Shown here: positions 1-64,000 of the stretch, one piece after another
Layout: each line of letters opens with the position of its first letter
How positions within the stretch are numbered: the first letter of the stretch is position 1
NCBI GenBank assembly: GCA_037951105.1
Contig: JBAMJV010005558.1
Coordinates: forward strand, 35,702-99,701
Length of the DNA stretch: 64,000 nucleotides
Direction: 5' to 3'
Origin: Echinarachnius parma
Taxonomy: Eukaryota; Echinodermata; Echinoidea; Clypeasteroida; Echinarachniidae
Position numbers and translations under genes: made by a program
The notes under the pieces: model-generated
The model's input: the letters and a program-made list of their open reading frames with translations, nothing else
Databases searched by the model: none
Told to the model about the DNA's origin: nothing

Positions 1-412
1 CTGATGCCAAATCTCACTTAGCAGCCAGTTTACGCCCCACCCACATTTAGGGTCCGGAATCGGCAGCGTGATCGACATGTGATTGACAATTCATTGGATT
101 AAGTCATGACGCGTCATCTACAGAATTTAGTTCATTAGTCCGTTCTTTAGATATTTACTAATTACCCCAAAATTGATTGATTTCATGAGAAATGACTGCC
201 AAATTCTTTTTCTTCGGGAAAAATTACATTTAGAGAGCCGAATTGTGAAATTTAGGCCATCTAGACGCAGTAGTTTTTTTAACCTCTACCGAAAATTAGC
301 ATTAATATAATGTAATGGATAGAATATTATCATTCAATGCTGTTCACCAGGGCAAAGTAGTCATATCTTGAACCTTGATCCTACTCTAACCCTAATCCCT
401 TATTGATATTGC

Positions 413-757
413 TTAAAGGGATCTAGTAACTTTGTTGACAAGTGCAAACAGTGATGCGTGGTTAAAACGTGTATTGGTGTGATCTGATATGTCCAGAAAG
501 TAATGTGTGAAAATATTAGTGAAAATGCAAAGTGATATGCACTTACTTTGTACACGGCTGAAATTGTCCAGTGGATAATTCTACATCTGAGCACTTCATT
601 TGTGAATATCTTTTGAACGAAATATGGAAATTTGACAAACCGAAACCTGTCCCATGCTTTTATTGTTAATATGAATAAAACAAGGTAGTGTATGAAGGAA
701 CCGCTAGAATTACAATTGGATTTTGAGGATTTGGACAATGTTACTAAGTCCCTTTAA
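413..757. mobile_element. T2/Kolobok-type MITE with TTAA target duplication
   Basis: The element begins TTAAAGGGATCTAGTAAC and ends GTTACTAAGTCCCTTTAA, so the ends are inverted repeats including the TTAA. The paralogous site near 11,530 reads 'attgcttaatctta' with a single TTAA, which is an empty site and confirms both boundaries. Related copies lie at 37,105-37,493 and 52,342-55,009. The TTAAAGGRR terminus is the hallmark of the T2 MITEs described in Xenopus, which are assigned to Kolobok. No coding capacity. Confidence 0.85.
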
Positions 758-1116
758 TCTTAGGCCTCTAAAATTCTAATTTGGAAGAAAATGTAGGCAT
801 TTGGGAGTAGACTAAACGGGTGTAATTCTGAAGAATGGGGGAAAAGTTAACAACGCCACCTAGAGTTTGTAACTGAATAGCCAGGACTCTGCCCAGACCA
901 ATGAAATATAGGTACAAGTATGCTGTACTGCAACAGAACGCTCCACTTATATATGAATTAATTGTAAATTGTTTGCATATATACAGTATGCTGCAACACT
1001 GTCATACATGTACATTTGGGGTGCTATAAGGGGGCTGTGAGGTCCCCCTTCAAAAAAAAAATCCAGTATATGGTTCAAAGACTAAAACATTTATGTTCAT
1101 GATATGAATGTTTTTC

Positions 1117-1311
1117 TTGCGGAAAAGAAGTCTTTTGGAGAGGACGCTTTGACTCACTCACTGCACTCAATGAATGAACGAATGAATTTGAATGAATATG
1201 AATGAAATAATTAATTTTAATGAATATGAATGAAATAATTAATTTGAATGAATGAATGAACGAACGAACGAACGAACGAACGAACGAACGAACGAACGAA
1301 CGAACGAACGA

Positions 1312-1347
<36 letters not shown>

Positions 1348-1752
1348 ACGAACGAACGAACGAATTAATGAATATGAATGAATGAATTTGAATGAATATG
1401 AATGAAATAATTAATTTTAATGAATGAATGAATTAATGAATGAGTCAGTCAGTCGGTCGGTCGGTCGGTCGGTCGGTCGGTCGGTCGGTCGGTCGGTCGG
1501 TCGGTCGGTCGGTCGGTCGGTCGGTCGGTCGGTCGGTCGGTCGGTCGGTCGGTCGGTCGGTCGGTCGGTCAGTCGGTCGGTCGGTCGGTCGGTCGATCAG
1601 TCGGTCGGTCAGTCAATCAATAATTCAATCAACTAATTAATCAATCAACAATAAACCAACCTCTCCGTGTAGTGAATGTGCCATGGTGCAACTATAGAAA
1701 GAGTTCTCCCTGCCATGCACAAAGCTGCTCAGAATCTGCTTCGATTGCAGTA

Positions 1753-1753
<1 letters not shown>
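1117..1753 (-). pseudogene. Broken copy of MAN2C1 exon 12, in two pieces
   Basis: 1,117-1,158 and 1,651-1,753 match the 3' and 5' parts of 12,855-12,990 with many substitutions. The pieces are out of order and split by about 490 bp of simple repeats, and the reading frame is lost. It belongs to segmental duplicate A and cannot act as an exon. Confidence 0.75.
1161..1650. repeat. Composite tetranucleotide microsatellite: GAAT, GAAC, GAAA, GGTC, AATC
   Basis: Direct reading shows GAAT-like repeats (1,165-1,260), GAAC (1,255-1,312), GAAA (1,313-1,348), GAAC again, then about 40 units of GGTC (1,445-1,600) and degenerate AATC. Arginine/serine-rich open frames here are products of the repeat. Confidence 0.95.
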
Positions 1754-1786
<33 letters not shown>

Positions 1787-1830
1787 CCAATAAATCAATT
1801 AATCAATCAACCAACCAATCAATCACTCAA
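1748..1830. repeat. AATC microsatellite
   Basis: Runs of 'aatc' interrupted by single changes. The same motif flanks exon 12 at 12,505-12,570 and 12,815-12,850. Confidence 0.9.
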
Positions 1831-1979
1831 TATTACTTTAGCGCCCCAGTAAACATAATTTTTTTCTTCCAATCAAATCTGGTTACAACAAACAAATCAA
1901 TCATACACTTTTTATCCACAAATTATCTTTCCACCTACATGTATACCTATATGTTCCCTTTTTTTCTTTAGTAGTCTAC

Positions 1980-2804
1980 AAATAAACAGAAATTGTGTAA
2001 AAGAAATAAGATTTATTTACCAGAGTGCAACAGAGCATAAGATATGCTTTTCATGAAATACTTATTTACTCCTTTAGCTTGGCTGCACACAAGCTGTGTA
2101 TAGCAGTGATTTGAATTGCACGTAGTGCAGCTTGGCCGTTCTGTTGTATAATACTCAAAATATTCTACCACCTCTGCGTTGGTGTAATTGCATTACCGAA
2201 CAACACACCCTTTTGGACTTTTCCACATTTTTAAGATCATTTTAAAAGTTGTAACATATTACTTCAACATTGGAGACTTTCACAAATGACTTTTACCAAT
2301 TCTTGACAAGTAGGAGGTGATTTACAAATAATAGATAGAATGCAAACAGTTTGAGCCCTACACGGAAGTTGTCTTTGTGCTTCAACAAGGTGAGTTCTCT
2401 TTACTTTAATAAACATGTTAGAATGAGGAAGTACATTTCATATTTCTAAAAACAGGCTAATTATACTATTTATGTTTAGAAATGCATGCCATGGACTGCA
2501 GTAATCTTTGGCAACATATCAATTGAATACAGAATACGAAGAAGTGCACAAACTAATATAATAAATTATGACAACACTGTTGTAATAATTATTTGACAGG
2601 TAGTTTTAGCATTAGGTGGTGCTTGTCTTTAAAAGATTTTCACAGAGAATCCTTATATGATAATATTTTTTTTAATGCATTTACAAGAATATGTTATTCC
2701 AAAATCCCCAATGGGAACATTCGCCCCCCCCCCCAAATGTGCTCAAATACTGCCTGTATGACAAAAAAAAGCATGTGACATCACTGCATGCAAAAATTTG
2801 CATT
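1980..2804. other. Non-coding interval
   Basis: AT-rich DNA with no exon, inverted-repeat element or RNA gene recognised. Contains one C10 run near 2,725. Confidence 0.6.
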
Positions 2805-2806
2805 TA

Positions 2807-4146
2807 CCGTAAACCGGGGTGACTTTTGCCACTTTTTGAATATTTTCTTGAATAATTTTTTCATAATTATTTTTTTTCACAAATTTCTTCCATAATAAGG
2901 GTGTACAAGTAAAGGTCTATCCACTGCATATATATTCTTCCCTTCTTGATTTTTATTTGTATTTATTTTGTTGGTCGAAGACTGGCAAAAGTCACCCCGG
3001 GTGTCGGGGAGACTTTTGCCGGCACACATTTTGTTGTTTTTAATACAACACTTTCAATATTTGTCTTAACTAATGTGCTTTGAAAATACACTGAACCTCT
3101 TTCTCCTATTGTTTTACTTATAAATACTTTTAAAAATACATGATTTTAGTAAAAAAATGATATTACAATAGGACGCACAATTTTCAAAATCTTCAAAATG
3201 TACATTGCAGCTTCCCCTATCTCAAGTCTGATAACAGTTCAAATAACTTCTTCTTATGTCGCTAGCTCTATCAGTGAACATTACTGCAATTTTCATGGAG
3301 ATTTAGTTCTAAGAATGCCAGATCATCACATCTTAGCAGTTTGTCTCAACAAAAAAATTCGCCACAAGATGACTAAGTCTACACTCCTGTATTTTGGTTC
3401 AATGTACACTATTATTCCTTTATTAATTATAAATAAAAATAAAACTGAAAATTTTTCTTGAAACATACATGTAATCTAATTTATCATAAGGCCAAAGTAA
3501 ATGATATTTCTGATCACACTGCATTCATAATGCACAATTTATACAAATCTGAAATATGAGACTTAACCACATTATTGCCTTTTCATTTTTTTTGTGACAT
3601 TTGAAGGCGCAATAGCCTAGACGCGATTTTTAGAGCTTGCTTGATATGCACTGAATATAAACTAATTTTACATTTTGTCTCCTATTTACAACTCTGTAAC
3701 CAAAAACCTAAAAATTCTATTCTGGCCAAAGTCACCCCGAGCTTGCAGCAAATAGCCCAGGGTGACTTTTGCCACGGCCATTTTGAAAAAATCAGAGGGA
3801 GGGTCGATGAAGTTGGTGCAAATTGGCAGTTTGGTACACCCTTAGTGTACGTTATCTGACATATTTGCTTGATTCTCCATTTTCCATTTTCTGTAGAGAC
3901 TCAAAAGTTTGACCACCATATCAATCATGCCCTTTATTTTTCATACAAAAAAAAAAAAAAAAAGCACAGAGGGTAAGCCGTTATAAAAGAACGTTATGAA
4001 TTTGTATAATGTTCATACATTAGCCTATAAGAATATGTCAAAATATTTCCAGAAATTTGTTCAAGTAAGAGAGCCTCAATGAAAATACATTTTTCTCACA
4101 GGGTGGCAAAAGTCACCCCGGCGGACAAAGTCACCCCGGTTTACGG
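2807..4146. mobile_element. Transposon with seven copies of a 15-bp motif (element i)
   Basis: Inverted ends start CCGTAAACCGGGGTGAC and end GTCACCCCGGTTTACGG, each flanked by TA (2,805-2,806 and 4,147-4,148). The 15-mer GGCAAAAGTCACCCC, or its reverse complement, recurs at 2,816, 2,984, 3,006, 3,724, 3,759, 4,105 and 4,123, with at most a few mismatches. The termini themselves include the motif. No convincing transposase frame. The TA duplication fits Tc1/mariner or a similar group, but the family is not recognised. Confidence 0.75.
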
Positions 4147-4151
4147 TACCT

Positions 4152-4641
4152 TTAAAGGGAAACAAAATGCTGGAATGTTCGCTTACTGTTACTGATCAGT
4201 GCATAAGTCCTCTCATTTCTGGTTGTATATATTTCCTCTATAATGGAAATAATCAATGTTTTTGAAACCACTATCATCTGTATTGACTGAACACTGGAGG
4301 CTGCTATGTTTTCCAATGCTACCATATGGAATGTCACTGAGAGCATCTGAGCGTCCACTTACAAAAGTGGGTTATGTAACCGCTGTTGTTGAATCTGCTG
4401 CTATGTCAGTGTGTATGTTACCCGCCTTTGTATGTGCAAATCAAATGACCTATCATGTGGTACTGTTGGAGAATATGGCAGCCTCCAGTGTTCAGTCAAA
4501 ACAGATGAAGTGGTTTTAAAAAAACATTGATTATTTCCATTAATAGTGATACCAAATAGGAAATATACTACTAGAAGTGATGAGAATTATGCACTTGTCA
4601 GTAACAGTATAGACAAATTTCAGAGTTCGGCTTTCTTTTAA
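4152..4641. mobile_element. Probable T2/Kolobok-type MITE
   Basis: Starts TTAAAGGGAAACAAAATGC and ends with the imperfect inverse 'ttcggctttcttttaa'. Subterminal 'cttactgttactga' at the left is mirrored by 'gtcagtaacagta' at the right. Abuts element i on the left and another TTAA element on the right. Confidence 0.55.
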
Positions 4642-4643
4642 GT

Positions 4644-5208
4644 TTAAAGAGATAGTTGAGTTTTGGTATAGAGGGCGCTACACAAAAAAAAAATTGTGAG
4701 ATAATGAAAACATGACTGTCAATTTTGAAAGAGCATACAATTCTAATTACAGAATAAACATTATTTGATCAAAATCGGTTCAGAAATGGCTGAAATATCC
4801 AGAAACATAACCATTTGTAATAATTGTGGGGCCCCACATTTATTCAATAATTTTTAACCAGCCGTTAATTTTTTTTTAAATGCTTCCTCTTTTTAAAAAT
4901 GTACAAGAGAGGTTTTTAAATAGTTGTTGATTATCTATCTATTTAATCACTATTTCAACATAACATCATGTGCACAATATTTTGTTTAAAATGGTTGAAA
5001 CCGATGAGTGAAAGAGAGCGCGCCCGTTTTAACGACTCCTTTTTAATGATAGCAGGATTTTAACTTAGTCATTGGTCATTTTGTATTCCTCTCGAGCATG
5101 GTGGAGTTATAACTATTAGTTTGTAATGTAATGGTGCCGGTTTTGCTTAATAAAATTCAGTTTGACCAAAACTGTACTCTCTTTACCAGAACTCAACTAT
5201 CCCTTTAA
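4644..5208. mobile_element. T2/Kolobok-type MITE, 565 bp
   Basis: Ends TTAAAGAGATAGTTGAGTTT and 'accagaactcaactatccc' followed by TTTAA are inverted repeats of about 25 bp with TTAA at both edges. Contains no long frame. Confidence 0.75.
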
Positions 5209-5364
5209 CTTCCTTCTGTAATGATGTCATTTGGCCAAGCCCCTGCAATCATGAATATGGATATTTGAATCAATGATAATGTATTTGCTATGCAGGGCCA
5301 ATTAATTATATTTTCATTATATCTATCAAGTACTGATACTCACGACCACTTCCTACACTCTTTA

Positions 5365-5390
5365 TATTATTTCATATTACAGAGCCATGG
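5365..5390 (+). other. Splice acceptor just upstream of the TRIM start codon
   Basis: Reads 'tttcatattacag' then AGCC and ATGG. A pyrimidine-rich stretch ending in CAG three to four bases before a Kozak-like ATG suggests that the 5' UTR is spliced even though the coding part is one exon. The upstream exon was not found. Confidence 0.5.
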
Positions 5391-7210
5391 CGAGTGCGGA
5401 TGCTGTAGTTACTCAAAGTTTGGAATGCTGTCTGTGCTTCGACTATTTCAGTGAACCTAAATTCCTTAGTTGTGGGCACACTTTTTGTAAGGTATGTTTG
5501 GACCATCTCTACGAATGTCATCCCCAACAGAAGAAGATTTCTTGTCCGATTTGTCGTCAGATTACCAAAATCAACAATGGAGACACCTCTAAACTGAAAA
5601 CTAACATTTTGATTAAGTCTATGGTTGAGGACGTGAAATCCGCCAAAAGAAGCTGCACGCTCTGTGACCCTGACGATAAATCTGCTGCGATACAATACTG
5701 CGCTCAGTGTGACGAGTATATGTGTGACCCCTGCACAGTGGCTCATGGGAAGTTTAAGAAGACCACTAAACATGAAGTGGTCAGCATGGATGACGTCAAA
5801 AGGGGAAAGGTCAAAGTGAAGCGTTTCTGTACCAAGCATCCAGAGGAAGAGAAGCTGTATGTCTGCACATCATGTAGGGTGTCCATCTGCTTCAGATGTC
5901 GCGTGATCGACCACAGCAAACCAAAGCACAAGATCAAAGAGGTGTCTGACTACAAGAAGACAATCCAGAAACAAATCAAATCCCTTCAGACAAAAGCTAC
6001 AACTAAAATTGCGACGATCAAGGCACATGCAGATCTAGTAAGGGAACAGGAAGCAGTTGTTGAGGTGGAACTTGATCAGAAGATAGCTGAGATCAACCAA
6101 TCATATGAGGAAGCAGTGAAGCATCTCACAAGGCAACGCAATGATCTCATCGACCGTTGCAAACAAGAAAAGGCTTCTCACATCGCACAACTTGAGAAGA
6201 TCAAGGAATCCGATGACAAAGAGATGCGTTGCATTCGAAGTGCATCTGAGCTAGTTGGCAATGGTATCAAGGCACTGCTAGAGGGGCAGACACTGGCTGT
6301 GCACAACACGATTTGTTGCGATTTGGAGAAAATGTTGGATGAAAATCATCCTGATGCCAAGCAGCCCAAATCCATAGCTGATCGTGCAAAGCGGGTGAAA
6401 TTCATCAAAAGCGGTACTCCCAACGGTCTGGGTGATTTGCAACTACCTGACTGGCAGCTTGAGGAGGTGAACACATTTCCACTCTCACATGACGACCCAA
6501 GTGATGTACTGCCTTTGCCTGATGGACGGGTGGCTGTTGGTTATGATGGTGGGCAGGCTATTGAGATGCTCACTGTTGATGGGCCGCAGGAGACAGTGCT
6601 GAGGGGTGTGGAGGTACGATGTGTATCTGTCTTGTCTGACAGTCGCTACATTGTAGTAGAGAGTAATACAAAAATCACACTGTACACACAAGCATGGGAG
6701 AAGCTCAATGTTCAGTTCAATCATAATGGACATTCGGGCAGCATGTGTGTAGACAGAGATGACAACATCTATGTCGGTTATGAAATTAATGATGAGATTC
6801 TTGTATTCCGACCAGAAGGTGGTGCACCAATTAAGGTTATTCCGTGCCGTGGCTCTATGTCAGTGGAAATCTGTCACATGAATCACATCAGAAGGCTGGT
6901 AGTGCGTGCCGGGTCAAAGTCAGTCAGGGTCATTGATGACATGGATGAGAAAGGCACCATCCTTCATCACATCCAGATGGATGGTCAGTTTAATACATGC
7001 ATTGCTGTCCTGGAGGATGATAGCATACTAATTGCATGCAGGAAGGATGATCTCCTGAACATTGTGCTCTACACAAAGGATCTGAAGAGAATCAGAGCGA
7101 TCCTCAAGGACTTTCCAATGGCAAAGTACTTAAAGAAATTGGTTGAGTTGCCCACTGGAGAGATTGCTGTAGTATCAGCAGACCAATTCATGGTCTTCCA
7201 CAAAATCTAA
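5387..7210 (+). CDS. TRIM-family RING-B-box-coiled-coil E3 ubiquitin ligase, single coding exon
   Basis: A complete 607-residue protein. Residues 14-56 form a C3HC4 RING: C14-x2-C17, the CGHTFC cluster at 29-34, C37, then CPIC at 53-56. Two B-boxes follow: about 89-130, with Cys pairs CTLC, CAQC and CDPC, and about 145-190, containing FCTKHPEEEKLYVC and CFRC. A Lys/Glu/Gln-rich coiled coil spans about 195-290. The C-terminal 250 residues hold repeated hydrophobic beta-blade-like segments such as DRDDNIYVGY, resembling the propeller of TRIM56/TRIM2-type proteins. Such proteins ubiquitinate substrates through the RING, and many act in innate immunity or RNA control; the target here is unknown. 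Invertebrate deuterostomes often have expanded, single-exon TRIM families. The start ATG sits in GCCATGG directly after a splice acceptor. The gene lies antisense to MAN2C1 and would be nested in its intron 12 if that gene continues left of the window. Confidence 0.9.
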   Translation: MASADAVVTQSLECCLCFDYFSEPKFLSCGHTFCKVCLDHLYECHPQQKKISCPICRQITKINNGDTSKLKTNILIKSMVEDVKSAKRSCTLCDPDDKSAAIQYCAQCDEYMCDPCTVAHGKFKKTTKHEVVSMDDVKRGKVKVKRFCTKHPEEEKLYVCTSCRVSICFRCRVIDHSKPKHKIKEVSDYKKTIQKQIKSLQTKATTKIATIKAHADLVREQEAVVEVELDQKIAEINQSYEEAVKHLTRQRNDLIDRCKQEKASHIAQLEKIKESDDKEMRCIRSASELVGNGIKALLEGQTLAVHNTICCDLEKMLDENHPDAKQPKSIADRAKRVKFIKSGTPNGLGDLQLPDWQLEEVNTFPLSHDDPSDVLPLPDGRVAVGYDGGQAIEMLTVDGPQETVLRGVEVRCVSVLSDSRYIVVESNTKITLYTQAWEKLNVQFNHNGHSGSMCVDRDDNIYVGYEINDEILVFRPEGGAPIKVIPCRGSMSVEICHMNHIRRLVVRAGSKSVRVIDDMDEKGTILHHIQMDGQFNTCIAVLEDDSILIACRKDDLLNIVLYTKDLKRIRAILKDFPMAKYLKKLVELPTGEIAVVSADQFMVFHKI

Positions 7211-7650
7211 ACCCATGTACATGACTAGTACTGAAAATGCATGTTCAATCCTATTGTATTTAAATCAATTTCTTGAATGGGTTAAAGCAGCACAGCATCA
7301 TCTTAAATGGGTTAATGGGACATATCTAATCAAAAAATATAATTAAATGCTGCCTACCATACCAAGCATACCAAAATGACTTTGATGAATGCAGAGCAAT
7401 GTGGGTATACCCATACAAGAGACAGAGCAACAAGCCCAGGGCAGATCAGAATGGAACAGGATTTCTCATAGAGGAGCAGGGGCACACCATCCTACACATC
7501 TATGTCAAGTTTCAAGTTAAACACTTGACTACGGGAACCGGGTGGGTTGTGTACAAAGTCTATGGAGATTTCAGTATCTTAAAGGGAACGGGTTAAGTTA
7601 TTTTATCAAGATTCATTTGTGTGAGGCACTTGTTGAATTTGTGTCTTTCC
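7211..7650 (+). other. Likely TRIM 3' UTR
   Basis: AT-rich sequence directly after the TAA stop. ATTAAA occurs near 7,345 and a clear AATAAA only near 8,465, so the polyadenylation site is not settled. Confidence 0.35.
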
Positions 7651-7802
7651 TATAAAGGTGCAACTGTAAAGTGTCAGATATTGCCCAGAATTACATTTTG
7701 AGACTTCAATCCTATACCAAAATCATTGTAAGATATTGTCCGAATGATGTGTAAAAGGAACACTGCTTTCATGGAGTTAGACACTTTACTGGTTTCACTT
7801 TA
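7651..7802. mobile_element. Short or degraded T2-type MITE related to 45,297-45,606 and 51,785-52,338
   Basis: Contains 'gtaaagtgtcagatattg' and 'gttagacactttac', phrases shared in inverted form with the two larger copies. The right edge is CTTTAA; the left edge has decayed to TATA. Confidence 0.5.
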
Positions 7803-8844
7803 ACTCTGAATTAGTATGTTATAACTTATAAAGACCAACTTCATAGCTGATCCCAAAACATAGAATACTGAGTCAAACCTCTCTTAGTGGTCACCTGTCT
7901 ATATAAACAGCCAACCTGCCTATACAGTGGCCACTAAAAGCATATTCCCCTGCAGGGAAAAACAATGTCATATAATCTGTCTAGATAAAGGGTCACCTGT
8001 CTACAATTGCCACTATTCTTAAACTTGTTAAATTGGTGTGTCTTTCAGTGTTCTGTGAATTAATGTGTCATTAAGGACCTACTTAAAAGCAGGCAACAAT
8101 AACATCCCAAGCAGTAATGTATTTGGCAGTGGCATTAGAAATCATGACAAAATACATTCAATTGAATTGTATGATATTCTGTTGTGATCACATTATATAA
8201 TTTTAAAAACGGCTCCGGTAAATTCAGTAACGTGATTGGTTAAATCCTGTCACGTGACTATATTTATTAATTTCAACAAACATGCACGATCGTGCGGGAA
8301 AGGGTGCAACAGCGTGCATTACTCACTTTCGTTGCACACCTTTTGAAATGGCTGTTATGTCACAATGCTTGTTTACATTGTTTCTATCGAAGTAAAAACT
8401 CGCGAAAGTGATTGTAAAAAAGGTGGAAAATGCTTTGTTTTGTAAATTATCTGTTCTGTAGTAAATAAATGTTAGCAGTTTTTTTAATTATATGGTATGT
8501 GGTCTTATATTTTTAAGTTTGGGAATGGAAATGTATACAGCTCTTTGATTATTTTTCACTTTTACGGACAATTTTCAGCGATTTCGCATCGGACTGAATT
8601 TGTGAATTTGACTGTGCATCATCTGCTGCAACTTCACATTCAGTCAGTGTGTGCATGCAGTACTTATTGATGATGAATGATGTGAATTCCAAATAAATTC
8701 CTACTCTACAGTAAATAGATTGGGTTACGGTACTACGTACTAATTGTGGCAAGTCTGTTTCAAATAATCCAGCGATCATAAACATTTCTGTGGTTGAGCG
8801 TGTTTTATAAAACAGATATTACACGGTCTTAATTTCGTGCGTCA

Positions 8845-8935
8845 GTGTAAATGCAACGCACTCAAGGTTTTCTCATTGGCTTACGCCTCGTGCGATGCGT
8901 ACACTGAGAAAACCTTGAGTGCGTTGCATTTACAC
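8845..8935. repeat. Perfect 31-bp inverted repeat (hairpin)
   Basis: 8,845-8,875 (starts GTGTAAATGCAACGCACTC) is exactly complementary to 8,905-8,935, with a 29-nt spacer. This may be the core of a foldback element; its outer borders were not resolved. Confidence 0.85.
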
Positions 8936-9084
8936 AACGCACTCTAGAACGTGTATTATCTGAGTGTATAGACTTAACATAATGCACTTTTTAAAGTGTG
9001 TGATATGGAAACAAACTTATTGTGTTGTTCATCATTATATATCCCAAAGAGATTAGTAGATATTTCACGTTTTAATTAATACTA

Positions 9085-9330
9085 TGGTAAAAGATCCTTT
9101 TCTTATGCTGCTTCTTCTCTATGGCAATGGAACAATCTTCCACTCAATATTCGCTCTTCTCACAATGTTGATAATTTTAACTTATTTGTTTGCCTTTTGC
9201 GATTGTTAGTTCTTTGTTTATAAACATGTATGTCTATATATCCTATAATTTATGTAGATATTTGTTAAGCGATTAGAGGGTTGCAATATGCGCTATACAA
9301 ATGTATATAATAATGATTATTATTATTAAG
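9085..9330 (+). mobile_element. 3' end of a non-LTR retrotransposon
   Basis: Frame +1 reads SLWQWNNLPLNIRSSHNVDNF and soon stops. This is the typical 'LWN.LP..IR....V..F' tail of CR1/L2-like reverse transcriptase proteins. It is followed by a short 3' UTR containing 'atatgcgctatacaa' and an ATT repeat tail, as such elements end. Severely 5'-truncated. Confidence 0.65.
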
Positions 9331-9702
9331 CTCAAGTTTTAATTGAATCTCTCTGCATTGCACATTGTACTAGATGTGTGCAAACATACCACATTTCTAT
9401 CATCAATCGTTATTTTTGCAGAAAATTGCATATTTTGTTTTTTGTTCTTTGCTCTCTTTAAGTCCTTGATATGGAAACTAATTTCTAGTGCTAATCATTA
9501 TGGTTCCAAGATAAATATATGTACATACATCTGCATTTTCTCTATTTCTAAAACAATTTGCCAGAAATTTTAGTTGTATTTAGAATGTATTGTGCAGTGT
9601 ATACTTGCTTACGTGCAAACCTACCAAATTTATGTAACTGTTTGTTGTCTAATATTTGCAAATTGTTTAAACAATGGAACAAGAGATAACAATCATTATA
9701 CA

Positions 9703-10246
9703 TTAACCCTAATCCCATTGGGTTATTTTGATCACTCGAGTCCATTAGGGGGGGGGGGGGCCTTTTTGGCCCCCCCTCAAATCTCGGCAACGAACGGACC
9801 GATTGACTTGAAAATTGGCACATACGTAAAAAAAGTCGAGTAGAATTTTATTCTTATGTATTTTATTGTTTTTTTGTTTTGTTTTTTAGAATTTATCTCT
9901 GAAGTGTATGAATTAAACTAATAACAAAGCAATAATCAAAATTATGATTCAATGTAACAATTATAACAGATTTGGAGTTTACATGGCATCGGATATATGA
10001 ATTACATGTACATAGAAACCTGTACAAAAATTGCATTTTTTTTGTGACGGCTGAGCAATTATCCACCTCTAAAATCAGTTCTACAAGTCCGACCGGGGTG
10101 AATTATATATCAAAACATGCGGGAGACTTGAGAGAAAAAAGTCATGAAGTTTGAACGTGAAATTCCAATCGGTCTAGATGCACGTCGAAAAAAACGACAG
10201 GGGGGGCCAAAAAGGCCCCCCCCCCCCCTAATGGGATTAGGGTTAA
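9703..10246. mobile_element. piggyBac-like MITE, TTAACCC family (P1)
   Basis: TTAA target duplication with inverted ends TTAACCCTAATCCCATT and AATGGGATTAGGGTTAA. A subterminal block of G-run, palindromic word and C-run (word CCTTTTTGG on the left, CCAAAAAGG on the right) is present at both ends. Homologous copies lie at 17,010-17,774 and 55,125-58,534. The CCC-starting TIR after TTAA suits piggyBac-type transposases. No coding frame. Confidence 0.75.
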
Positions 10247-11152
10247 TGAGATAAATTATCATGGTTCATAAATGTGCTCATTCGATAACATACCACACTG
10301 CAATTACAAATCAACAAATTACAAGTTGTATCAACTTGTATAACCTAAGTTTCTAAATAATTTCTTCACTTGCATATACAGGAAAAGTAAATGTTGCATG
10401 AAGAAAGCTAGTTTAATTAAAAGCTACAATCTATTTCATTATCACAATATGCCTGAAATAATCTGATTATTTTAATCTCTGCTCTTTTTGTTATCACACA
10501 TTTCCACTACTATCTAATAAAACAAGAAAAATACTAATACGTATAAGTATTTTCACACATATTTTCTCTTTGTGTAAAGCATATATATAGAACTTTCATG
10601 TTGTACATTTTATATACCTTATTGTTTGATGATAAAACAAGACTTTCTAGTGGCCATATTCAATTTCTGGTGGCCATCTGGACTTGGGCCACTGCATACA
10701 TTTGGATGAATAAAATCATTAGATGACAAAAATGTCTGTGTGTGGGGGGGTTCATCATTTGTGTGTGTGTGTTTTCTTTGTTTGTATGTGTATGTGTGTT
10801 TGTGTGTGTGTGTGCCTGTTGTGTGTGCCTGTTTTGTGTGCATGCTTGTGTGCTTGTGTGTGTGTGTGTGTGTGTGTGTTGGTTTGTGTGTGGACATGTG
10901 CTTGCATGCATGTTTGTATTTTAAAAGTAAATTTGCAAGAAAATGATCATATTTAGTAAAATAATAATCTGAAATAATAAATTTGTGTCTTATTTGGCAG
11001 GTACCAGTTTGGATACCATAAAGAATAAGGACAGTAAAGTCACATAAGGGCCATGTGTAGAGAGTCTTTCCAATTTATACCTTTAAGAACTTTGATCCAG
11101 TGCATTTTTAATCATAATGTTTAACCTTTTACAGAAAATCAGTATTAATATA
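10247..11152. other. Non-coding interval with a TG-rich microsatellite
   Basis: A degenerate TGTG/TGCT repeat occupies 10,735-10,910 and creates Cys/Val frames on plus and Thr/His frames on minus. Nothing else recognised. Confidence 0.7.
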
Positions 11153-11154
11153 TA

Positions 11155-11414
11155 TGTGACCGGCTAAAGCAAAACCCTGCACTTGTCGGTAAAAATAAAA
11201 ACGTAGATCATCATACCTTTAGAAAGGCCTCATTACAAGCTTTCATTTCATACTTTGTTCTAACAAATTGGTCAATAATTGGCAAAGATATGATTGTTTC
11301 AATTTTACAATCACAAGTCCTTTAGGCTTTACACACATTATGACAATTTAAAATGCCCATTTCTTCAAAACATTCATTACCGACAAGTGCCAGGTTTTGC
11401 TTTAGCCGGTCACA
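11155..11414. mobile_element. TA-flanked MITE with ends TGTGACCGGCTAAAGC
   Basis: Inverted ends TGTGACCGGCTAAAGCAAAA and its complement, flanked by TA. The copy A locus near 310 reads 'attaatataatgtaatgg' without the element, so the site was empty there. A second copy lies at 22,783-23,026 and half a copy may end near 30,470. Confidence 0.8.
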
Positions 11415-11642
11415 TATGTAATGGATAGAATATTATCATTCAATGCTGTTCACCAGTGCAGAGTAGTAACATATCTTGAACATTGATCCTACTCAAAAGA
11501 CTAACCCTAATCCTACATTAATATTGCTTAATCTTATGCCGGGTGTAATTCTAAAGAACGGGGGAAAAGTTAACAACGCCACCTAGTGTTTGTAACTGAG
11601 TAGCTACAACTCTGCCCAGACCAATGAAATGTAGGTACAAGT

Positions 11643-12075
11643 GTGACCTTACACCACAAAACGACCAATACGTTGGGAAAACTGATTGAGCTGATTTTCA
11701 TATAACATTAAAATAGAAGTCATAACCTTTAAAATGGTATATAATTTGTTATCTTTGGACTAAGCAATCACTCTTAAAAATGAACGCCAAAGATTTGGAA
11801 TATGGCTGAAGCATTTTTAAAATGAGGGAGAAATTAGGGCCACTTAAAGGATCAGTGTGAATTCAAGTGCTGTAATAAGATCACATTTATTAGTGGAAAA
11901 TAATATTTAAACATGAATTCCGACGCTCAAAATATCACAGAAGGTGTAGATTAAGATATGCTTATTCAGGAAATACCAAATCCAAAATCTCATATTTTGG
12001 ACAAAATTTGGCTATTTTAGCTAATAAAAGAGAAACTACCAGTGACAGAATGGTCATTTTGTGATGTAAGGTCAC
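11643..12075. mobile_element. MITE with ends GTGACCTTACA and AAGT target duplication
   Basis: Inverted ends GTGACCTTACACCACAAAA and TTTTGTGATGTAAGGTCAC. AAGT lies at 11,639-11,642 and 12,076-12,079, whereas the empty copy A site near 915 has 'ggtacaagtatgctg' with one AAGT. A 433-bp non-coding element. Confidence 0.8.
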
Positions 12076-12454
12076 AAGTATGAGCTGTACTGCAACAGAC
12101 CACTCCACTTATACATTATATGAATTAACTGTAAATTGTTTGCATATGCTGCAACACTGTCATACATGTACATTTGGGGTGCTATAAGGGGGCTGTGAGG
12201 TCCCCCTTCAAACAAAAATCCAGTATATGGTTCAAAGACTAAAACATGACTGTATGTTCATGATATGAATGTTTTTCTTGTTTCATGTGTTTTCACACTT
12301 TACCATGTTAATAACACCCTATCTATGCCCCAGCATGTGTGTCCTTCAGCAACGCATTTAATCAACATTGCTGCTCCTTACCCAGGTGTAATAAATGGGT
12401 ACTCGGCAGGAATGAGGGTGTGTAGAAAGAAGAAAGAAGAAAATCTAGATTAAG

Positions 12455-12485
12455 TTCCCCCTGCCAGGTGCAAAGCTGCTCAGAT
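12455..12485 (-). pseudogene. Fragment of MAN2C1 exon 12
   Basis: 'ccccctgccaggtgcaaagc' matches the exon 12 segment at about 12,912-12,935. It lies downstream of the true exon on the minus strand, followed by simple repeats. Confidence 0.6.
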
Positions 12486-12504
12486 GACGGACTGACCAAC
12501 CGAC

Positions 12505-12537
12505 GAAATCAATCAATCAATCAATCGATCAATCATG

Positions 12538-12569
<32 letters not shown>

Positions 12570-12850
12570 ATCAATCGATCGATAGATCGACAGATCGATC
12601 GATTGATCGATCGACCGACCGACCGACCGACCGACCGACCGACCGACCGACCGACCGACCGACCGACCGACCGACCGACCGACCGACCGACCGACCGACC
12701 GACCGACCGACCGACCGACCGACCGACCGACCGACCGACCGACCGACCGACCGATCTACTGCTCTTGTTATAGTATAATCTGCTCTGGTTATAGTAAATC
12801 AATGAAATCAACAAACATCAAGTCAATCAATCAATCAGTCAATCAATCAA
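12505..12850. repeat. AATC and CCGA tetranucleotide microsatellites next to exon 12
   Basis: AATC at 12,508-12,570, GATC-rich transition, about 36 units of CCGA (12,611-12,752), then AATC again (12,818-12,850). The array sits within 20 bp of the exon 12 donor. Confidence 0.95.
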
Positions 12851-12866
12851 TCAACAATAAACCAAC

Positions 12867-13044
12867 CTCTCCCTGTGTGGTGAATGTCCCCTGGTGCAAC
12901 TCTAGATAGAGTTCTCCCTGCCACGTGCATAGCTGCTCAGAATCTGCCTCGATTGCGGAGAAGAAGTCTTTTGGAGTGGACGCTTTGACTTTTGGCAGAC
13001 CGTCTGTGTCCTTCAATCTGGTCAGTCTTTCCAACATGTTCATG
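12867..13044 (-). CDS. MAN2C1: MAN2C1 coding exon 12
   Basis: Residues 481-540. Acceptor 'attggcag' at 13,045-13,046. The product reads [19 protein letters not shown] and [20 protein letters not shown]. Enters in phase 2 and leaves in phase 0. The donor is weak: after CACAGGGAGAG comes GTTGGTTT, which is the only GT near the point where homology to the vertebrate protein (..TTHAQ) breaks. Confidence 0.8.
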
Positions 13045-14576
13045 CTGCCAATAAAATGATAACATAAGGATATTGTAGTACTTTTAACTCAATGAGCAAA
13101 GGGCAGGGATACCAGCAAGCAACAAGTAGTGAGTCTGAAAAGTCAAATCTGATAAATGATTTGTGTGGCAATTAACAAAATTGAGCCTGAATTTCTAGGT
13201 GGCCAGGGCCTGAATTCAGACTTTTGCCTGAAAACTGGCATCCCTGAAAGGGGTCTTTATTGTACAGTACTATACTTCACATGTACAGCTTAAAACTTAT
13301 CAATTTTGATGAAGCTGAAATGCACAATTTCACAATGTACATATGTGTCTGTCCAAACGATATATACATTAAATTTTTGCTTTCAAATTTTAAGCAGACA
13401 TAAACAAAATGCAGAGTGGTTTCTGACACATTGTTGGTAAAGTTATCTCTCTTTGATTAGCTTTCAACAAATAAATGTGGTTAGTGAAGAAATGAATGAT
13501 GGAAATAAGTATCATTATTATAATGGACAACCAAACATAAAAGAATATTTAAAGTGTTTTCGTTGTTTGGGGCCACCAGGTTCAGCCTACTTACTACAAG
13601 TTTTAAAAATGTTGATTTTACTTGCCCGACACGGCCACAAGGCTAAACAGCCAATTTCTAACATTTACATCAAAGTAAAGTCAGTGAAATGAGTAAGTGA
13701 ATGCCAAATTGAATTTTCGCTCATTACACAGTCATATATGACACTCATTTACCCCAATGCAGGAATTAATTTTTAATTTTAGGGGGCTACTTTTCCAAAC
13801 AGATGGATATCCAGAAATTGGTCACATAATACCCTATGGTAATTAAAGGGGCTACCTACTGATTTCAGGGGGCATTTTTGAAAATTAGGGGGCGAAATCG
13901 CCCTCAGCCCCATATATTTCCTACCCTGAAGTACACATTACAGAGTGGACATATCAGATCCATTCATACTTTCTATATTTTCATCATCTTGTCCAAGTAT
14001 GTTTCCACACTGCGTCTTGTTTTGTTCATACATGTTCTCTTCAGTAGTCTCCGTAGGCACAACATTATTTTGAATCCTTATCGAACAGTTTTTGTTTTTG
14101 TTTTTTTCTTATTATTCATAATTTTTCCGTATTTGATTTTTTTTATTTTTTCCGTATTTTATACTTTCATTATTTTGTAAAACATTAATTTTTGAGGGAT
14201 TCCACATTCTACAAGCCATGCTTTTAGTGGATCCCTCCATTTTCACTTGAAATTTAAACATACAGCAACATTCGTTTACTTTCTGATTCCGCTTTTATAG
14301 CATGATTATTTCTAAATGTCAAAATTTAATTGTACCTTACTTTTAAAATTTCAAGATTTCGTTGTATCTTTATTCATTGTATTTTAATTAATAATTATAT
14401 CAACATAAATTTTGATTGCAAATGTTTATAATGTATTGTTTAAACTGTCACAAATGTTGTTGTGACTTATTCATTGTAAATATATGTACTGTAGAGGCAC
14501 GGATTTTCCGCGATCGCGGAAAATCGCGGAAAATCGCGGAATTGACCATTTGAAACGGAAAACGGAAAAAAAAAAG

Positions 14577-14645
<69 letters not shown>

Positions 14646-16221
14646 CTTTTCTTTTCTTTTTCGGAGCCCGTTCTGAAAAAAATGAAACCGGGACCCGATG
14701 GTGACGGTCGGGAACCAGTGTGACGGACTGAACCAACTCAGCCTTAATCATTAATGAATAAATGTTAAAGATATTTACTCTCTGCCTCTGGCCTGTGGTA
14801 AGTCCTTCCTGATATCAGGCATGACACATTCCCCCCAAATTTTGATGATTTGTGGGTGAAAATCATGATTTTACCCTACTCATTGAATTTTGTATGGAGT
14901 TCTATGTAAACGGAATTTGCAGTTTTTCACATGTACAAAGTCTATGGCAAAACGGAATTTCCGTTTTTCAGGCAGGTAAAAACGGAATTCCAGATTTTCT
15001 GAAACGGAAAAGGCCTTTTTTTGAAACGGAAAATCAGTGCCCCTAGTACTGTCTTGTTGAAAATGAAATAAAATTGAACATTGAAGTATTGAACATTGAA
15101 CATTGAACACCCAAAATACACATTTTATGAACCCTTCATCAGATTTTGTAAATGTCATCAAAGTTGCTAGATCCCTTTAACAATCATCAACAACATCCTC
15201 ATCTCCACGGCAACAGTAACTAAGGGGACTTACTCTGGTCCCCCTCCCCCATCTCCATGCCCATAGAGCAGCAAGGTGTGGTTCACTCTGCCCTTGTCCC
15301 GGTTGTTCTTGGCCGACTTTAAGATCTGGCAACATTCAAAGAAATAAGTAGAATAGGATATATTTACACATTACATAAAACACACATAAAAAAATGTACC
15401 TCCTAAACATGAACAGACATAGCTATGGCAAGAAGTGAAAGTTGGTTCACTCTGCCCTTGTCTCAGCTGTTTTTGGCAGACTTTAAGATCTGGCAACAAT
15501 TAAAACAAAAATATGATAAATATCATGATTTAACTGAAACAGAGATTTTACTATGGGGGGTATGGGGATGTTAGTATACCATCACCCCTTCAATCATGAT
15601 CACAGCCATAATCATTATAATCATGATTATCATCGTCATGACAATCATTGTCATCATCATCATAATCATCATCATCATCATCATAATTATCATCATCATC
15701 ATCATTATCACCATCATCATCATCATCACCACCATCATCATATTAATAATCATCTACATCATCATTGTCATTGTTGTCATCATCACCATCTTCATTCCCA
15801 CCACCATAACCATCGCCATCAATATTCATCCCATTTCCATCACCATCTTCATTGTCCTCATCCCTACCATTACAGTCAGTATGTTATTATGGTTTATGTT
15901 CGCTTGGTCTACACTCAGTTGGTCTACAACTCATTTGGTCTACTACTTGATGCCTTTTTAAAACTTCAATTTCCCAAACTCCAAACACGATCCCTAACCC
16001 AAAACCTAACCCTAACCCTAATCCACACCCCTATTACCCTAATCATAATCCCTAATTATAATCATAAGCCCCCAAATTTATAATTTTCTAGTAGACCAAA
16101 TGGATGTAGACCAATCGGCAAGTCATTGTTTTCTCACCTCTTCCACTGTGACCTTGGAGTTGTAGTCGTCGTTGGGAGGAAATTGCCGCCACCACCACGA
16201 CCAAAACCACCACCACCATCA

Positions 16222-16275
<54 letters not shown>

Positions 16276-19200
16276 GTTTTCTCACCTCTTCCACTGTGAC
16301 CTTGGAGTTGTAGTCGTCGTTGGGAGGAAAGTGAGCAAGACACTTTGTCCCGTCTATTCCCTGCCACCAAAACGTGTTGTGCTGAGAATAACAAACATTG
16401 AAATGATGGTATTTTACACAATGATTATAAATGTTGCTTGTAAGTATCAGTTTCCATGGTGGTGTATATAATACGTGTGGTTTGCGGATGCACCATGTGA
16501 GTGTGGTGGATTGGTGATTCCTGAAAAGGACTATGGTAGTCCTAGAAAGGACTGTTGGTAGTCCTTGAAAGGACTGCTGGTGTAGTCCTAAAAAGGACTG
16601 TTGGTGTAGTCCTGAAAAAAGGACTCTTTCTAGGAGAGTCCTAAAAGGAACTGTTGGTAGTCCTAGAAAGGACTGTTGGGATAGTCCTGAAAAGGACTGT
16701 TGGTATTCTGTTGATTATATTTTTATACATTTTATCATGATGCGAGCGTGGAAATTAACTAGACAAGTCTATGCCCTGCAAATAGAGCCTATTGTGCGGA
16801 AGAGATTTGTTTTTATGAAACCATGAAAGTATTCAAAATATATCTAGCATAATTAATTCACACTGGTTATATTTGATACAATCAAAATTTATGATAAGCC
16901 AACTTAACACAATAAACAGAAACTAAAAGAACCCTGAAGGCTGTAGATGACAACCAAAAAATTTAGGAGGTAAATATTTGTATTGTGATCAAAAGATTAA
17001 AATGTTGCTTTAACCCTAACCAGGCCGGGGGGGGGGGGTGGAATCCACCCCCCCCCTCGACTTTTCGCGCGATAATTCTGCAACGCCCGCAGGTATTGCC
17101 GCGCAACTTCATGAGTTTTTTCATTGAAGTCTTGCGCAACTTTTGAGACCAAATTTGCGACGACCGGGTATACCGTTCCAAAGTCGCATGACCTTTTGTA
17201 AGTGAGCGTCGGCATGAAAAGCGCTAAATTTTGTGATTTGTGTACAAATCCTATGGAAATTGAGTTTTTCCTAGAATAGACAAAACCTTCTTTATTTTTC
17301 ATTCTAATCACTGCAATCATTTAATTTTGGGCTAAAAATAGTTGAATAATGGTTAATAATTCATTCCATCGAAAAAAACAATAAAAAACAAAAGTAAAAA
17401 AACAAAGAAATACATAAGAAATTCCAAAAACAAAGAAATACATAAGGAATTTTTTTGCTGTTGCAATTTTTAATGTTGAAAACCTTTTAATTAGGTCATT
17501 AAAAATATTCATGCACAAAATTGGCATATTCTGAGCCATATTTAGTGATTTATAGACAAAAAGAGGATTTTTGCATAAATTTGCATAATTAAGTAGAAAT
17601 TTATTTTTTTCAAAAAAATAACAATGCAATCTTGTAGATTATGTCGCAAACTATCTGTGTGCCAAATTTCGTGGCGGCCGCGCGTTCGGCGGCCGAGATC
17701 TCAGGGGGGGGTGGAATCCACCCCCCCCCCCCGGCTATAGCATAGCCAAAATAACCCGGCCTGGTTAGGGTTAAAATTAAATACCAATACAGATGAGCTT
17801 TCATACTAAAAGGAAATTAAAAACCTGTGTTTAACCCAAAACGTGCCAGTGGAGCCCTTTCCCAGTCCCACATTTATTGGAATGCCACTGCCTCATTGCT
17901 TTTTGGGGATTTGAAAGAAATCTATTGAAAAGAGAATGCCCGACACCTGACGATTACGGTGTGCACCGAACAATAGAGCCACTTACGTATACAATGGCAC
18001 CGCACATTACAATGGGCATGATCAAGTACTCTTACCATTGCGTGCAATTATGCCGCAACTTTCCTCTTTTTTTTGTCTTACCTCACTCACATGCCTGTTT
18101 ACCATTAAAGGGTACCACCACCCAAAAATAATATTCTTATTAAAGAAAGGTAACATCCTTAGTATTCCATTCCATCAACAAGTTCACAAAAATATGTTTC
18201 CAGAAAGAAAACAAATAATTGGAAACGCATCACCATTCTAAAGCATGCGTTCATGCGGTCTGAATTACGCAGACTGCTATGTGTGTGGTGAATTGCAATG
18301 TATGCAGAGCGAACGAATCGCCCGGGAATCTATTGTTTACAAACCTGCGAGTGAATAGCATTGGCGCACTCGCAAATGGTTGGCCCGTATGGAACCAGGA
18401 AATAGCAGTGGTTCTGTAAGTGGTGGAAATTAATTGCTTTGTTTATGAATTACAGAACCCTTTGCAAAATGTTGGGTATCTATTTGATATCACAAAACGG
18501 TACCAAAACATATAATAATGTGTTGTCCTTTGCCCGGTGGTCCCCTTTAAGTACTCTATTACCATTGCGTGCAATCAAGTACTCTATTACCATTGCGTGC
18601 AATCAAGTACTCTATTACCATTGCGTGCAATCAAGTGCTCTTCTATTACCATTGCGTGCAATCAAGTACTCTATTACCATTGCATGCAATCAAGTACTCT
18701 ATTACCATTGCGTGCAATCAAGTACTCTATTACCATTGCGTGCAATCAAGTACTCTATTACCATTGCGTGCAATCAAGCATGTGGCATCCAAGCAGTAGC
18801 TGTAATGCAAGCACTTGGCACGTTAGATGATAAAATACTCACTGGAAACTTGTTGACGAGAGACCAGCTGAGTTTCTGAGACACAAAGCGTTTGATTCCT
18901 GCCCCGGCCAGGATCTGAGGCAGCTGGGCTGAATAGCCAAAGGTATCTGGTAGCCAGAACTAAGGGGGAGGGGGGGGGGGGAAGATATAATAATGATGAG
19001 TTATTTTAAAAATCAAACCTTAAAAAAACACAGAGGAAGTTGGATAAAATGGTCACTACTAGTAATACTTAGTAACTATATTGTATTGTCTTACTTTCTA
19101 AACCATTTGCTTATAAATTCTGATTGCTCCTATTTATTTAGTTGAGCACTTTAACCATGGTGATTTGCACTATTTATACTATTATTAATGTTCATATCTC

Positions 19201-22200
19201 ATAATTATGGCCAAAGGAGTTGGGCAATCAAACCTAAAGGGGGAAAGAATATACATACAAGGTTTGAAACAAAGTGGAAAGAGAGATAAGGGGGAGGGGG
19301 AAGACAGAGATGTTATACTCATTTTAACGAAATAATCTTCATCATAATCGCCAGACCAGAGCTGAATACTAGACAAATGTGTTAGGAAGCTAGAACAGGA
19401 TCTGAGATAGCTCAGCTGAATGGCCAAAGGTACATGTATCTGGCAGCCAGAACTAAGGGGGAGGGGAAACAGATCATAATGGTGAGTTGTTGACTGAGGG
19501 GGGAATATGATTATGACAAGTTATTCAAAATGAAAACCTGAACCATCAAAAGTGTTTAAGAATTATTTATATTGTTACTACTCTTACAATCTCTATCAGT
19601 AGAGTATACAATACAATATTAAGCACACATTTTCATTATCAATCTTCACATTTTGTTATCATCAACATCACCATCATTATTATTACCATCGTCATCACCA
19701 TCATGATTGTAATAATCATCGTCGCCATCGTCGTCGCCGCCGTCATCATAGTCGTCGTCGTCGTCGTCATCATCATCATCATTACATCTCCTCCTCATCA
19801 TTGTCACCATCACCCGTCTTCACCTTCATCACCATCATCAAACTTTACTAACCTCCGTGCAATAACTGCCAAACTCCTCCTTGAAGAACCTCTGACCATA
19901 GAGAAGCTGACGGACGAAGGACTCACCGCTCGGAAGGTTGCCGTCCATCTCAACCCAACAACCTCCGACAGGGATGAAGCGCCCTCTATCAGCCAGAGAC
20001 TTAATTTCGTCAAACAGCGAGGGATAGTTGGCTTTCACCCAGGCAAACTGCTGGGCCTGATTAGACAACAACAAATTTGGAGCTTTCACACTTCTCTTGT
20101 ACCTGGATGTTTTGCTTATGGTAACAGAAGAATGAAATGGGTTCTGATTTTTAAAATGTCTCCCTAATCAAGGGGATGTTTAAGATGTTTAATTTTCAAA
20201 CATCTGTAGACGCTTTTGACAGTTAAATTATCAATAATATTAGTATTCTGATATTAAATCCTCCATAGTATTTGAATTTGGATACTTCACGCAAACGATC
20301 TGGATACAAAATCAGACATATACCAACGCTCAAAATTAGCATAGGCCCGATGGCCCGGGGCCAGTAAAAATTGCTGTCTGGCCAGTAAAACAAATAATTA
20401 GTGGCCCGACTGGGCAGATACCCAGGTAGTCATGTTTAGTCCTGTCTAGGGCATGCCAAGAGCTTGCTTTTAATTGTAGCATTCAGCAAGTTATTCCCTT
20501 TTCTCACATACAAAATATTGGTTAGTTAAAAAGTTGCAAGTTAATTGAGCAAGTAATACTGCTGCTAATGAATATTCATACATTCTTGAGCAGCCGTACT
20601 CATTTTCTAACCAGTTGTTGTAAACAAAATTTTCATATTCAAAGTCGTTAGATTAGTAATTTCAGTAATTTGCATATTTTGCATATCTGAGCATCATAAA
20701 TATGCATATATGCTGCTCATGAATATTCATATATTACTACTCAATGTATAACTACCCAATAAATGCGCAATTTTTGTACTAACCACTAATTTTTTACATG
20801 AGAAAATGTATATATTTGTTTGTTTGTTTGTTTATTTTATTTCCACTTTTTCACATCAATACAAAGAAACATCATACAAATATATAAAATGAGTAACATG
20901 TAAGTTTAACAAAATATGTTTCTAATTAAAATACAAGCAAAAACAAATATATTAATTGGTGCCAATCCATCGTGAAAATAATCTGCATAATATAAAATAA
21001 GAAATAAGGGGGAGAATGGATATCTTATGTAATGCTTGGTAAGTTTCTTATAAAGGAAAAAGCAGGAGACCACATGTCGTAAGCGTAAAAGCTTGATGAT
21101 GACTGTGGCCTCTGCCGAGTTAGCAAATAAAGAACAACCTATGCAAGGGACGCGATTAAAAATCCATTTATCAATTGTATTATAAATTTGTGTGTTATAT
21201 TCAAAATTAAATAAAATATAGGTAAAATAATTCAAAGTGAGCATGGCTGAATTAATTTCGAGTGAAAATAACAAAATATATTTACTGACATGTTTCGTAT
21301 TGAGAAGTGCATTTGTGCATAGTGCAAAACTTTAGCTTGGTGCATAGAACAATAAGAGACTAATATCGTGAAATTAAGTGTGTGGTGGTTTCAATTACGT
21401 GTAATAATATTAAAATGTATTAAAATGTATGCAGGGCCCTTTCCTATTGACAAACAAAATATGTTGATGAATGCTAGACCAGTGGTATTTAAGCATTCCA
21501 ACAGCACTACACGGTGTCTAAAAATTTTTTTTGTATGAATCCCGTAAATTCAACATCATGTTTGAACAGTGTGTTGTGAGTTGTCTCACTTGTCTGCAAT
21601 ACTGTTTACGAAGAATCCAAATATGTCATTTGTCTAAGGTGTTCAGACAACACTGCACAGAAGTTTGAGGTCAAATTGAATTTTCTCCTTTTCTACCATT
21701 TTTGTTTTGTCACCTAGACCCTATACAGGGTGGCCCAAAAAAACCGGAACGGGGCACTTCCCAAAATATAGTAACACATGTATTATGTCCATCGGATAGA
21801 GTGTCTTTTCAAATGAACAACGATACCAAGAACAGTCAATTTGGTCGTGTAGTTTTTGTTTTATGGCGCTGTGAGTGACACCATGTCAGGTTCTCTTTTT
21901 TGTCAATTTGTATTGAGCCAGCGCTTGATGAATCGCACGAACCGCCGTTCATAGCGTTCGAGCATCGTGCACTATTGTTAGTGTGCACTCAGCCGTGTCC
22001 AGAGAGAATGGACATGGTATTACGGGCAAGGAGAGCGGTTAAACTGGCATTGACTAGGTCAAAATCGACATAAATCGGCACCTGACATGGTCTCACTCAC
22101 AGCGTCCTTAAACAAAAACGACCTGACCAAAATTACTGTTCTTGGTATCGTTTTTCATTGGAAAAGACACCCTATCCGATGAACATAAACATTGTGGTAT

Positions 22201-25200
22201 TATATTTTGGGAAGTGCCCCGTTTTTTGGGGCCACCCTGTATAGCTATGTATATGACCGGAAGTGTAGTTGTCACTCGTGTGTATTCAATAGCTGTGATT
22301 TTCTGATGAAGACAATGAATAAAAAGACATGACACACACACATTCATCCTAATTCATGCTTATTTAATGATCTTACAATGAAACAAAGGGGAATGAATAA
22401 TAACAAGTATTGCCTAGTACCCTGAAACTATCAATTTGGTTATTGTATTAATATTACTTTTGTTTTTCCTTATTTTTTTCGGGCCAGTATATTTTGGTTT
22501 CGGGCCACCAAATTTGGAAAAATACTAATTTTACTGGCCCGACCGGGCCACCAGCAAAAAAAGTTAATTTCGAGCACCGCATATACTTATCTTTTTTCAC
22601 TGGGCAAACAATATTCCATTCTCAAGAATCTTACAGTGATATTGAAATATGGTTGAAGTCTGAAATATCACTTTTAGCAAATGATATAAAGTTTTGTTTG
22701 TTTGTTTGTTTGTTGTTTATTAAGCGCCGTGAGCATCAAAAGTCAGAACAAGTATTCACTATTATTATTGATTGTTATCATATGTGACCGGCTATAGCAA
22801 AACCCTGCACTTGTCAGTAATTAATGTTTTAAAGAAATGGGCATTTTAAGTTCACATGTGTGTAAGAAACTTATGATTGTAAGATTGAAACAATCATATC
22901 TTCGCCAATTATTGATCAATTTGTTAGAACAAAGCATCAAATGTAAGCTTGTGATGAGCCTTTGTAATGGTATGAAAATCTACATCTTGATTTTTACCGC
23001 CAAGTGCCAGGTTTTGCTATAGCTCATATGCATGTATATCAAGGAGAGATTACCTGTGAGAAGACAAAGGTGAATTGTGGGTAATCCTCCAAGAGGCGTA
23101 TCACGTTGGCCCAGGTGCGTGCAACCTTCCTCTTGGTCTCTGCATAGGGCCACAGCCACGCTGGGGATACAAAAATAACAACGCTCAAAATTATCACATG
23201 TGGGTCCCAAAACTATCACAGGGATTTAATTGTCATTTTAAATATTTTTGTTAAAGGATCTAGTAACTTCCTCTTGGTCTCTGCATAGGGCCACAGCCAT
23301 GCTGAGGATACAAAGAGTAAAACACAATGTTCAAACTTTATTTAAAGTAACATTGCCTGGTCAGACTGATGGGGGGGGGGGGGGGGCACACACATTATTT
23401 GAGGGACTTGTAAATTAATGGCAGGGTACACCTCATGTATTACTTTAATTTATTTTTTACAGATTTCCCCCTTTCTTTGTGTTTTCGTTAAATTATTGGG
23501 GAAGCAACTTTCCTCTTGGTCTCTGCATATAGGGCCACAGTCAGGCTGGAAAAAGACAAACCAATGCTCAAAGTTATCACATGTGGGTATTATCATGGGT
23601 GGGTACCAAAACTATGACAGGGATTTAATTGTTGTTTCAAATATTTTTTAAGGCTACCGGAATCAATATGAGGGCCATTCTTTGAAAAGTGAAACTTTTT
23701 CGGAAAAATTGAAGTTTTATTTTTCTGTAGTTTTGTTCCATTTTTGGAATGATCCATGTGTAAAGTTTCATGAAATACATGATTTGAAGTTTAAAATGAA
23801 ACTTTTTTACTCATTTGCATAAATTTACATATTTCAATATTATTCTAATAATCATAATTCAGAAAATAATCAAGATATCAAAAGGATAATTAGCAAGCTC
23901 ATTCTTCTCACTTTCCTGTACAGGTTGATACCAACTTTGTAAAAATTCAACCTTTCATTCTTTTCTAAACCCGATATTATAAAATTCCTATTTTTCCATT
24001 CATATTGTACATGTCACACACGTGACCACCCCAAAATGTCACACACGTGACCAGACGTTGCCACATAATTAAGTACTATAAAAAACAACGGTTTGATATA
24101 ATTCTCATTCATTGCTATTGTTGTACTTACAAATGTATAGTACTTCTCTGGTAATAAGATGAACATTATAGCTATTCATATTTTAAAGAATTTTCCAGAT
24201 GAAATTTAGTTATGAAAAAAGCGCTCCGTGCGAAGTCACACACGTGACCCATGCCATTTGACCTCTGACATTGAGTTACGTAATCCTTATAAAATCTTTT
24301 GTGTTAAGTTTGAAAGACTACAACATATTCAAGTCACATATGACGTAAAAATCATTATAGTCTCATACTTACTGAAATATAAGCATCCCATTTCAAAATT
24401 TGTCATGTTTTGGGTCACACACGTGACCAAGAATGGCCCATGAGCGTTGTCACATGCATGGATGGTGTGAGCAGAATCCCCATTTTTTCTGAGCCAGGAA
24501 TTGTCTACAGATCTCTCTTATAACTTGGTAGAACTACATGTATGTATCGTTTGCCGTAACCATCCACTTTATCAACATTAACACCATCTCCATCACCATC
24601 ACCATCACCATCATCATCATTACGAACCATCATGTTACTCATTATCATCATCGTCACCATCATCACTGTCAACATCATCAGCATTACCACCATCATCATC
24701 ATCACCATCACCATCACCATCACCATCAATATCACCATCACCATCACCACCACAATCACCATCACCATTACCACCATCATCATCATCACCATCACCATCA
24801 TCATCTTTACCAGAATCGATGTGAGCGTTGCCGCATGCATGGATGGTGTAGGTAGAGTCTCCATTCCTTTGCGCCATGAATTGTCAGCAGATCTCTCTCG
24901 CTGCCTGGTATCATCATCATTGATCATCATAATCATTATCATCACCATCACCATCACCATCACCATCATCATCATCATCATCATCATCATCACCATCACC
25001 ATCACCATCACCATCACCATCACCATCACCATCACCATCACCATCACCATCACCATCACCATCACCATCACCATCACCATCACCATCACCATCAGCATCA
25101 CCATCACCATCACCACCACCATCACCATCACCATTACCATCACCATCAGCATCATCACCTTTACCTGAATCGATGTGAGCGTTGCCGCATGCATGGATGG

Positions 25201-28200
25201 TGTAGGCAGAGTCTCCATTCCTTTGAGTCATGAATTGTTTGCAGATGTCTCTTGCTGCCTGGTACGTCTCTGGCTTATCTGCCTCGCATGCATTCACCAT
25301 TCGGTTGACTGTGTACAGCGCCTGATAACACCTTTGGTTTTCTTCTGGAATGTGCTATGTACACAAAAATACAAAAACATGATAGTAATCTATTGCCTTA
25401 TATAAAATATAATTAGAACAAAATAATAGTCTATGGACTTTTCATAAAAATTAAAATTATCTGCAAATCTCTTGCTACTTTGAACGTCTCTGGTTTATCT
25501 GCCTCGCATACGTTCACCATTCTGTTGACTGTGTACAGGGCTTGGTAACACCTTTGGTTATCTTCCGGAATGTGCTATACACAATTTTAAGAAAAAATAT
25601 GTAAAATATTAAGACTTGAATATTAAATACACATTTTTGACAAGAATGATAAATGGACCTGAATTTACTAATTTAATTTTGTCTACAAATTGCTCTTGCA
25701 CCTACTTGGGGGCAAGCCTTTCATTTTCCCCCATCAGAAGTGTTCCCCTTTTGCTATCATCGTTCAAGGCACTGTCCCCATGCCCACCACCCCCCCCCCC
25801 CCCCCACCCCCCTCAACCCACCACCATAGCTATGCCACATCGCAATTCACCAGACAGTGCAATCCTTAATGATAATTTCCATTGTTTAGGGCCAAGACAG
25901 GAAAATATGATCAATTTAATTTTTAAACAAATATACAAGAAATAGGCTAGACCTTGACCATGTCGACAAGTATCTCTATATCCCTGATGAGCTCGTAGGC
26001 CTCCCGGTTGAAGACTGCGATCTCAGCTGGGGCTAGCGTGAACATTCATTTTTTCCAGAAACCTGGATCCCGAAGTATTTTGAAAATTATGAATATTCTG
26101 TTTCCATTTCTAGAAAGATATAATTTGCCTCTGTCCAATATAAATGGATTTTCCACTTAGCCCATAGAAGGAGACTAGATGTTCCTTCTTTCCCTCCCCC
26201 CCCCCCTACTTCCCAACTCTCCAAGAGGGCTATAACTACATGTGAAAACAATATATGATGTTGGCTGTTGGCTTCCTATCTGTAAGCACAAACATTTGAT
26301 TTGTGTGACATTGTTTAATTTCTACTGTGATGTTCATACCTTGACCATGTCGACAAGTATCTCTATATCCCTGATGAGCTCGTAGGCCTCCCGGTTGAAG
26401 ACTGCGATCTCAGCCTGGGAAAGCGTGAACATTCGGTCGAGATTTGGGGGACCAATCAAACCATCTCCAGCGCCACACATGGAGTTGCATGCCATCTCTA
26501 TGTACAGCTTCATGTAACTGACAATTCAAAAATAAAAATATATAATAATAATTTGTGTACAGTATGTATCTAGCGCTGGAATGAAACATTGGAAAAATTA
26601 TAGATATTACTATTAAATAAATAAATCATCACAGAATTTATATCGTGTAAACATTTTATTAATATCCAGCGCCAAAAATGAAGTTACATTATATTACATA
26701 CCATCTCTGTCACAGCTTCTTTTGACTGACAATTTAAAATTAAATGGAACAGATCACAGATATTGTAATGGAAACCTCAAATCACTTATCACACAATAAA
26801 GAACTAATGTATTTAAAACAATCAAATTGTTTCTAGCAACTAACATGGAGTTGCATGCCTTCTCTATGTACAGCTTCATGTGACTGGAAGGAAATGAACA
26901 TGAAATAGAACAAATCATAAATGTGAAAATCTTGATCACAGAATTTTGGAGAAAAAAATATAAACTATCGAATTCCCTCTAGCATCAAACATGAAGCTGC
27001 ATGTCATAGAGCTTTACGTGACTGGCAATTAGAAATGAAATAGGACAAATCATAGATTAAGTGATGTAATGAAAATCTTGAATTACTAATCACAGTAAGT
27101 TTAGAAAGAAAACTGATCACATTGTCTCTAGTATCAGACATGAAGTTGCATGCCATATATATGTTGAACTGTACATTGGAACAATTATAGATAACTTTGT
27201 GAACTAAAAAGTAAGTACAAAGCTCAAATGTTGTTGGTTATAATGATGATGATGGCTGCCGATGTTGTCTGGTCAGCCTGAAGCTTGTCCGATTTGGTCA
27301 TGGCACCCAGGCCACTGTCAAGGGCGAGCCCTTGTTAAAGGGGACCACCAGGCAAAGGACAACACATTATTATATGTTTTGGTACCGTTTTGTGATATCA
27401 AATAGATACCCAACATTTTGCAAAGGGTTGTGTAATTCATAAACAAAGCAATTAATTTCCACCACTTACAGAACCACTGCTATTTCCTGGTTCCATACGG
27501 GCCAAGCATTTGCGAGTGCGCCAATGCTTTCACGCGTACGTCAATAGATTCCTGGATGATTCATTCGCTCTGCACAGTGCGCTCTGGCTCTGCACGCATA
27601 TAGTCTACGCAATTCAGACCGCATGAACGCATGGTTGAGAATGGTGATGCGTTTTCCAATTATATATTTTTTTCTGAAAACATATTTTTGTGAACTTGTT
27701 GAAGGAATGGAATACTAAAGATGGTACCTTTCTATAATAAGAATATTATTTTTGGATGGTGGTACCCTTTAATGGTAAACAGGCATGTGAGTGAGGTAAG
27801 ACAAAAAAAAGAGGAAAGTTGCGGTGTAATTGCACAAGTGTGCGGGAAGAGCACATTGCGAGCAGAAAGTCCATTGCGACTGGGGTCCAGGCCTTGAAGT
27901 TTATGAGTATTAAATGCTCTCTGGTGCATTCTCGACCCTATTTTTCATAATTCTTGCACAATTACTAGGTAAGATTTGTTCAGATTTATGTTTAAACGTT
28001 GTCTCTATACATTTAATAAAGTTTTTATAATTTTAAAAAACGTGAAATTCTGCGTTTTTTATATTTCAAAAACGCGGAAGTCTCACATGCCTGGGTAAAT
28101 CCAATTCACCTGTTTGGTCCCGGCTGATGTTGTCTAGTCAGCCTGAAGCTTGTCCGATCGTCTTTGTTCAGTCCCTGCAGTGGCTTTCCATCTGTACTCC

Positions 28201-29115
28201 AAACCTGGGGGGGGGGTGGGGAGAAGTATCAATATAATGTATAGTCAGTTGAGAAAGAAGAAGGTTGATACAGTATGGAATTTTCTGTAAAGAGGTAATC
28301 ATTTCATGAGTAAAGTTTTGGATCCTTGCAAAAAGGAAAAATTAGCTTAATTGTAAAAATCTGAACATTTTGAAATCACATCTAAGAGAAAGCTCCATGC
28401 TACAAAATGTTATGCATCAATTAAGCCCAAAACAAGCTTAAACTAAAGCCCTCACTCTCACCTAATGCTATATTGAATTGAATTGTCAAAGATTGGTCCT
28501 AAAACATTGGGTTATGGTCTATGAAGAATGTATGGTATACCAAAATCAATTGTCTTGAATGGGCTAAGATAAATGGTAAAGCCTCAATTACAGCCAGTGT
28601 GTAAAAAAAGATCTCGTCCATTGCCCCCACCCTTTGGAACAAACTCCCACCCCATATTCAGAATGCCACATCTATCGAATCATTTAAAATCCTCCTCAAA
28701 ACCCATCTTTTTAAGCAGTTGTAATTATCTGGAGGCGCACATAGTCATAGTTATTAAGTATTGTATTATATATTTATTTGTTATTTGTTATTTGTTACTT
28801 TGACTTTGGTGTTGTATTGTTTTTATGCTATCGTGTTTACTAGTTTTCTTATTTAGACAGACCACCAGTGTGCTTAGAAACGCCCGTATAAAGTGCCTTA
28901 AAAAGGGAATTATTATTATTATTTGTATGTACTTGGTAGATCATGAGATCATTCTCCACCTCTACCTCAATCTTCCTCACCCTCCACCTACTCTAACTAA
29001 ACTCCCATCATCATCATCATCATTATCATCATCATCATCATCACCATGATCATCATCACCATCATCATCTACATCATCATCACCATCATCTTAATCGTCA
29101 TCATCGTCATCATCG

Positions 29116-29154
<39 letters not shown>

Positions 29155-32000
29155 CCATCATCATCACCATCATCACCATCACCACTGCCACCATCATCAT
29201 TTATGCCTCCACAAGCACAACCACCACCATCACCACATAGCATTTCCGCTACCATCATCATTTGAAGCTCACCATGGCTTCCGATCCCGAGTTCCAGAGA
29301 AGATGGACCTCCTTACCCTGCCAGTCATCAGGGATGTTGATGACCAGTAGGAACCAGTGGGTCGCCCATCTGAGCAGGGATGCAAACATATCTGACCTAT
29401 CACCACAAAAACTTTGAAATCACAAACAAATGTATTTCAAATCCTACAGTAGGTACAAAATAACAAAAGTCGCAATAGAGTAGTCTCCGCTTAATTATGT
29501 AGGCTGCTGCATTTAACGCCTTTTAAAAGACCTGTATACTTGATTAGGTAGTAAACATTTCTATAAGAAACATACAAAATGTTTGGTCGAATCCTACTCA
29601 CAGAGGTACCCCTTTGAATGCTACCTCATTAACAGAAGACTATTGTATTTCAATTTTGTGATTTGGGTAATTCTGAATTCTCCTGAAACTTGGCTTTCTG
29701 TATGTCTGTATGCCAATCAGCGGTATAGTGTTCAAATGGACTGAATTGGGGGCTCTATGCCTTTGTCAATTACTGGATTTCAGACCCTGCTTGTAAGATT
29801 GTATTACCATTAGTATAACATAGGTCCATAGGATGACCCAGTCCTAGAAGTCTCCTCAGCCGGGGGGTAGCCTACTTAGAACCATTGATCCCTGAAACCC
29901 AGCCTTCTGTAGCCTCCGATTGGGGAGGTGGTCTGGCCTGTGCCCTCTCCCCGAATTAATTGACAAAAAAAAACATTTAAAAACATAAAGAGAGACCTGT
30001 ATATTATGACTTTACAAAAAAACATTGTCTGGAAGCCTGTTATACACTACATACGTACGTTGGTCCGTAAGATGTCCCAGTTCGTGTTTCCTCAGCCGGA
30101 GGATACTTAGAACCATTGATCCCTGTAACCCAGCCATCTGTAGCCTCTGCAAACTTGACACGTCCATTCACCTTTCTGTGAGTGAGCGACACTGGCCGTT
30201 TGTCAGGGTACAATCTGAAGAAAATAAATAATGATAACTTTATGAACCAGAGCACTATAACACAGAGTGCCTATTGCCAAACAAAGTCATTTGGATGGGC
30301 ATATCTCAGCCAATACTTAACATATTCAATTGATTTTCGGCATTTGGACATTATTTTTGACGCTCTTTCGGAAAATTAATTTCAAATTTGAAAATTCTCA
30401 AAAAAGATGCTTTAATGATGTCATGGCTTCTGTACTTTATTATCTATAGCCGGTCACATTAATGGATCACCCAATTCATTCTCATTGCTTAAACTCTCTG
30501 TTACCTGCCACATAGGTTCGCATAGGTGTGTACCATTATGCATCTGAGATGAATTTCTCCTATATGTAACTATTTCACATGTATCTTGTAATAATATTGG
30601 GGTTTATGTCAGGTTTATAAAGCTTCTGACTACTTGAGCAAAGTTGAATTAAGGGGTTTCTGGGAAGAACGCCGTCGTAGGGTTTTTTTATAGCTCAGTC
30701 GGTAGAGCACCGGTCTGGCAATCCGGAGATCTTGGGTTCGAATCCCGTTGGAATCCCATTTTTCTTTGCTCACTTTTAATCACAATATATTCTTGGTCAG
30801 TTTCTCTATATGTCTGAATTAATTTGTAATAATATTGGTATATGAGTGAAGACCCAAATATCACTGTTGGACAAATCTTATGAAGTTAAAGGATGACTTT
30901 AATGTTTCCTTCTACTCGAACCTTTCATGCATGTCATAAAGATACACACATATTGCGAAGTACGCATCTGAGATAGATTTCTCTGATCTTCATTGAAGCT
31001 ATATCCACAAATCATTCAGAAGAATCTTATAAATAATATTATAATTTGGAAAAATCTGATGTTAGTTAAATACTGAATCACGTTAATGTGTTCTCTACTC
31101 TTTGCTTGAACCCATTTTTACCTGCCATAAAGGTTGACATCTGTGAAGTAAGCATCAGAGATGAATTTCTCTGCTCTTTCCAAGGTGGTCCGTTTATGCT
31201 TGAAGACAACGGGTGGTGCAGAGACGGCCATGTTTAGCTGTTGTGGGGGAAAAGTTGTGGGTGTACAAAAATTATTCATATTTTTTTCTTAAAATAACAC
31301 TACATCGGTGACTCGTGACTACATCCCTCGTAATACTAATACTATAGGAAAAAGTTATGTTGAGAAAATTATAGCCAATCAAGGCTCTTTAAAAACAAAT
31401 AATAAAACATTACATTTTACATGTTATTGATGACTTATTGCCCTGTCGCAACTCGCAAGAAGTTGACCATGTAAAATTTTGTGTAGATTAATTCTAAATT
31501 AAAAATGTGATATTATTAGTAATAATAATAATAATATATTTGATTTATATAGCGCTTAATATAAAATTATCTCTAGGCGCTTTACAAAATTGTACAGAAC
31601 TTAAATGCGTCTTGAATTGTTTATAATTATAGTTACACTTTGCAATGATAATCTTATTCTAAAGTTAAATTAGCAATTTACAAAAAGCGAAGAAATATTT
31701 CTCAACATTCATTCATTAATATTTACTTCTTCTTCTACTTCAGTAGAAGACATGGATACATATTTCAATCTCTGTATTTATTAATTCTCAATCACACTCA
31801 TCATTATCGTTTCACTTTCACAATAACAATATAACAATGACACAATTTCAAAACGTATGTTGCAGACGATCATGCACACAACGCCGATTGCAATACGTGG
31901 GTCACAGTAAATCGGGACCTAATTATACAAGTGGAGGCAAAAACTAAAATAGACCATAAATATTATCATAATTACCGCCTCCAGATCCAGTTTACTTACC
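12867..32000 (-). CDS. MAN2C1: MAN2C1, cytosolic alpha-mannosidase (GH38), N-terminal 540 residues in 12 coding exons
   Basis: Twelve exons (listed separately) join without a phase conflict into 1,620 nt. The product follows vertebrate MAN2C1 closely. It has [20 protein letters not shown] near the N-terminus, the zinc-ligand motif HIDSAWLWP (about residues 272-280), [14 protein letters not shown] (about 343-356), and [15 protein letters not shown] (380-394) with the GH38 nucleophile Asp. No signal peptide is present, as expected for the cytosolic enzyme, which degrades free oligosaccharides released from glycoproteins in a zinc- or cobalt-dependent hydrolysis. The vertebrate enzyme is about 1,040 residues, so roughly the second half, including the NQFHD zinc ligand region, lies outside the window to the left. 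I searched 1-12,866 by eye for those exons and found none. Introns contain many decayed copies of exon ends. Confidence 0.93.
13098..13250. mobile_element. Possible small MITE with ends CAGGGATACCAGC / GGCATCCCTG
   Basis: 'cagggataccagc' is roughly inverted at 'actggcatccctg'. Short and without a clear target duplication. Confidence 0.35.
13260..14490. other. MAN2C1 intron 11, no gene seen
   Basis: Contains 13,780-13,925, a repeat with 'agggggctac' and 'gggggcgaaatcgccctcag' that recurs at 40,430-40,590 and 59,225-59,370. Otherwise AT-rich. Confidence 0.5.
14493..15044. mobile_element. hAT-like MITE with internal poly(A)/poly(T)
   Basis: Ends AGAGGCACGGATTTTCCG and 'cggaaaatcagtgcccct' are inverted. 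Flanks 'tgtactgt' and 'agtactgt' agree in 7 of 8 bases, suggesting an 8-bp duplication. About 40 A then about 35 T sit in the left half. Repeated 'aacggaatt' words fill the rest. Confidence 0.55.
15234..15325 (-). CDS. MAN2C1: MAN2C1 coding exon 11
   Basis: Residues 451-481. Product [19 protein letters not shown] then [10 protein letters not shown], matching the vertebrate NNRDKGRANH and GFGDGGGGP. Donor GTAAGT, acceptor CAG at 15,326. Phase 0 in, phase 2 out. Confidence 0.92.
15440..15498 (-). pseudogene. Copy of the 5' end of MAN2C1 exon 11 with its acceptor
   Basis: 'cactctgcccttgtctcagc' and 'gactttaagatctggcaac' repeat exon 11 at 15,276-15,330 with several changes. It stops inside the exon and has no donor. 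Confidence 0.75.
15590..15895. repeat. CAT/ATC trinucleotide microsatellite, degenerate
   Basis: 'atcatc' runs with CAC and TTC interruptions. The His- and Ile-rich open frames on both strands are products of the repeat. Confidence 0.95.
16133..16195 (-). pseudogene. Copy of the 3' end of MAN2C1 exon 10 with its donor
   Basis: 'tgttttctcacctcttccac' through 'gtcgttgggaggaaa' is nearly identical to 16,276-16,330. The two are separated by an ATC microsatellite (16,215-16,275), so the duplication is recent. Confidence 0.85.
16286..16381 (-). CDS. MAN2C1: MAN2C1 coding exon 10
   Basis: Residues 419-450, product [20 protein letters not shown], then [12 protein letters not shown]. It corresponds to vertebrate [20 protein letters not shown]. 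Donor GTGAGA, acceptor CAG. Phase 0 at both ends. Confidence 0.93.
16515..16706. repeat. Array of small palindromes AGTCCT...AGGACT
   Basis: About eight units of 25-30 bp. Each contains 'agtcct' followed after 3-6 bases by 'aggact', so each can fold into a 6-bp hairpin. Spacers read 'gttggtgt' or 'gttggt'. Confidence 0.85.
17010..17774. mobile_element. piggyBac-like MITE, TTAACCC family (P2)
   Basis: TTAA-flanked. Ends TTAACCCTAACCAGGCCGG and its complement, with the subterminal word TGGAATCCA between G and C runs at both ends. Flanks ('ggtaaatatttgtattgtg' and 'taccaatacagatga') match 33,060-33,140, where no element is present. Confidence 0.8.
18105..18550. mobile_element. T2/Kolobok-type MITE (F)
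   Basis: TTAAAGGGTACCACCACC at the left and GGTGGTCCCCTTTAA at the right. A reverse-oriented copy lies at 27,335-27,772 and a truncated one at 38,892. The flank 'cctcactcacatgcctgttt' is shared with the 27.8 kb copy, so the MITE sits in a larger repeat. Confidence 0.8.
18546..18777. repeat. Minisatellite, about 8 units of 28-31 bp
   Basis: Unit 'gtactctattaccattgc' plus 'gtgcaatcaa', almost identical between copies; one unit has a 3-bp insertion. A lone related unit lies at 18,025-18,048, on the other side of MITE F. Confidence 0.95.
18843..18959 (-). CDS. MAN2C1: MAN2C1 coding exon 9 (nucleophile exon)
   Basis: Residues 380-418. [20 protein letters not shown], then [19 protein letters not shown]. 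The Asp in LPDTFGY is the GH38 catalytic nucleophile by family homology. Donor GTGAGT, acceptor TTAG. Phase 0 both ends. Confidence 0.95.
19391..19465 (-). pseudogene. Copy of the 5' end of MAN2C1 exon 9 and its acceptor
   Basis: 'gctgaatggccaaaggtaca' and 'ggcagccagaactaaggggg' repeat 18,928-18,970 with small indels. Not a complete exon. Confidence 0.8.
19660..19845. repeat. ATC/GTC trinucleotide microsatellite
   Basis: CATCAC, CGTC and CATC runs ending only a few bases from the exon 8 donor at 19,852. Confidence 0.9.
19853..20056 (-). CDS. MAN2C1: MAN2C1 coding exon 8
   Basis: Residues 312-379. [58 protein letters not shown]. This is the most conserved stretch against vertebrate MAN2C1 ([21 protein letters not shown]). 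Acceptor 'gtctaatcag', donor GTTAGT. Phase 0 both ends. Confidence 0.96.
20170..21720. other. MAN2C1 intron 7, left part
   Basis: AT-rich with repeat-like phrases 'ggcccggggccagtaaaaat' (20,350), related to 22,500-22,570. A stretch beginning with TTTG repeats at 20,815 could be a minus-strand LINE 3' tail, but no protein motif was seen. Confidence 0.4.
21726..22239. mobile_element. mariner-like MITE
   Basis: Long inverted ends beginning CAGGGTGGCCCAAAAAA and ending GGGGCCACCCTG, flanked by TA. The inverted arms extend about 200 bp, for example 'acgataccaagaacagt' against 'actgttcttggtatcgt'. TA duplication and the CAGGGTG terminus are typical of mariner relatives. Confidence 0.8.
22783..23026. 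mobile_element. Second copy of the TGTGACCGGCTA MITE
   Basis: Left end TGTGACCGGCTATAGCAAAA; right end 'ggttttgctatagctca' is decayed. TA on both sides. Related to 11,155-11,414. Confidence 0.7.
23054..23160 (-). CDS. MAN2C1: MAN2C1 coding exon 7
   Basis: Residues 276-311: (A)[18 protein letters not shown] then [17 protein letters not shown], completing HIDSAWLWP. Acceptor CCCCAG, donor GTAATC. Phase 1 in, phase 0 out. Confidence 0.95.
23262..23320 (-). pseudogene. Copy of the 5' end of MAN2C1 exon 7
   Basis: 'cctcttggtctctgcatagg' and 'gccacagccatgctgagg' repeat 23,130-23,165 with few changes. The exon part is truncated. Confidence 0.85.
23506..23650 (-). pseudogene. Second copy of the 5' end of MAN2C1 exon 7 with intron
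   Basis: Repeats exon sequence ('ctcttggtctctgcatat') and about 90 bp of adjacent intron ('gggatttaattgttgtttca') found also at 23,180-23,250. Confidence 0.85.
23672..24439. mobile_element. Iteron-bearing transposon, GGGC family (element ii)
   Basis: Inverted ends GGGCCATTCTT and AAGAATGGCCC. A 4-bp duplication ATGA lies at 23,668-23,671 and 24,440-24,443. GTCACACACGTGACC occurs exactly at 24,013, 24,038, 24,235 and 24,414. The left half has none. No coding frame. Same terminal style and target size as the elements at 52,521 and 55,892. Confidence 0.8.
24440..24530 (-). pseudogene. Decayed copy of the 3' part of MAN2C1 exon 6
   Basis: 'gcgttgtcacatgcatggat' and 'aggaattgtctacagatctc' match exon 6 at 25,178-25,250 with many changes. 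Element ii inserted at its edge. Confidence 0.75.
24585..25160. repeat. CATCAC hexanucleotide microsatellite in two blocks
   Basis: 24,587-24,805 and 24,915-25,160, split by an exon 6 copy. Long Met/Val-, Asp/Gly- and His-rich frames on both strands are repeat products, not genes. Confidence 0.97.
24818..24912 (-). pseudogene. Copy of the 3' part of MAN2C1 exon 6 with its donor
   Basis: 'agaatcgatgtgagcgttgc' to 'gatctctctcgctgcctggt' is about 85-90% like 25,168-25,263. Flanked on both sides by CATCAC repeat, as the true exon is on its left. Confidence 0.85.
25165..25354 (-). CDS. MAN2C1: MAN2C1 coding exon 6
   Basis: Residues 213-276: [36 protein letters not shown], and [13 protein letters not shown]. 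Its end carries two of the GH38 zinc ligands (His and Asp of HID). Acceptor 'gtacatag', donor GTAAAG. Phase 0 in, phase 1 out. Confidence 0.94.
25455..25578 (-). pseudogene. Copy of the 5' part of MAN2C1 exon 6
   Basis: 'gtctctggtttatctgcctc' and 'ggttgactgtgtacagg'-like sequence repeat 25,265-25,358, including the acceptor region 'tgtgctatac'. Decayed. Confidence 0.85.
25947..26050 (-). pseudogene. Near-identical copy of the 3' half of MAN2C1 exon 5
   Basis: About 95 bases from 'accttgaccatgtcgacaag' to 'actgcgatctcagc' equal 26,338-26,413 and continue with small changes to 'gcgtgaacatt'. The donor is intact but the 5' half and acceptor are missing. Confidence 0.92.
26340..26517 (-). CDS. 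MAN2C1: MAN2C1 coding exon 5
   Basis: Residues 153-212: [57 protein letters not shown]. It aligns with vertebrate LYVEVACNGLLGAGKGS. Donor GTATGA, acceptor CAG. Phase 2 in, phase 0 out. Confidence 0.94.
26685..27170 (-). pseudogene. Four decayed tandem copies of the 5' boundary of MAN2C1 exon 5
   Basis: Copies near 26,690-26,730, 26,842-26,888, 26,988-27,030 and 27,138-27,165. All carry variants of 'atggagttgcatgcc' and 'cttcatgtgactg', spaced about 150 bp with intron sequence between. Confidence 0.8.
27240..27300 (-). pseudogene. Copy of part of MAN2C1 exon 4
   Basis: 'gccgatgttgtctggtcagc' and 'ctgaagcttgtccgat' repeat 28,122-28,160. Confidence 0.85.
27335..27772. mobile_element. T2/Kolobok-type MITE (G), inverted copy of F
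   Basis: TTAAAGGGGACCACCAGGC at the left, GGTGGTACCCTTTAA at the right. The interior matches 18,105-18,550 in reverse, with mirrored phrases such as 'accaggaaatagcagtgg' and 'ccactgctatttcctggt'. The right flank also matches the left flank of F. Confidence 0.85.
28110..28204 (-). CDS. MAN2C1: MAN2C1 coding exon 4
   Basis: Residues 122-153: [20 protein letters not shown] then [11 protein letters not shown]. It corresponds to vertebrate [20 protein letters not shown]. A G run of the acceptor tract lies directly upstream. Donor GTGAAT. Phase 0 in, phase 2 out. Confidence 0.9.
28575..28935 (+). mobile_element. 3' end of a non-LTR retrotransposon
   Basis: The frame reads [17 protein letters not shown] in the listed phase. 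With one frameshift it gives [19 protein letters not shown] then [10 protein letters not shown] and a stop, the classic reverse-transcriptase C-terminus of CR1/L2-like LINEs. Ends in 'gtgccttaaaaagggaatta' and ATT repeats. Confidence 0.75.
28998..29200. repeat. ATC microsatellite
   Basis: Mostly ATC/CATCAC/CGTC units, ending about 70 bp from the exon 3 donor. Confidence 0.95.
29273..29369 (-). CDS. MAN2C1: MAN2C1 coding exon 3
   Basis: Residues 89-121: (T)[19 protein letters not shown] then [13 protein letters not shown]. It aligns with [22 protein letters not shown]. Acceptor 'gctcag', donor GTGAGC. Phase 2 in, phase 0 out. Confidence 0.94.
29825..29935 (-). pseudogene. Partial copy of MAN2C1 exon 2
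   Basis: 'agtctcctcagccggggggt' and 'agaaccattgatccctgaaa' plus 'cccagccttctgtagcctcc' repeat 30,085-30,150. The rest of the exon is missing. Confidence 0.8.
30059..30214 (-). CDS. MAN2C1: MAN2C1 coding exon 2
   Basis: Residues 37-89: [40 protein letters not shown], ending TSYGP and a split Thr. The conserved GPT-W junction joins to exon 3. Acceptor 'cttcag', donor GTACGT. A 5'-half-like sequence at 29,830-29,950 ('gaaccattgatccctgaaac') is a partial duplicate. Confidence 0.9.
30684..30763 (+). tRNA. tRNA-like sequence (pseudo-tRNA or SINE head)
   Basis: A perfect A box TAGCTCAGTCGG at 30,691 and B box GGTTCGAATCC at 30,735, with a plausible D arm, an anticodon arm (loop CTGGCAA, anticodon GGC) and a TTTTT run at 30,759. 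The acceptor stem does not pair (TTTTTTA against TGGAATC). Eukaryotic Ala-GGC tRNAs are not expected either. Probably a pol III-derived repeat, not a working tRNA. Confidence 0.55.
31122..31231 (-). CDS. MAN2C1: MAN2C1 coding exon 1 (start codon)
   Basis: Residues 1-37: [20 protein letters not shown] then [16 protein letters not shown]. The ATG sits six bases after an acceptor with tract 'cttttcccccacaacag', so the 5' UTR is split. The N-terminal position agrees with vertebrate MAN2C1. Donor GTAAAA. Phase 2 out. Confidence 0.95.
31510..31600 (-). mobile_element. Tail of a LINE or SINE, minus strand
   Basis: An ATT/AAT repeat followed by 'tatatagcgcttaatataaa' and 'taggcgctttacaaaatt' is the reversed 3' tail seen in many marine LINEs. 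No coding part. Confidence 0.45.
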
Positions 32001-32060
32001 CACAAATATGGGTGTAGACTCGGTGTCAACTTATATTCGTGTTTCTTCTCTTTTCCCAAG
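32000..32060 (-). promoter_or_regulatory. Putative MAN2C1 non-coding first exon
   Basis: On the minus strand a strong donor GGGTAAGTAAAC ends at 32,000, 770 bp upstream of the start-codon exon acceptor. The transcription start is not visible; the upstream end is a guess. Confidence 0.5.
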
Positions 32061-32290
32061 AGCTATAATGTCAGTGTATCAGCTGTTATGCAAGCAGCTG
32101 CAGCGGACAAGTCAGAGGAGACCTTCCCTACACATCGCGCCGCCCGGCCGGCCGGCCGGCCACCGCGCGCCCGGCCGGCGGCATGCTTGCACACCGGTTG
32201 TTAGGTGAATTGAAGCACCGGGGCACCTTCGAAGGGCGCGCGCATGCACAGGCGGGGCACAGGCCTGGTATAGCTATGGCGGTAATGGAG
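32061..32290 (-). promoter_or_regulatory. Putative MAN2C1 promoter, CpG-rich
   Basis: Contains 'ccggccggccggccggcc' at about 32,142-32,160 and several CGCGC clusters, in sharp contrast to the AT-rich surroundings. No TATA box was seen. The position just upstream of the predicted first exon is the main argument. Confidence 0.45.
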
Positions 32291-32335
32291 GGGGGTGGGG
32301 GTGGGGGTGGTGGTGGTGGGGGTGGTATTGGTGGT

Positions 32336-32366
<31 letters not shown>

Positions 32367-32515
32367 GGTGGTGGTGGTGGTGGTGGTGGTGGTGGTGGTG
32401 GTGGTGGTGGTGGTGGTGGTGGTGGTGGTGGTGGTGGTGGTGGTGGTGGTGGTGGTGGTGGTGGTGGTGGTGGTGGTGGTGGTGGTGGTGGTGGTGGTGG
32501 TGGTGGTGGTGGTGA
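32290..32515. repeat. G run and (GGT) microsatellite, about 50 units
   Basis: About 30 consecutive G with few breaks (32,335-32,365), then uninterrupted GGT to 32,513. Gly, Val and Trp homopolymer frames arise from it. Potential G-quadruplex DNA next to the MAN2C1 promoter. Confidence 0.97.
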
Positions 32516-32539
32516 CTGGTAATGGCTGTGATGTTTTCA

Positions 32540-32852
32540 TATTTTCATAATATAATAATCAGCATCATATCATTATCATCATTTTTATGACCATAGCTGT
32601 AACGCTAAAATGATCATCAGCATTATTATAATTTTCACCATCCAAACTATCAACATCACCACCATCACCATTGTCAATTATAAAAGCATCATCAACACCA
32701 CCACCACCACCACCATCGACCACCACCACCACCACCACCTCTATCATATCATCACCACCACCATCATTATTACCACTACCATCACCATCACCACCATCAT
32801 TATCATCACCACCACCATCATTATCATCAACACCACCATCATCATCACCAGC

Positions 32853-32885
<33 letters not shown>

Positions 32886-33300
32886 ACCACCACCACCCCC
32901 ACCACCATCACCACCATCACCACCACCACCACCACCACCACCACCACCACCACCATCACCACCACCACCACCACCACCCCCACCACCATCACCACCACCA
33001 CCACCACCACCATCACCACCACCACCCTATCATCATATCATATGTAGATGACAGCCAAACATTTCAGAGGTAAATATTTGTATTGTGATCAAAAGCTTAA
33101 AATGGATATCTTATGAATTACCAATACAGATGAACTTTCATACTAATAGCATACCATCATCACCATCATCACCATTCACCACCACCACCATCATCATATC
33201 ACTACCACCACCACCACCATCATTCTCATCATCGGCGATCCTCATCATCATTCTCATCAATATTTATTGCGATCACTACCATCACACTTACCATCATGAA
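32540..33300. repeat. CAC/CAT trinucleotide microsatellite
   Basis: CAC-rich at 32,690-33,030, then mixed CAT/CAC to 33,300. It is interrupted at 33,045-33,150 by a segment matching the flanks of MITE P2 at 17 kb. Confidence 0.95.
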
Positions 33301-33451
33301 CCTATCAGTATCCTGACCTCATAAGGTGACTTCGAGTCTGATTCACACAAATTAATTAACATAGAACACAAGTCAAGAATTCCACATTTTGAAGTATCCA
33401 TTTGATTTGATTTACTGACAACGATGCACCATGTACAGGGACACCTGCATG

Positions 33452-33680
33452 TAATGCCCTCCGCACACAGAGCCGACTCGACCCGATCCGACAGGTTTTC
33501 AGTCAGGCTAGAGTAGGTTTTGCTCAGTCGTAGCCGATTCAACATGTTGAAATGGCCTCGAATGATCTCTGACTGGCTCTTGACCGGCAAAACAGGAGTC
33601 CTGAGGCAACGTATACCGAGCTGAACCGACTGAAAACCAGTCGGATCGGGTCGAGTCGGCTCTGTGTGCCGAGGGCATTA
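33452..33680. mobile_element. Foldback MITE, 229 bp
   Basis: Ends TAATGCCCTCCGCACACAGA and TCTGTGTGCCGAGGGCATTA. The arms continue for about 50 bp ('gactcgacccgatccgac' against 'gtcggatcgggtcgagtc'). Target duplication unclear. Confidence 0.75.
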
Positions 33681-33689
33681 GTCACTCAA

Positions 33690-35440
33690 ATATCTGGAAT
33701 AAAACATTCTGCATTAATTAATCACATGTATACAAAGAAAATCATTAATCGATCAAGTAAAATTAGCCTCTCATCATACAAGCTGTCTAAACAAACGGTG
33801 CATATTTGCACAGTGCTACATATAGGGTAGACTGAAAAATCAGTTCTTCTCCTCCATTTGTTGTTTCACTCACCACTTCAGAGATATGGGTTTAGATAGT
33901 ATGACGTCATAATATTAGAGGACACCTTATAACGAGGTGGATTTTGCTGACTACATAAAGGGCCAAAGTAAATCCATTTCTTTAAATCATATCCCATGGA
34001 ATAAATCAATGAACAGATACCGCGTTTGGCCCACAAGATCAATTTAGTCAACGCGATACTAGATAGGTCAGATATGAAATTTAATTAGAGGGGAACTGAT
34101 GAACTCTAATCCAATGTTAAGAATTCAGGCTCAAGTGTCTTTTGTAGAACTACATGATCTATGGCATAATGAACTCAAATTCATCAATATTTGCTGCGAA
34201 AGAGCAAACATGAACTAAGTCATTGTAATCATTTCATTTTTAGCATAGAAAATAAAGAGTGCAACCTGGGTCTTAAACGCAAACACTGTACAAGAAAAAT
34301 CTACAATTTAAACTAACTCACAAATGTAAAACAAAGTTACATGAATGTTGAAAAATAAACACAATTTGTAAGATCGGTCTGTAAAATGGCCTGATTATAT
34401 AACCCCAAAATTTTAATGTGTACTTTATCGTCCTTCTGAGTGAAGGACACATTTGATACAAAGTTTATGAAGAATACAAACAAATAAATGTATTGATATA
34501 TATGTGAATATCGCTCTGATATGTTGTCCTTTCCAATAACGCGTTTACTTTGATGCGAAACAAATTGTACTATACAACATGATTACAATATTGTCCTTCT
34601 GTTTAACATTAAAAATTTTCATTTTCACACCAAAGTTAAAACGCATCATACAAATATTTGATTGCTATGTACAAGTATGCATTCTTTTAACATTTTCAAT
34701 TAAATAGTATATAAAATCACAAAATGCTCCAATGCATGAGGCACCATAATGCTCCATATTCATTCTTCACACACTTGGAATACCGACTGAAAATCAGAAT
34801 TCGCCCTCTCCAAATGTAGCGCGAAATGCAAAAAAAAATGATAACATTTACAATAGTATTAATACAAGACCTACAAAGTCCCTGTGGGCAATGGATTAAA
34901 TAATGTAATTTGTTAAATGTTGATTAGTTGAGCCACTATCTAATCCATGAGCTACAAGTGATCATAATTTCAATAGACATGACGCGGCGCACCAGCTCAA
35001 CATAGGGATTCCATGTAGCCCAATCAAGACTAAGAATAAGGTGGTAATTTTCAGAGATTTGGGTCAATTTTCAGAAAGCAAGCTAAGTCATACATGCTAG
35101 CCTGACATTGAGGTGAAAATTTTATCATCCATATCATATTGGTGAAAGAAATTCAGTTATTTCAAGCAATTCGTAATTATAATACAACACAAACTCAGAT
35201 ATATAAACTACATGTATACATACATGTTAGAATACAAATACAAATGCTGCTCTTTCTGTTAAGAACACATGAATGTACAATATGTACAATAAACTTACAA
35301 GCACTATTCATTATAAAAAAGCTGGATACAAAAGATCATCCCACAAAATGATTCAAATAGCTATGAATCATTACTTGAGGTTACACAAATCTAGTAAATT
35401 TGTCTTTGCCTTGGATGTATAAATATCTTGAGTCGTATAA
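33690..35440. other. Spacer between INCENP and MAN2C1
   Basis: AT-rich, no gene, RNA or inverted-repeat element recognised. The INCENP 3' UTR and poly(A) site should lie in the right part; no AATAAA on the minus strand could be placed with confidence. Confidence 0.5.
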
Positions 35441-35449
35441 GCACATTGC

Positions 35450-35857
35450 TGGCTCTAAACTAAGAACAACTCACACAAAGAGCCCAAGCTTCACTAAGAT
35501 GGTCCATAATTTTCATGTGTAGTCCCTGTAAAACCAGTCTGTAAGGACAGTCTCTTTAGAGTTTAGAACAGCTATGATGAAAGCACCCCTTCTCGTGAAG
35601 AGCCCATAGTTGACTCATTACGTAAGGTGGTTGATGATTGGAAAACTCAATTCCATAGCTCATTGCATGACACAGTTTCGTTTGTAGTTTCTGTAAAAAC
35701 CAGTCTCTTTCGAGTTTGAAACAAAGATGATGAAAGCATCCCTTCTCTGGAAGAGCCCTCTATTAATAGCTCATCACCTAAGGTGGGGCGATGATCAGTG
35801 AATCCATAACAAGACAAGTCTTTTAAACTATTAAAAGGAAGACCTCCTGCTCGTTCA
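35450..35857 (-). repeat. Tandem copies of the INCENP C-terminal/3' UTR region
   Basis: Units of about 170 bp carry 'gatgatgaaagcat' or 'tatgatgaaagcac', then 'gaagagccc' and a variant of 'ctcatcacctcaggtggttg', which is the stop-codon region of INCENP exon 14. At least two decayed copies precede the true one. Confidence 0.7.
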
Positions 35858-36036
35858 TCACCTCAGGTGGTTGATGATTGGCGAATCCCAGACGGCGGAG
35901 CTGGTTCGTTTGTTGAACCTCGCTCGCTTCTTGACAAACATGACCTCCAGGTTCGGGGGGTCGATGGGGGGGAAGAGAGCCCCGAAGTCGGGCGGGTGGT
36001 AGTGCTGGTTGATCAGTGCCGTCTTCAGACCGCCAC
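35858..36036 (-). CDS. INCENP: INCENP coding exon 14: IN-box and TSS motif
   Basis: Residues 1,256-1,314. GGLKTALINQHYHPPDFGAL, FPPIDPPNLEVMFVKKRARF, NKRTSSAVWDSPIINHLR and TGA. Human INCENP reads HKRTSSAVWNSP here. Acceptor 'aactatag'. Phase 1 in. Confidence 0.97.
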
Positions 36037-39000
36037 CTATAGTTGAGATGTAGACAGGGGAGAGAGAGGGAGAGATAATGAATGATTCAGATTAGATGGG
36101 GGGGATATAACATATCAATCTGTTCACTTTACTCTTCATTATAAATCAGCAGAGATGCCAACCTCTTGACACAAAAAAACAGACTGAATATCCTAAAAAA
36201 TCCTATTTTGGAGAGAAAAATCAGATTTTCACGAAAACTCGACACCCCAGGCCTTTAAAATGTCAGGAAAATGTTTTACTGGTAAGAACGGGCAAGTAAA
36301 ATGTTTGCTCTTTCATTAACATTTACAGCCAACCTCGAGGGAGAAGAAAAAAAAAAAATTCACAAAGCCAATTTGTGCAACAAAAATACTTAGATGGATG
36401 TTTGGGTTAATAAAAAAAAAGTTGGTTCAGTCGATCACACAACGTTTTATAAGTTGTTTTTCTGACCGTTACTATTGAATGGGGGGGGGGGGAATTGTAC
36501 TAAATATGATTAAATCGTACTGGTTGGCATCTCTGAATCAGGGATGCAAGTGGACTACAAGTTGAGAGCCTGAAAATTAATAATTACAATAATAATAGTC
36601 CAGCATTTATATTGCGTCATCACTCTAACTTGTTGTTACAGAAGAATGAAATGGGTTTTAATTTTTCAAAATGACTCCCTATTTGCGGATATTCAGGATT
36701 GAATTGACAAGTGTGCGAGAAGAGTTTTTGATTCTAGATAAAATCAATGTGCAGTAGGTGACAAAATATGACATAAATTTTCAATAGGTTAACAGTATTC
36801 CTTGTAAATGTAAATGAAAATGTCACACATTACCAGTATTCAGAAGAACCTTACAATGATATTGGTAAATGATTGAAATTTAAATATAACTTTCTGAAAG
36901 ACCGAATGAAGTTAACCTATCAAAGACGAGAGCTATTTTAAGGCAAAATTGATCATTATTTTCCTCTATAAATTGGCAACTCCTAATTTTATTCGACCTT
37001 GTAATGATATACAAATATGTGGAAAGTATTTAGTAATTACAATTTAAAACAAATATGAAGTGATTTCGCCGCAAAGTTGCCAATTTGAATGCCAAAATCT
37101 GTTTTTAAAGGGACTTAGTAACATTGTCCAAATCCTCAAAATAAAATGTTCATTCTAGCGGTTCCCTCATACCTTGTATTCGTATGAACAATAAAATCAT
37201 GGGACAGGTTTCGGTTTTTCAAATTTCCCTTTCGTTACAAAGATATGTACGATCAAAGTATTCAGATAAGAAAAACTCCCCCGGAGTTTTTCTTACCACT
37301 CCCCCGGAGTTTTTCTTACCATGTACAAAGTGAGTGCAGTGAGTTTGTGAATATCACTTTGCATTTTTGCTCATAACTTTGACTTGAAATTTTCACACAA
37401 TACCCTGTGGACATATGCGATGACAAAAATATACATTGCATCAACCATTCATCACTTTTTGCACATGTCAACAAAGTTACTAGATCCCTTTAAAATATCA
37501 CAATGTGTTGCCAATTTAAGGATTTTCCTAAATTATAGCTGAAGTGTACGACTACCAACCCACATATATGTGGGACTCTGTCCTTGATGGGTTTTGTGTC
37601 ACTTTAATCTTGAACTGACCTTGCGCCCAGCTTGGTATCTTCTTCCTGGGAGCCTCTTCATCGTCTGTGCTGTCATCACTCTTCATATCATCAATGCCAT
37701 AGTTCTCTTCAGAAGCCGCCACATAGATCCTGCAGAAGAATTAGAACATGAAAGAATAAATAATGATTTCTTCTTATTATTATTATTTCAATTAGGTATT
37801 CCTTAACAAAGATCTTACAGAACATGAAAGATAGCAAGCTCTCCTCTTGAGGTAGATGCTGAAGAAGGATTGGGGAAATCACAAGTCGTATTATCAATCG
37901 TGTGATTTAACTGATATAATTCACATAATCACACAAGTAATAGTCCTATAAAGCATCGTCTGTGCTGTCATCACTCTTCATATCATCAATGCCATAGTTC
38001 TCCTCTGAAGCCGCCACATAGATTCTGCAGATCATGAAAGAATGATAGAATATTAATAACTAGATGGATCTTCGACTGCGCGCAGTCGAAAATTATGCCT
38101 CCGCTATGACGCGATTTTGATATCAAGCCCAAATGAACCTGCACTTAATTAATTTTTAAATATATTTTTCATGTATCTTGAGTCCTGTGACCTTCACCAT
38201 ATGACCCCAAACTGTGATGGCTACATTGATTGGCTTCCTAAGAAACATTCAGGTATCAAGTTTGATTGAAATCTGACAGTTAGTTCTTGAGATTTTGCCA
38301 TTACAAGCTTTTTTGCATGTATAATATGTCCTATGACCGTGACCTCAAAATCATTACCCCAACATTTTATGGCTACATTGATTCTTTATGATACAACATT
38401 CAGGTACCAAGTCTGATTGAAATCTGACATTCAGTTCTTGAAATTTTGCCATTACAAGCCATTTTTGCATATATATTGAGTCCTGTGACCTTGACCTTTG
38501 ACCTCATGACCCCAAAATCTACACAGATCATTGCTTCCCCATATGTACACTCATACCAAGTTTGAAATTAATCCATCAACCGGTTTGTGAGAAAGATGCA
38601 TTATCAAACATATATTGAGTCCTGTGACCTTGACCTTTGACCTCATGACCCCAAAATCTAATCAGATCATTGGCACCCCAAGATACATACATTAACCAAG
38701 TTTGGTGAGAATCCGTCAATCGGTTCTTTTCAACCCGAAAACATAATGCCTCCGGCTACTTCGTTGCGGAGGCATAAAAATATAACATTTTTACAGCACC
38801 ATGTATCTAGGTGTCCTATTCAATATAAAGGGGTGCATTATCTGCATCCTTGGTCATCACAAGGGTGTTTCACAAAGATCCTAAGTTGAACTTAAAGGGT
38901 ACCACCACCCAACAATAATATTCCATTCCATCAACAAGTTCAGAAAATTATGTTCCCAGAAAAAAAGAAATGTAATTGGAAAACGCACCACCATTCTAAA

Positions 39001-42000
39001 GCATGCGTTCATGGGTCTGCATGTACGAAGACTACCTTTGTCCAGAGCGAACGAATCGTCCGGGATTTGATTGTCTCCAAACGTACACGTGAATAGAATC
39101 TAATTTCCTTGTCCTTGTTGAAGGTAGAGTTGAGACTTGCGTTGGTGATGTGTTGCTCTTTATTGTAGAGTTCAAAGTTTGTTTTTTTGTTTTTTGTATT
39201 AACCCCTTGCCTAGAGGTCCCATGTGGGCTATGTACAAAGTCTATAAGAAGCTCAGAATGTCTCAAAGGAATAGGTTTACAGGGCTGTAATAATCCACAC
39301 ATATTTACCTCTGTGGGGTGAGTTCGTAAGACTGAGGTGAGCTCTCTACTTTGTCCTTGTTGAAGGTGGAGTTGAGGGCTGCGCTGGTGTTGAGCTGCCG
39401 GTTTCATAACGTTTCAGTTATGGTTCAATAACAATAATCCTAGATATATGTATTTACCTTTGTGGGGTGAGTTCGTAAGACTGAGGTGAGCTCTCTACTT
39501 TGTCCTTGTTGAAGGTGGAGTTGAGGGCTGCGCTGGTGTTGAGCTGCCGGTTTCATAACGTTTCAGTTATGATTCAATAACAATAATCCTAGATATATGT
39601 ATTTACCTTTGTGGGGTCAGTTCGTAAGACTGAGGCGAGCTCTCTACTTTGTCCTTGTTGAAGGTGGAGTTGAGGGCGCTGGTGTTGAGCTGTGAATTGT
39701 GAGACGTGTTCATCTTCAGAATGTTCGCCTTCAGTCGCTCGTGCTCCCGTTTGGCTTTCTCCTTCTCGATGATCGCCTTCAGATGGGCATCCTCCTGCAA
39801 ATGGAATTACACATGTTATTTGTTATTGTATTTTGCTTGGCAAAAATGCAGTGTATTAGGCTTATCTTTCTTGTTTTATATGGCAATAATATTACACATA
39901 TTGATGCTTAGGTCGATGAATATATGAATTAACTAATATTCGCACAAAACGTAAATTTTCCCAAAGTAAATTGTGTTGCGCTGGTGTTTAGCTGTGAATT
40001 ATGCGACGTGTTGAGCTTCAGAATGTTCGCCTTCAGTCGCTTGTGCTCTCGCTTGGCTTTCTCCTTCTCAATGATCAACTTCAGATGAGCATCCTCCTGC
40101 AAATGGTATTGATTAATTGATTGAAAGTGGTTTATTGAATAACAAGTTTGGTGCAGGGTTGGTAAGTTATTTAAATTTGTGTAAGCGTCAAGGACGGACG
40201 ACGGACGGAGGACAGACGTACGCAATTTGGATCCCTTAGTCTCCCTCCACCTCGGTGGGCTCGACAAAAAGTACATGGCAGCTGAACAGCTGAATTGCGT
40301 ACATCTTTCAATAATCAGGGAGATATACATGTAGATGATGGGATGAAATCCGATGCAGTAATCTTGGTCTATTTTCAAGGAGTCTCCTGCAAAATCAGGG
40401 AGACTTGGCAGCTCTGTCATCAGGGACAAAATTTTAATTTATTTTTCGGGGGCTATATTTCAAGCTTGCCTGTATGAAAATAACACTCCAAAATTTGATT
40501 TGCATTGAACTCCATGAAAATTTTGGGGGGCTCTTCTATGATTTGAGGGCAAATTCGCCCCAGAGCCCCCGTGTATTTTTGTCACTGTCTGTCATACGTA
40601 CATCTTGTCTCTGCTTGTCCCTCATGGCTCTCTCCTCGGCCAGCTTCCGTAGCCTCTCCGTCTCCTCCCTCGCACGCCTCTCCTTCTCTCTCAGCTCCGT
40701 CTCCTGCTGTCGACGTTTCTCCATCTCTTTCTTCTCCTTCTCCCTGGTGAAGGAAACAAGCAGAGGAAACAATAATAATTGCCTCTAACAAAACCATTGT
40801 AACAAAGGAGTAGCACACAGATGATTCTTCATTACAAGTAATATACTTCTCTCTGAGCTCGGCCATCTGCTTTTTTAAAATTCATTTTTTGTATCAATAT
40901 GCAGGCTTATTGATAGGTATTTTGAATTCTAATTAAGACCCATATTTCTTTCTCTTGCAGCTCCGTCTCCTGCTGTCGACGTTTCTCCATCTCTTTCTTC
41001 TCCCTCTCCCTGGTGAAGGAAACAAGAAGAAGAAACAATATTGTAATTGTCTCACAGTTGTAGCAACCTCTAACAAATGTTACAAAACAATTGTAACAAA
41101 AGAGTAGCACACGGATGAATCTTCATTACAAGTCTCGGCCACCTGCTTTTTTTTCTTTTCTTGTATCAATTTGTGTCAATATACAGACTCATTGAAAGGT
41201 TTCTTGAATTCGAATTAAGTCCCATCTCTCTTTCTCTTGGAGCTCCGCCTCTTATTGTCAACGTTTCTCCTTCTCTCGCCAGAGTCTGCTCCTGTATCCT
41301 GATGATCTCTTCCAATCCAATATAGCTGTCCGTCTCATCATTGCCATTCTTTGTTATATTTACAACTTATCATTTCTTCAATTGCTATTCTGTGTCCTAT
41401 TGGCGTTTCATTATCAATTCCCTCCGTTAACCCGTTCCCTTCGACATTATAAAATCCCCATAGAGTTTGTACACAGCCTACCCGGTTCCCGTAAGCAACA
41501 GGTTAAATAAGAACAAAATTTCTCACCTTTCTTCTCTCAGCCTCTGTTGCTCCTTCTCTCTCCCCAGAGTCTGCTCCCGTTTCCTGAGGATCTCTTCCAA
41601 CCGCTGTCTGTCTAATCATTGCCATTCTTTGTTATATTTTACTTCTTATCATTCCTACCATTGCTTTTATTAATTTCCTCCGTTAAATAGGAACAAAATT
41701 CTCACCTTTCTTCTCGCAGACTCTGCTGCTCCTTCTCTCTCACCAGAGTCTGCTCGCATTTCCTGATGATCTCCTTTAATTGTTGTCTGTCTCACCATTT
41801 TCATTCTTTGTTATATTTACTACTTATATTTCTACCATTGCTATTCTTTGTCTCTCTGTTAAATAAGAACAAAATTCTCACCTCTCTTCTCTCAGCCTCT
41901 GCTGCTCTTTCTCTCTCGCCAGAGTCTGCTCCCGTTTCTTGATGATCTCCTCCAACCGCTGTCTGTCCCGTTGGCGTTGTCGTTCCTGGCGCTGCTCCTC

Positions 42001-45000
42001 GGCTCGCCGCTGTCGCTCCGCCTCCTCAAACTCCTTCTTCCTCTCCAGCATCCGCTGGTGACGACGTTCCTCCTCCTCCTAAACAAACACAATTTGAGCA
42101 AAGATAGTAATATGATAGAAACAAAACTAAATCTGTTCATCTGTTCAACAGTTTCACAACCTATCCAGGTTGCTTCTTCAGCTAAACTGGCTTGGGTAGA
42201 GAAAATTACTGGTGAAAGCTGGATGAATCAAAATCTTCACTATCGTATAGTAATGTAATATTTAGGTGGTTTGGGGTTAACCTATATTAAGTGTTCTTTC
42301 AATCTATATACATGTATGAACTAATTGAAATGACAATGTGCTGGTTTATTTTTCATTGAAAACGTGCTATCAGAAGCAAATCCTTTACAATTTAGTGGAT
42401 ACAGAAGGTCTAATACACATGCTGCTGCTGCTTCTCAGCCCACCACTGTCGTTCTGTTTCCTCAAATCCTACAAGCAGAGTCAAATGCCTTGGTGGGCTT
42501 TTTCACATTTGTATTTTGTAAAGAGTTGCCCGAAGAAGCCAGTTGTCTACCAGTGAACAGTCACCTTACAAAAGTAGTAAGTTTCCTTTGTTTTCATGGT
42601 ATATCAACTGAGCATGGTCGCTTAGAGTTTTCGCCTCAGCTCCCGGGTTCAAACCCTAAACGGGTCAATAATTTCAAGTTAAAATGGTACCTTCTGCCTT
42701 CTAGCCAGGCGCTCAGCAATTTGAGAATGGAGAAGGGAAAGTTAATCACACGAGTTACCACAGGACTGGCCCCCTTCTGTAGCTTTCGCTACATTTAGTA
42801 GACATGCGGCCTAGGGCTAATGAATTGGAGATAGGCGCCACCTTATGTGCCAAAATTGGCAAGGGAAGGACTTTCAACATCAACTGACTCTCATACCTGG
42901 TCCTTGAGTTTCCTCATCTTGGCCTCATGCTCCTGATTCCTTCGTTCCTCCACCTCGGCCTTCTTCTTCTCGTACTGCTGCCTCTTCTGAACCTCTTCCT
43001 TCTTCCTGTCCTCCTTCTGTTTCTCCGTCAGGGTCTGAATGATGGAGGGATAGTAAGGATAATAATGAATGATGGAGGGATAGTAAGGATAATGAAGACA
43101 GTAATTAAGGTGGGATAGCATAAATATTGAAGAATATAAAGATGGAGTGATGGTAAGTATAATGTTGTAAATATTGCGTCTTCTGTAATTCTATCTTCTA
43201 CCTATCCTTCTGTTTCTCCGTCAGGGTCTGAATGATGGAGGGATAGTAAGAATAATGAAGATAGTGAAGTAGGGGTAGCATAAATAATGAAGAATATAAA
43301 GATGGAGTGATGGTAAGTATAATGTTGTAAATATTGCCTCTTCTGCAATTCATTCTTCTTCCTATCCTCCTTCTATTTCTCCATCAGGGTCTGAATGATG
43401 GAGGGATAGTAAGTATAGTTATAATTATGTTATAAATATTGCCTCTCCTACAGTTATTCCTTCTTCCTTTCCTCCTCCTGTTCCTCAGTCAGGGAGAGTA
43501 AAAATCATGATTCATGACAACAATATGGATAGCAAGTAATGAGGAATAGTTTGTACAGTTATAAATAATGTTTCAAATACTGTGTCTTCTGTAATTCTAT
43601 CTTCTCCCTATCCTTCTGTTTCTCAGTCAGGCTCTGAATGATGGAGGGATAGTAAGGATAATGAAGACAGTAATTACGGTGGGATAGCATAAATAATGAA
43701 GAATATAAAGATAGAGGGTAATTACTATTAGATTAGTTATAACAATAATGTTGTCTCTTCTGAACATCTTCCTTCTTCCTGTCCTGTTTCTCCATCAGGC
43801 TCTGATGGAGGGATAGTATAATGAATGAAGAATATAAAGATGGAGGGAGACAGTAAGGCCAAAAAAAAAATTGTTTGATTGGCGCAACGGGCAACCAAAA
43901 ATTAGGGTAGGTCGGTAGGGATTTTTTTCTTTTTCTTTTTTTCTTTTTTTTTCTTTTTCGCACAAAATACACAAAAACACACACATAACACATCGCAATT
44001 GCAAATTCTATTGCAATTTTGTATTTTATTTTATTTTTTTTTAATTATTAAAAAATAATAATAATCTGAAAAAACCTCTAGGGTCGGCGTGCATTAGCGC
44101 CGGTATTTTTAGGGGCGGGCGGGTTACGCCAATCCAACCATTTATTTTTCATGGCCTAAGTATAGTTATGTTATAAATATTGCCTCTTCTACAATTCTTC
44201 CTTCTTTCTCTCTTCCTTTTTGTTTCTTGGTCAACGTCTGGTTGATGGAAGGATAGTAAAAAATAATAGTAAAGTTGATAATGGCAATAACATTGAGCGA
44301 TGTGATTATAATTACTGATTAAAATAAAATGAAATAACATGTGTATATGTGCCTCTTCTGAAACTTTTCTTTCTTCCTATCCTCCTGTTTCTATGTCAGG
44401 GTCTGAATGATGGAGGGATAGTAAGTATATTGTTTCCAATATGTATATCTCTATTTTTGTAAATTATTACAATTCATTTGTAATGTTTGGTTGGAAGCAA
44501 GAATAAATTGAAATTGAAATTGAATTGAATATTTATAATAATAATGCTGCCTCTTCTGAAACTCTTCCTTCTTCCTATCCTCCTGTTTCTATGTCAGGGT
44601 CTGAAAGATGGAGGGATAGTAATATAATGTAATGAAATATTGATGGCGGGATACCAAGTAGTAAGTATAGTTATAATGATGTTATCCTTATTTCCTCTCC
44701 TACAATTATTTCTCCTTTCTATCTATCTATCTATCTACATTTTAGATCTATCCATCCATCCATCTTCTATCTTTCCATCCATCTATCCCTCTGTCCTTAC
44801 CTGTTTCATCTCATCTCGTTCCTGTATCTTCTGTTTGCGTTCCTGCCTCTGTTGATGGAACTGCTCCCTCGCCTGGGCAGCCTTGCGCATTCTCTCTTCT
44901 CTTATCCTTCACAGAGAAACAAAATCCAGTTGAAATTATGTTAATATGTTTGCAGAAACTGACATCTGATGTTATACAAATTGTCAAATCAAATGGTTGG

Positions 45001-48000
45001 ATATATTTACAGTATGAAATAGAATGTTCATGTTTCTCCTACTCCAGTTACAACAATGTCAATCTGACCAAAATGGGCTGTATTTATTTCTCTTTTTCCT
45101 TTTGCCATTAGTTGGCTAACCAGAGGCATATGATAGCCAAAATAATTCCTGTGGGGTGTTGGGTAAAGTCAGAAAACATGCACACTCGAGCCAATCAGAA
45201 TTGCGCATTTAGGCGCATTTTCTGACATTTAATCGCAACTCTTTCTGCAACTGGGCCCTGACCTGATAAGAGTAAATACTATTCATGTCAACATGATTAA
45301 AGTGAGGCCTGTAAAATGTCATTGTAAGATATGTCCGAATGATATGTGAAAGTTTCATTGATAAAGAACACTGCTTTCCTGGTTAAAAAAGCGAAAAATA
45401 TGCGTCAGCTTTTACAACGGACGTTTATGAGGTTTATGACCGTTTGTTAATGAGCTGAATGATAGATATCGTCATACTAAAGCGGCATTTGAAAAAAACC
45501 CTATTTTATTATTCTCTTACCATAAGCTAAACAACATGGTAGAAGAGAAACGAGGAAGCTCCAAGTAATTTTCGTGGAGTTAGACACTTTACACCCCTCA
45601 CTTTAATAAGCTGTGTTCAGAAGGGTTTCTTGACATTTAATTTGCCGCTTTGAGGGTTAATTACCTTCTCTGATCTTCCAGCTGCCTTTTCTTCTCCTCA
45701 GCCACCTTCTTCCTGTGACTCTCCTCTTTCTTCTGTTTCTCCATCAACTGAGCCTTCTTCGCCTGCTGCTGCTCCTGCTCAAATTATCAAAATTCACAAT
45801 TAAAAGGGTAAGGTGAAACAAAAAATAAATAAAAGGGTAGTGTATTGCTTTACTAAAAATATAAAGCACGAATGAAAATCATCATTGCCATCATTATAGC
45901 AATCACAATCAGCATTGCCATCATCATCACCATCTTCATCACCGTCATCATCATCATCTTCACTGTCATCGTCATCATCACCATCATCTTCATCACCACC
46001 GACATTATCACCATCATCATCACCATCATCATCACCGTCATCATCATCACCACCGACATCATTTACATTATCATCACCATCACCATCCTACCTTGAGGGA
46101 CTTCTTCTGAGGAGTATTCCTTGTGATGAAGGATGTGATGACGCTGCGACTGTTGGGTGTTCCAGGGGTCGACATGCTGCTCTTCTTCCTTCCGGCCTGC
46201 AGCATGAGGGACCTGATCTGGGGGCGGATGACCTGGACAAGACCAACAAAAAGAAAGTCAGAACTAGTACGAGCGAACGTACGGACAGACAGACAACGGA
46301 TGGACAGAATGTGGTCACTGTGTTTATGTTAGCAATAAACTTGATTTGCCATTGGATTTTATAATTCATTTGTACTAGTTAGGATCTAGTCAGTAAATAT
46401 TTCAGTAGGTGAACAGTGTTCTTTTTCCATGAAACTGCCATACATCATCCAGAAGAATCTTACATTAAACCAAACAAAAAACAAAAAAAAGAATCTTGCA
46501 TTGATTTTTCTATTGACTGAAGTCTCAAATAACACATTTCGACAAATTGTATGAAGTTTATAAATGGATCACTTAAAACCATACTTTTAATTAAATTCTA
46601 TGGAAGTGAGCCCACCCGGCTCCCTTAAGCAAGGGGTTGCAGGTCTTAACATCAGCACTTGCCTGGTTGCCGAGGGAATGTGAAAGTTGATGATGGGCAT
46701 GTAAGATCTTAAGAAGTTAATGGATCATTTTAACAGTAATAAACTGACCTTAGAGGCGGGGCATTCGGGTGAGGGGGTCTTGTCGATGATGTCATCAGAT
46801 CCACAGCTAGAGGAACTAGAAATCAGAGAAGAGTAGAAAAAAGAACACATGAATGATAAGCCAAAACCAGGGACGGAAAAATTAATAACCTTAATTCTTA
46901 ATTTAAATTTTAAAAATTAATTTGATTTGTTCATTGCCCCTTGTTAATACTGTGACATATGGCATGTATTTGTAATTTGCAAACATTTTGAATAAGAAGA
47001 TGCGCAAACCCCACATATTTTTTTTAATAATTATACCGGGGGTAGCATTCATAAAGCCAATGGCTTTCCCAGCTAAATGTGTTGTAGTTTCTTTTTTAAT
47101 GTAAATTTGAATCTTTGTTTTGTACTGTTTGGGCAAGTAAAATTTGAACAGTTTTTTTATTATACTTGCCCGAACGCACAAGCAGAGGAAAAAGTTAGTG
47201 TGGAGGCTTGGATTAAGACTAAGAGTGGTCATGTGTGACATCATCAAAAACCTATTTTTAGAATTTTCAAATAATCGTAATAACGTTAAGAACCAGGGCA
47301 AAATAACAGTGATTTCCTAATGAATTTTTTTTATTTGAATGGTCATATATCTCAGGCATTACGTCACATATTCAATTGATTTTCAACCTTTCTGCATTAT
47401 TTTGTATGCCTTTTCGGAAAATGAAGTTCAAATTGAGAAATATTAAAAAACAGATTTGTACGATGTAGAGCTGAGTCAAATGGCTATTCGATATCCGACC
47501 GTGAAGGTCGGATACGAATTTTCGGATACGAATATCCGGGGGGAAAAAAAAAAAATAAAATAATCAATTTTTTTTTTTTTTTTTTTTTTCCATTTAATTT
47601 TGTAATCCCAATTCGATAGATTCGATCAAAAAATGGCACATTGAACCCTGCTTATCTATTGCAAAAGTTAAAAGTTAAGGTATTTTACATAAATTACAAA
47701 TAAACAAAACAAATAATAAACCAAAGGTAAGAGGATTAATATACAAGTGGTATAGTGAGTGCCAAATTTAGAAGAATCTATGATGAGATATCGAAGTATT
47801 TCATCTTGACAGCAGTTTGTACACTAACATCACACTGTACTGCCGATTCTAATTTAAAAAACGGACAGAATATTTATTTTTTAAAATTTATTTAAAATAA
47901 ATAAATAAATAAATAAATAAAAAAATAAAAATAATTGTTTTTTTTTTGTTTTTTGTTTTTTTATTTCGGATATTCGATATCCGACCGTTTTTACACGACT

Positions 48001-51000
48001 CATATTCGAAATTCAAAATATTTGATTTGACTCAGCACTAGTACGATGTCAAAGCTGATGTACTCTATGCAAGAACTGTTTATTATTGTATTATACCTTG
48101 AACTGCTTCCAGACCGTGTCTCCCTCACCACCTCCTCCTCCTCCTCCTCCTCCTTGTCTTCGTCCATATCCAACTTCTGAGCCAGACTGGGGCTCCTGCG
48201 CGAGGCTGACGTCGCCTGCTCCTGGGGTTCCAGGGAGTCTCTATCCATGTGCGCAGCTATCACCTTGGCTTGAGCCATCGATACACGCTTGGACCTGCGC
48301 AGCTCGGATTTCCTCACACACTGGGAAGAAAAGAAATGTTACGTTCAAGTTATAATTCACATTAGCAAAAGACATTGTACATATAATTCAGTCGGCTTCA
48401 GTGCCACTAAATTTTCATCATTTTCATCTGATCCAATATGCATTAGAATTAGCCATTGATACACACTTGCACTGACGCAGCTCAGATCCTCTCACACACT
48501 GGAAAGGAAAAGAAATGCAAGACAGAAAATACGATCTACAAATTTCAGTGCCACAAAATTTGCAGTAACTTTCATGTGAAACGAGTTAGCCATTTGTCAA
48601 AAAAAAGACTTGATATGCTTGTAGATTGATGCAGTTCTGTTTTTTACACACTGCAAAAAGAAGACTACATTTTTAGTATAAACCAGTTAACTGTTGAAGA
48701 GGGAGTAAACTTTAAATTGCATTATTGGTCTGAATTGATATGTTTGAAATCACACAAATAAATGTGTTGACTTGATTACTCGGGTGAAGCCTCAGGTAGC
48801 TTGAGGCCCTGTAATTGGATCAAATTTTAGAACATCAGTAGCCCATTTCATAAAACACTTGCAATTGTTGTAAGTGTCCAACTATTGTAACTACCATGGC
48901 AACAGCTGTAATGCTCCATGCTGATTGGCTGTTGACCAAATAGTTACAATAATTGGACAATTACAACAATTGCAAATGTTTTATGAAATGGGCTACAGGG
49001 GTGTTGCACAAAGAGTTTCAATAGATTGTAAAGTTGCAATAAATTGCAAGTCAGGAAAATATGTACATTTGTACCAATCACATTTGCCAATTTAATCACA
49101 AGTTCTGATTTGGGATTGTCTGCATCTCTACAACCAATTGCAACACTTTGTGCAACACACCACGGTCGAGTATTTCACATGCACACAGTATCATACTGAC
49201 CTGGTTCCCAGGGTGGAGCCTGAGGTACGTTGATGTCCTGCGCTTGGACTGGGTGCAGGCGATGGAAGATCGTCTGGAGGAAGCTCTGCTGTGACTGCGA
49301 CTGCTGCGTCTCGTCCGCACGCTCTTCTCCTCCATCAAGCTGTCCTCATCCATGGCCGAGGAGGAGGAAGAAGAGATGTTGGCAGTTGTCTTGTGAACAT
49401 CCTCAGGAAGGTCTTCAATCTTTGCCTCCTCCTTCTCTTCTTCTTGAATACCTCCGTCCGTCTCGTCCTCTTCACTCTCCTCCAAGGAATCCTGTGAGAG
49501 CACTGAGTGGTCATCTGACGCTGCGCTTGACGGTGAAGGCACGTCTTGGTGAGGCACCTCCGTCGACTCTGCTGCTGCTTCTGCTGATGCAACTTCCTTT
49601 TCAACAACCTTCTCCTCCTCACTACTCGACGAGCCTTTGTGAGGTGTGATGGAAACTTGCTCTGCTTCCTTTGGTGGTGTTTTGACCGATTGGCGCGTCT
49701 CCCTTTTTGGGGTAGGGTCTTTTGGTCTGACTGCAGTATCAGACTTCTTTGCAGGGTTTGCAGCAGCTTGCTTTGATTCTACCTCCTTTTGCCGTGATGC
49801 ATTTCTTGATGGAGTCATGATCACAGAGCCTCTCGTGACCGTGTCTTTGAGGCCTTTGAAGAAAGCGGACACCTCCTTTGACTTCTCACCTCCAAGCGCT
49901 GTCTTTACTTTCATGTTGGGCGTACGAGGTGGTGGCATCTTAGCATCCTTCATTGGGGCTGCTTTTAAAGGTGTGGTAGCTTTGGAGGACAACTTGATGC
50001 TGAGGAGTGGACTGCTCCTGAACGGACTACGAGAGACAGTCGAGGTTGGGGTTTTAGGACTTGATGGCGAGGATGGTGCAACTTGTGCTTGTTTTGTCGG
50101 GCTCTGCTTGCCTGTAGTCTGGACACCAGTGATGCATCCCTCATGGAGCTGAATAAGTCGCTTGACGTGGTCCTTGTAGGGACTCTTCCCCGGTGTGGCC
50201 TGGGCTGGGGCAGAGGACTTGGTGGCGGCGAGACGACTAGCATTCCTCTTTGCTGCTCGGCCGGTGGTGGGTGCCTCTTTGCTCACTTTAGTGACACGTG
50301 AACGTGTCGAGGTTCTGGTAGCCGTCTGGGCAGTTGATGCTCTGGTGGAGGCTCTGCTTGCGGTCCGCACTGGTCTGGTGCTGGTTGCAGGAGCAGGAGC
50401 AGGAGCAGGAACGGTTGCAGGAGCAGGAGCAGGAACAGAAACAGGAGCAGGAACGGTTGCAGGAGCAGGAGCAGGAACAGAAACAGGAGCAGGAGGAGGG
50501 GGAGGGTCTTTCTCTGAAGATTTCTTTGAAGATTTACTTCCAGTGCTGGATTTAGATTTACTTGTTTTACCTCCCTTCTTCTTCTTTGCATCGGGCTCGT
50601 CGTCTTCGGCCAAGGTTTCTTCTGACTTCAGAGATTCCTCCTCCTCCACTTTCACTGAAGATTTCTCTAGGGACTTTGCTTTGGATTTGCTTGGTGCTCT
50701 CCCCCTAGGCTTCTTTGCAGTAGGCTCTTTATCTTCCTGAAGGCTACTGTCTTCAGTCTGAGCGACTTCCTGAGATGGGGATTTCTCCTCCGTAGCCTGT
50801 TTGTCTACTCGACTTGCCTTTTCTGAAGACGGTGATTCTGCGCTTTCGTCCTCTATACTGCTCTTCTTTGAACCCCGTTGTCGTTTCCCGGCAACCCTCG
50901 TCTTCGGAGCCTGTCTGGCCGTCGATTGCGCAGTGGAGGTCCGCGTTGATGCCCTTGTTCCCCTTGTACTCCTCTTCGGTCTCCCCGAGGGCGCCGTTTC

Positions 51001-52640
51001 AACTTCTGCTTCCTCTTGTGGGACAATGACCTCCTCTTTGACCTTTGCAGGAGGACCAGGTGGTGTTGATGACACGTTCTGTTTGTCACTTGTTGAGGGC
51101 GCTGCAGTCGCCTCCGGAGTCCTGGGTTCTTCCTTCACTCTCTTGGCTGGCGGAGGCGTGGCCATGGGAGGACTGTGAGGTGCAGCCGAACCAAGAGCCT
51201 CTTGGTAGAACTCGGAGATTGGCGGTTGCGCCGACTGCTGCTTAGCTGCTACTTGCCTGGTAGATGCACGGCTCCTGCAATAGAAGACAAGAAATTTGAA
51301 TTAATTCTTTAGGAAGGATATTCACTGAGAAATGAGTAATGACTACAGTACAGTGGAACATTGTTCTAAAGAACCATGGTATAAAGAAACCCTCTTTTAA
51401 ATTTGCTGTTACCAACACTTTGGCCCGTATTCACAAAGGAGGTTTGTGCAGTCCATGGTCTAAACCCAAGTTTACATAGATGGAAATGGAATGCCAATTG
51501 TAAACTGATGGAGAGAGAATGTATACCATCAACATTGTTAACAAGTAAGGAATTTACATTCTCTCTCCATCAGTTTACAATGGCATTCCACAGATGTAAA
51601 CCGGGGTTTAGACCATGGACTGTACAAACCTCCTTTGTGAATACAGGCCTTTGTATTTGTTTGTTTTGTTTTTTTCTACCCATTTGAAATAAGATACCTC
51701 CTAAAACACTAACAGGGTAATCTTCATGACCCCAAGTAAAGTCCTTTGTCATAAAAGGGTTCCACTGCAACATACTATTCAATGTTAAAGTCATACATGT
51801 AAAGTGTCCAAATCCACGAAAATTACTTGGAGCTTCATCGTTTCTCTTCTACCGTGTTGTTTAGCTTATGGTAAGAGAAGAATAAAATCGGGTTTGATTT
51901 TTTCAAATGTCCCTTTAGTATGAAGATAATTATCATTGAAAATCATTATTTCTAAAGCGTTAATCAACGCAATTGAAAAAAGGTACAATTGTCTCAGCAT
52001 AGAACGTCCGCATGCAGCACCCGTGAGAACATTGCGGAGATTGAACTTTGAGCCGAGCGAGTTCAAATTCCATGAATTATGTACTACGTGTGTAAAAATA
52101 CACGAATGCGAATATCTCAAACGGATCATTCATTACTACGACAAAAGTATGGCAGACCATCAGTATTCGGTGATAAAATATGAACTCAATATTCGTTTTT
52201 TTCACTAGGTAAACAGTGTTCGTTTTCTTTCAAACTTTCACAAATCTTTCAATTGTATTTTACAATGATATTGATGTAGGATTGAAGTCTCAAATGTCAT
52301 TTTGTGCAATATCTGACACTTTACATGCATCACTTTAACACTTAAAGGGACATAGTAACATTGTCTAAATCCTCAAAATCCAATTGAAATTCTAGCAGTT
52401 CCCTCAGTCATACCTCGTGTATTCTTATTTACATAAAAAGCATGGGACAGGTTTCGGTTTTTCAAATTTCCCTTTGTTAAAAAGATATTTACAGAAGTGT
52501 TCAGATGTCAAATTATCCAAGGGCAAGTCTAGTGCTGTAACCGATCATCGGATCGGCATGCCGATCACGATCCGATCATACATGATCGGACCTTTTTTGC
52601 CGATTTCCGATCATGCAGAAAAAATCGGAAGATCGGATCG

Positions 52641-52682
<42 letters not shown>

Positions 52683-53077
52683 TTTTTTTTTCTTTGGAAA
52701 ATGATCAAAAAAAACATATTTTGGGAATATAAATTAATACCAAAGCAACATCCATATGAATAAGCCCAAGGTAATCTTGTATGGGTATGCTTTCATTTAA
52801 AACTGATTACCTCTCCTTTTACAAAATTATTCGCGCCGATTTTGAGCTTAGTCCCATGTGTTTCTGAAAGGTTACGCCAAATTAATTACATGGGACTAAG
52901 GCCTAAGCTCAGAATTGGCGTGAGTAATTTTGTAAAAGAAGAGGTAATCAGTTTGAAATGAAAGCATACCCGTACAAGATTACCTTGGGCTTATTAATAT
53001 GGATATATGTTGCTTTGGTATTCATTTATATTCCCAAAATGTGTTTTTTGGGGATCATTTTCCAAAGAAAAAAAAAC

Positions 53078-53135
<58 letters not shown>

Positions 53136-56100
53136 CCGATCATCCGATCCCGATCATCGATCCGATTTCGAAGATCGATAAAATTTTGCCGATCCGATCA
53201 AACGATCCGATCATCAAGGTCAGTTACAGCACTAGGCAAGTCCAAGGTATTTGTTCCCAAGGGGGTAAATTTTCATATTCACCCAATTGAGTGAAACTTG
53301 ATGTCATTTTAAAGCTAAGATATTGAATTTTAATAATTTGAAAACAAAAATTAAAAACTTGTCTCCAATAAGTAGTAATAATCAAATATATTTGCATAAT
53401 ATGTAAATAGTCGTAACACGCGGGACATCTGAATTAAAGACAAATTAAATCATATTTAAAATGCTTTTAATGATTCTCTACTTATTATTGGCTTGACCTG
53501 ATGTCATTACCAGAAGGAAGTTGGATTATAATTTTCAGCTTGTTATCTCATTCAATATGCATATTAGATGCGTTCCAAAATTAGCATGTCCCACGTGTAA
53601 CATTTTTACATCTTATTGTTTCGATTACTCGTTAATCAAAAGGTTTATTTTTCTGACACTCTACAAAGTTCTAATTTACCTTGGGGGACATCCATAACAT
53701 AGCAACAAAAAGTTATCACATTTACCTAATTAGCATAAATCAATAATTAGATTTTGTAACGTGCGGGACATTTTGTAACGCGCGGGACAATCTATACAGT
53801 AAAGCAATGGGTTTTTGAAAATCTTGTTTTGGCCTATTGGCTTATTTACGATCATTCCGTAACATGCAAGGAAATTTGCCTGCCACTTTTCTATGAAGTC
53901 TTGCGCAACTTTTGAGACCAGATTTGTGACAAACATTTGTACCCTTACAAAGGCACATGACTTTTTCGAAGTGGAAGTCAATCTGGAAATTGCATAATTT
54001 TGTGATTTATGTACAATTCCTATGGAAAAAGTGTTTTTTCATAGGATTAATAAAAACTCAATAATTTCTCATTTTAATCACTGCAAATAATTAATTTTAG
54101 GATAAAAATTGTTTGACAGTGGTAAATAATTGATTTCTTTTTTAAAAAGATGTAAAAATGGAAGTTGAAAAACAAAGAAATACATAAGAATTTTCCAAAA
54201 CAAAGAAATACACAAAGAAAATATTTGCTTTTGCAACTTTGGTTTTTAAATGTTGTTAGGAAATGTCATAAAGAACATTTATGCATAAGATGAGCATTTT
54301 CCAAGCACAAATTCTTGATATATCTATAATAAGGGCAAATTGGGGGGTGGGCCTATGTAAAACGCATGGTAGAAAAATGTCCTGCGTGTTACATGTCCCG
54401 CGTGTTACAATACAATCTTTTTTCAAATTGATCCTGTGTGAAACTCTAAAGTTTTGAGATGATGAAATTTCATATTCTGGTAGAGCACAAGATGCACATT
54501 AAGACCATACCAAGCATGTTTTGATATATATATAAATTCAGAGGAATTCACATTCAAAGTCAAAGTTTAAAAATACCAACTTTCTCTGGTCCCGCGCGTT
54601 ACGCTAGCAAAAAGTCATTAATTATTAATCAATTAATGCATGGGGAATTTCATTTTTTTTTTTTGCCGTTTGATAGAATTTGCTCTAAAGCATCTAAAAT
54701 GTAAAACAAATTGGTGTTTCAATATTTCTTATAAGAGTAAGCTCTCTTTATCGCTCTGATGTCCCGCGCGTTACAGTTACAAAATAGCTTGGACTTGCCC
54801 CCAATGAATCGTCAGAACTGTGTACAAAGTGAGTGCAATGAGTTAGTGAATGAATGTCACTTTGCATTTTTGCTCTTTACGCCATACAAAGTCCATTTAA
54901 CTTGAAATGTTCACACAACACCCTGTGGATATCAGATAACAGCAATATACATTGTATCAACCACTCATCACTTTTTGCACATGTCAACAAAGTTACTAGA
55001 TCCCTTTAACAATTTCCTTTTTTTATACAAAATTAAATAACATTAGTGTTCTATTTTGATGTTAAATTTACTGATCTCCTGTTTAAGTATTTTCCCACAG
55101 CAATTACCTCTCAATTGGCATTACTTAACCCTATATAGCCCGGGGGGGGGCTAAAATGGCCCCCCCCTCGACATTTTTCGCGATAATTTGTTAACGCGAA
55201 AAAAACTTGCGCTGAAATTTCATGACTTTTTTCTATTGGGTCTTGCGCATCTTTTGAAATAAAATTTTTGAAAATCGGACCTACCGTTATGAAGTCACAT
55301 GACCTTTTGTCTATGCATGTCAGCCCGAAAATTGCTAAATTTTGTGATTTGTGTACAAAACATATGGAAATATCAGTTTTCATAAAAAGGGATATATCAT
55401 TGGTTATTTGGTCTTGTTTACATTTTAGGTGTTTGTTTTGGGGTTCATAGTAGTTGATTTATTGTTAGAAATAAAATAAACAACAAAAACAATAAAATAC
55501 ATAAGCTAAAAAAACAAAGAAATACATAAGAAATTATAAAAACAATAGAAAACATAAGGAAGAACCTGGCTCTTCCAAATGTTTTGGTTGTATTATTATT
55601 CCAAATGGTCTAAAGAACATATGTAGTGAAAACCAATGTTCAATTATGAAGAATATAATGATTTATGGGTAAAAATATGAATTTCTGACCTTATTTGCAT
55701 AAATTACCATAATTATGCAAAAATAATGCATTTTTCAAAAAATTTTAAATTACCAAAGTATTCTATACACTTCACTAAATATGCGTGCAAGTTTTCGCGG
55801 CGAACGGCCGATTCGCGGCCGAGATCTTAGGGGGGGGCCAAATTAGCCCCCCCCCGGGCTATGCATTTTCAAAATAGCCCGGGCTATATAGGGGCAATTC
55901 CACGGTTAGTAACGTTACATTTAGAGCATATTTTCATAACATATTCTACTATAACACCACCATCTATTAATTTCAAGTCACAATCATGTTACAACATGTT
56001 CACCCACCCTAGGTCTATAATACAAAAAAAATGAACACAATTGAACTAATATTCGCGTCGCCATGGCAACTTTTATTGTCGGTTAGTAACGTTACAAAAA

Positions 56101-59100
56101 AAGGACATGGGAAAAAATCAATGTTTTCAAATAAGAAGTCTTCTAAAACCTTAGATAATTCCAACAAAGTGCCATATTCATTTTACTTCTAGTTAGTTGG
56201 CACATGTTTCAGCCAATAATTAAAGCATCTTGACTCGTATTTTTTTCATTAGGCTCCAAAATCATGGTTAGTAACGTTACGGTTAGTAACGTTACACTTT
56301 GTCCGTGCAAAGGTAAAAGTTACCAAACATCATTTTTTACCCTCCCTTCGCCTCAAAATCACAAGTAATACTTAGGAATTACAAGTAAATCAACATAACT
56401 ATCCATATTACTCTTAACTTTTAAATTCTTTAACTAGAAACTCTTAACTCACAACTTGAAACATGAAAACTGTTTGAAAACATATATCTTATCCGATACA
56501 TTCCATAGTTCACCAAAGTTCATCAAGTGGTAGGTTAATAATGCATACTTTGTAATACCAGTTAACTGTTTATTTGCAAGCATTTAGATTCAATATTTGT
56601 AGTATTTTAGCAGGCAAATATTGAGTAGAGATCCATCAATCCAAATGTTCATTTGTTGACTTGTTCAATAATCCAATTAATGTTACATTTGGATTCTTAC
56701 AAAAACTTTAAATAGTACTTTGTTCATAGTATCAAATTCAAATACATGTAGCTTTGTGTAAATAAAATAATTATGTGTTTTAATACAAAACATGATCATT
56801 GGAGAGATAGAATTATAAAAAAGAGATGTTTGTTTGTAGCTAGTTTCTTCTTAATTTGGAGCTGTTTTTGCACACATTTTGGTAGGGAATGTTCTTGCAT
56901 CTTTTTCTTCTCCCAGCTCCTCTTCATGGTAACTGCTTTCTTATCTTTGTACTCCTCATACTTGCCAGTCCTCTTCAAGTTCACTATTGAATTTGCTTCA
57001 TGACCTACATATAGAAAAATAAATAAAAACAAAATATAATTTATTCATGAACTAAAAGATAGGCAAGTAGTAATTAATTAAGATGAACATTTTCTGCATC
57101 ATATTGCAGAGTAGAATACTTATTTGTGAGTGTTGGAAAGTTCCCATATGACACAAACAAATGAGATAAAACAATTGTTACAAATATACAGTAGTATACC
57201 TGTACAAATATTTCAGTCACAAAATTGGTTTTAAGATTCTTGTTGTATCCCTTAGAAGTTTTCACTAAATTAAAATACTACTTTTTGCAAGTGCTTCATC
57301 ACTAAAGATGTTTTTTTTTACATACAAGTTTCCATGGCAACCGACATGGCTAATCATAATGTACCCCTAAAAACACACAAACATAAACATCTCTGGACAG
57401 TGTAATTACATTAAATATACACTTGTAAGTTTATGTAATCCATTACAATATATTTGTTTTATATCAATATATTAGTTTTCACTGTAAATACAATGTATAT
57501 CATTATCATTAATCAGTGTAAACTGTACACAGTGTATTCAGTACAACAAAATACCTTGATATATATAAGGGTATAAATGATAATTAAGATTATAATTACT
57601 ACAATAATTCAACTTACCAAAGACAGGTCGCTGCTCGTCAAAGTAGAGTCAACAATATTTTCCAATGACTACTTTCCAGGAGAAAGATTTATGAGGAGTT
57701 TACACTAAAATACTGCTCACGCTGAACATCAGATACTGCACATGTTCTTGCATAGACCATAGATATGAGATGCTGCACACATGGGATGCTGCACATGGTT
57801 GAATAACTCACATTACTTTTAAAAAATTGGTCATCCATTGTTCTAAAGTGGCCTCTTTTGTCTTACTTTACATATCCTTTCACTCACTTTTGATTAGGGC
57901 CAGCTTATAAGTGTCTCTTTCACTGTGGTTATGGTTAGTAACGTTACACTCTGTATCATAGACTGGTTAGTAACGTTACATGGTTAGTAACGTTACAGAT
58001 TTTGACTGCTTATAATTAATACATCATATAATATTTGTAAAATTTGTTCCTTAAATTTGATAGAGCATTGCTTGGAAGAGAAACATTTGAAGTAGGAATA
58101 TTATAAGGCATTGCATTCTCTCTATAGAAAAATAAATCCATGTTTTGGTTAGTAACGTTACATGGCATACCAATGGTTTTTAATTTCACTCACTGTTGGC
58201 ATAAGCAACTCAGATTCTTAATTTTGCATGATAAATCTATTAGAGCATTGTACTCACTAAATAAATATGATAAGTTTGTAAGGTCTTGTGTATTTTCATG
58301 CTCATAATGGCTTAATCAACTTTTTCTTAACTTACTTTAGAAATAACACAGGAAAATATCACCAATGTAAATTCGCTATTTTAACCCACTTTTACCACAG
58401 TCAAAGCAAAATAAATAACCTTTCCAGTAATTTTGATGTGTCTTTAATCATATACAACCAAAAAATTTAAGAAAAAGACACTTTGAAATTTTGGGGTCAT
58501 GTCCACCTAATCATGGAATTGCCCATAGGGTTAAGTTAGCTTGGTTAAAACTATCTGTAAAGCAGGGTTGGTTCGGAAATACAGAAGGTGGGAAATACTT
58601 TCTGGGAATTAAGATGCCCATGTCAAGTATGGGTGAGGTGGTTAATATGATCATTTTTACTCTGTCTTTATTATCCTTCATGTCTCATAGGAAGGTCTCA
58701 CAAAAAAGGTAAGTGTGGAGCCCTGTATAACACTATACCTCTTAGCTGGTATCTCCTCGGCAGCCGTGGTGGGAGACACAGAGCTGCTCCGTGTTGCTTT
58801 GCGAGCCCTCCGCTTGGCTCTGCTCTTCACGCCAGGTGTCTTGGGCAGAAGCTTTGATTCCTCCCTGTATAAATAGTATATCATGAATATATATTAGATT
58901 AACATTCCAATACTCACTAGCACTTGCCCTGTTGCCCAGGCCGAGTACAAATTGATGTTGGGCAAGTAAAATTTCATGAATGGCCCAGTTTGGTTGCCCA
59001 ATTTTCAACCCATTTACATAATTATTATGGCAAATTCCAGAGAATCATTATTCCAGACTTGTTGTGGGTTTGGGGCTGGGCAGTCACAAATAATAAATCA

Positions 59101-59853
59101 AAGTTAGTATACAAATTTTGTCAAATTTCAATAACTGAAAAAAAATGTTCTGCATTGAATTTCACATTTTATTTATTTGGTCATTAAAATATGGACATTG
59201 ATTACTCTTCCCACGGAAAAATTAAAATATATTTTTCGGGGGGTACTTTTCAAGCTAACCTGCATGAAAATAACACTACAAAAATTGATTTGCATTGAAC
59301 TCTATGCAAATTTTCCGGGGCTCTTTTTGGCATTTCGGGGGTGAATTCGACCCGAGCCCCCGTTTTGTTCACTGCTTCAGTGGTTAACACATCTGTTATG
59401 TTTGACTTTTATGTTTTCACCATTGGGTAACATTTCGTATGGAATTGCCCTTTAGCCAAATCACCAATTTATGTACATGACCTATGTACCTTCCAATGTT
59501 CTGCTTGGCAGCCTCCAGAATCTCCACCAACAATTTCATGTGATGAGATTCAAACAATATCGGCTTAAATAATTGTAAATGGTCATGAAACTAAGAACTA
59601 ATTTAAAGAAATTTTAGATTTATTTCAAAGATATGGATGGAGTCTACAACTCATGTAACTACACATTACCTTCCAAAGTTCTGCTTGGCAGCTTCCAGAA
59701 TCTCCTCCAGCCATTTCATGTGATGAGATTCAAACATCTCCAAGAACTCTGCAATCTTATCCTCGCCCTTCACAAAGACGGAGAAGCCCAAGGGCCCGCC
59801 GTTGTCCTGCATCGTCATCTTGCTTCTTCGGGTCGCCTCAACTCAAATAAAAC
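35858..59853 (-). CDS. INCENP: INCENP, inner centromere protein, complete, 14 coding exons
   Basis: Fourteen exons (listed separately) join in phase into 3,942 nt plus stop, giving 1,314 residues (human about 918). The N-terminus (KIAEFLEMFESHHMKWLEEI) matches the segment that binds survivin and borealin and targets the complex to centromeres. A long Lys/Ser/Pro/Ala-rich region fills residues 92-860. A charged Glu/Lys/Arg coiled-coil or single-helix region spans about 928-1,200. The C-terminus holds [20 protein letters not shown], the IN-box (LINQHYHPPDFGALFPPIDP) that binds and activates Aurora B, and the TSS motif RTSSAVWDSP that Aurora B phosphorylates. INCENP scaffolds the chromosomal passenger complex in chromosome alignment, spindle checkpoint and cytokinesis. 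An in-frame TGA lies upstream of the ATG, supporting the start. The gene is in tandem with MAN2C1, 3.8 kb apart. Its introns are full of decayed copies of its own exon ends. Confidence 0.96.
36149..36535. mobile_element. MITE with ends CAGAGATGCCAAC, probably hAT-like
   Basis: CAGAGATGCCAACC at the left, GGTTGGCATCTCTG at the right. The flanks share 'aatcag'. A G12 run lies near 36,481. Non-coding. Confidence 0.6.
37105..37493. mobile_element. T2/Kolobok-type MITE, copy of 413-757
   Basis: TTAAAGGGACTTAGTAACATT at the left and 'agttactagatcccttta' plus A at the right, with TTAA edges. It shares 'catgggacaggtttcggt' with the 52.4 kb copy. A duplicated 'cccccggagtttttcttac' pair sits inside. 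Confidence 0.85.
37620..37729 (-). CDS. INCENP: INCENP coding exon 13
   Basis: Residues 1,219-1,256: IYVAASEENYGIDDMKSDDS then [16 protein letters not shown]. Human has [20 protein letters not shown] and PIPTWARG. Acceptor 'ttctgcag', donor GTCAGT. Phase 2 in, phase 1 out. Confidence 0.96.
37950..38035 (-). pseudogene. Copy of most of INCENP exon 13 with its acceptor
   Basis: 'catcgtctgtgctgtcatca' to 'gccgccacatagattctgca' is about 95% identical to 37,660-37,735. The donor end is missing. Recent duplicate. Confidence 0.93.
38065..38778. repeat. Dispersed repeat with internal tandem units and perfect DR1 words
   Basis: Starts with the palindrome TTCGACTGCGCGCAGTCGAA (38,072-38,091) and ends with a GCCTCCG...CGGAGGC hairpin (38,748-38,773). 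Units of 120-150 bp repeat 'gattgaaatctgaca' and 'ttttgccattacaagc', then 'ctgtgaccttgacctttgac'. TGACCTTTGACCT at 38,492 and 38,631 is a perfect DR1 nuclear-receptor element. The hairpin end recalls Helitron tails, but the class is uncertain. Confidence 0.6.
38892..39020. mobile_element. Truncated T2 MITE of the F/G family
   Basis: TTAAAGGGTACCACCACCC followed by phrases of F ('attccattccatcaacaag', 'aagcatgcgttcatg'). The right end is lost. Confidence 0.75.
39100..39600 (-). pseudogene. Three tandem copies of the 3' half of INCENP exon 12
   Basis: Copies at 39,457-39,560 and 39,306-39,405 are almost identical to 39,605-39,695, including the donor. A third, older copy is at 39,103-39,160. 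Period about 150 bp. They share the intron phrase 'cctagatatatgtatttacc'. Confidence 0.9.
39607..39794 (-). CDS. INCENP: INCENP coding exon 12
   Basis: Residues 1,157-1,219: EDAHLKAIIEKEKAKREHER, LKANILKMNTSHNSQLNTSA, ending SPQSYELTPQ, which aligns with human SYQMTPQG. Acceptor 'tttgcag', donor GTAAAT. Phase 0 in, phase 2 out. Flanked on both sides by copies of its own halves. Confidence 0.93.
39968..40105 (-). pseudogene. Copy of the 5' half of INCENP exon 12 with acceptor
   Basis: 'gctttctccttctcaatgat' and 'cagatgagcatcctcctgca' repeat 39,690-39,800 at about 88-90%. The frame stays open (EDAHLKLIIEKEKAKREHKR), but no donor follows. Confidence 0.88.
40430..40592. repeat. Dispersed repeat shared with 13,780 and 59,225
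   Basis: 'atgaaaataacactccaaaa' and 'tttgcattgaactccatgaa' recur at 59,262-59,312. The right end 'gagcccccgtgt' is also shared. Confidence 0.7.
40602..40743 (-). CDS. INCENP: INCENP coding exon 11
   Basis: Residues 1,109-1,156: (R)EKEKKEMEKRRQQETELRE, KERRAREETERLRKLAEERA, MRDKQRQD. Highly charged helix. Acceptor 'ttcaccag', donor GTACGT. Phase 2 in, phase 0 out. Confidence 0.9.
40950..41035 (-). pseudogene. Copy of the 5' half of INCENP exon 11
   Basis: 'gctccgtctcctgctgtcga' to 'ctctccctggtgaaggaaac' is nearly identical to 40,691-40,757. The 3' half is absent. Confidence 0.92.
41225..41340 (-). pseudogene. Chimeric decayed copies of INCENP exon 11 and exon 10 pieces
   Basis: 'gctccgcctcttattgtcaa' resembles exon 11, and directly after it 'cgccagagtctgctcctgta' resembles exon 10. 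So two different exon fragments have been joined. Confidence 0.6.
41522..41612 (-). pseudogene. Copy of the 3' half of INCENP exon 10, frame open
   Basis: Reads RQRLEEILRKREQTLGREKE then QQRLREE and a donor GTGAGA, in the same style as exon 10. The nearest upstream AG gives the wrong phase, so it is probably not spliced in. About 90% like exon 10. Confidence 0.8.
41702..41792 (-). pseudogene. Second copy of the 3' half of INCENP exon 10, frame open
   Basis: Reads LKEIIRKCEQTLVREKEQQS then LREE with donor GTGAGA. About 180 bp from both the previous copy and the true exon. Confidence 0.8.
41882..42078 (-). CDS. INCENP: INCENP coding exon 10
   Basis: Residues 1,044-1,109: EEEERRHQRMLERKKEFEEA, ERQRRAEEQRQERQRQRDRQ, RLEEIIKKREQTLAREKEQQ. 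Charged coiled-coil. Acceptor 'tgtttag', donor GTGAGA. Phase 0 in, phase 2 out. Confidence 0.92.
42415..42470 (-). pseudogene. Decayed copy of the middle of INCENP exon 10
   Basis: 'gctgctgcttctcagcccac' and 'cactgtcgttctgtttcctc' resemble 41,990-42,030 in exon 10. Confidence 0.55.
42600..42865 (+). mobile_element. Possible tRNA-derived SINE
   Basis: 'catggtcgcttagagttttc' followed by 'gggttcaaaccct' looks like a degenerate A box and a good B box. A conserved-looking tail 'gaattggagataggcgccac' follows. No second copy in the window to test it. Confidence 0.35.
42897..43034 (-). CDS. INCENP: INCENP coding exon 9
   Basis: Residues 998-1,043: TLTEKQKEDRKKEEVQKRQQ, YEKKKAEVEERRNQEHEAKM, RKLKDQ. 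Charged helix. Acceptor 'atcattcag', donor GTATGA. Phase 0 both ends. Confidence 0.9.
43195..44625 (-). pseudogene. About eight decayed tandem copies of the 5' end of INCENP exon 9
   Basis: Copies near 43,200-43,245, 43,350-43,410, 43,460-43,500, 43,600-43,650, 43,755-43,815, 44,190-44,255, 44,365-44,420 and 44,550-44,615. Each carries variants of 'cttctgtttctccgtcaggg' and 'tctgaatgatggagggatag', that is exon start, acceptor and intron. Spacing is about 120-190 bp apart from a longer gap around 43,860-44,160. Confidence 0.85.
44801..44900 (-). CDS. INCENP: INCENP coding exon 8
   Basis: Residues 964-997: (R)EERMRKAAQAREQFHQQRQ then ERKQKIQERDEMKQ. Acceptor 'gaaggataag' was chosen because it keeps the phase; others nearby do not. 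Donor GTAAGG. Phase 2 in, phase 0 out. Confidence 0.85.
45297..45606. mobile_element. T2-type MITE related to 51,785-52,338
   Basis: TTAAAGTGAGGCCTGTAAAAT at the left; 'gacactttacacccctcac' and TTTAA at the right. Interior includes 'gaacactgctttcctgg' and 'gagaaacgaggaagctcc', shared with the other copy. Confidence 0.7.
45665..45774 (-). CDS. INCENP: INCENP coding exon 7
   Basis: Residues 928-964: EQQQAKKAQLMEKQKKEESH then RKKVAEEKKRQLEDQR. Acceptor 'tttgagcag' (a CAG three bases earlier is an in-phase alternative). Donor GTAATT. Phase 0 in, phase 2 out. Confidence 0.9.
45870..46090. repeat. ATC microsatellite
   Basis: CATC/CACC repeat ending at the exon 6 donor (46,091). Confidence 0.93.
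46092..46232 (-). CDS. INCENP: INCENP coding exon 6
   Basis: Residues 881-927: VIRPQIRSLMLQAGRKSSMS, TPGTPNSRSVITSFITRNTP, QKKSLK. It aligns with human [20 protein letters not shown], the conserved block just before the helix. Donor GTAGGA. Phase 0 both ends. Confidence 0.95.
46749..46815 (-). CDS. INCENP: INCENP coding exon 5
   Basis: Residues 858-880: SSSSCGSDDIIDKTPSPECP then ASK. Short linker exon. Acceptor 'tttctag', donor GTCAGT. Phase 2 in, phase 0 out. Confidence 0.88.
47466..48040. mobile_element. hAT-type MITE with 8-bp target duplication
   Basis: Ends TAGAGCTGAGTCAAAT and ATTTGACTCAGCACTA. GTACGATG lies exactly at 47,458-47,465 and 48,041-48,048. Subterminal palindromic words 'attcgatatccgaccg' occur at both ends, and a poly(A)/poly(T) foldback sits inside. 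The target is itself a dispersed repeat also seen at 30,290-30,440. Confidence 0.88.
48097..48320 (-). CDS. INCENP: INCENP coding exon 4
   Basis: Residues 784-858: CVRKSELRRSKRVSMAQAKV, IAAHMDRDSLEPQEQATSAS, then an acidic run of seven Glu and VRETRSGSS. Acceptor 'cttcccag', donor GTATAA. Phase 0 in, phase 2 out. Confidence 0.92.
48440..48665 (-). pseudogene. Two decayed copies of the 5' end of INCENP exon 4
   Basis: 48,445-48,505 ('gccattgatacacacttgca', 'ctctcacacactgga') repeats 48,275-48,325. 48,610-48,665 is an older copy with 'ttttacacactgcaaaaag'. Confidence 0.75.
48837..48996. mobile_element. Foldback MITE, about 160 bp
   Basis: GTAGCCCATTTCATAAAACA at the left and 'ttttatgaaatgggctac' at the right, with arms of about 45 bp. 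Target duplication not clear. Confidence 0.7.
48998..49163. mobile_element. Small MITE with ends GGTGTTGCACAAAG
   Basis: 'ggtgttgcacaaagagtttc' at the left and 'aacactttgtgcaacacacc' at the right. Abuts the previous foldback element and the INCENP exon 3 donor region. Confidence 0.6.
49201..51274 (-). CDS. INCENP: INCENP coding exon 3 (2,074-nt exon, disordered central region)
   Basis: Residues 92-783. Low-complexity, rich in Lys, Ser, Pro, Ala and Thr. It contains a Pro/Ala tract (PAPVSVPAPAPATVPAP type, coded at about 50,380-50,500, built from a 'gcaggagcaggagcaggaac' tandem), many STR and SSK repeats, acidic segments and several SP/TP sites. Such disordered regions in INCENP bind HP1 and carry CDK sites; specific sites are not claimed here. 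Acceptor 'tattgcag', donor GTCAGT. Phase 2 in, phase 0 out. Makes the protein about 400 residues longer than human INCENP. Confidence 0.93.
51418..51651. mobile_element. Foldback MITE with ends GGCCCGTATTCACAAAGG
   Basis: Left 'ggcccgtattcacaaaggag', right 'ctcctttgtgaatacaggcc'. The arms extend about 80 bp ('gtccatggtctaaaccc' against 'gggtttagaccatggac' with a change). TTT on both sides may be a 3-bp duplication, as for PIF/Harbinger elements. Confidence 0.65.
51785..52338. mobile_element. T2-type MITE
   Basis: TTAAAGTCATACATGTAAAGT at the left, 'gacactttacatgcatcac' and TTTAA at the right, TTAA edges. Related to 45,297-45,606 and 7,651-7,802. Confidence 0.8.
52521..54800. mobile_element. 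Iteron-bearing transposon, GGGC family (element iii)
   Basis: Inverted ends GGGCAAGTCCAAG and CTTGGACTTGCCC; the left end is split after its ninth base by a hAT MITE. CCAA duplication at 52,517-52,520 and 54,801-54,804. Eight copies of the 15-mer GTAACRCGCGGGACA: four at the left (53,413, 53,587 inverted, 53,756, 53,775) and four inverted at the right (54,378, 54,394, 54,588, 54,760). Between the two blocks, 53,860-54,260 is homologous to the interior of the TTAACCC MITEs. About 1.57 kb without the insert. No transposase frame. Confidence 0.85.
52530..53234. mobile_element. hAT-type MITE inserted in element iii
   Basis: Ends TAGTGCTGTAAC and GTTACAGCACTA. GGCAAGTC repeats exactly at 52,522-52,529 and 53,235-53,242. 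Subterminal 'gatcggatcgg' words occur at both ends, with poly(A) and poly(T) tracts in inverted positions. Same family as 60,000-60,442. Confidence 0.93.
56796..57016 (-). CDS. Basic Lys-rich frame inside element iv, possible transposon protein remnant
   Basis: After a good acceptor (minus 'tttttctatatgtag') the frame reads GHEANSIVNLKRTGKYEEYK then DKKAVTMKRSWEKKKMQEHS and LPKCVQKQLQIKKKLATNKH, and runs to a stop. The pattern 'GKYEEYKxKKAxxMKxSxEKKK' resembles, from memory, uncharacterised basic proteins repeated in marine invertebrate genomes. That resemblance is unverified. It could be a fragment of the DNA-binding protein of the element. Incomplete: no start codon exon or partner exons found. 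Confidence 0.35.
57035..57930. other. Middle of element iv, no coding frame
   Basis: AT-rich, without iterons. A run of 'gatgctgcacatg'-like repeats near 57,730-57,800. Confidence 0.5.
58739..58864 (-). CDS. INCENP: INCENP coding exon 2
   Basis: Residues 50-92: (R)EESKLLPKTPGVKSRAKRR, ARKATRSSSVSPTTAAEEIP, AK. The PKTP and basic stretch match the region after the CPC-binding helix in vertebrate INCENP. Acceptor 'tatacag', donor GTATAG. Phase 2 both ends. Confidence 0.92.
59225..59375. repeat. Dispersed repeat shared with 40,430
   Basis: 'gcatgaaaataacactacaa' and 'gatttgcattgaactctatg' match 40,470-40,530. Confidence 0.7.
59488..59570 (-). pseudogene. Copy of the 3' half of INCENP exon 1 with donor
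   Basis: 'accttccaatgttctgcttg' to 'caatttcatgtgatgagatt' repeats 59,667-59,735 with few changes. Confidence 0.9.
59670..59853 (-). CDS. INCENP: INCENP coding exon 1 (start codon, CPC-binding segment)
   Basis: CDS 59,670-59,818; 59,819-59,853 is 5' UTR. Residues 1-49: MTMQDNGGPLGFSVFVKGED, KIAEFLEMFESHHMKWLEEI, LEAAKQNFG. It aligns with human [20 protein letters not shown]. The first of two in-frame ATGs is taken; a TGA nine codons upstream closes the frame. Acceptor 'ctcttccag', donor GTAATG. Phase 2 out. Confidence 0.95.
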
Positions 59854-59977
59854 CTGGAAGAGAAAATTATACAGAAATAAGTATACTTGAACAGAGCATC
59901 AGTTGCCAAGTCGTGGGCACGCATTGGTAGAGAATGCCGGACTTTGGTAAAATAAAATGCTTGTATTTCTGAGGGTC

Positions 59978-60490
59978 TGCCATTATCCTGCATCGTCATT
60001 AGTGCTGTAACTGACCTTGATGATCGGATCGGTTGATCGGATCGGTTGATCGGATCGGCAAAATCCGATCAATGACCAAAAATCAAAATCGGATCGGAAA
60101 TCTGTAAAAAATTGGCAAAAAATATATATATTCAAATATTGTTTTTTTTTCTTTGGAAAATGATCCCCCAAAACATATTTTGGGAAAATAAATGAATACC
60201 AAAGCAACATATATATCCATATGAATAAGCCCAAGGTAATCTTGTATGGGTATGCTTTCATTTCAAACTCCTTTTACAAAATACTTGCGGCGATTCTGAA
60301 AGGTTACGTCAAATTAAACGATTTTTTTTTTTTGTGCCGATCTTCCGATTTTTCTGCATGATCGGAAATCGGCAAAAACGATCCCGATCAGGCATGATCG
60401 GATTGGGATCGTATGCCGATCCGATGATCGGTTACAGCACCAATCGTCATCTTGCTTTTTTGGTTTGCCTCAACTCAAATCAAACCTGGA
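59978..60490 (-). pseudogene. Copy of the INCENP start-codon region, split by a hAT MITE
   Basis: 'gggtctgccattatcctgca' (59,983) and 'cctcaactcaaatcaaacct' (60,469) repeat 59,800-59,860, including the acceptor. The MITE inserted into ATCGTCAT, the duplicated start-codon sequence. Confidence 0.9.
60000..60442. mobile_element. hAT-type MITE, copy of 52,530-53,234
   Basis: Ends TAGTGCTGTAAC and GTTACAGCACCA. ATCGTCAT repeats exactly at 59,992-59,999 and 60,443-60,450. Interior words 'gatcggatcgg' are shared with the other copy. Confidence 0.92.
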
Positions 60491-60609
60491 AGAGAAAATA
60501 GAGAAATAAAACAAATTATATACGGCATTTGGATATATGTTTTACTTCAACTGGAACGCTCAATAACTGATTAGAGAATAGAGACTGCAGGAAAAACTTA
60601 GTCGCTATT

Positions 60610-60690
60610 TCTGAGGGTCTGCCATTGATCCTGTATCGACATCCTGCTTCTTCACTTCTTGAGTTAGCCTCAACTCAAATTAATATGTGC
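60610..60690 (-). pseudogene. Third copy of the INCENP start-codon region
   Basis: 'tgagggtctgccattgatcc' and 'gagttagcctcaactcaaat' repeat the same segment. A fragment of the hAT MITE (60,690-60,748) follows, which suggests that MITE and exon copy were duplicated together and then decayed. Confidence 0.8.
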
Positions 60691-60899
60691 CGATCATGGC
60701 ATGATCGGATCCGGAACGAATTTCAATCCGATGATCGGTTACAGCATTAAGTGAAACAACGTCAATGTCTTCTAAAAATGGCAGCAGCATTTTGTGATAC
60801 ATGTCATGTGATGTCAAGAGAGGAACGATGGAAGGGAGCAGTTCTATTTCTAATTCAATCAGCATATTCTTCTTGTCATGCATCAGCTTGTGAAGCTTG

Positions 60900-60952
60900 T
60901 GAAGCCCCCCCCCCCCCCCCCCCCCCCCCACCCCAAAAAAAAAGAAGAGATC
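60900..60952. repeat. C homopolymer followed by A run
   Basis: About 24 C then 'accccaaaaaaaaa'. Likely unstable in sequencing. Confidence 0.95.
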
Positions 60953-61019
60953 TTGCATTCAATTTCAAACGTTCAGATTCAGACAGTTTCGGACAAACTC
61001 AAAGATATCCGCCATCAAT

Positions 61020-61925
61020 AAAACTAAGTTAGGGCCTAAGGCATCGATCATGTCCCTTGCTTGCTCTAGTCTTGGACTTGGAGAAAAAGACACAAATCTA
61101 CTCACAATCACATCTAACTCTCAGCCTCAGGCATTAGAATCTGCACATTTCTCTTCATAAAAAAAAAGGTTTAGGAAAATGTACACTTGTTATGTTAATT
61201 AATGTTATGAATATGAGTTATGACTTCTTGAATGTAAATAAATTTGTAAATCTGTAAATATGGCCAGCCCATAATTTAAAATTATAAAATAATCGTTACT
61301 TCAATTCAAAATGTTGGTCATCATACTCGTCATACTTAGACGGTCATATTGCGATTTGCACTTTGACTTTGTTTAGTAGTTTTGTTTTTAACTAGTTTTA
61401 CTGAACTCACACAACGTCACAAGTCACACAAGTCAAAACTCAAATTAAATCAAAATCAAAACTCAAAACTCAAAACTAAAACTAAAACTTAAAACTAAAG
61501 CCGGAGTAAAGCAAGACAAGTCGCACCAATCACAATAACAATTTGCCAACATGTACAACCGTCAACACACAATACAAAACTGCAACATACACTTTATAGT
61601 ATACCAATCAAAAGAAACCAAGAGTTCATACAATTTATTTGATACAATCGAGTCATCAATCATAGACAATTCCTATCCATCATTCCATGCTTGGAAATGT
61701 GTGCAGCAAAGCTGCTGCAGCTGCGACTGGACAATGCTGGAGCATTCAGCCGACGCACCGGCGGGGCTGGCCTGGCGGACTGCAGCTAGCAGCACGATTA
61801 CCGTTTTGTATTTATCTTAAAACTTGCTCTCTCAGACATGATTTATGATTCGCTTTCTCGCTAAAAAATCAAAAATAGAAACTTAATACAAATTGCAATG
61901 TTAAATAGCATTAGTATCAATTAAC
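61020..61925. other. Putative INCENP 5' UTR intron, no gene seen
   Basis: Includes an 'aaactaaaact' degenerate repeat (61,435-61,500) and a GC-rich island at 61,735-61,800. A minus-strand reading gives no coding exon. Confidence 0.5.
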
Positions 61926-61930
61926 TTACA

Positions 61931-62125
61931 TTTATTAAATCGTCTCAATGTTGAAATACAGTGGTGGTTTTTTTACGGCGTCGCACGGGCATCTGCGAGC
62001 TTTTTGTGTACAAAACGCGATCATAAATAAATGGCGGTTTTAAATTCTGCGGCACGTTATCAACCAATCAGGATCGAGAACACAAACAACGTTCAATACG
62101 ACTGTGCCGCAAGATGGCGCTATAT
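61931..62125 (-). promoter_or_regulatory. Putative INCENP non-coding first exon and promoter
   Basis: On the minus strand a donor AATGTAAGTTAAT is at 61,930. Upstream lie an inverted CCAAT box (62,064-62,070), TTTAAA at 62,039 (a CHR-like word of cell-cycle promoters) and a YY1-like AAGATGGCG at 62,111. CpG content is higher than around. Fits a TATA-less mitotic gene promoter, but is unproven. Confidence 0.5.
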
Positions 62126-62129
62126 ATAT

Positions 62130-64000
62130 TTGATGATTTTTGCTCATAGCGATGTTTTTACCATTATTGATCCATAAAATCATCTTACTTTTCAATAATG
62201 TCAATGTAATTACATTAATTTACTGTTATAAAAATCTGCCTGATATTAGGTTTTATCATAATAAATGATGTGCCAAATAGTGACAAAGCTACTTTGGGGA
62301 TGGGCACAGCACAAGGCACAATCATGCCGCGCCCCCTCCAAAAAAGTGTACCCCACAGCGTTCTCCAGATCTCCCCCCCCCCCTCAGCCCCCCCCCCCCC
62401 CCAAAAAAAAGGGGGAATATATAATATTAATTTGTATATCAGCCCGACCTCTCTTCGCCAATGATGCTAAATTATTGATAAAATTATGTGGTTATATGAT
62501 CAAATTGGTAAAATTATTGTGCACAGCAAAATATGACCAGATGTGAAATGTTGGAATTGTGTTTATAAAATCAGGAACAGACTTTTGAGATATTCAATTC
62601 AGTTCAATTACATACTATTATTTGTGTTGGTACAACTCAATGGAAAATTGTTACGGGTTCACAATATTACATCTGAATTTAGTTCATATAATAAAACATT
62701 TTAAAAACATCTGAATGGTGGCCTATAAATTACACTTATGATAAAACTCTTATGTTGATAAGTAATTTCAACACAAAATAGTTTTCTTTATCAATATTAA
62801 TTTTTCAAGATCATAACGTCTAACACATAATGCCAACTCCTCCACGTTTACTAATGCGATTATTCGAAAGAAAGAATAACTGGGTATGTCAATTAACCAA
62901 TAAGTGAAAACTTTGAATCAAAACAATCTAAGAATGTACAGAATTCATCAAAAAAACTCTTTAGGCCTTTGCACTAAAATGTAATAGATAATTTATTGGT
63001 GTCATTGCTATTTTCATTTTTTTTTTTTTTTTAATCAGCTGGAGTACTATATTATGTAGAATCATAAGAAAATCTTTCAATTTAATCATAATTCGGGCAA
63101 GATGGGCTTTATTTATTACATGATACCAGGTATTGAGAAAGCATAACCGGTATATCACGGTATACATTATAAGACATGAATAGCTAACAAAAGAAACAGA
63201 CAAAAAGGGAAAAAGAAACAAAACAATTTTGACAAAGTTTTGAAAAGAGCCATATTCGGCCACATTCGAGCAAAACCATGTCATACATTTGGGCAAAACC
63301 ATGTCATATTTGGGCAAACTCATGGTACATTTGTGCAAAGACATCTTATGTTATTTTCGGACTAGGCCATCAGAAACATATGCTTTTGTATTATCATTTT
63401 AAATTATATTTGCTTGTCAGGTGAAAAGTCGGGAAGGAAAATTATTCGGGCAAAATACATCAGCCCCACCCACCCTGAGAAAAGTGTTCTCCTATATTAA
63501 ATACGCCGATGAGATCAACTGAGAGAAGTATATGATCTCCGATGACGCACAAATTGCAAAGTCTGTTTATTTTAGCTTAGTGCTCAGTTACTTATTTCTG
63601 AGGGTTTTTTATGATAAAGAAATCATATTCATACATAACATTTCTTCATGACTATCAATATACGCGAAAGTTCTAATCATTAAACAATGAACAAAACAAA
63701 ACATATTTTGTTCAATATAGAGACCCGTATCTAGAGTAAAGCTGTGAATATCACAAAGGCGTCGATCCGTTTTTGCGATTGGGGGGGGGGGGGGGGCGGC
63801 AGAAAATAGTTTTCAACCGAATGACACCTAAACAGGGGGTCTAAGGGAGGTGGAGCCCAATAAGCTTTTTTTGATAGCCACTTAGAACTGTCAAGATGTG
63901 TATACGGTATAGGAAAAAAGTCTATCTATCTTATATTACAAAACAGGCTTTATTCTGCGCTCATTGAAAGTGTCTTGATGGCTCGAAGACCTGAATTTGT
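62130..64000. other. Flank upstream of INCENP, no gene seen
   Basis: AT-rich with C runs at 62,370 and 62,390 and a G17 run at 63,781. 63,268-63,335 holds three to four decayed 'gggcaaaaccatgtcatat' units. No exon or element boundaries recognised. Confidence 0.5.

Follow-up and report, generated by a model that had tools for sequence, protein, structure and literature searches.

The window, by which we mean the whole 64,000-nt stretch of DNA analysed, contained a 2,633-bp non-autonomous DNA transposon that interrupts a TTAACCC MITE at its right end. The features of the locus were as follows.

55125..55891, plus strand: left part of the TTAACCC MITE split by the element; its right end resumes at 58525-58534
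55888..55891, no strand assigned: left target-site duplication ATAG
55892..58524, plus strand: non-autonomous DNA transposon, 2,633 bp, with at least 34 further near-full-length copies found by DNA search, and with borders and duplications
55892..55902, plus strand: terminal inverted repeat of the left side, GGGCAATTCCA, with imperfect matching up to about 18 bp
55904..55918, plus strand: site 1, exact match to GGTTAGTAACGTTAC, one base inside the inverted repeat
56081..56095, plus strand: site 2, exact match to GGTTAGTAACGTTAC
56096..56110, plus strand: AAAAAAAGGACATGG behind site 2, common to families whose further spacer DNA fails to align
56266..56280, plus strand: site 3, exact match to GGTTAGTAACGTTAC, in tandem with site 4
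56281..56295, plus strand: site 4, exact match to GGTTAGTAACGTTAC, in tandem with site 3
56296..56311, plus strand: ACTTTGTCCGTGCAAA behind site 4, partly common to the MITE relatives (read by eye)
56808..57005, minus strand: reading frame of 66 codons with an AG acceptor-like site at one of its borders
57933..57947, plus strand: site 5, exact match to GGTTAGTAACGTTAC; counterpart in 0/21 MITE copies
57965..57979, plus strand: site 6, exact match to GGTTAGTAACGTTAC; counterpart in 0/21 MITE copies
57982..57996, plus strand: site 7, exact match to GGTTAGTAACGTTAC; counterpart in 0/21 MITE copies
58147..58161, plus strand: site 8, exact match to GGTTAGTAACGTTAC; counterpart in 0/21 MITE copies
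58499..58504, minus strand: ATGTCC, the reverse complement of GGACAT, close to the right end; present in the right end of the MITE relatives too (by eye)
58514..58524, minus strand: right terminal inverted repeat TGGAATTGCCC, the 11-bp partner of the left end
58525..58528, no strand assigned: right target-site duplication ATAG

The borders given in the initial annotation were correct to the base, with the ends GGGCAATTCCA/TGGAATTGCCC, a length of 2,633 bp and an ATAG on either side. Removal of the element together with one ATAG restored the end of the interrupted TTAACCC MITE exactly, as had been proposed; the read-through sequence is exactly reverse-complementary to TTAACCCTATATAGCCC at 55125. 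A diverged relative (68%) of this MITE was located at 17010-17762. The window also contained a RING/B-box protein at 5306-7210, which is in keeping with an animal genome.

All eight copies of the 15-mer were free of mismatches and lay on the plus strand. The left group of sites extended to 404 bp from the left end of the element, and the right group reached 592 bp inward from the right end, within the 410 and 600 bp first reported. The last ten bases, GTAACGTTAC, do form a perfect palindrome, and each 15-mer combines the palindrome GTAAC/GTTAC with a third half-site, GGTTA. With up to three mismatches allowed, there were 11 matches to the 15-mer, a number reached by none of 100 shuffles (shuffle mean 0.91). 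GGACA/TGTCC motifs were seen by eye to recur after sites 2 and 4 and again close to the right end. Sites 5-7 have a few flanking bases in common with sites 3-4.

The genome searched comprised 1.2 Gb in 14,790 contigs. The exact 15-mer GGTTAGTAACGTTAC occurred 1,678 times (828 + 850), compared with two occurrences (1 + 1) of the reversed control. A DNA search with positions 55893-58522 as the query returned at least 35 near-full-length copies including that of the window (40 of 432 candidates scored); the others were 96-99% identical to the window copy. Several alignments stopped one base before the right end (58523). A 33-bp pattern from the right-hand part occurred 139 times and the interior reading frame gave 148 match rows, some places contributing two, which puts the 2.6-kb family at roughly 140 copies. 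Fifteen aligned copies fell into two close forms, seven sharing the form of the window copy and eight the other. The 2.6-kb elements form a young non-autonomous family of cut-and-paste DNA transposons.

A second family consisted of MITEs that share the ends and the 15-mer of the 2.6-kb element and are 735-803 bp long in copies with perfect duplications. It is older than the 2.6-kb family. Its members had up to four sites on the left and none on the right (21/21 aligned copies), and 11 of the 21 had lost site 3, site 4 or both of this tandem pair. The 4+4 layout fails as a general rule, all 21 MITE copies being siteless right of position 450. The right-hand four sites belong to the 2.6-kb family; they are dispensable for movement, because MITEs without them carry duplications of their own. 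The borders were exact and fixed, as first described; some copies, L010, L015, L031, L047 and L068 for example, have changed borders, as decay predicts.

A perfect 4-bp duplication flanked 37 copies of the two families (equal flanks merged), in a survey that covered ends still resembling the end model and that counted the duplication of L048. The duplicated sequence was AT-rich and near-palindromic, with TA in the middle in 24/37, ATAT in 11/37 and TTAA in 1/37. Another 17 left ends were without a perfect duplication, or their right end was unmatched or unfetched.

The element had been called decayed in coding capacity, which is incomplete: the minus-strand frame at 56808-57005 was still open at nearly all related places listed, with an internal stop in 12 of its 148 match rows. 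Its best match in Pfam (E 0.011) was below the cut-off and its best match in the PDB had an E of 1.3; the frame is possibly an exon remnant of a lost gene. The longest stop-to-stop frame entering the window copy measured 91 aa and extended beyond the element. An autonomous relative with the same ends, sought by three routes, was absent among the copies examined, as was a transposase gene. Frame matches were paired by hand with the right-hand pattern at the 100 of its 139 places that were listed, all mismatch-free in a list apparently sorted by mismatches; 99 of them paired with a frame match, and 14 were more than 150 bp wider than usual. The three widest gaps, inspected almost whole, contained other repeats, a tandem repeat among them, with longest frames of 84, 147 and 80 aa, and another of the 14 wide places (C260, the same as L024) contained a local duplication. 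Five left ends in the genome were exact and had C or T as the fifth base after site 1, all of them MITE-like by BLAST; two of these (L074 and L075) had no recognised right end within 951 bp. In L013, a pair of ends 9.1 kb apart and with matching flanks was rejected, its right end being judged a chance match. A literature search with three pieces of GGTTAGTAACGTTAC returned two papers, both unrelated by title.

Within the 2.6-kb family, the 15 aligned copies (the window copy, the next 11 by rank, C932, C106 and C115, out of at least 35) lean to similar copies. Minority bases amounted to 1/1,800 in the sites against 314/37,422 elsewhere, and were low as well in the site flanks (±15 bp; 11/2,490). 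Singletons gave 1/1,800 in the sites and 128/37,422 elsewhere (p 0.015), and shared-variant columns 0/120 and 34/2,512 (p 0.20, not significant); a 125-bp stretch had a single varied column across all 15 copies. Site conservation within this family is a suggestive effect, if a small one, in a neighbourhood that is quiet too.

For the MITEs, we compared 21 copies selected for overall similarity, irrespective of the site (L011 and 20 of 55 match rows, 40 of 620 candidates having been scored), or 17 after removal of the near-identical L011, L054, L061 and L066. Private changes in the 17 copies were as frequent in the sites (20/892, 2.24%) as elsewhere (284/12,067, 2.35%; p 0.47). Sites 1-2 had 6/508 against the same 284/12,067 (p 0.045 for fewer) and sites 3-4 had 14/384, above the rest. 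Shared-variant columns numbered 4/60 in the sites and 94/718 elsewhere (p 0.10). When all changes were counted, the sites had 34/1,092 against 762/14,917 in 21 rows, a level as low being reached by 42 of 777 circular shifts, and 28/892 against 603/12,067 in 17 rows, with 48 of 777 as low. The inverted ends varied as the rest does (26/462), and CpG letters varied in 10/194 cases in the sites and 26/230 elsewhere. Twenty loci had been picked via the 15-mer and are biased toward conservation; L012 and L014 entered the 2.6-kb counts (both also found by similarity) and L011 the 21-row MITE count. L048 was excluded from the conservation counts because its scattered indels were judged to resemble raw-read errors, and its reading as a diverged copy in which each site was perfect or else missing was rejected on the same judgement. 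Taken as a set, MITE sites are unshielded after insertion; sites 1-2 may be slightly shielded.

One account of these within-family counts is that the founder had eight identical sites and that nothing has maintained them since. The close similarity of the 2.6-kb copies to that of the window, the nearly unvaried site flanks and the normal overall rate of private mutations in MITE sites all agree with it, and the invariance of the sites inside one copy is indeed largely a matter of youth. Recent homogenisation, which the initial annotation had offered as a reason for that invariance, is unnecessary. Youth alone covers the invariance within copies and not that between families, for it leaves unexplained why the same 15-mer stands at the same positions in families whose spacers cannot be aligned, and as the full explanation we consider it unlikely.

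Between the families, over the first 225 bp, the left sites of the 2.6-kb consensus and the MITE consensus were identical at 57 of 58 letters, and the other aligned bases at 98 of 194. Divergent single copies gave 46/48 in sites against 81/189 other bases (L022), 57/60 against 86/188 (L010) and 45/45 against 69/146 (L013). The value of 57/58 comes from the MITE consensus of the similarity-chosen set, and the ten single MITE copies compared came from the biased set picked by the 15-mer. Sites started at 13, 192, 378 and 393 in the 2.6-kb consensus and at 13, 192, 379 and 394 in the MITE consensus. Spacer 1 was 164 bp in both, and its alignment between the families was no better than that of shuffles (local score reached by 696/1000, global by 115/1000). 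Spacer 2 was 171 bp in the 2.6-kb element and 172 bp in the MITE consensus; in tests that used a MITE version two bases short (170 vs 172), its first 25 bp aligned between the families (0/1000 shuffles reached the score) and the remainder could not be aligned (880/1000). Ungapped spacer identity was above chance, being reached by 32/1000 shuffles for spacer 1 and 2/1000 for spacer 2 beyond 25 bp. The spacers may accordingly be very old homologues with few length changes rather than unrelated sequences. Whichever history the spacers have, the letters of the sites and the distances between them have outlasted what lies in between. This conservation between families is a stronger signal than the invariance within copies. 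The binding requirement suggested at the outset finds support between families, where the sites are kept, and not within copies, where the older MITE sites mutate as other DNA does. Likewise, a motif conserved no better than its flanks, which had been named as the outcome that would speak against the proposal, was found in the older MITE family as a whole and not between families.

Seven chimeric MITEs (L009, L015, L019, L020, L025, L026 and L028) joined a first spacer of the 2.6-kb type to the remainder of the other MITE type. Outside the sites, their first 225 letters were 88-94% identical to the 2.6-kb family, and the switch point fell within site 2 or in the roughly 20 bp behind it. Such exchanges, together with the tandem arrangement of sites 3-4 and their loss in 11/21 MITEs, show recombination at the sites, and one could propose that gene conversion or unequal exchange recently carried one 15-mer across the element and from one family to the other; the few flanking bases common to sites 5-7 and 3-4 would fit. 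Conversion tracts should carry their neighbours along, yet the spacer before site 2 differs between the families up to the edge of the site, and positions have been kept as well as letters. We therefore regard this homogenisation as improbable.

The palindromic core and half-site would also suit a sequence-specific dimer of the host, such as a Myb/SANT-type or telomere-repeat-binding factor with a role in expression or silencing; GGTTAG resembles a telomere unit, and TAAC is like a Myb core. The location beside a transposon end and the reuse in non-coding MITEs suit mobility better, and binding by a host protein seems to us quite improbable as the explanation.

The 15-mers of this young non-autonomous transposon are probably repeated subterminal sites at which a transposase provided in trans would dock; they would be kept in source copies while spacers drift, and the right-hand sites are dispensable. 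A transposase encoded elsewhere would bind the repeated sites beside the ends, by analogy with Herves, and would then move the element by 4-bp staggered cuts; site 1 abuts the element end, and each putative docking site has a palindrome and a half-site. Selection on which copies get mobilised would make source copies retain the sites and their approximate spacing, with the intervening DNA free to drift, and single insertions, together with their sites, would decay in a nearly neutral way. Exchange would also have taken place at site 2 and the short sequence that follows it, giving rise to MITE subfamilies that mix the first spacer of one family with the remainder of the other.

A more speculative extension, which we put forward as rather doubtful, is that a multi-subunit transposase complex reads the four sites, at about 179, 186 and 15 bp, as a sequence-free ruler; spacers could then drift to saturation or be replaced provided that the source length was kept to within a base or so, and the sites would double as joints at which spacer modules are swapped. 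The start-to-start distance of sites 1-2 ranged over 155-191 bp in single copies, so a strict ruler is unproven. If the spacing reading is true, the geometry of a multi-site transposase complex becomes testable. A tempting inference is also corrected, for it is the comparison between families, and not the identity of sites inside one young copy, that shows selection. Two families with common sites and spacing and little common spacer provide a clean natural comparison by which probable docking sites are distinguished from the remainder of a transposon.

In terms of classification, the inverted ends, the duplications in many copies and the lack of a transposase among the copies examined identify the elements as non-autonomous DNA transposons or MITEs. 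Ordinary MITE families are likewise non-autonomous, with short inverted ends, duplications and many copies; the window copy differs in being 2.6 kb long with eight sites, its MITE relatives having up to four. Among known superfamilies, hAT elements were rejected as their target duplications are 8 bp and those here 4 bp, PIF-Harbinger as its duplication is 3 bp, and piggyBac as its TTAA duplication was seen in 1/37 copies. For Academ, a duplication of 3 bp is given in PMC5199201. A range of 3-4 bp for this superfamily would allow the 4-bp duplications here.

In Repbase, non-autonomous elements are sorted according to the length of their duplication and their first 11 bp (PMC4455052). Sola2 elements are described in PMC3627910 as having AT-rich 4-bp duplications (ATAT, ATTT, AAAT, AWWT) and short inverted ends. 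The AT-rich 4-bp duplications of our 37 copies, 24 with a middle TA, are compatible with Sola2. Membership would call for a Sola2 transposase in an element with these ends, and no autonomous copy was found among the copies examined.

The closest parallel in design is Herves, a member of the hAT superfamily from Anopheles gambiae. As described in PMC3143072, its transposase binds a short motif that recurs in the subterminal regions of both sides, beside 11-bp imperfect ends, and Ac, Tol2 and Tag1 are named there as parallels. The element in the window resembles it in the short motif repeated in both subterminal regions and in its 11-bp inverted ends. The Herves motif given in that account, CG/AATTCAT, is unrelated to GGTTAGTAACGTTAC. 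Transposase binding was demonstrated for Herves. Repeated docking sites are a known kind of design.

In the 2.6-kb copy of the transposon at locus L017, about 1.5 kb lay between sites 2 and 3 of its 15-bp sites, and this stretch contained repeats with a period near 158 bp, which were also found at L013 and L023. Widened 2.6-kb copies at L069 and L071 contained a different repeat, which L069 carries twice in inverted arrangement and L071 once:

L069 (reversed locus), 1279-2057 and 2854-3645, inverted pair of the additional repeat inside the widened copy
L071, 1771-2547, single additional repeat inside the widened copy

A further copy of the element (L048, 606-3250) carried many small indels scattered throughout, and it probably lies in an unpolished long-read part of the assembly. 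Among the related MITEs, one divergent variant was observed on two contigs (L074 and L075); as the flanks were also alike, the pair represents either a duplicated segment or two haplotypes.

Within the element, the minus-strand reading frame at 56808-57005 was rich in Lys and Glu, had splice-like edges, and was free of interruption in most related places among the matches listed. The Pfam search returned a weak match to TruD (E 0.011), a resemblance that is probably due to chance.

Elsewhere in the window, the TTAACCC MITE that the transposon interrupts has a relative at 17010-17762, diverged (68%) and free of the transposon, and a tRNA match was recorded:

30686-30753, plus strand, tRNA match
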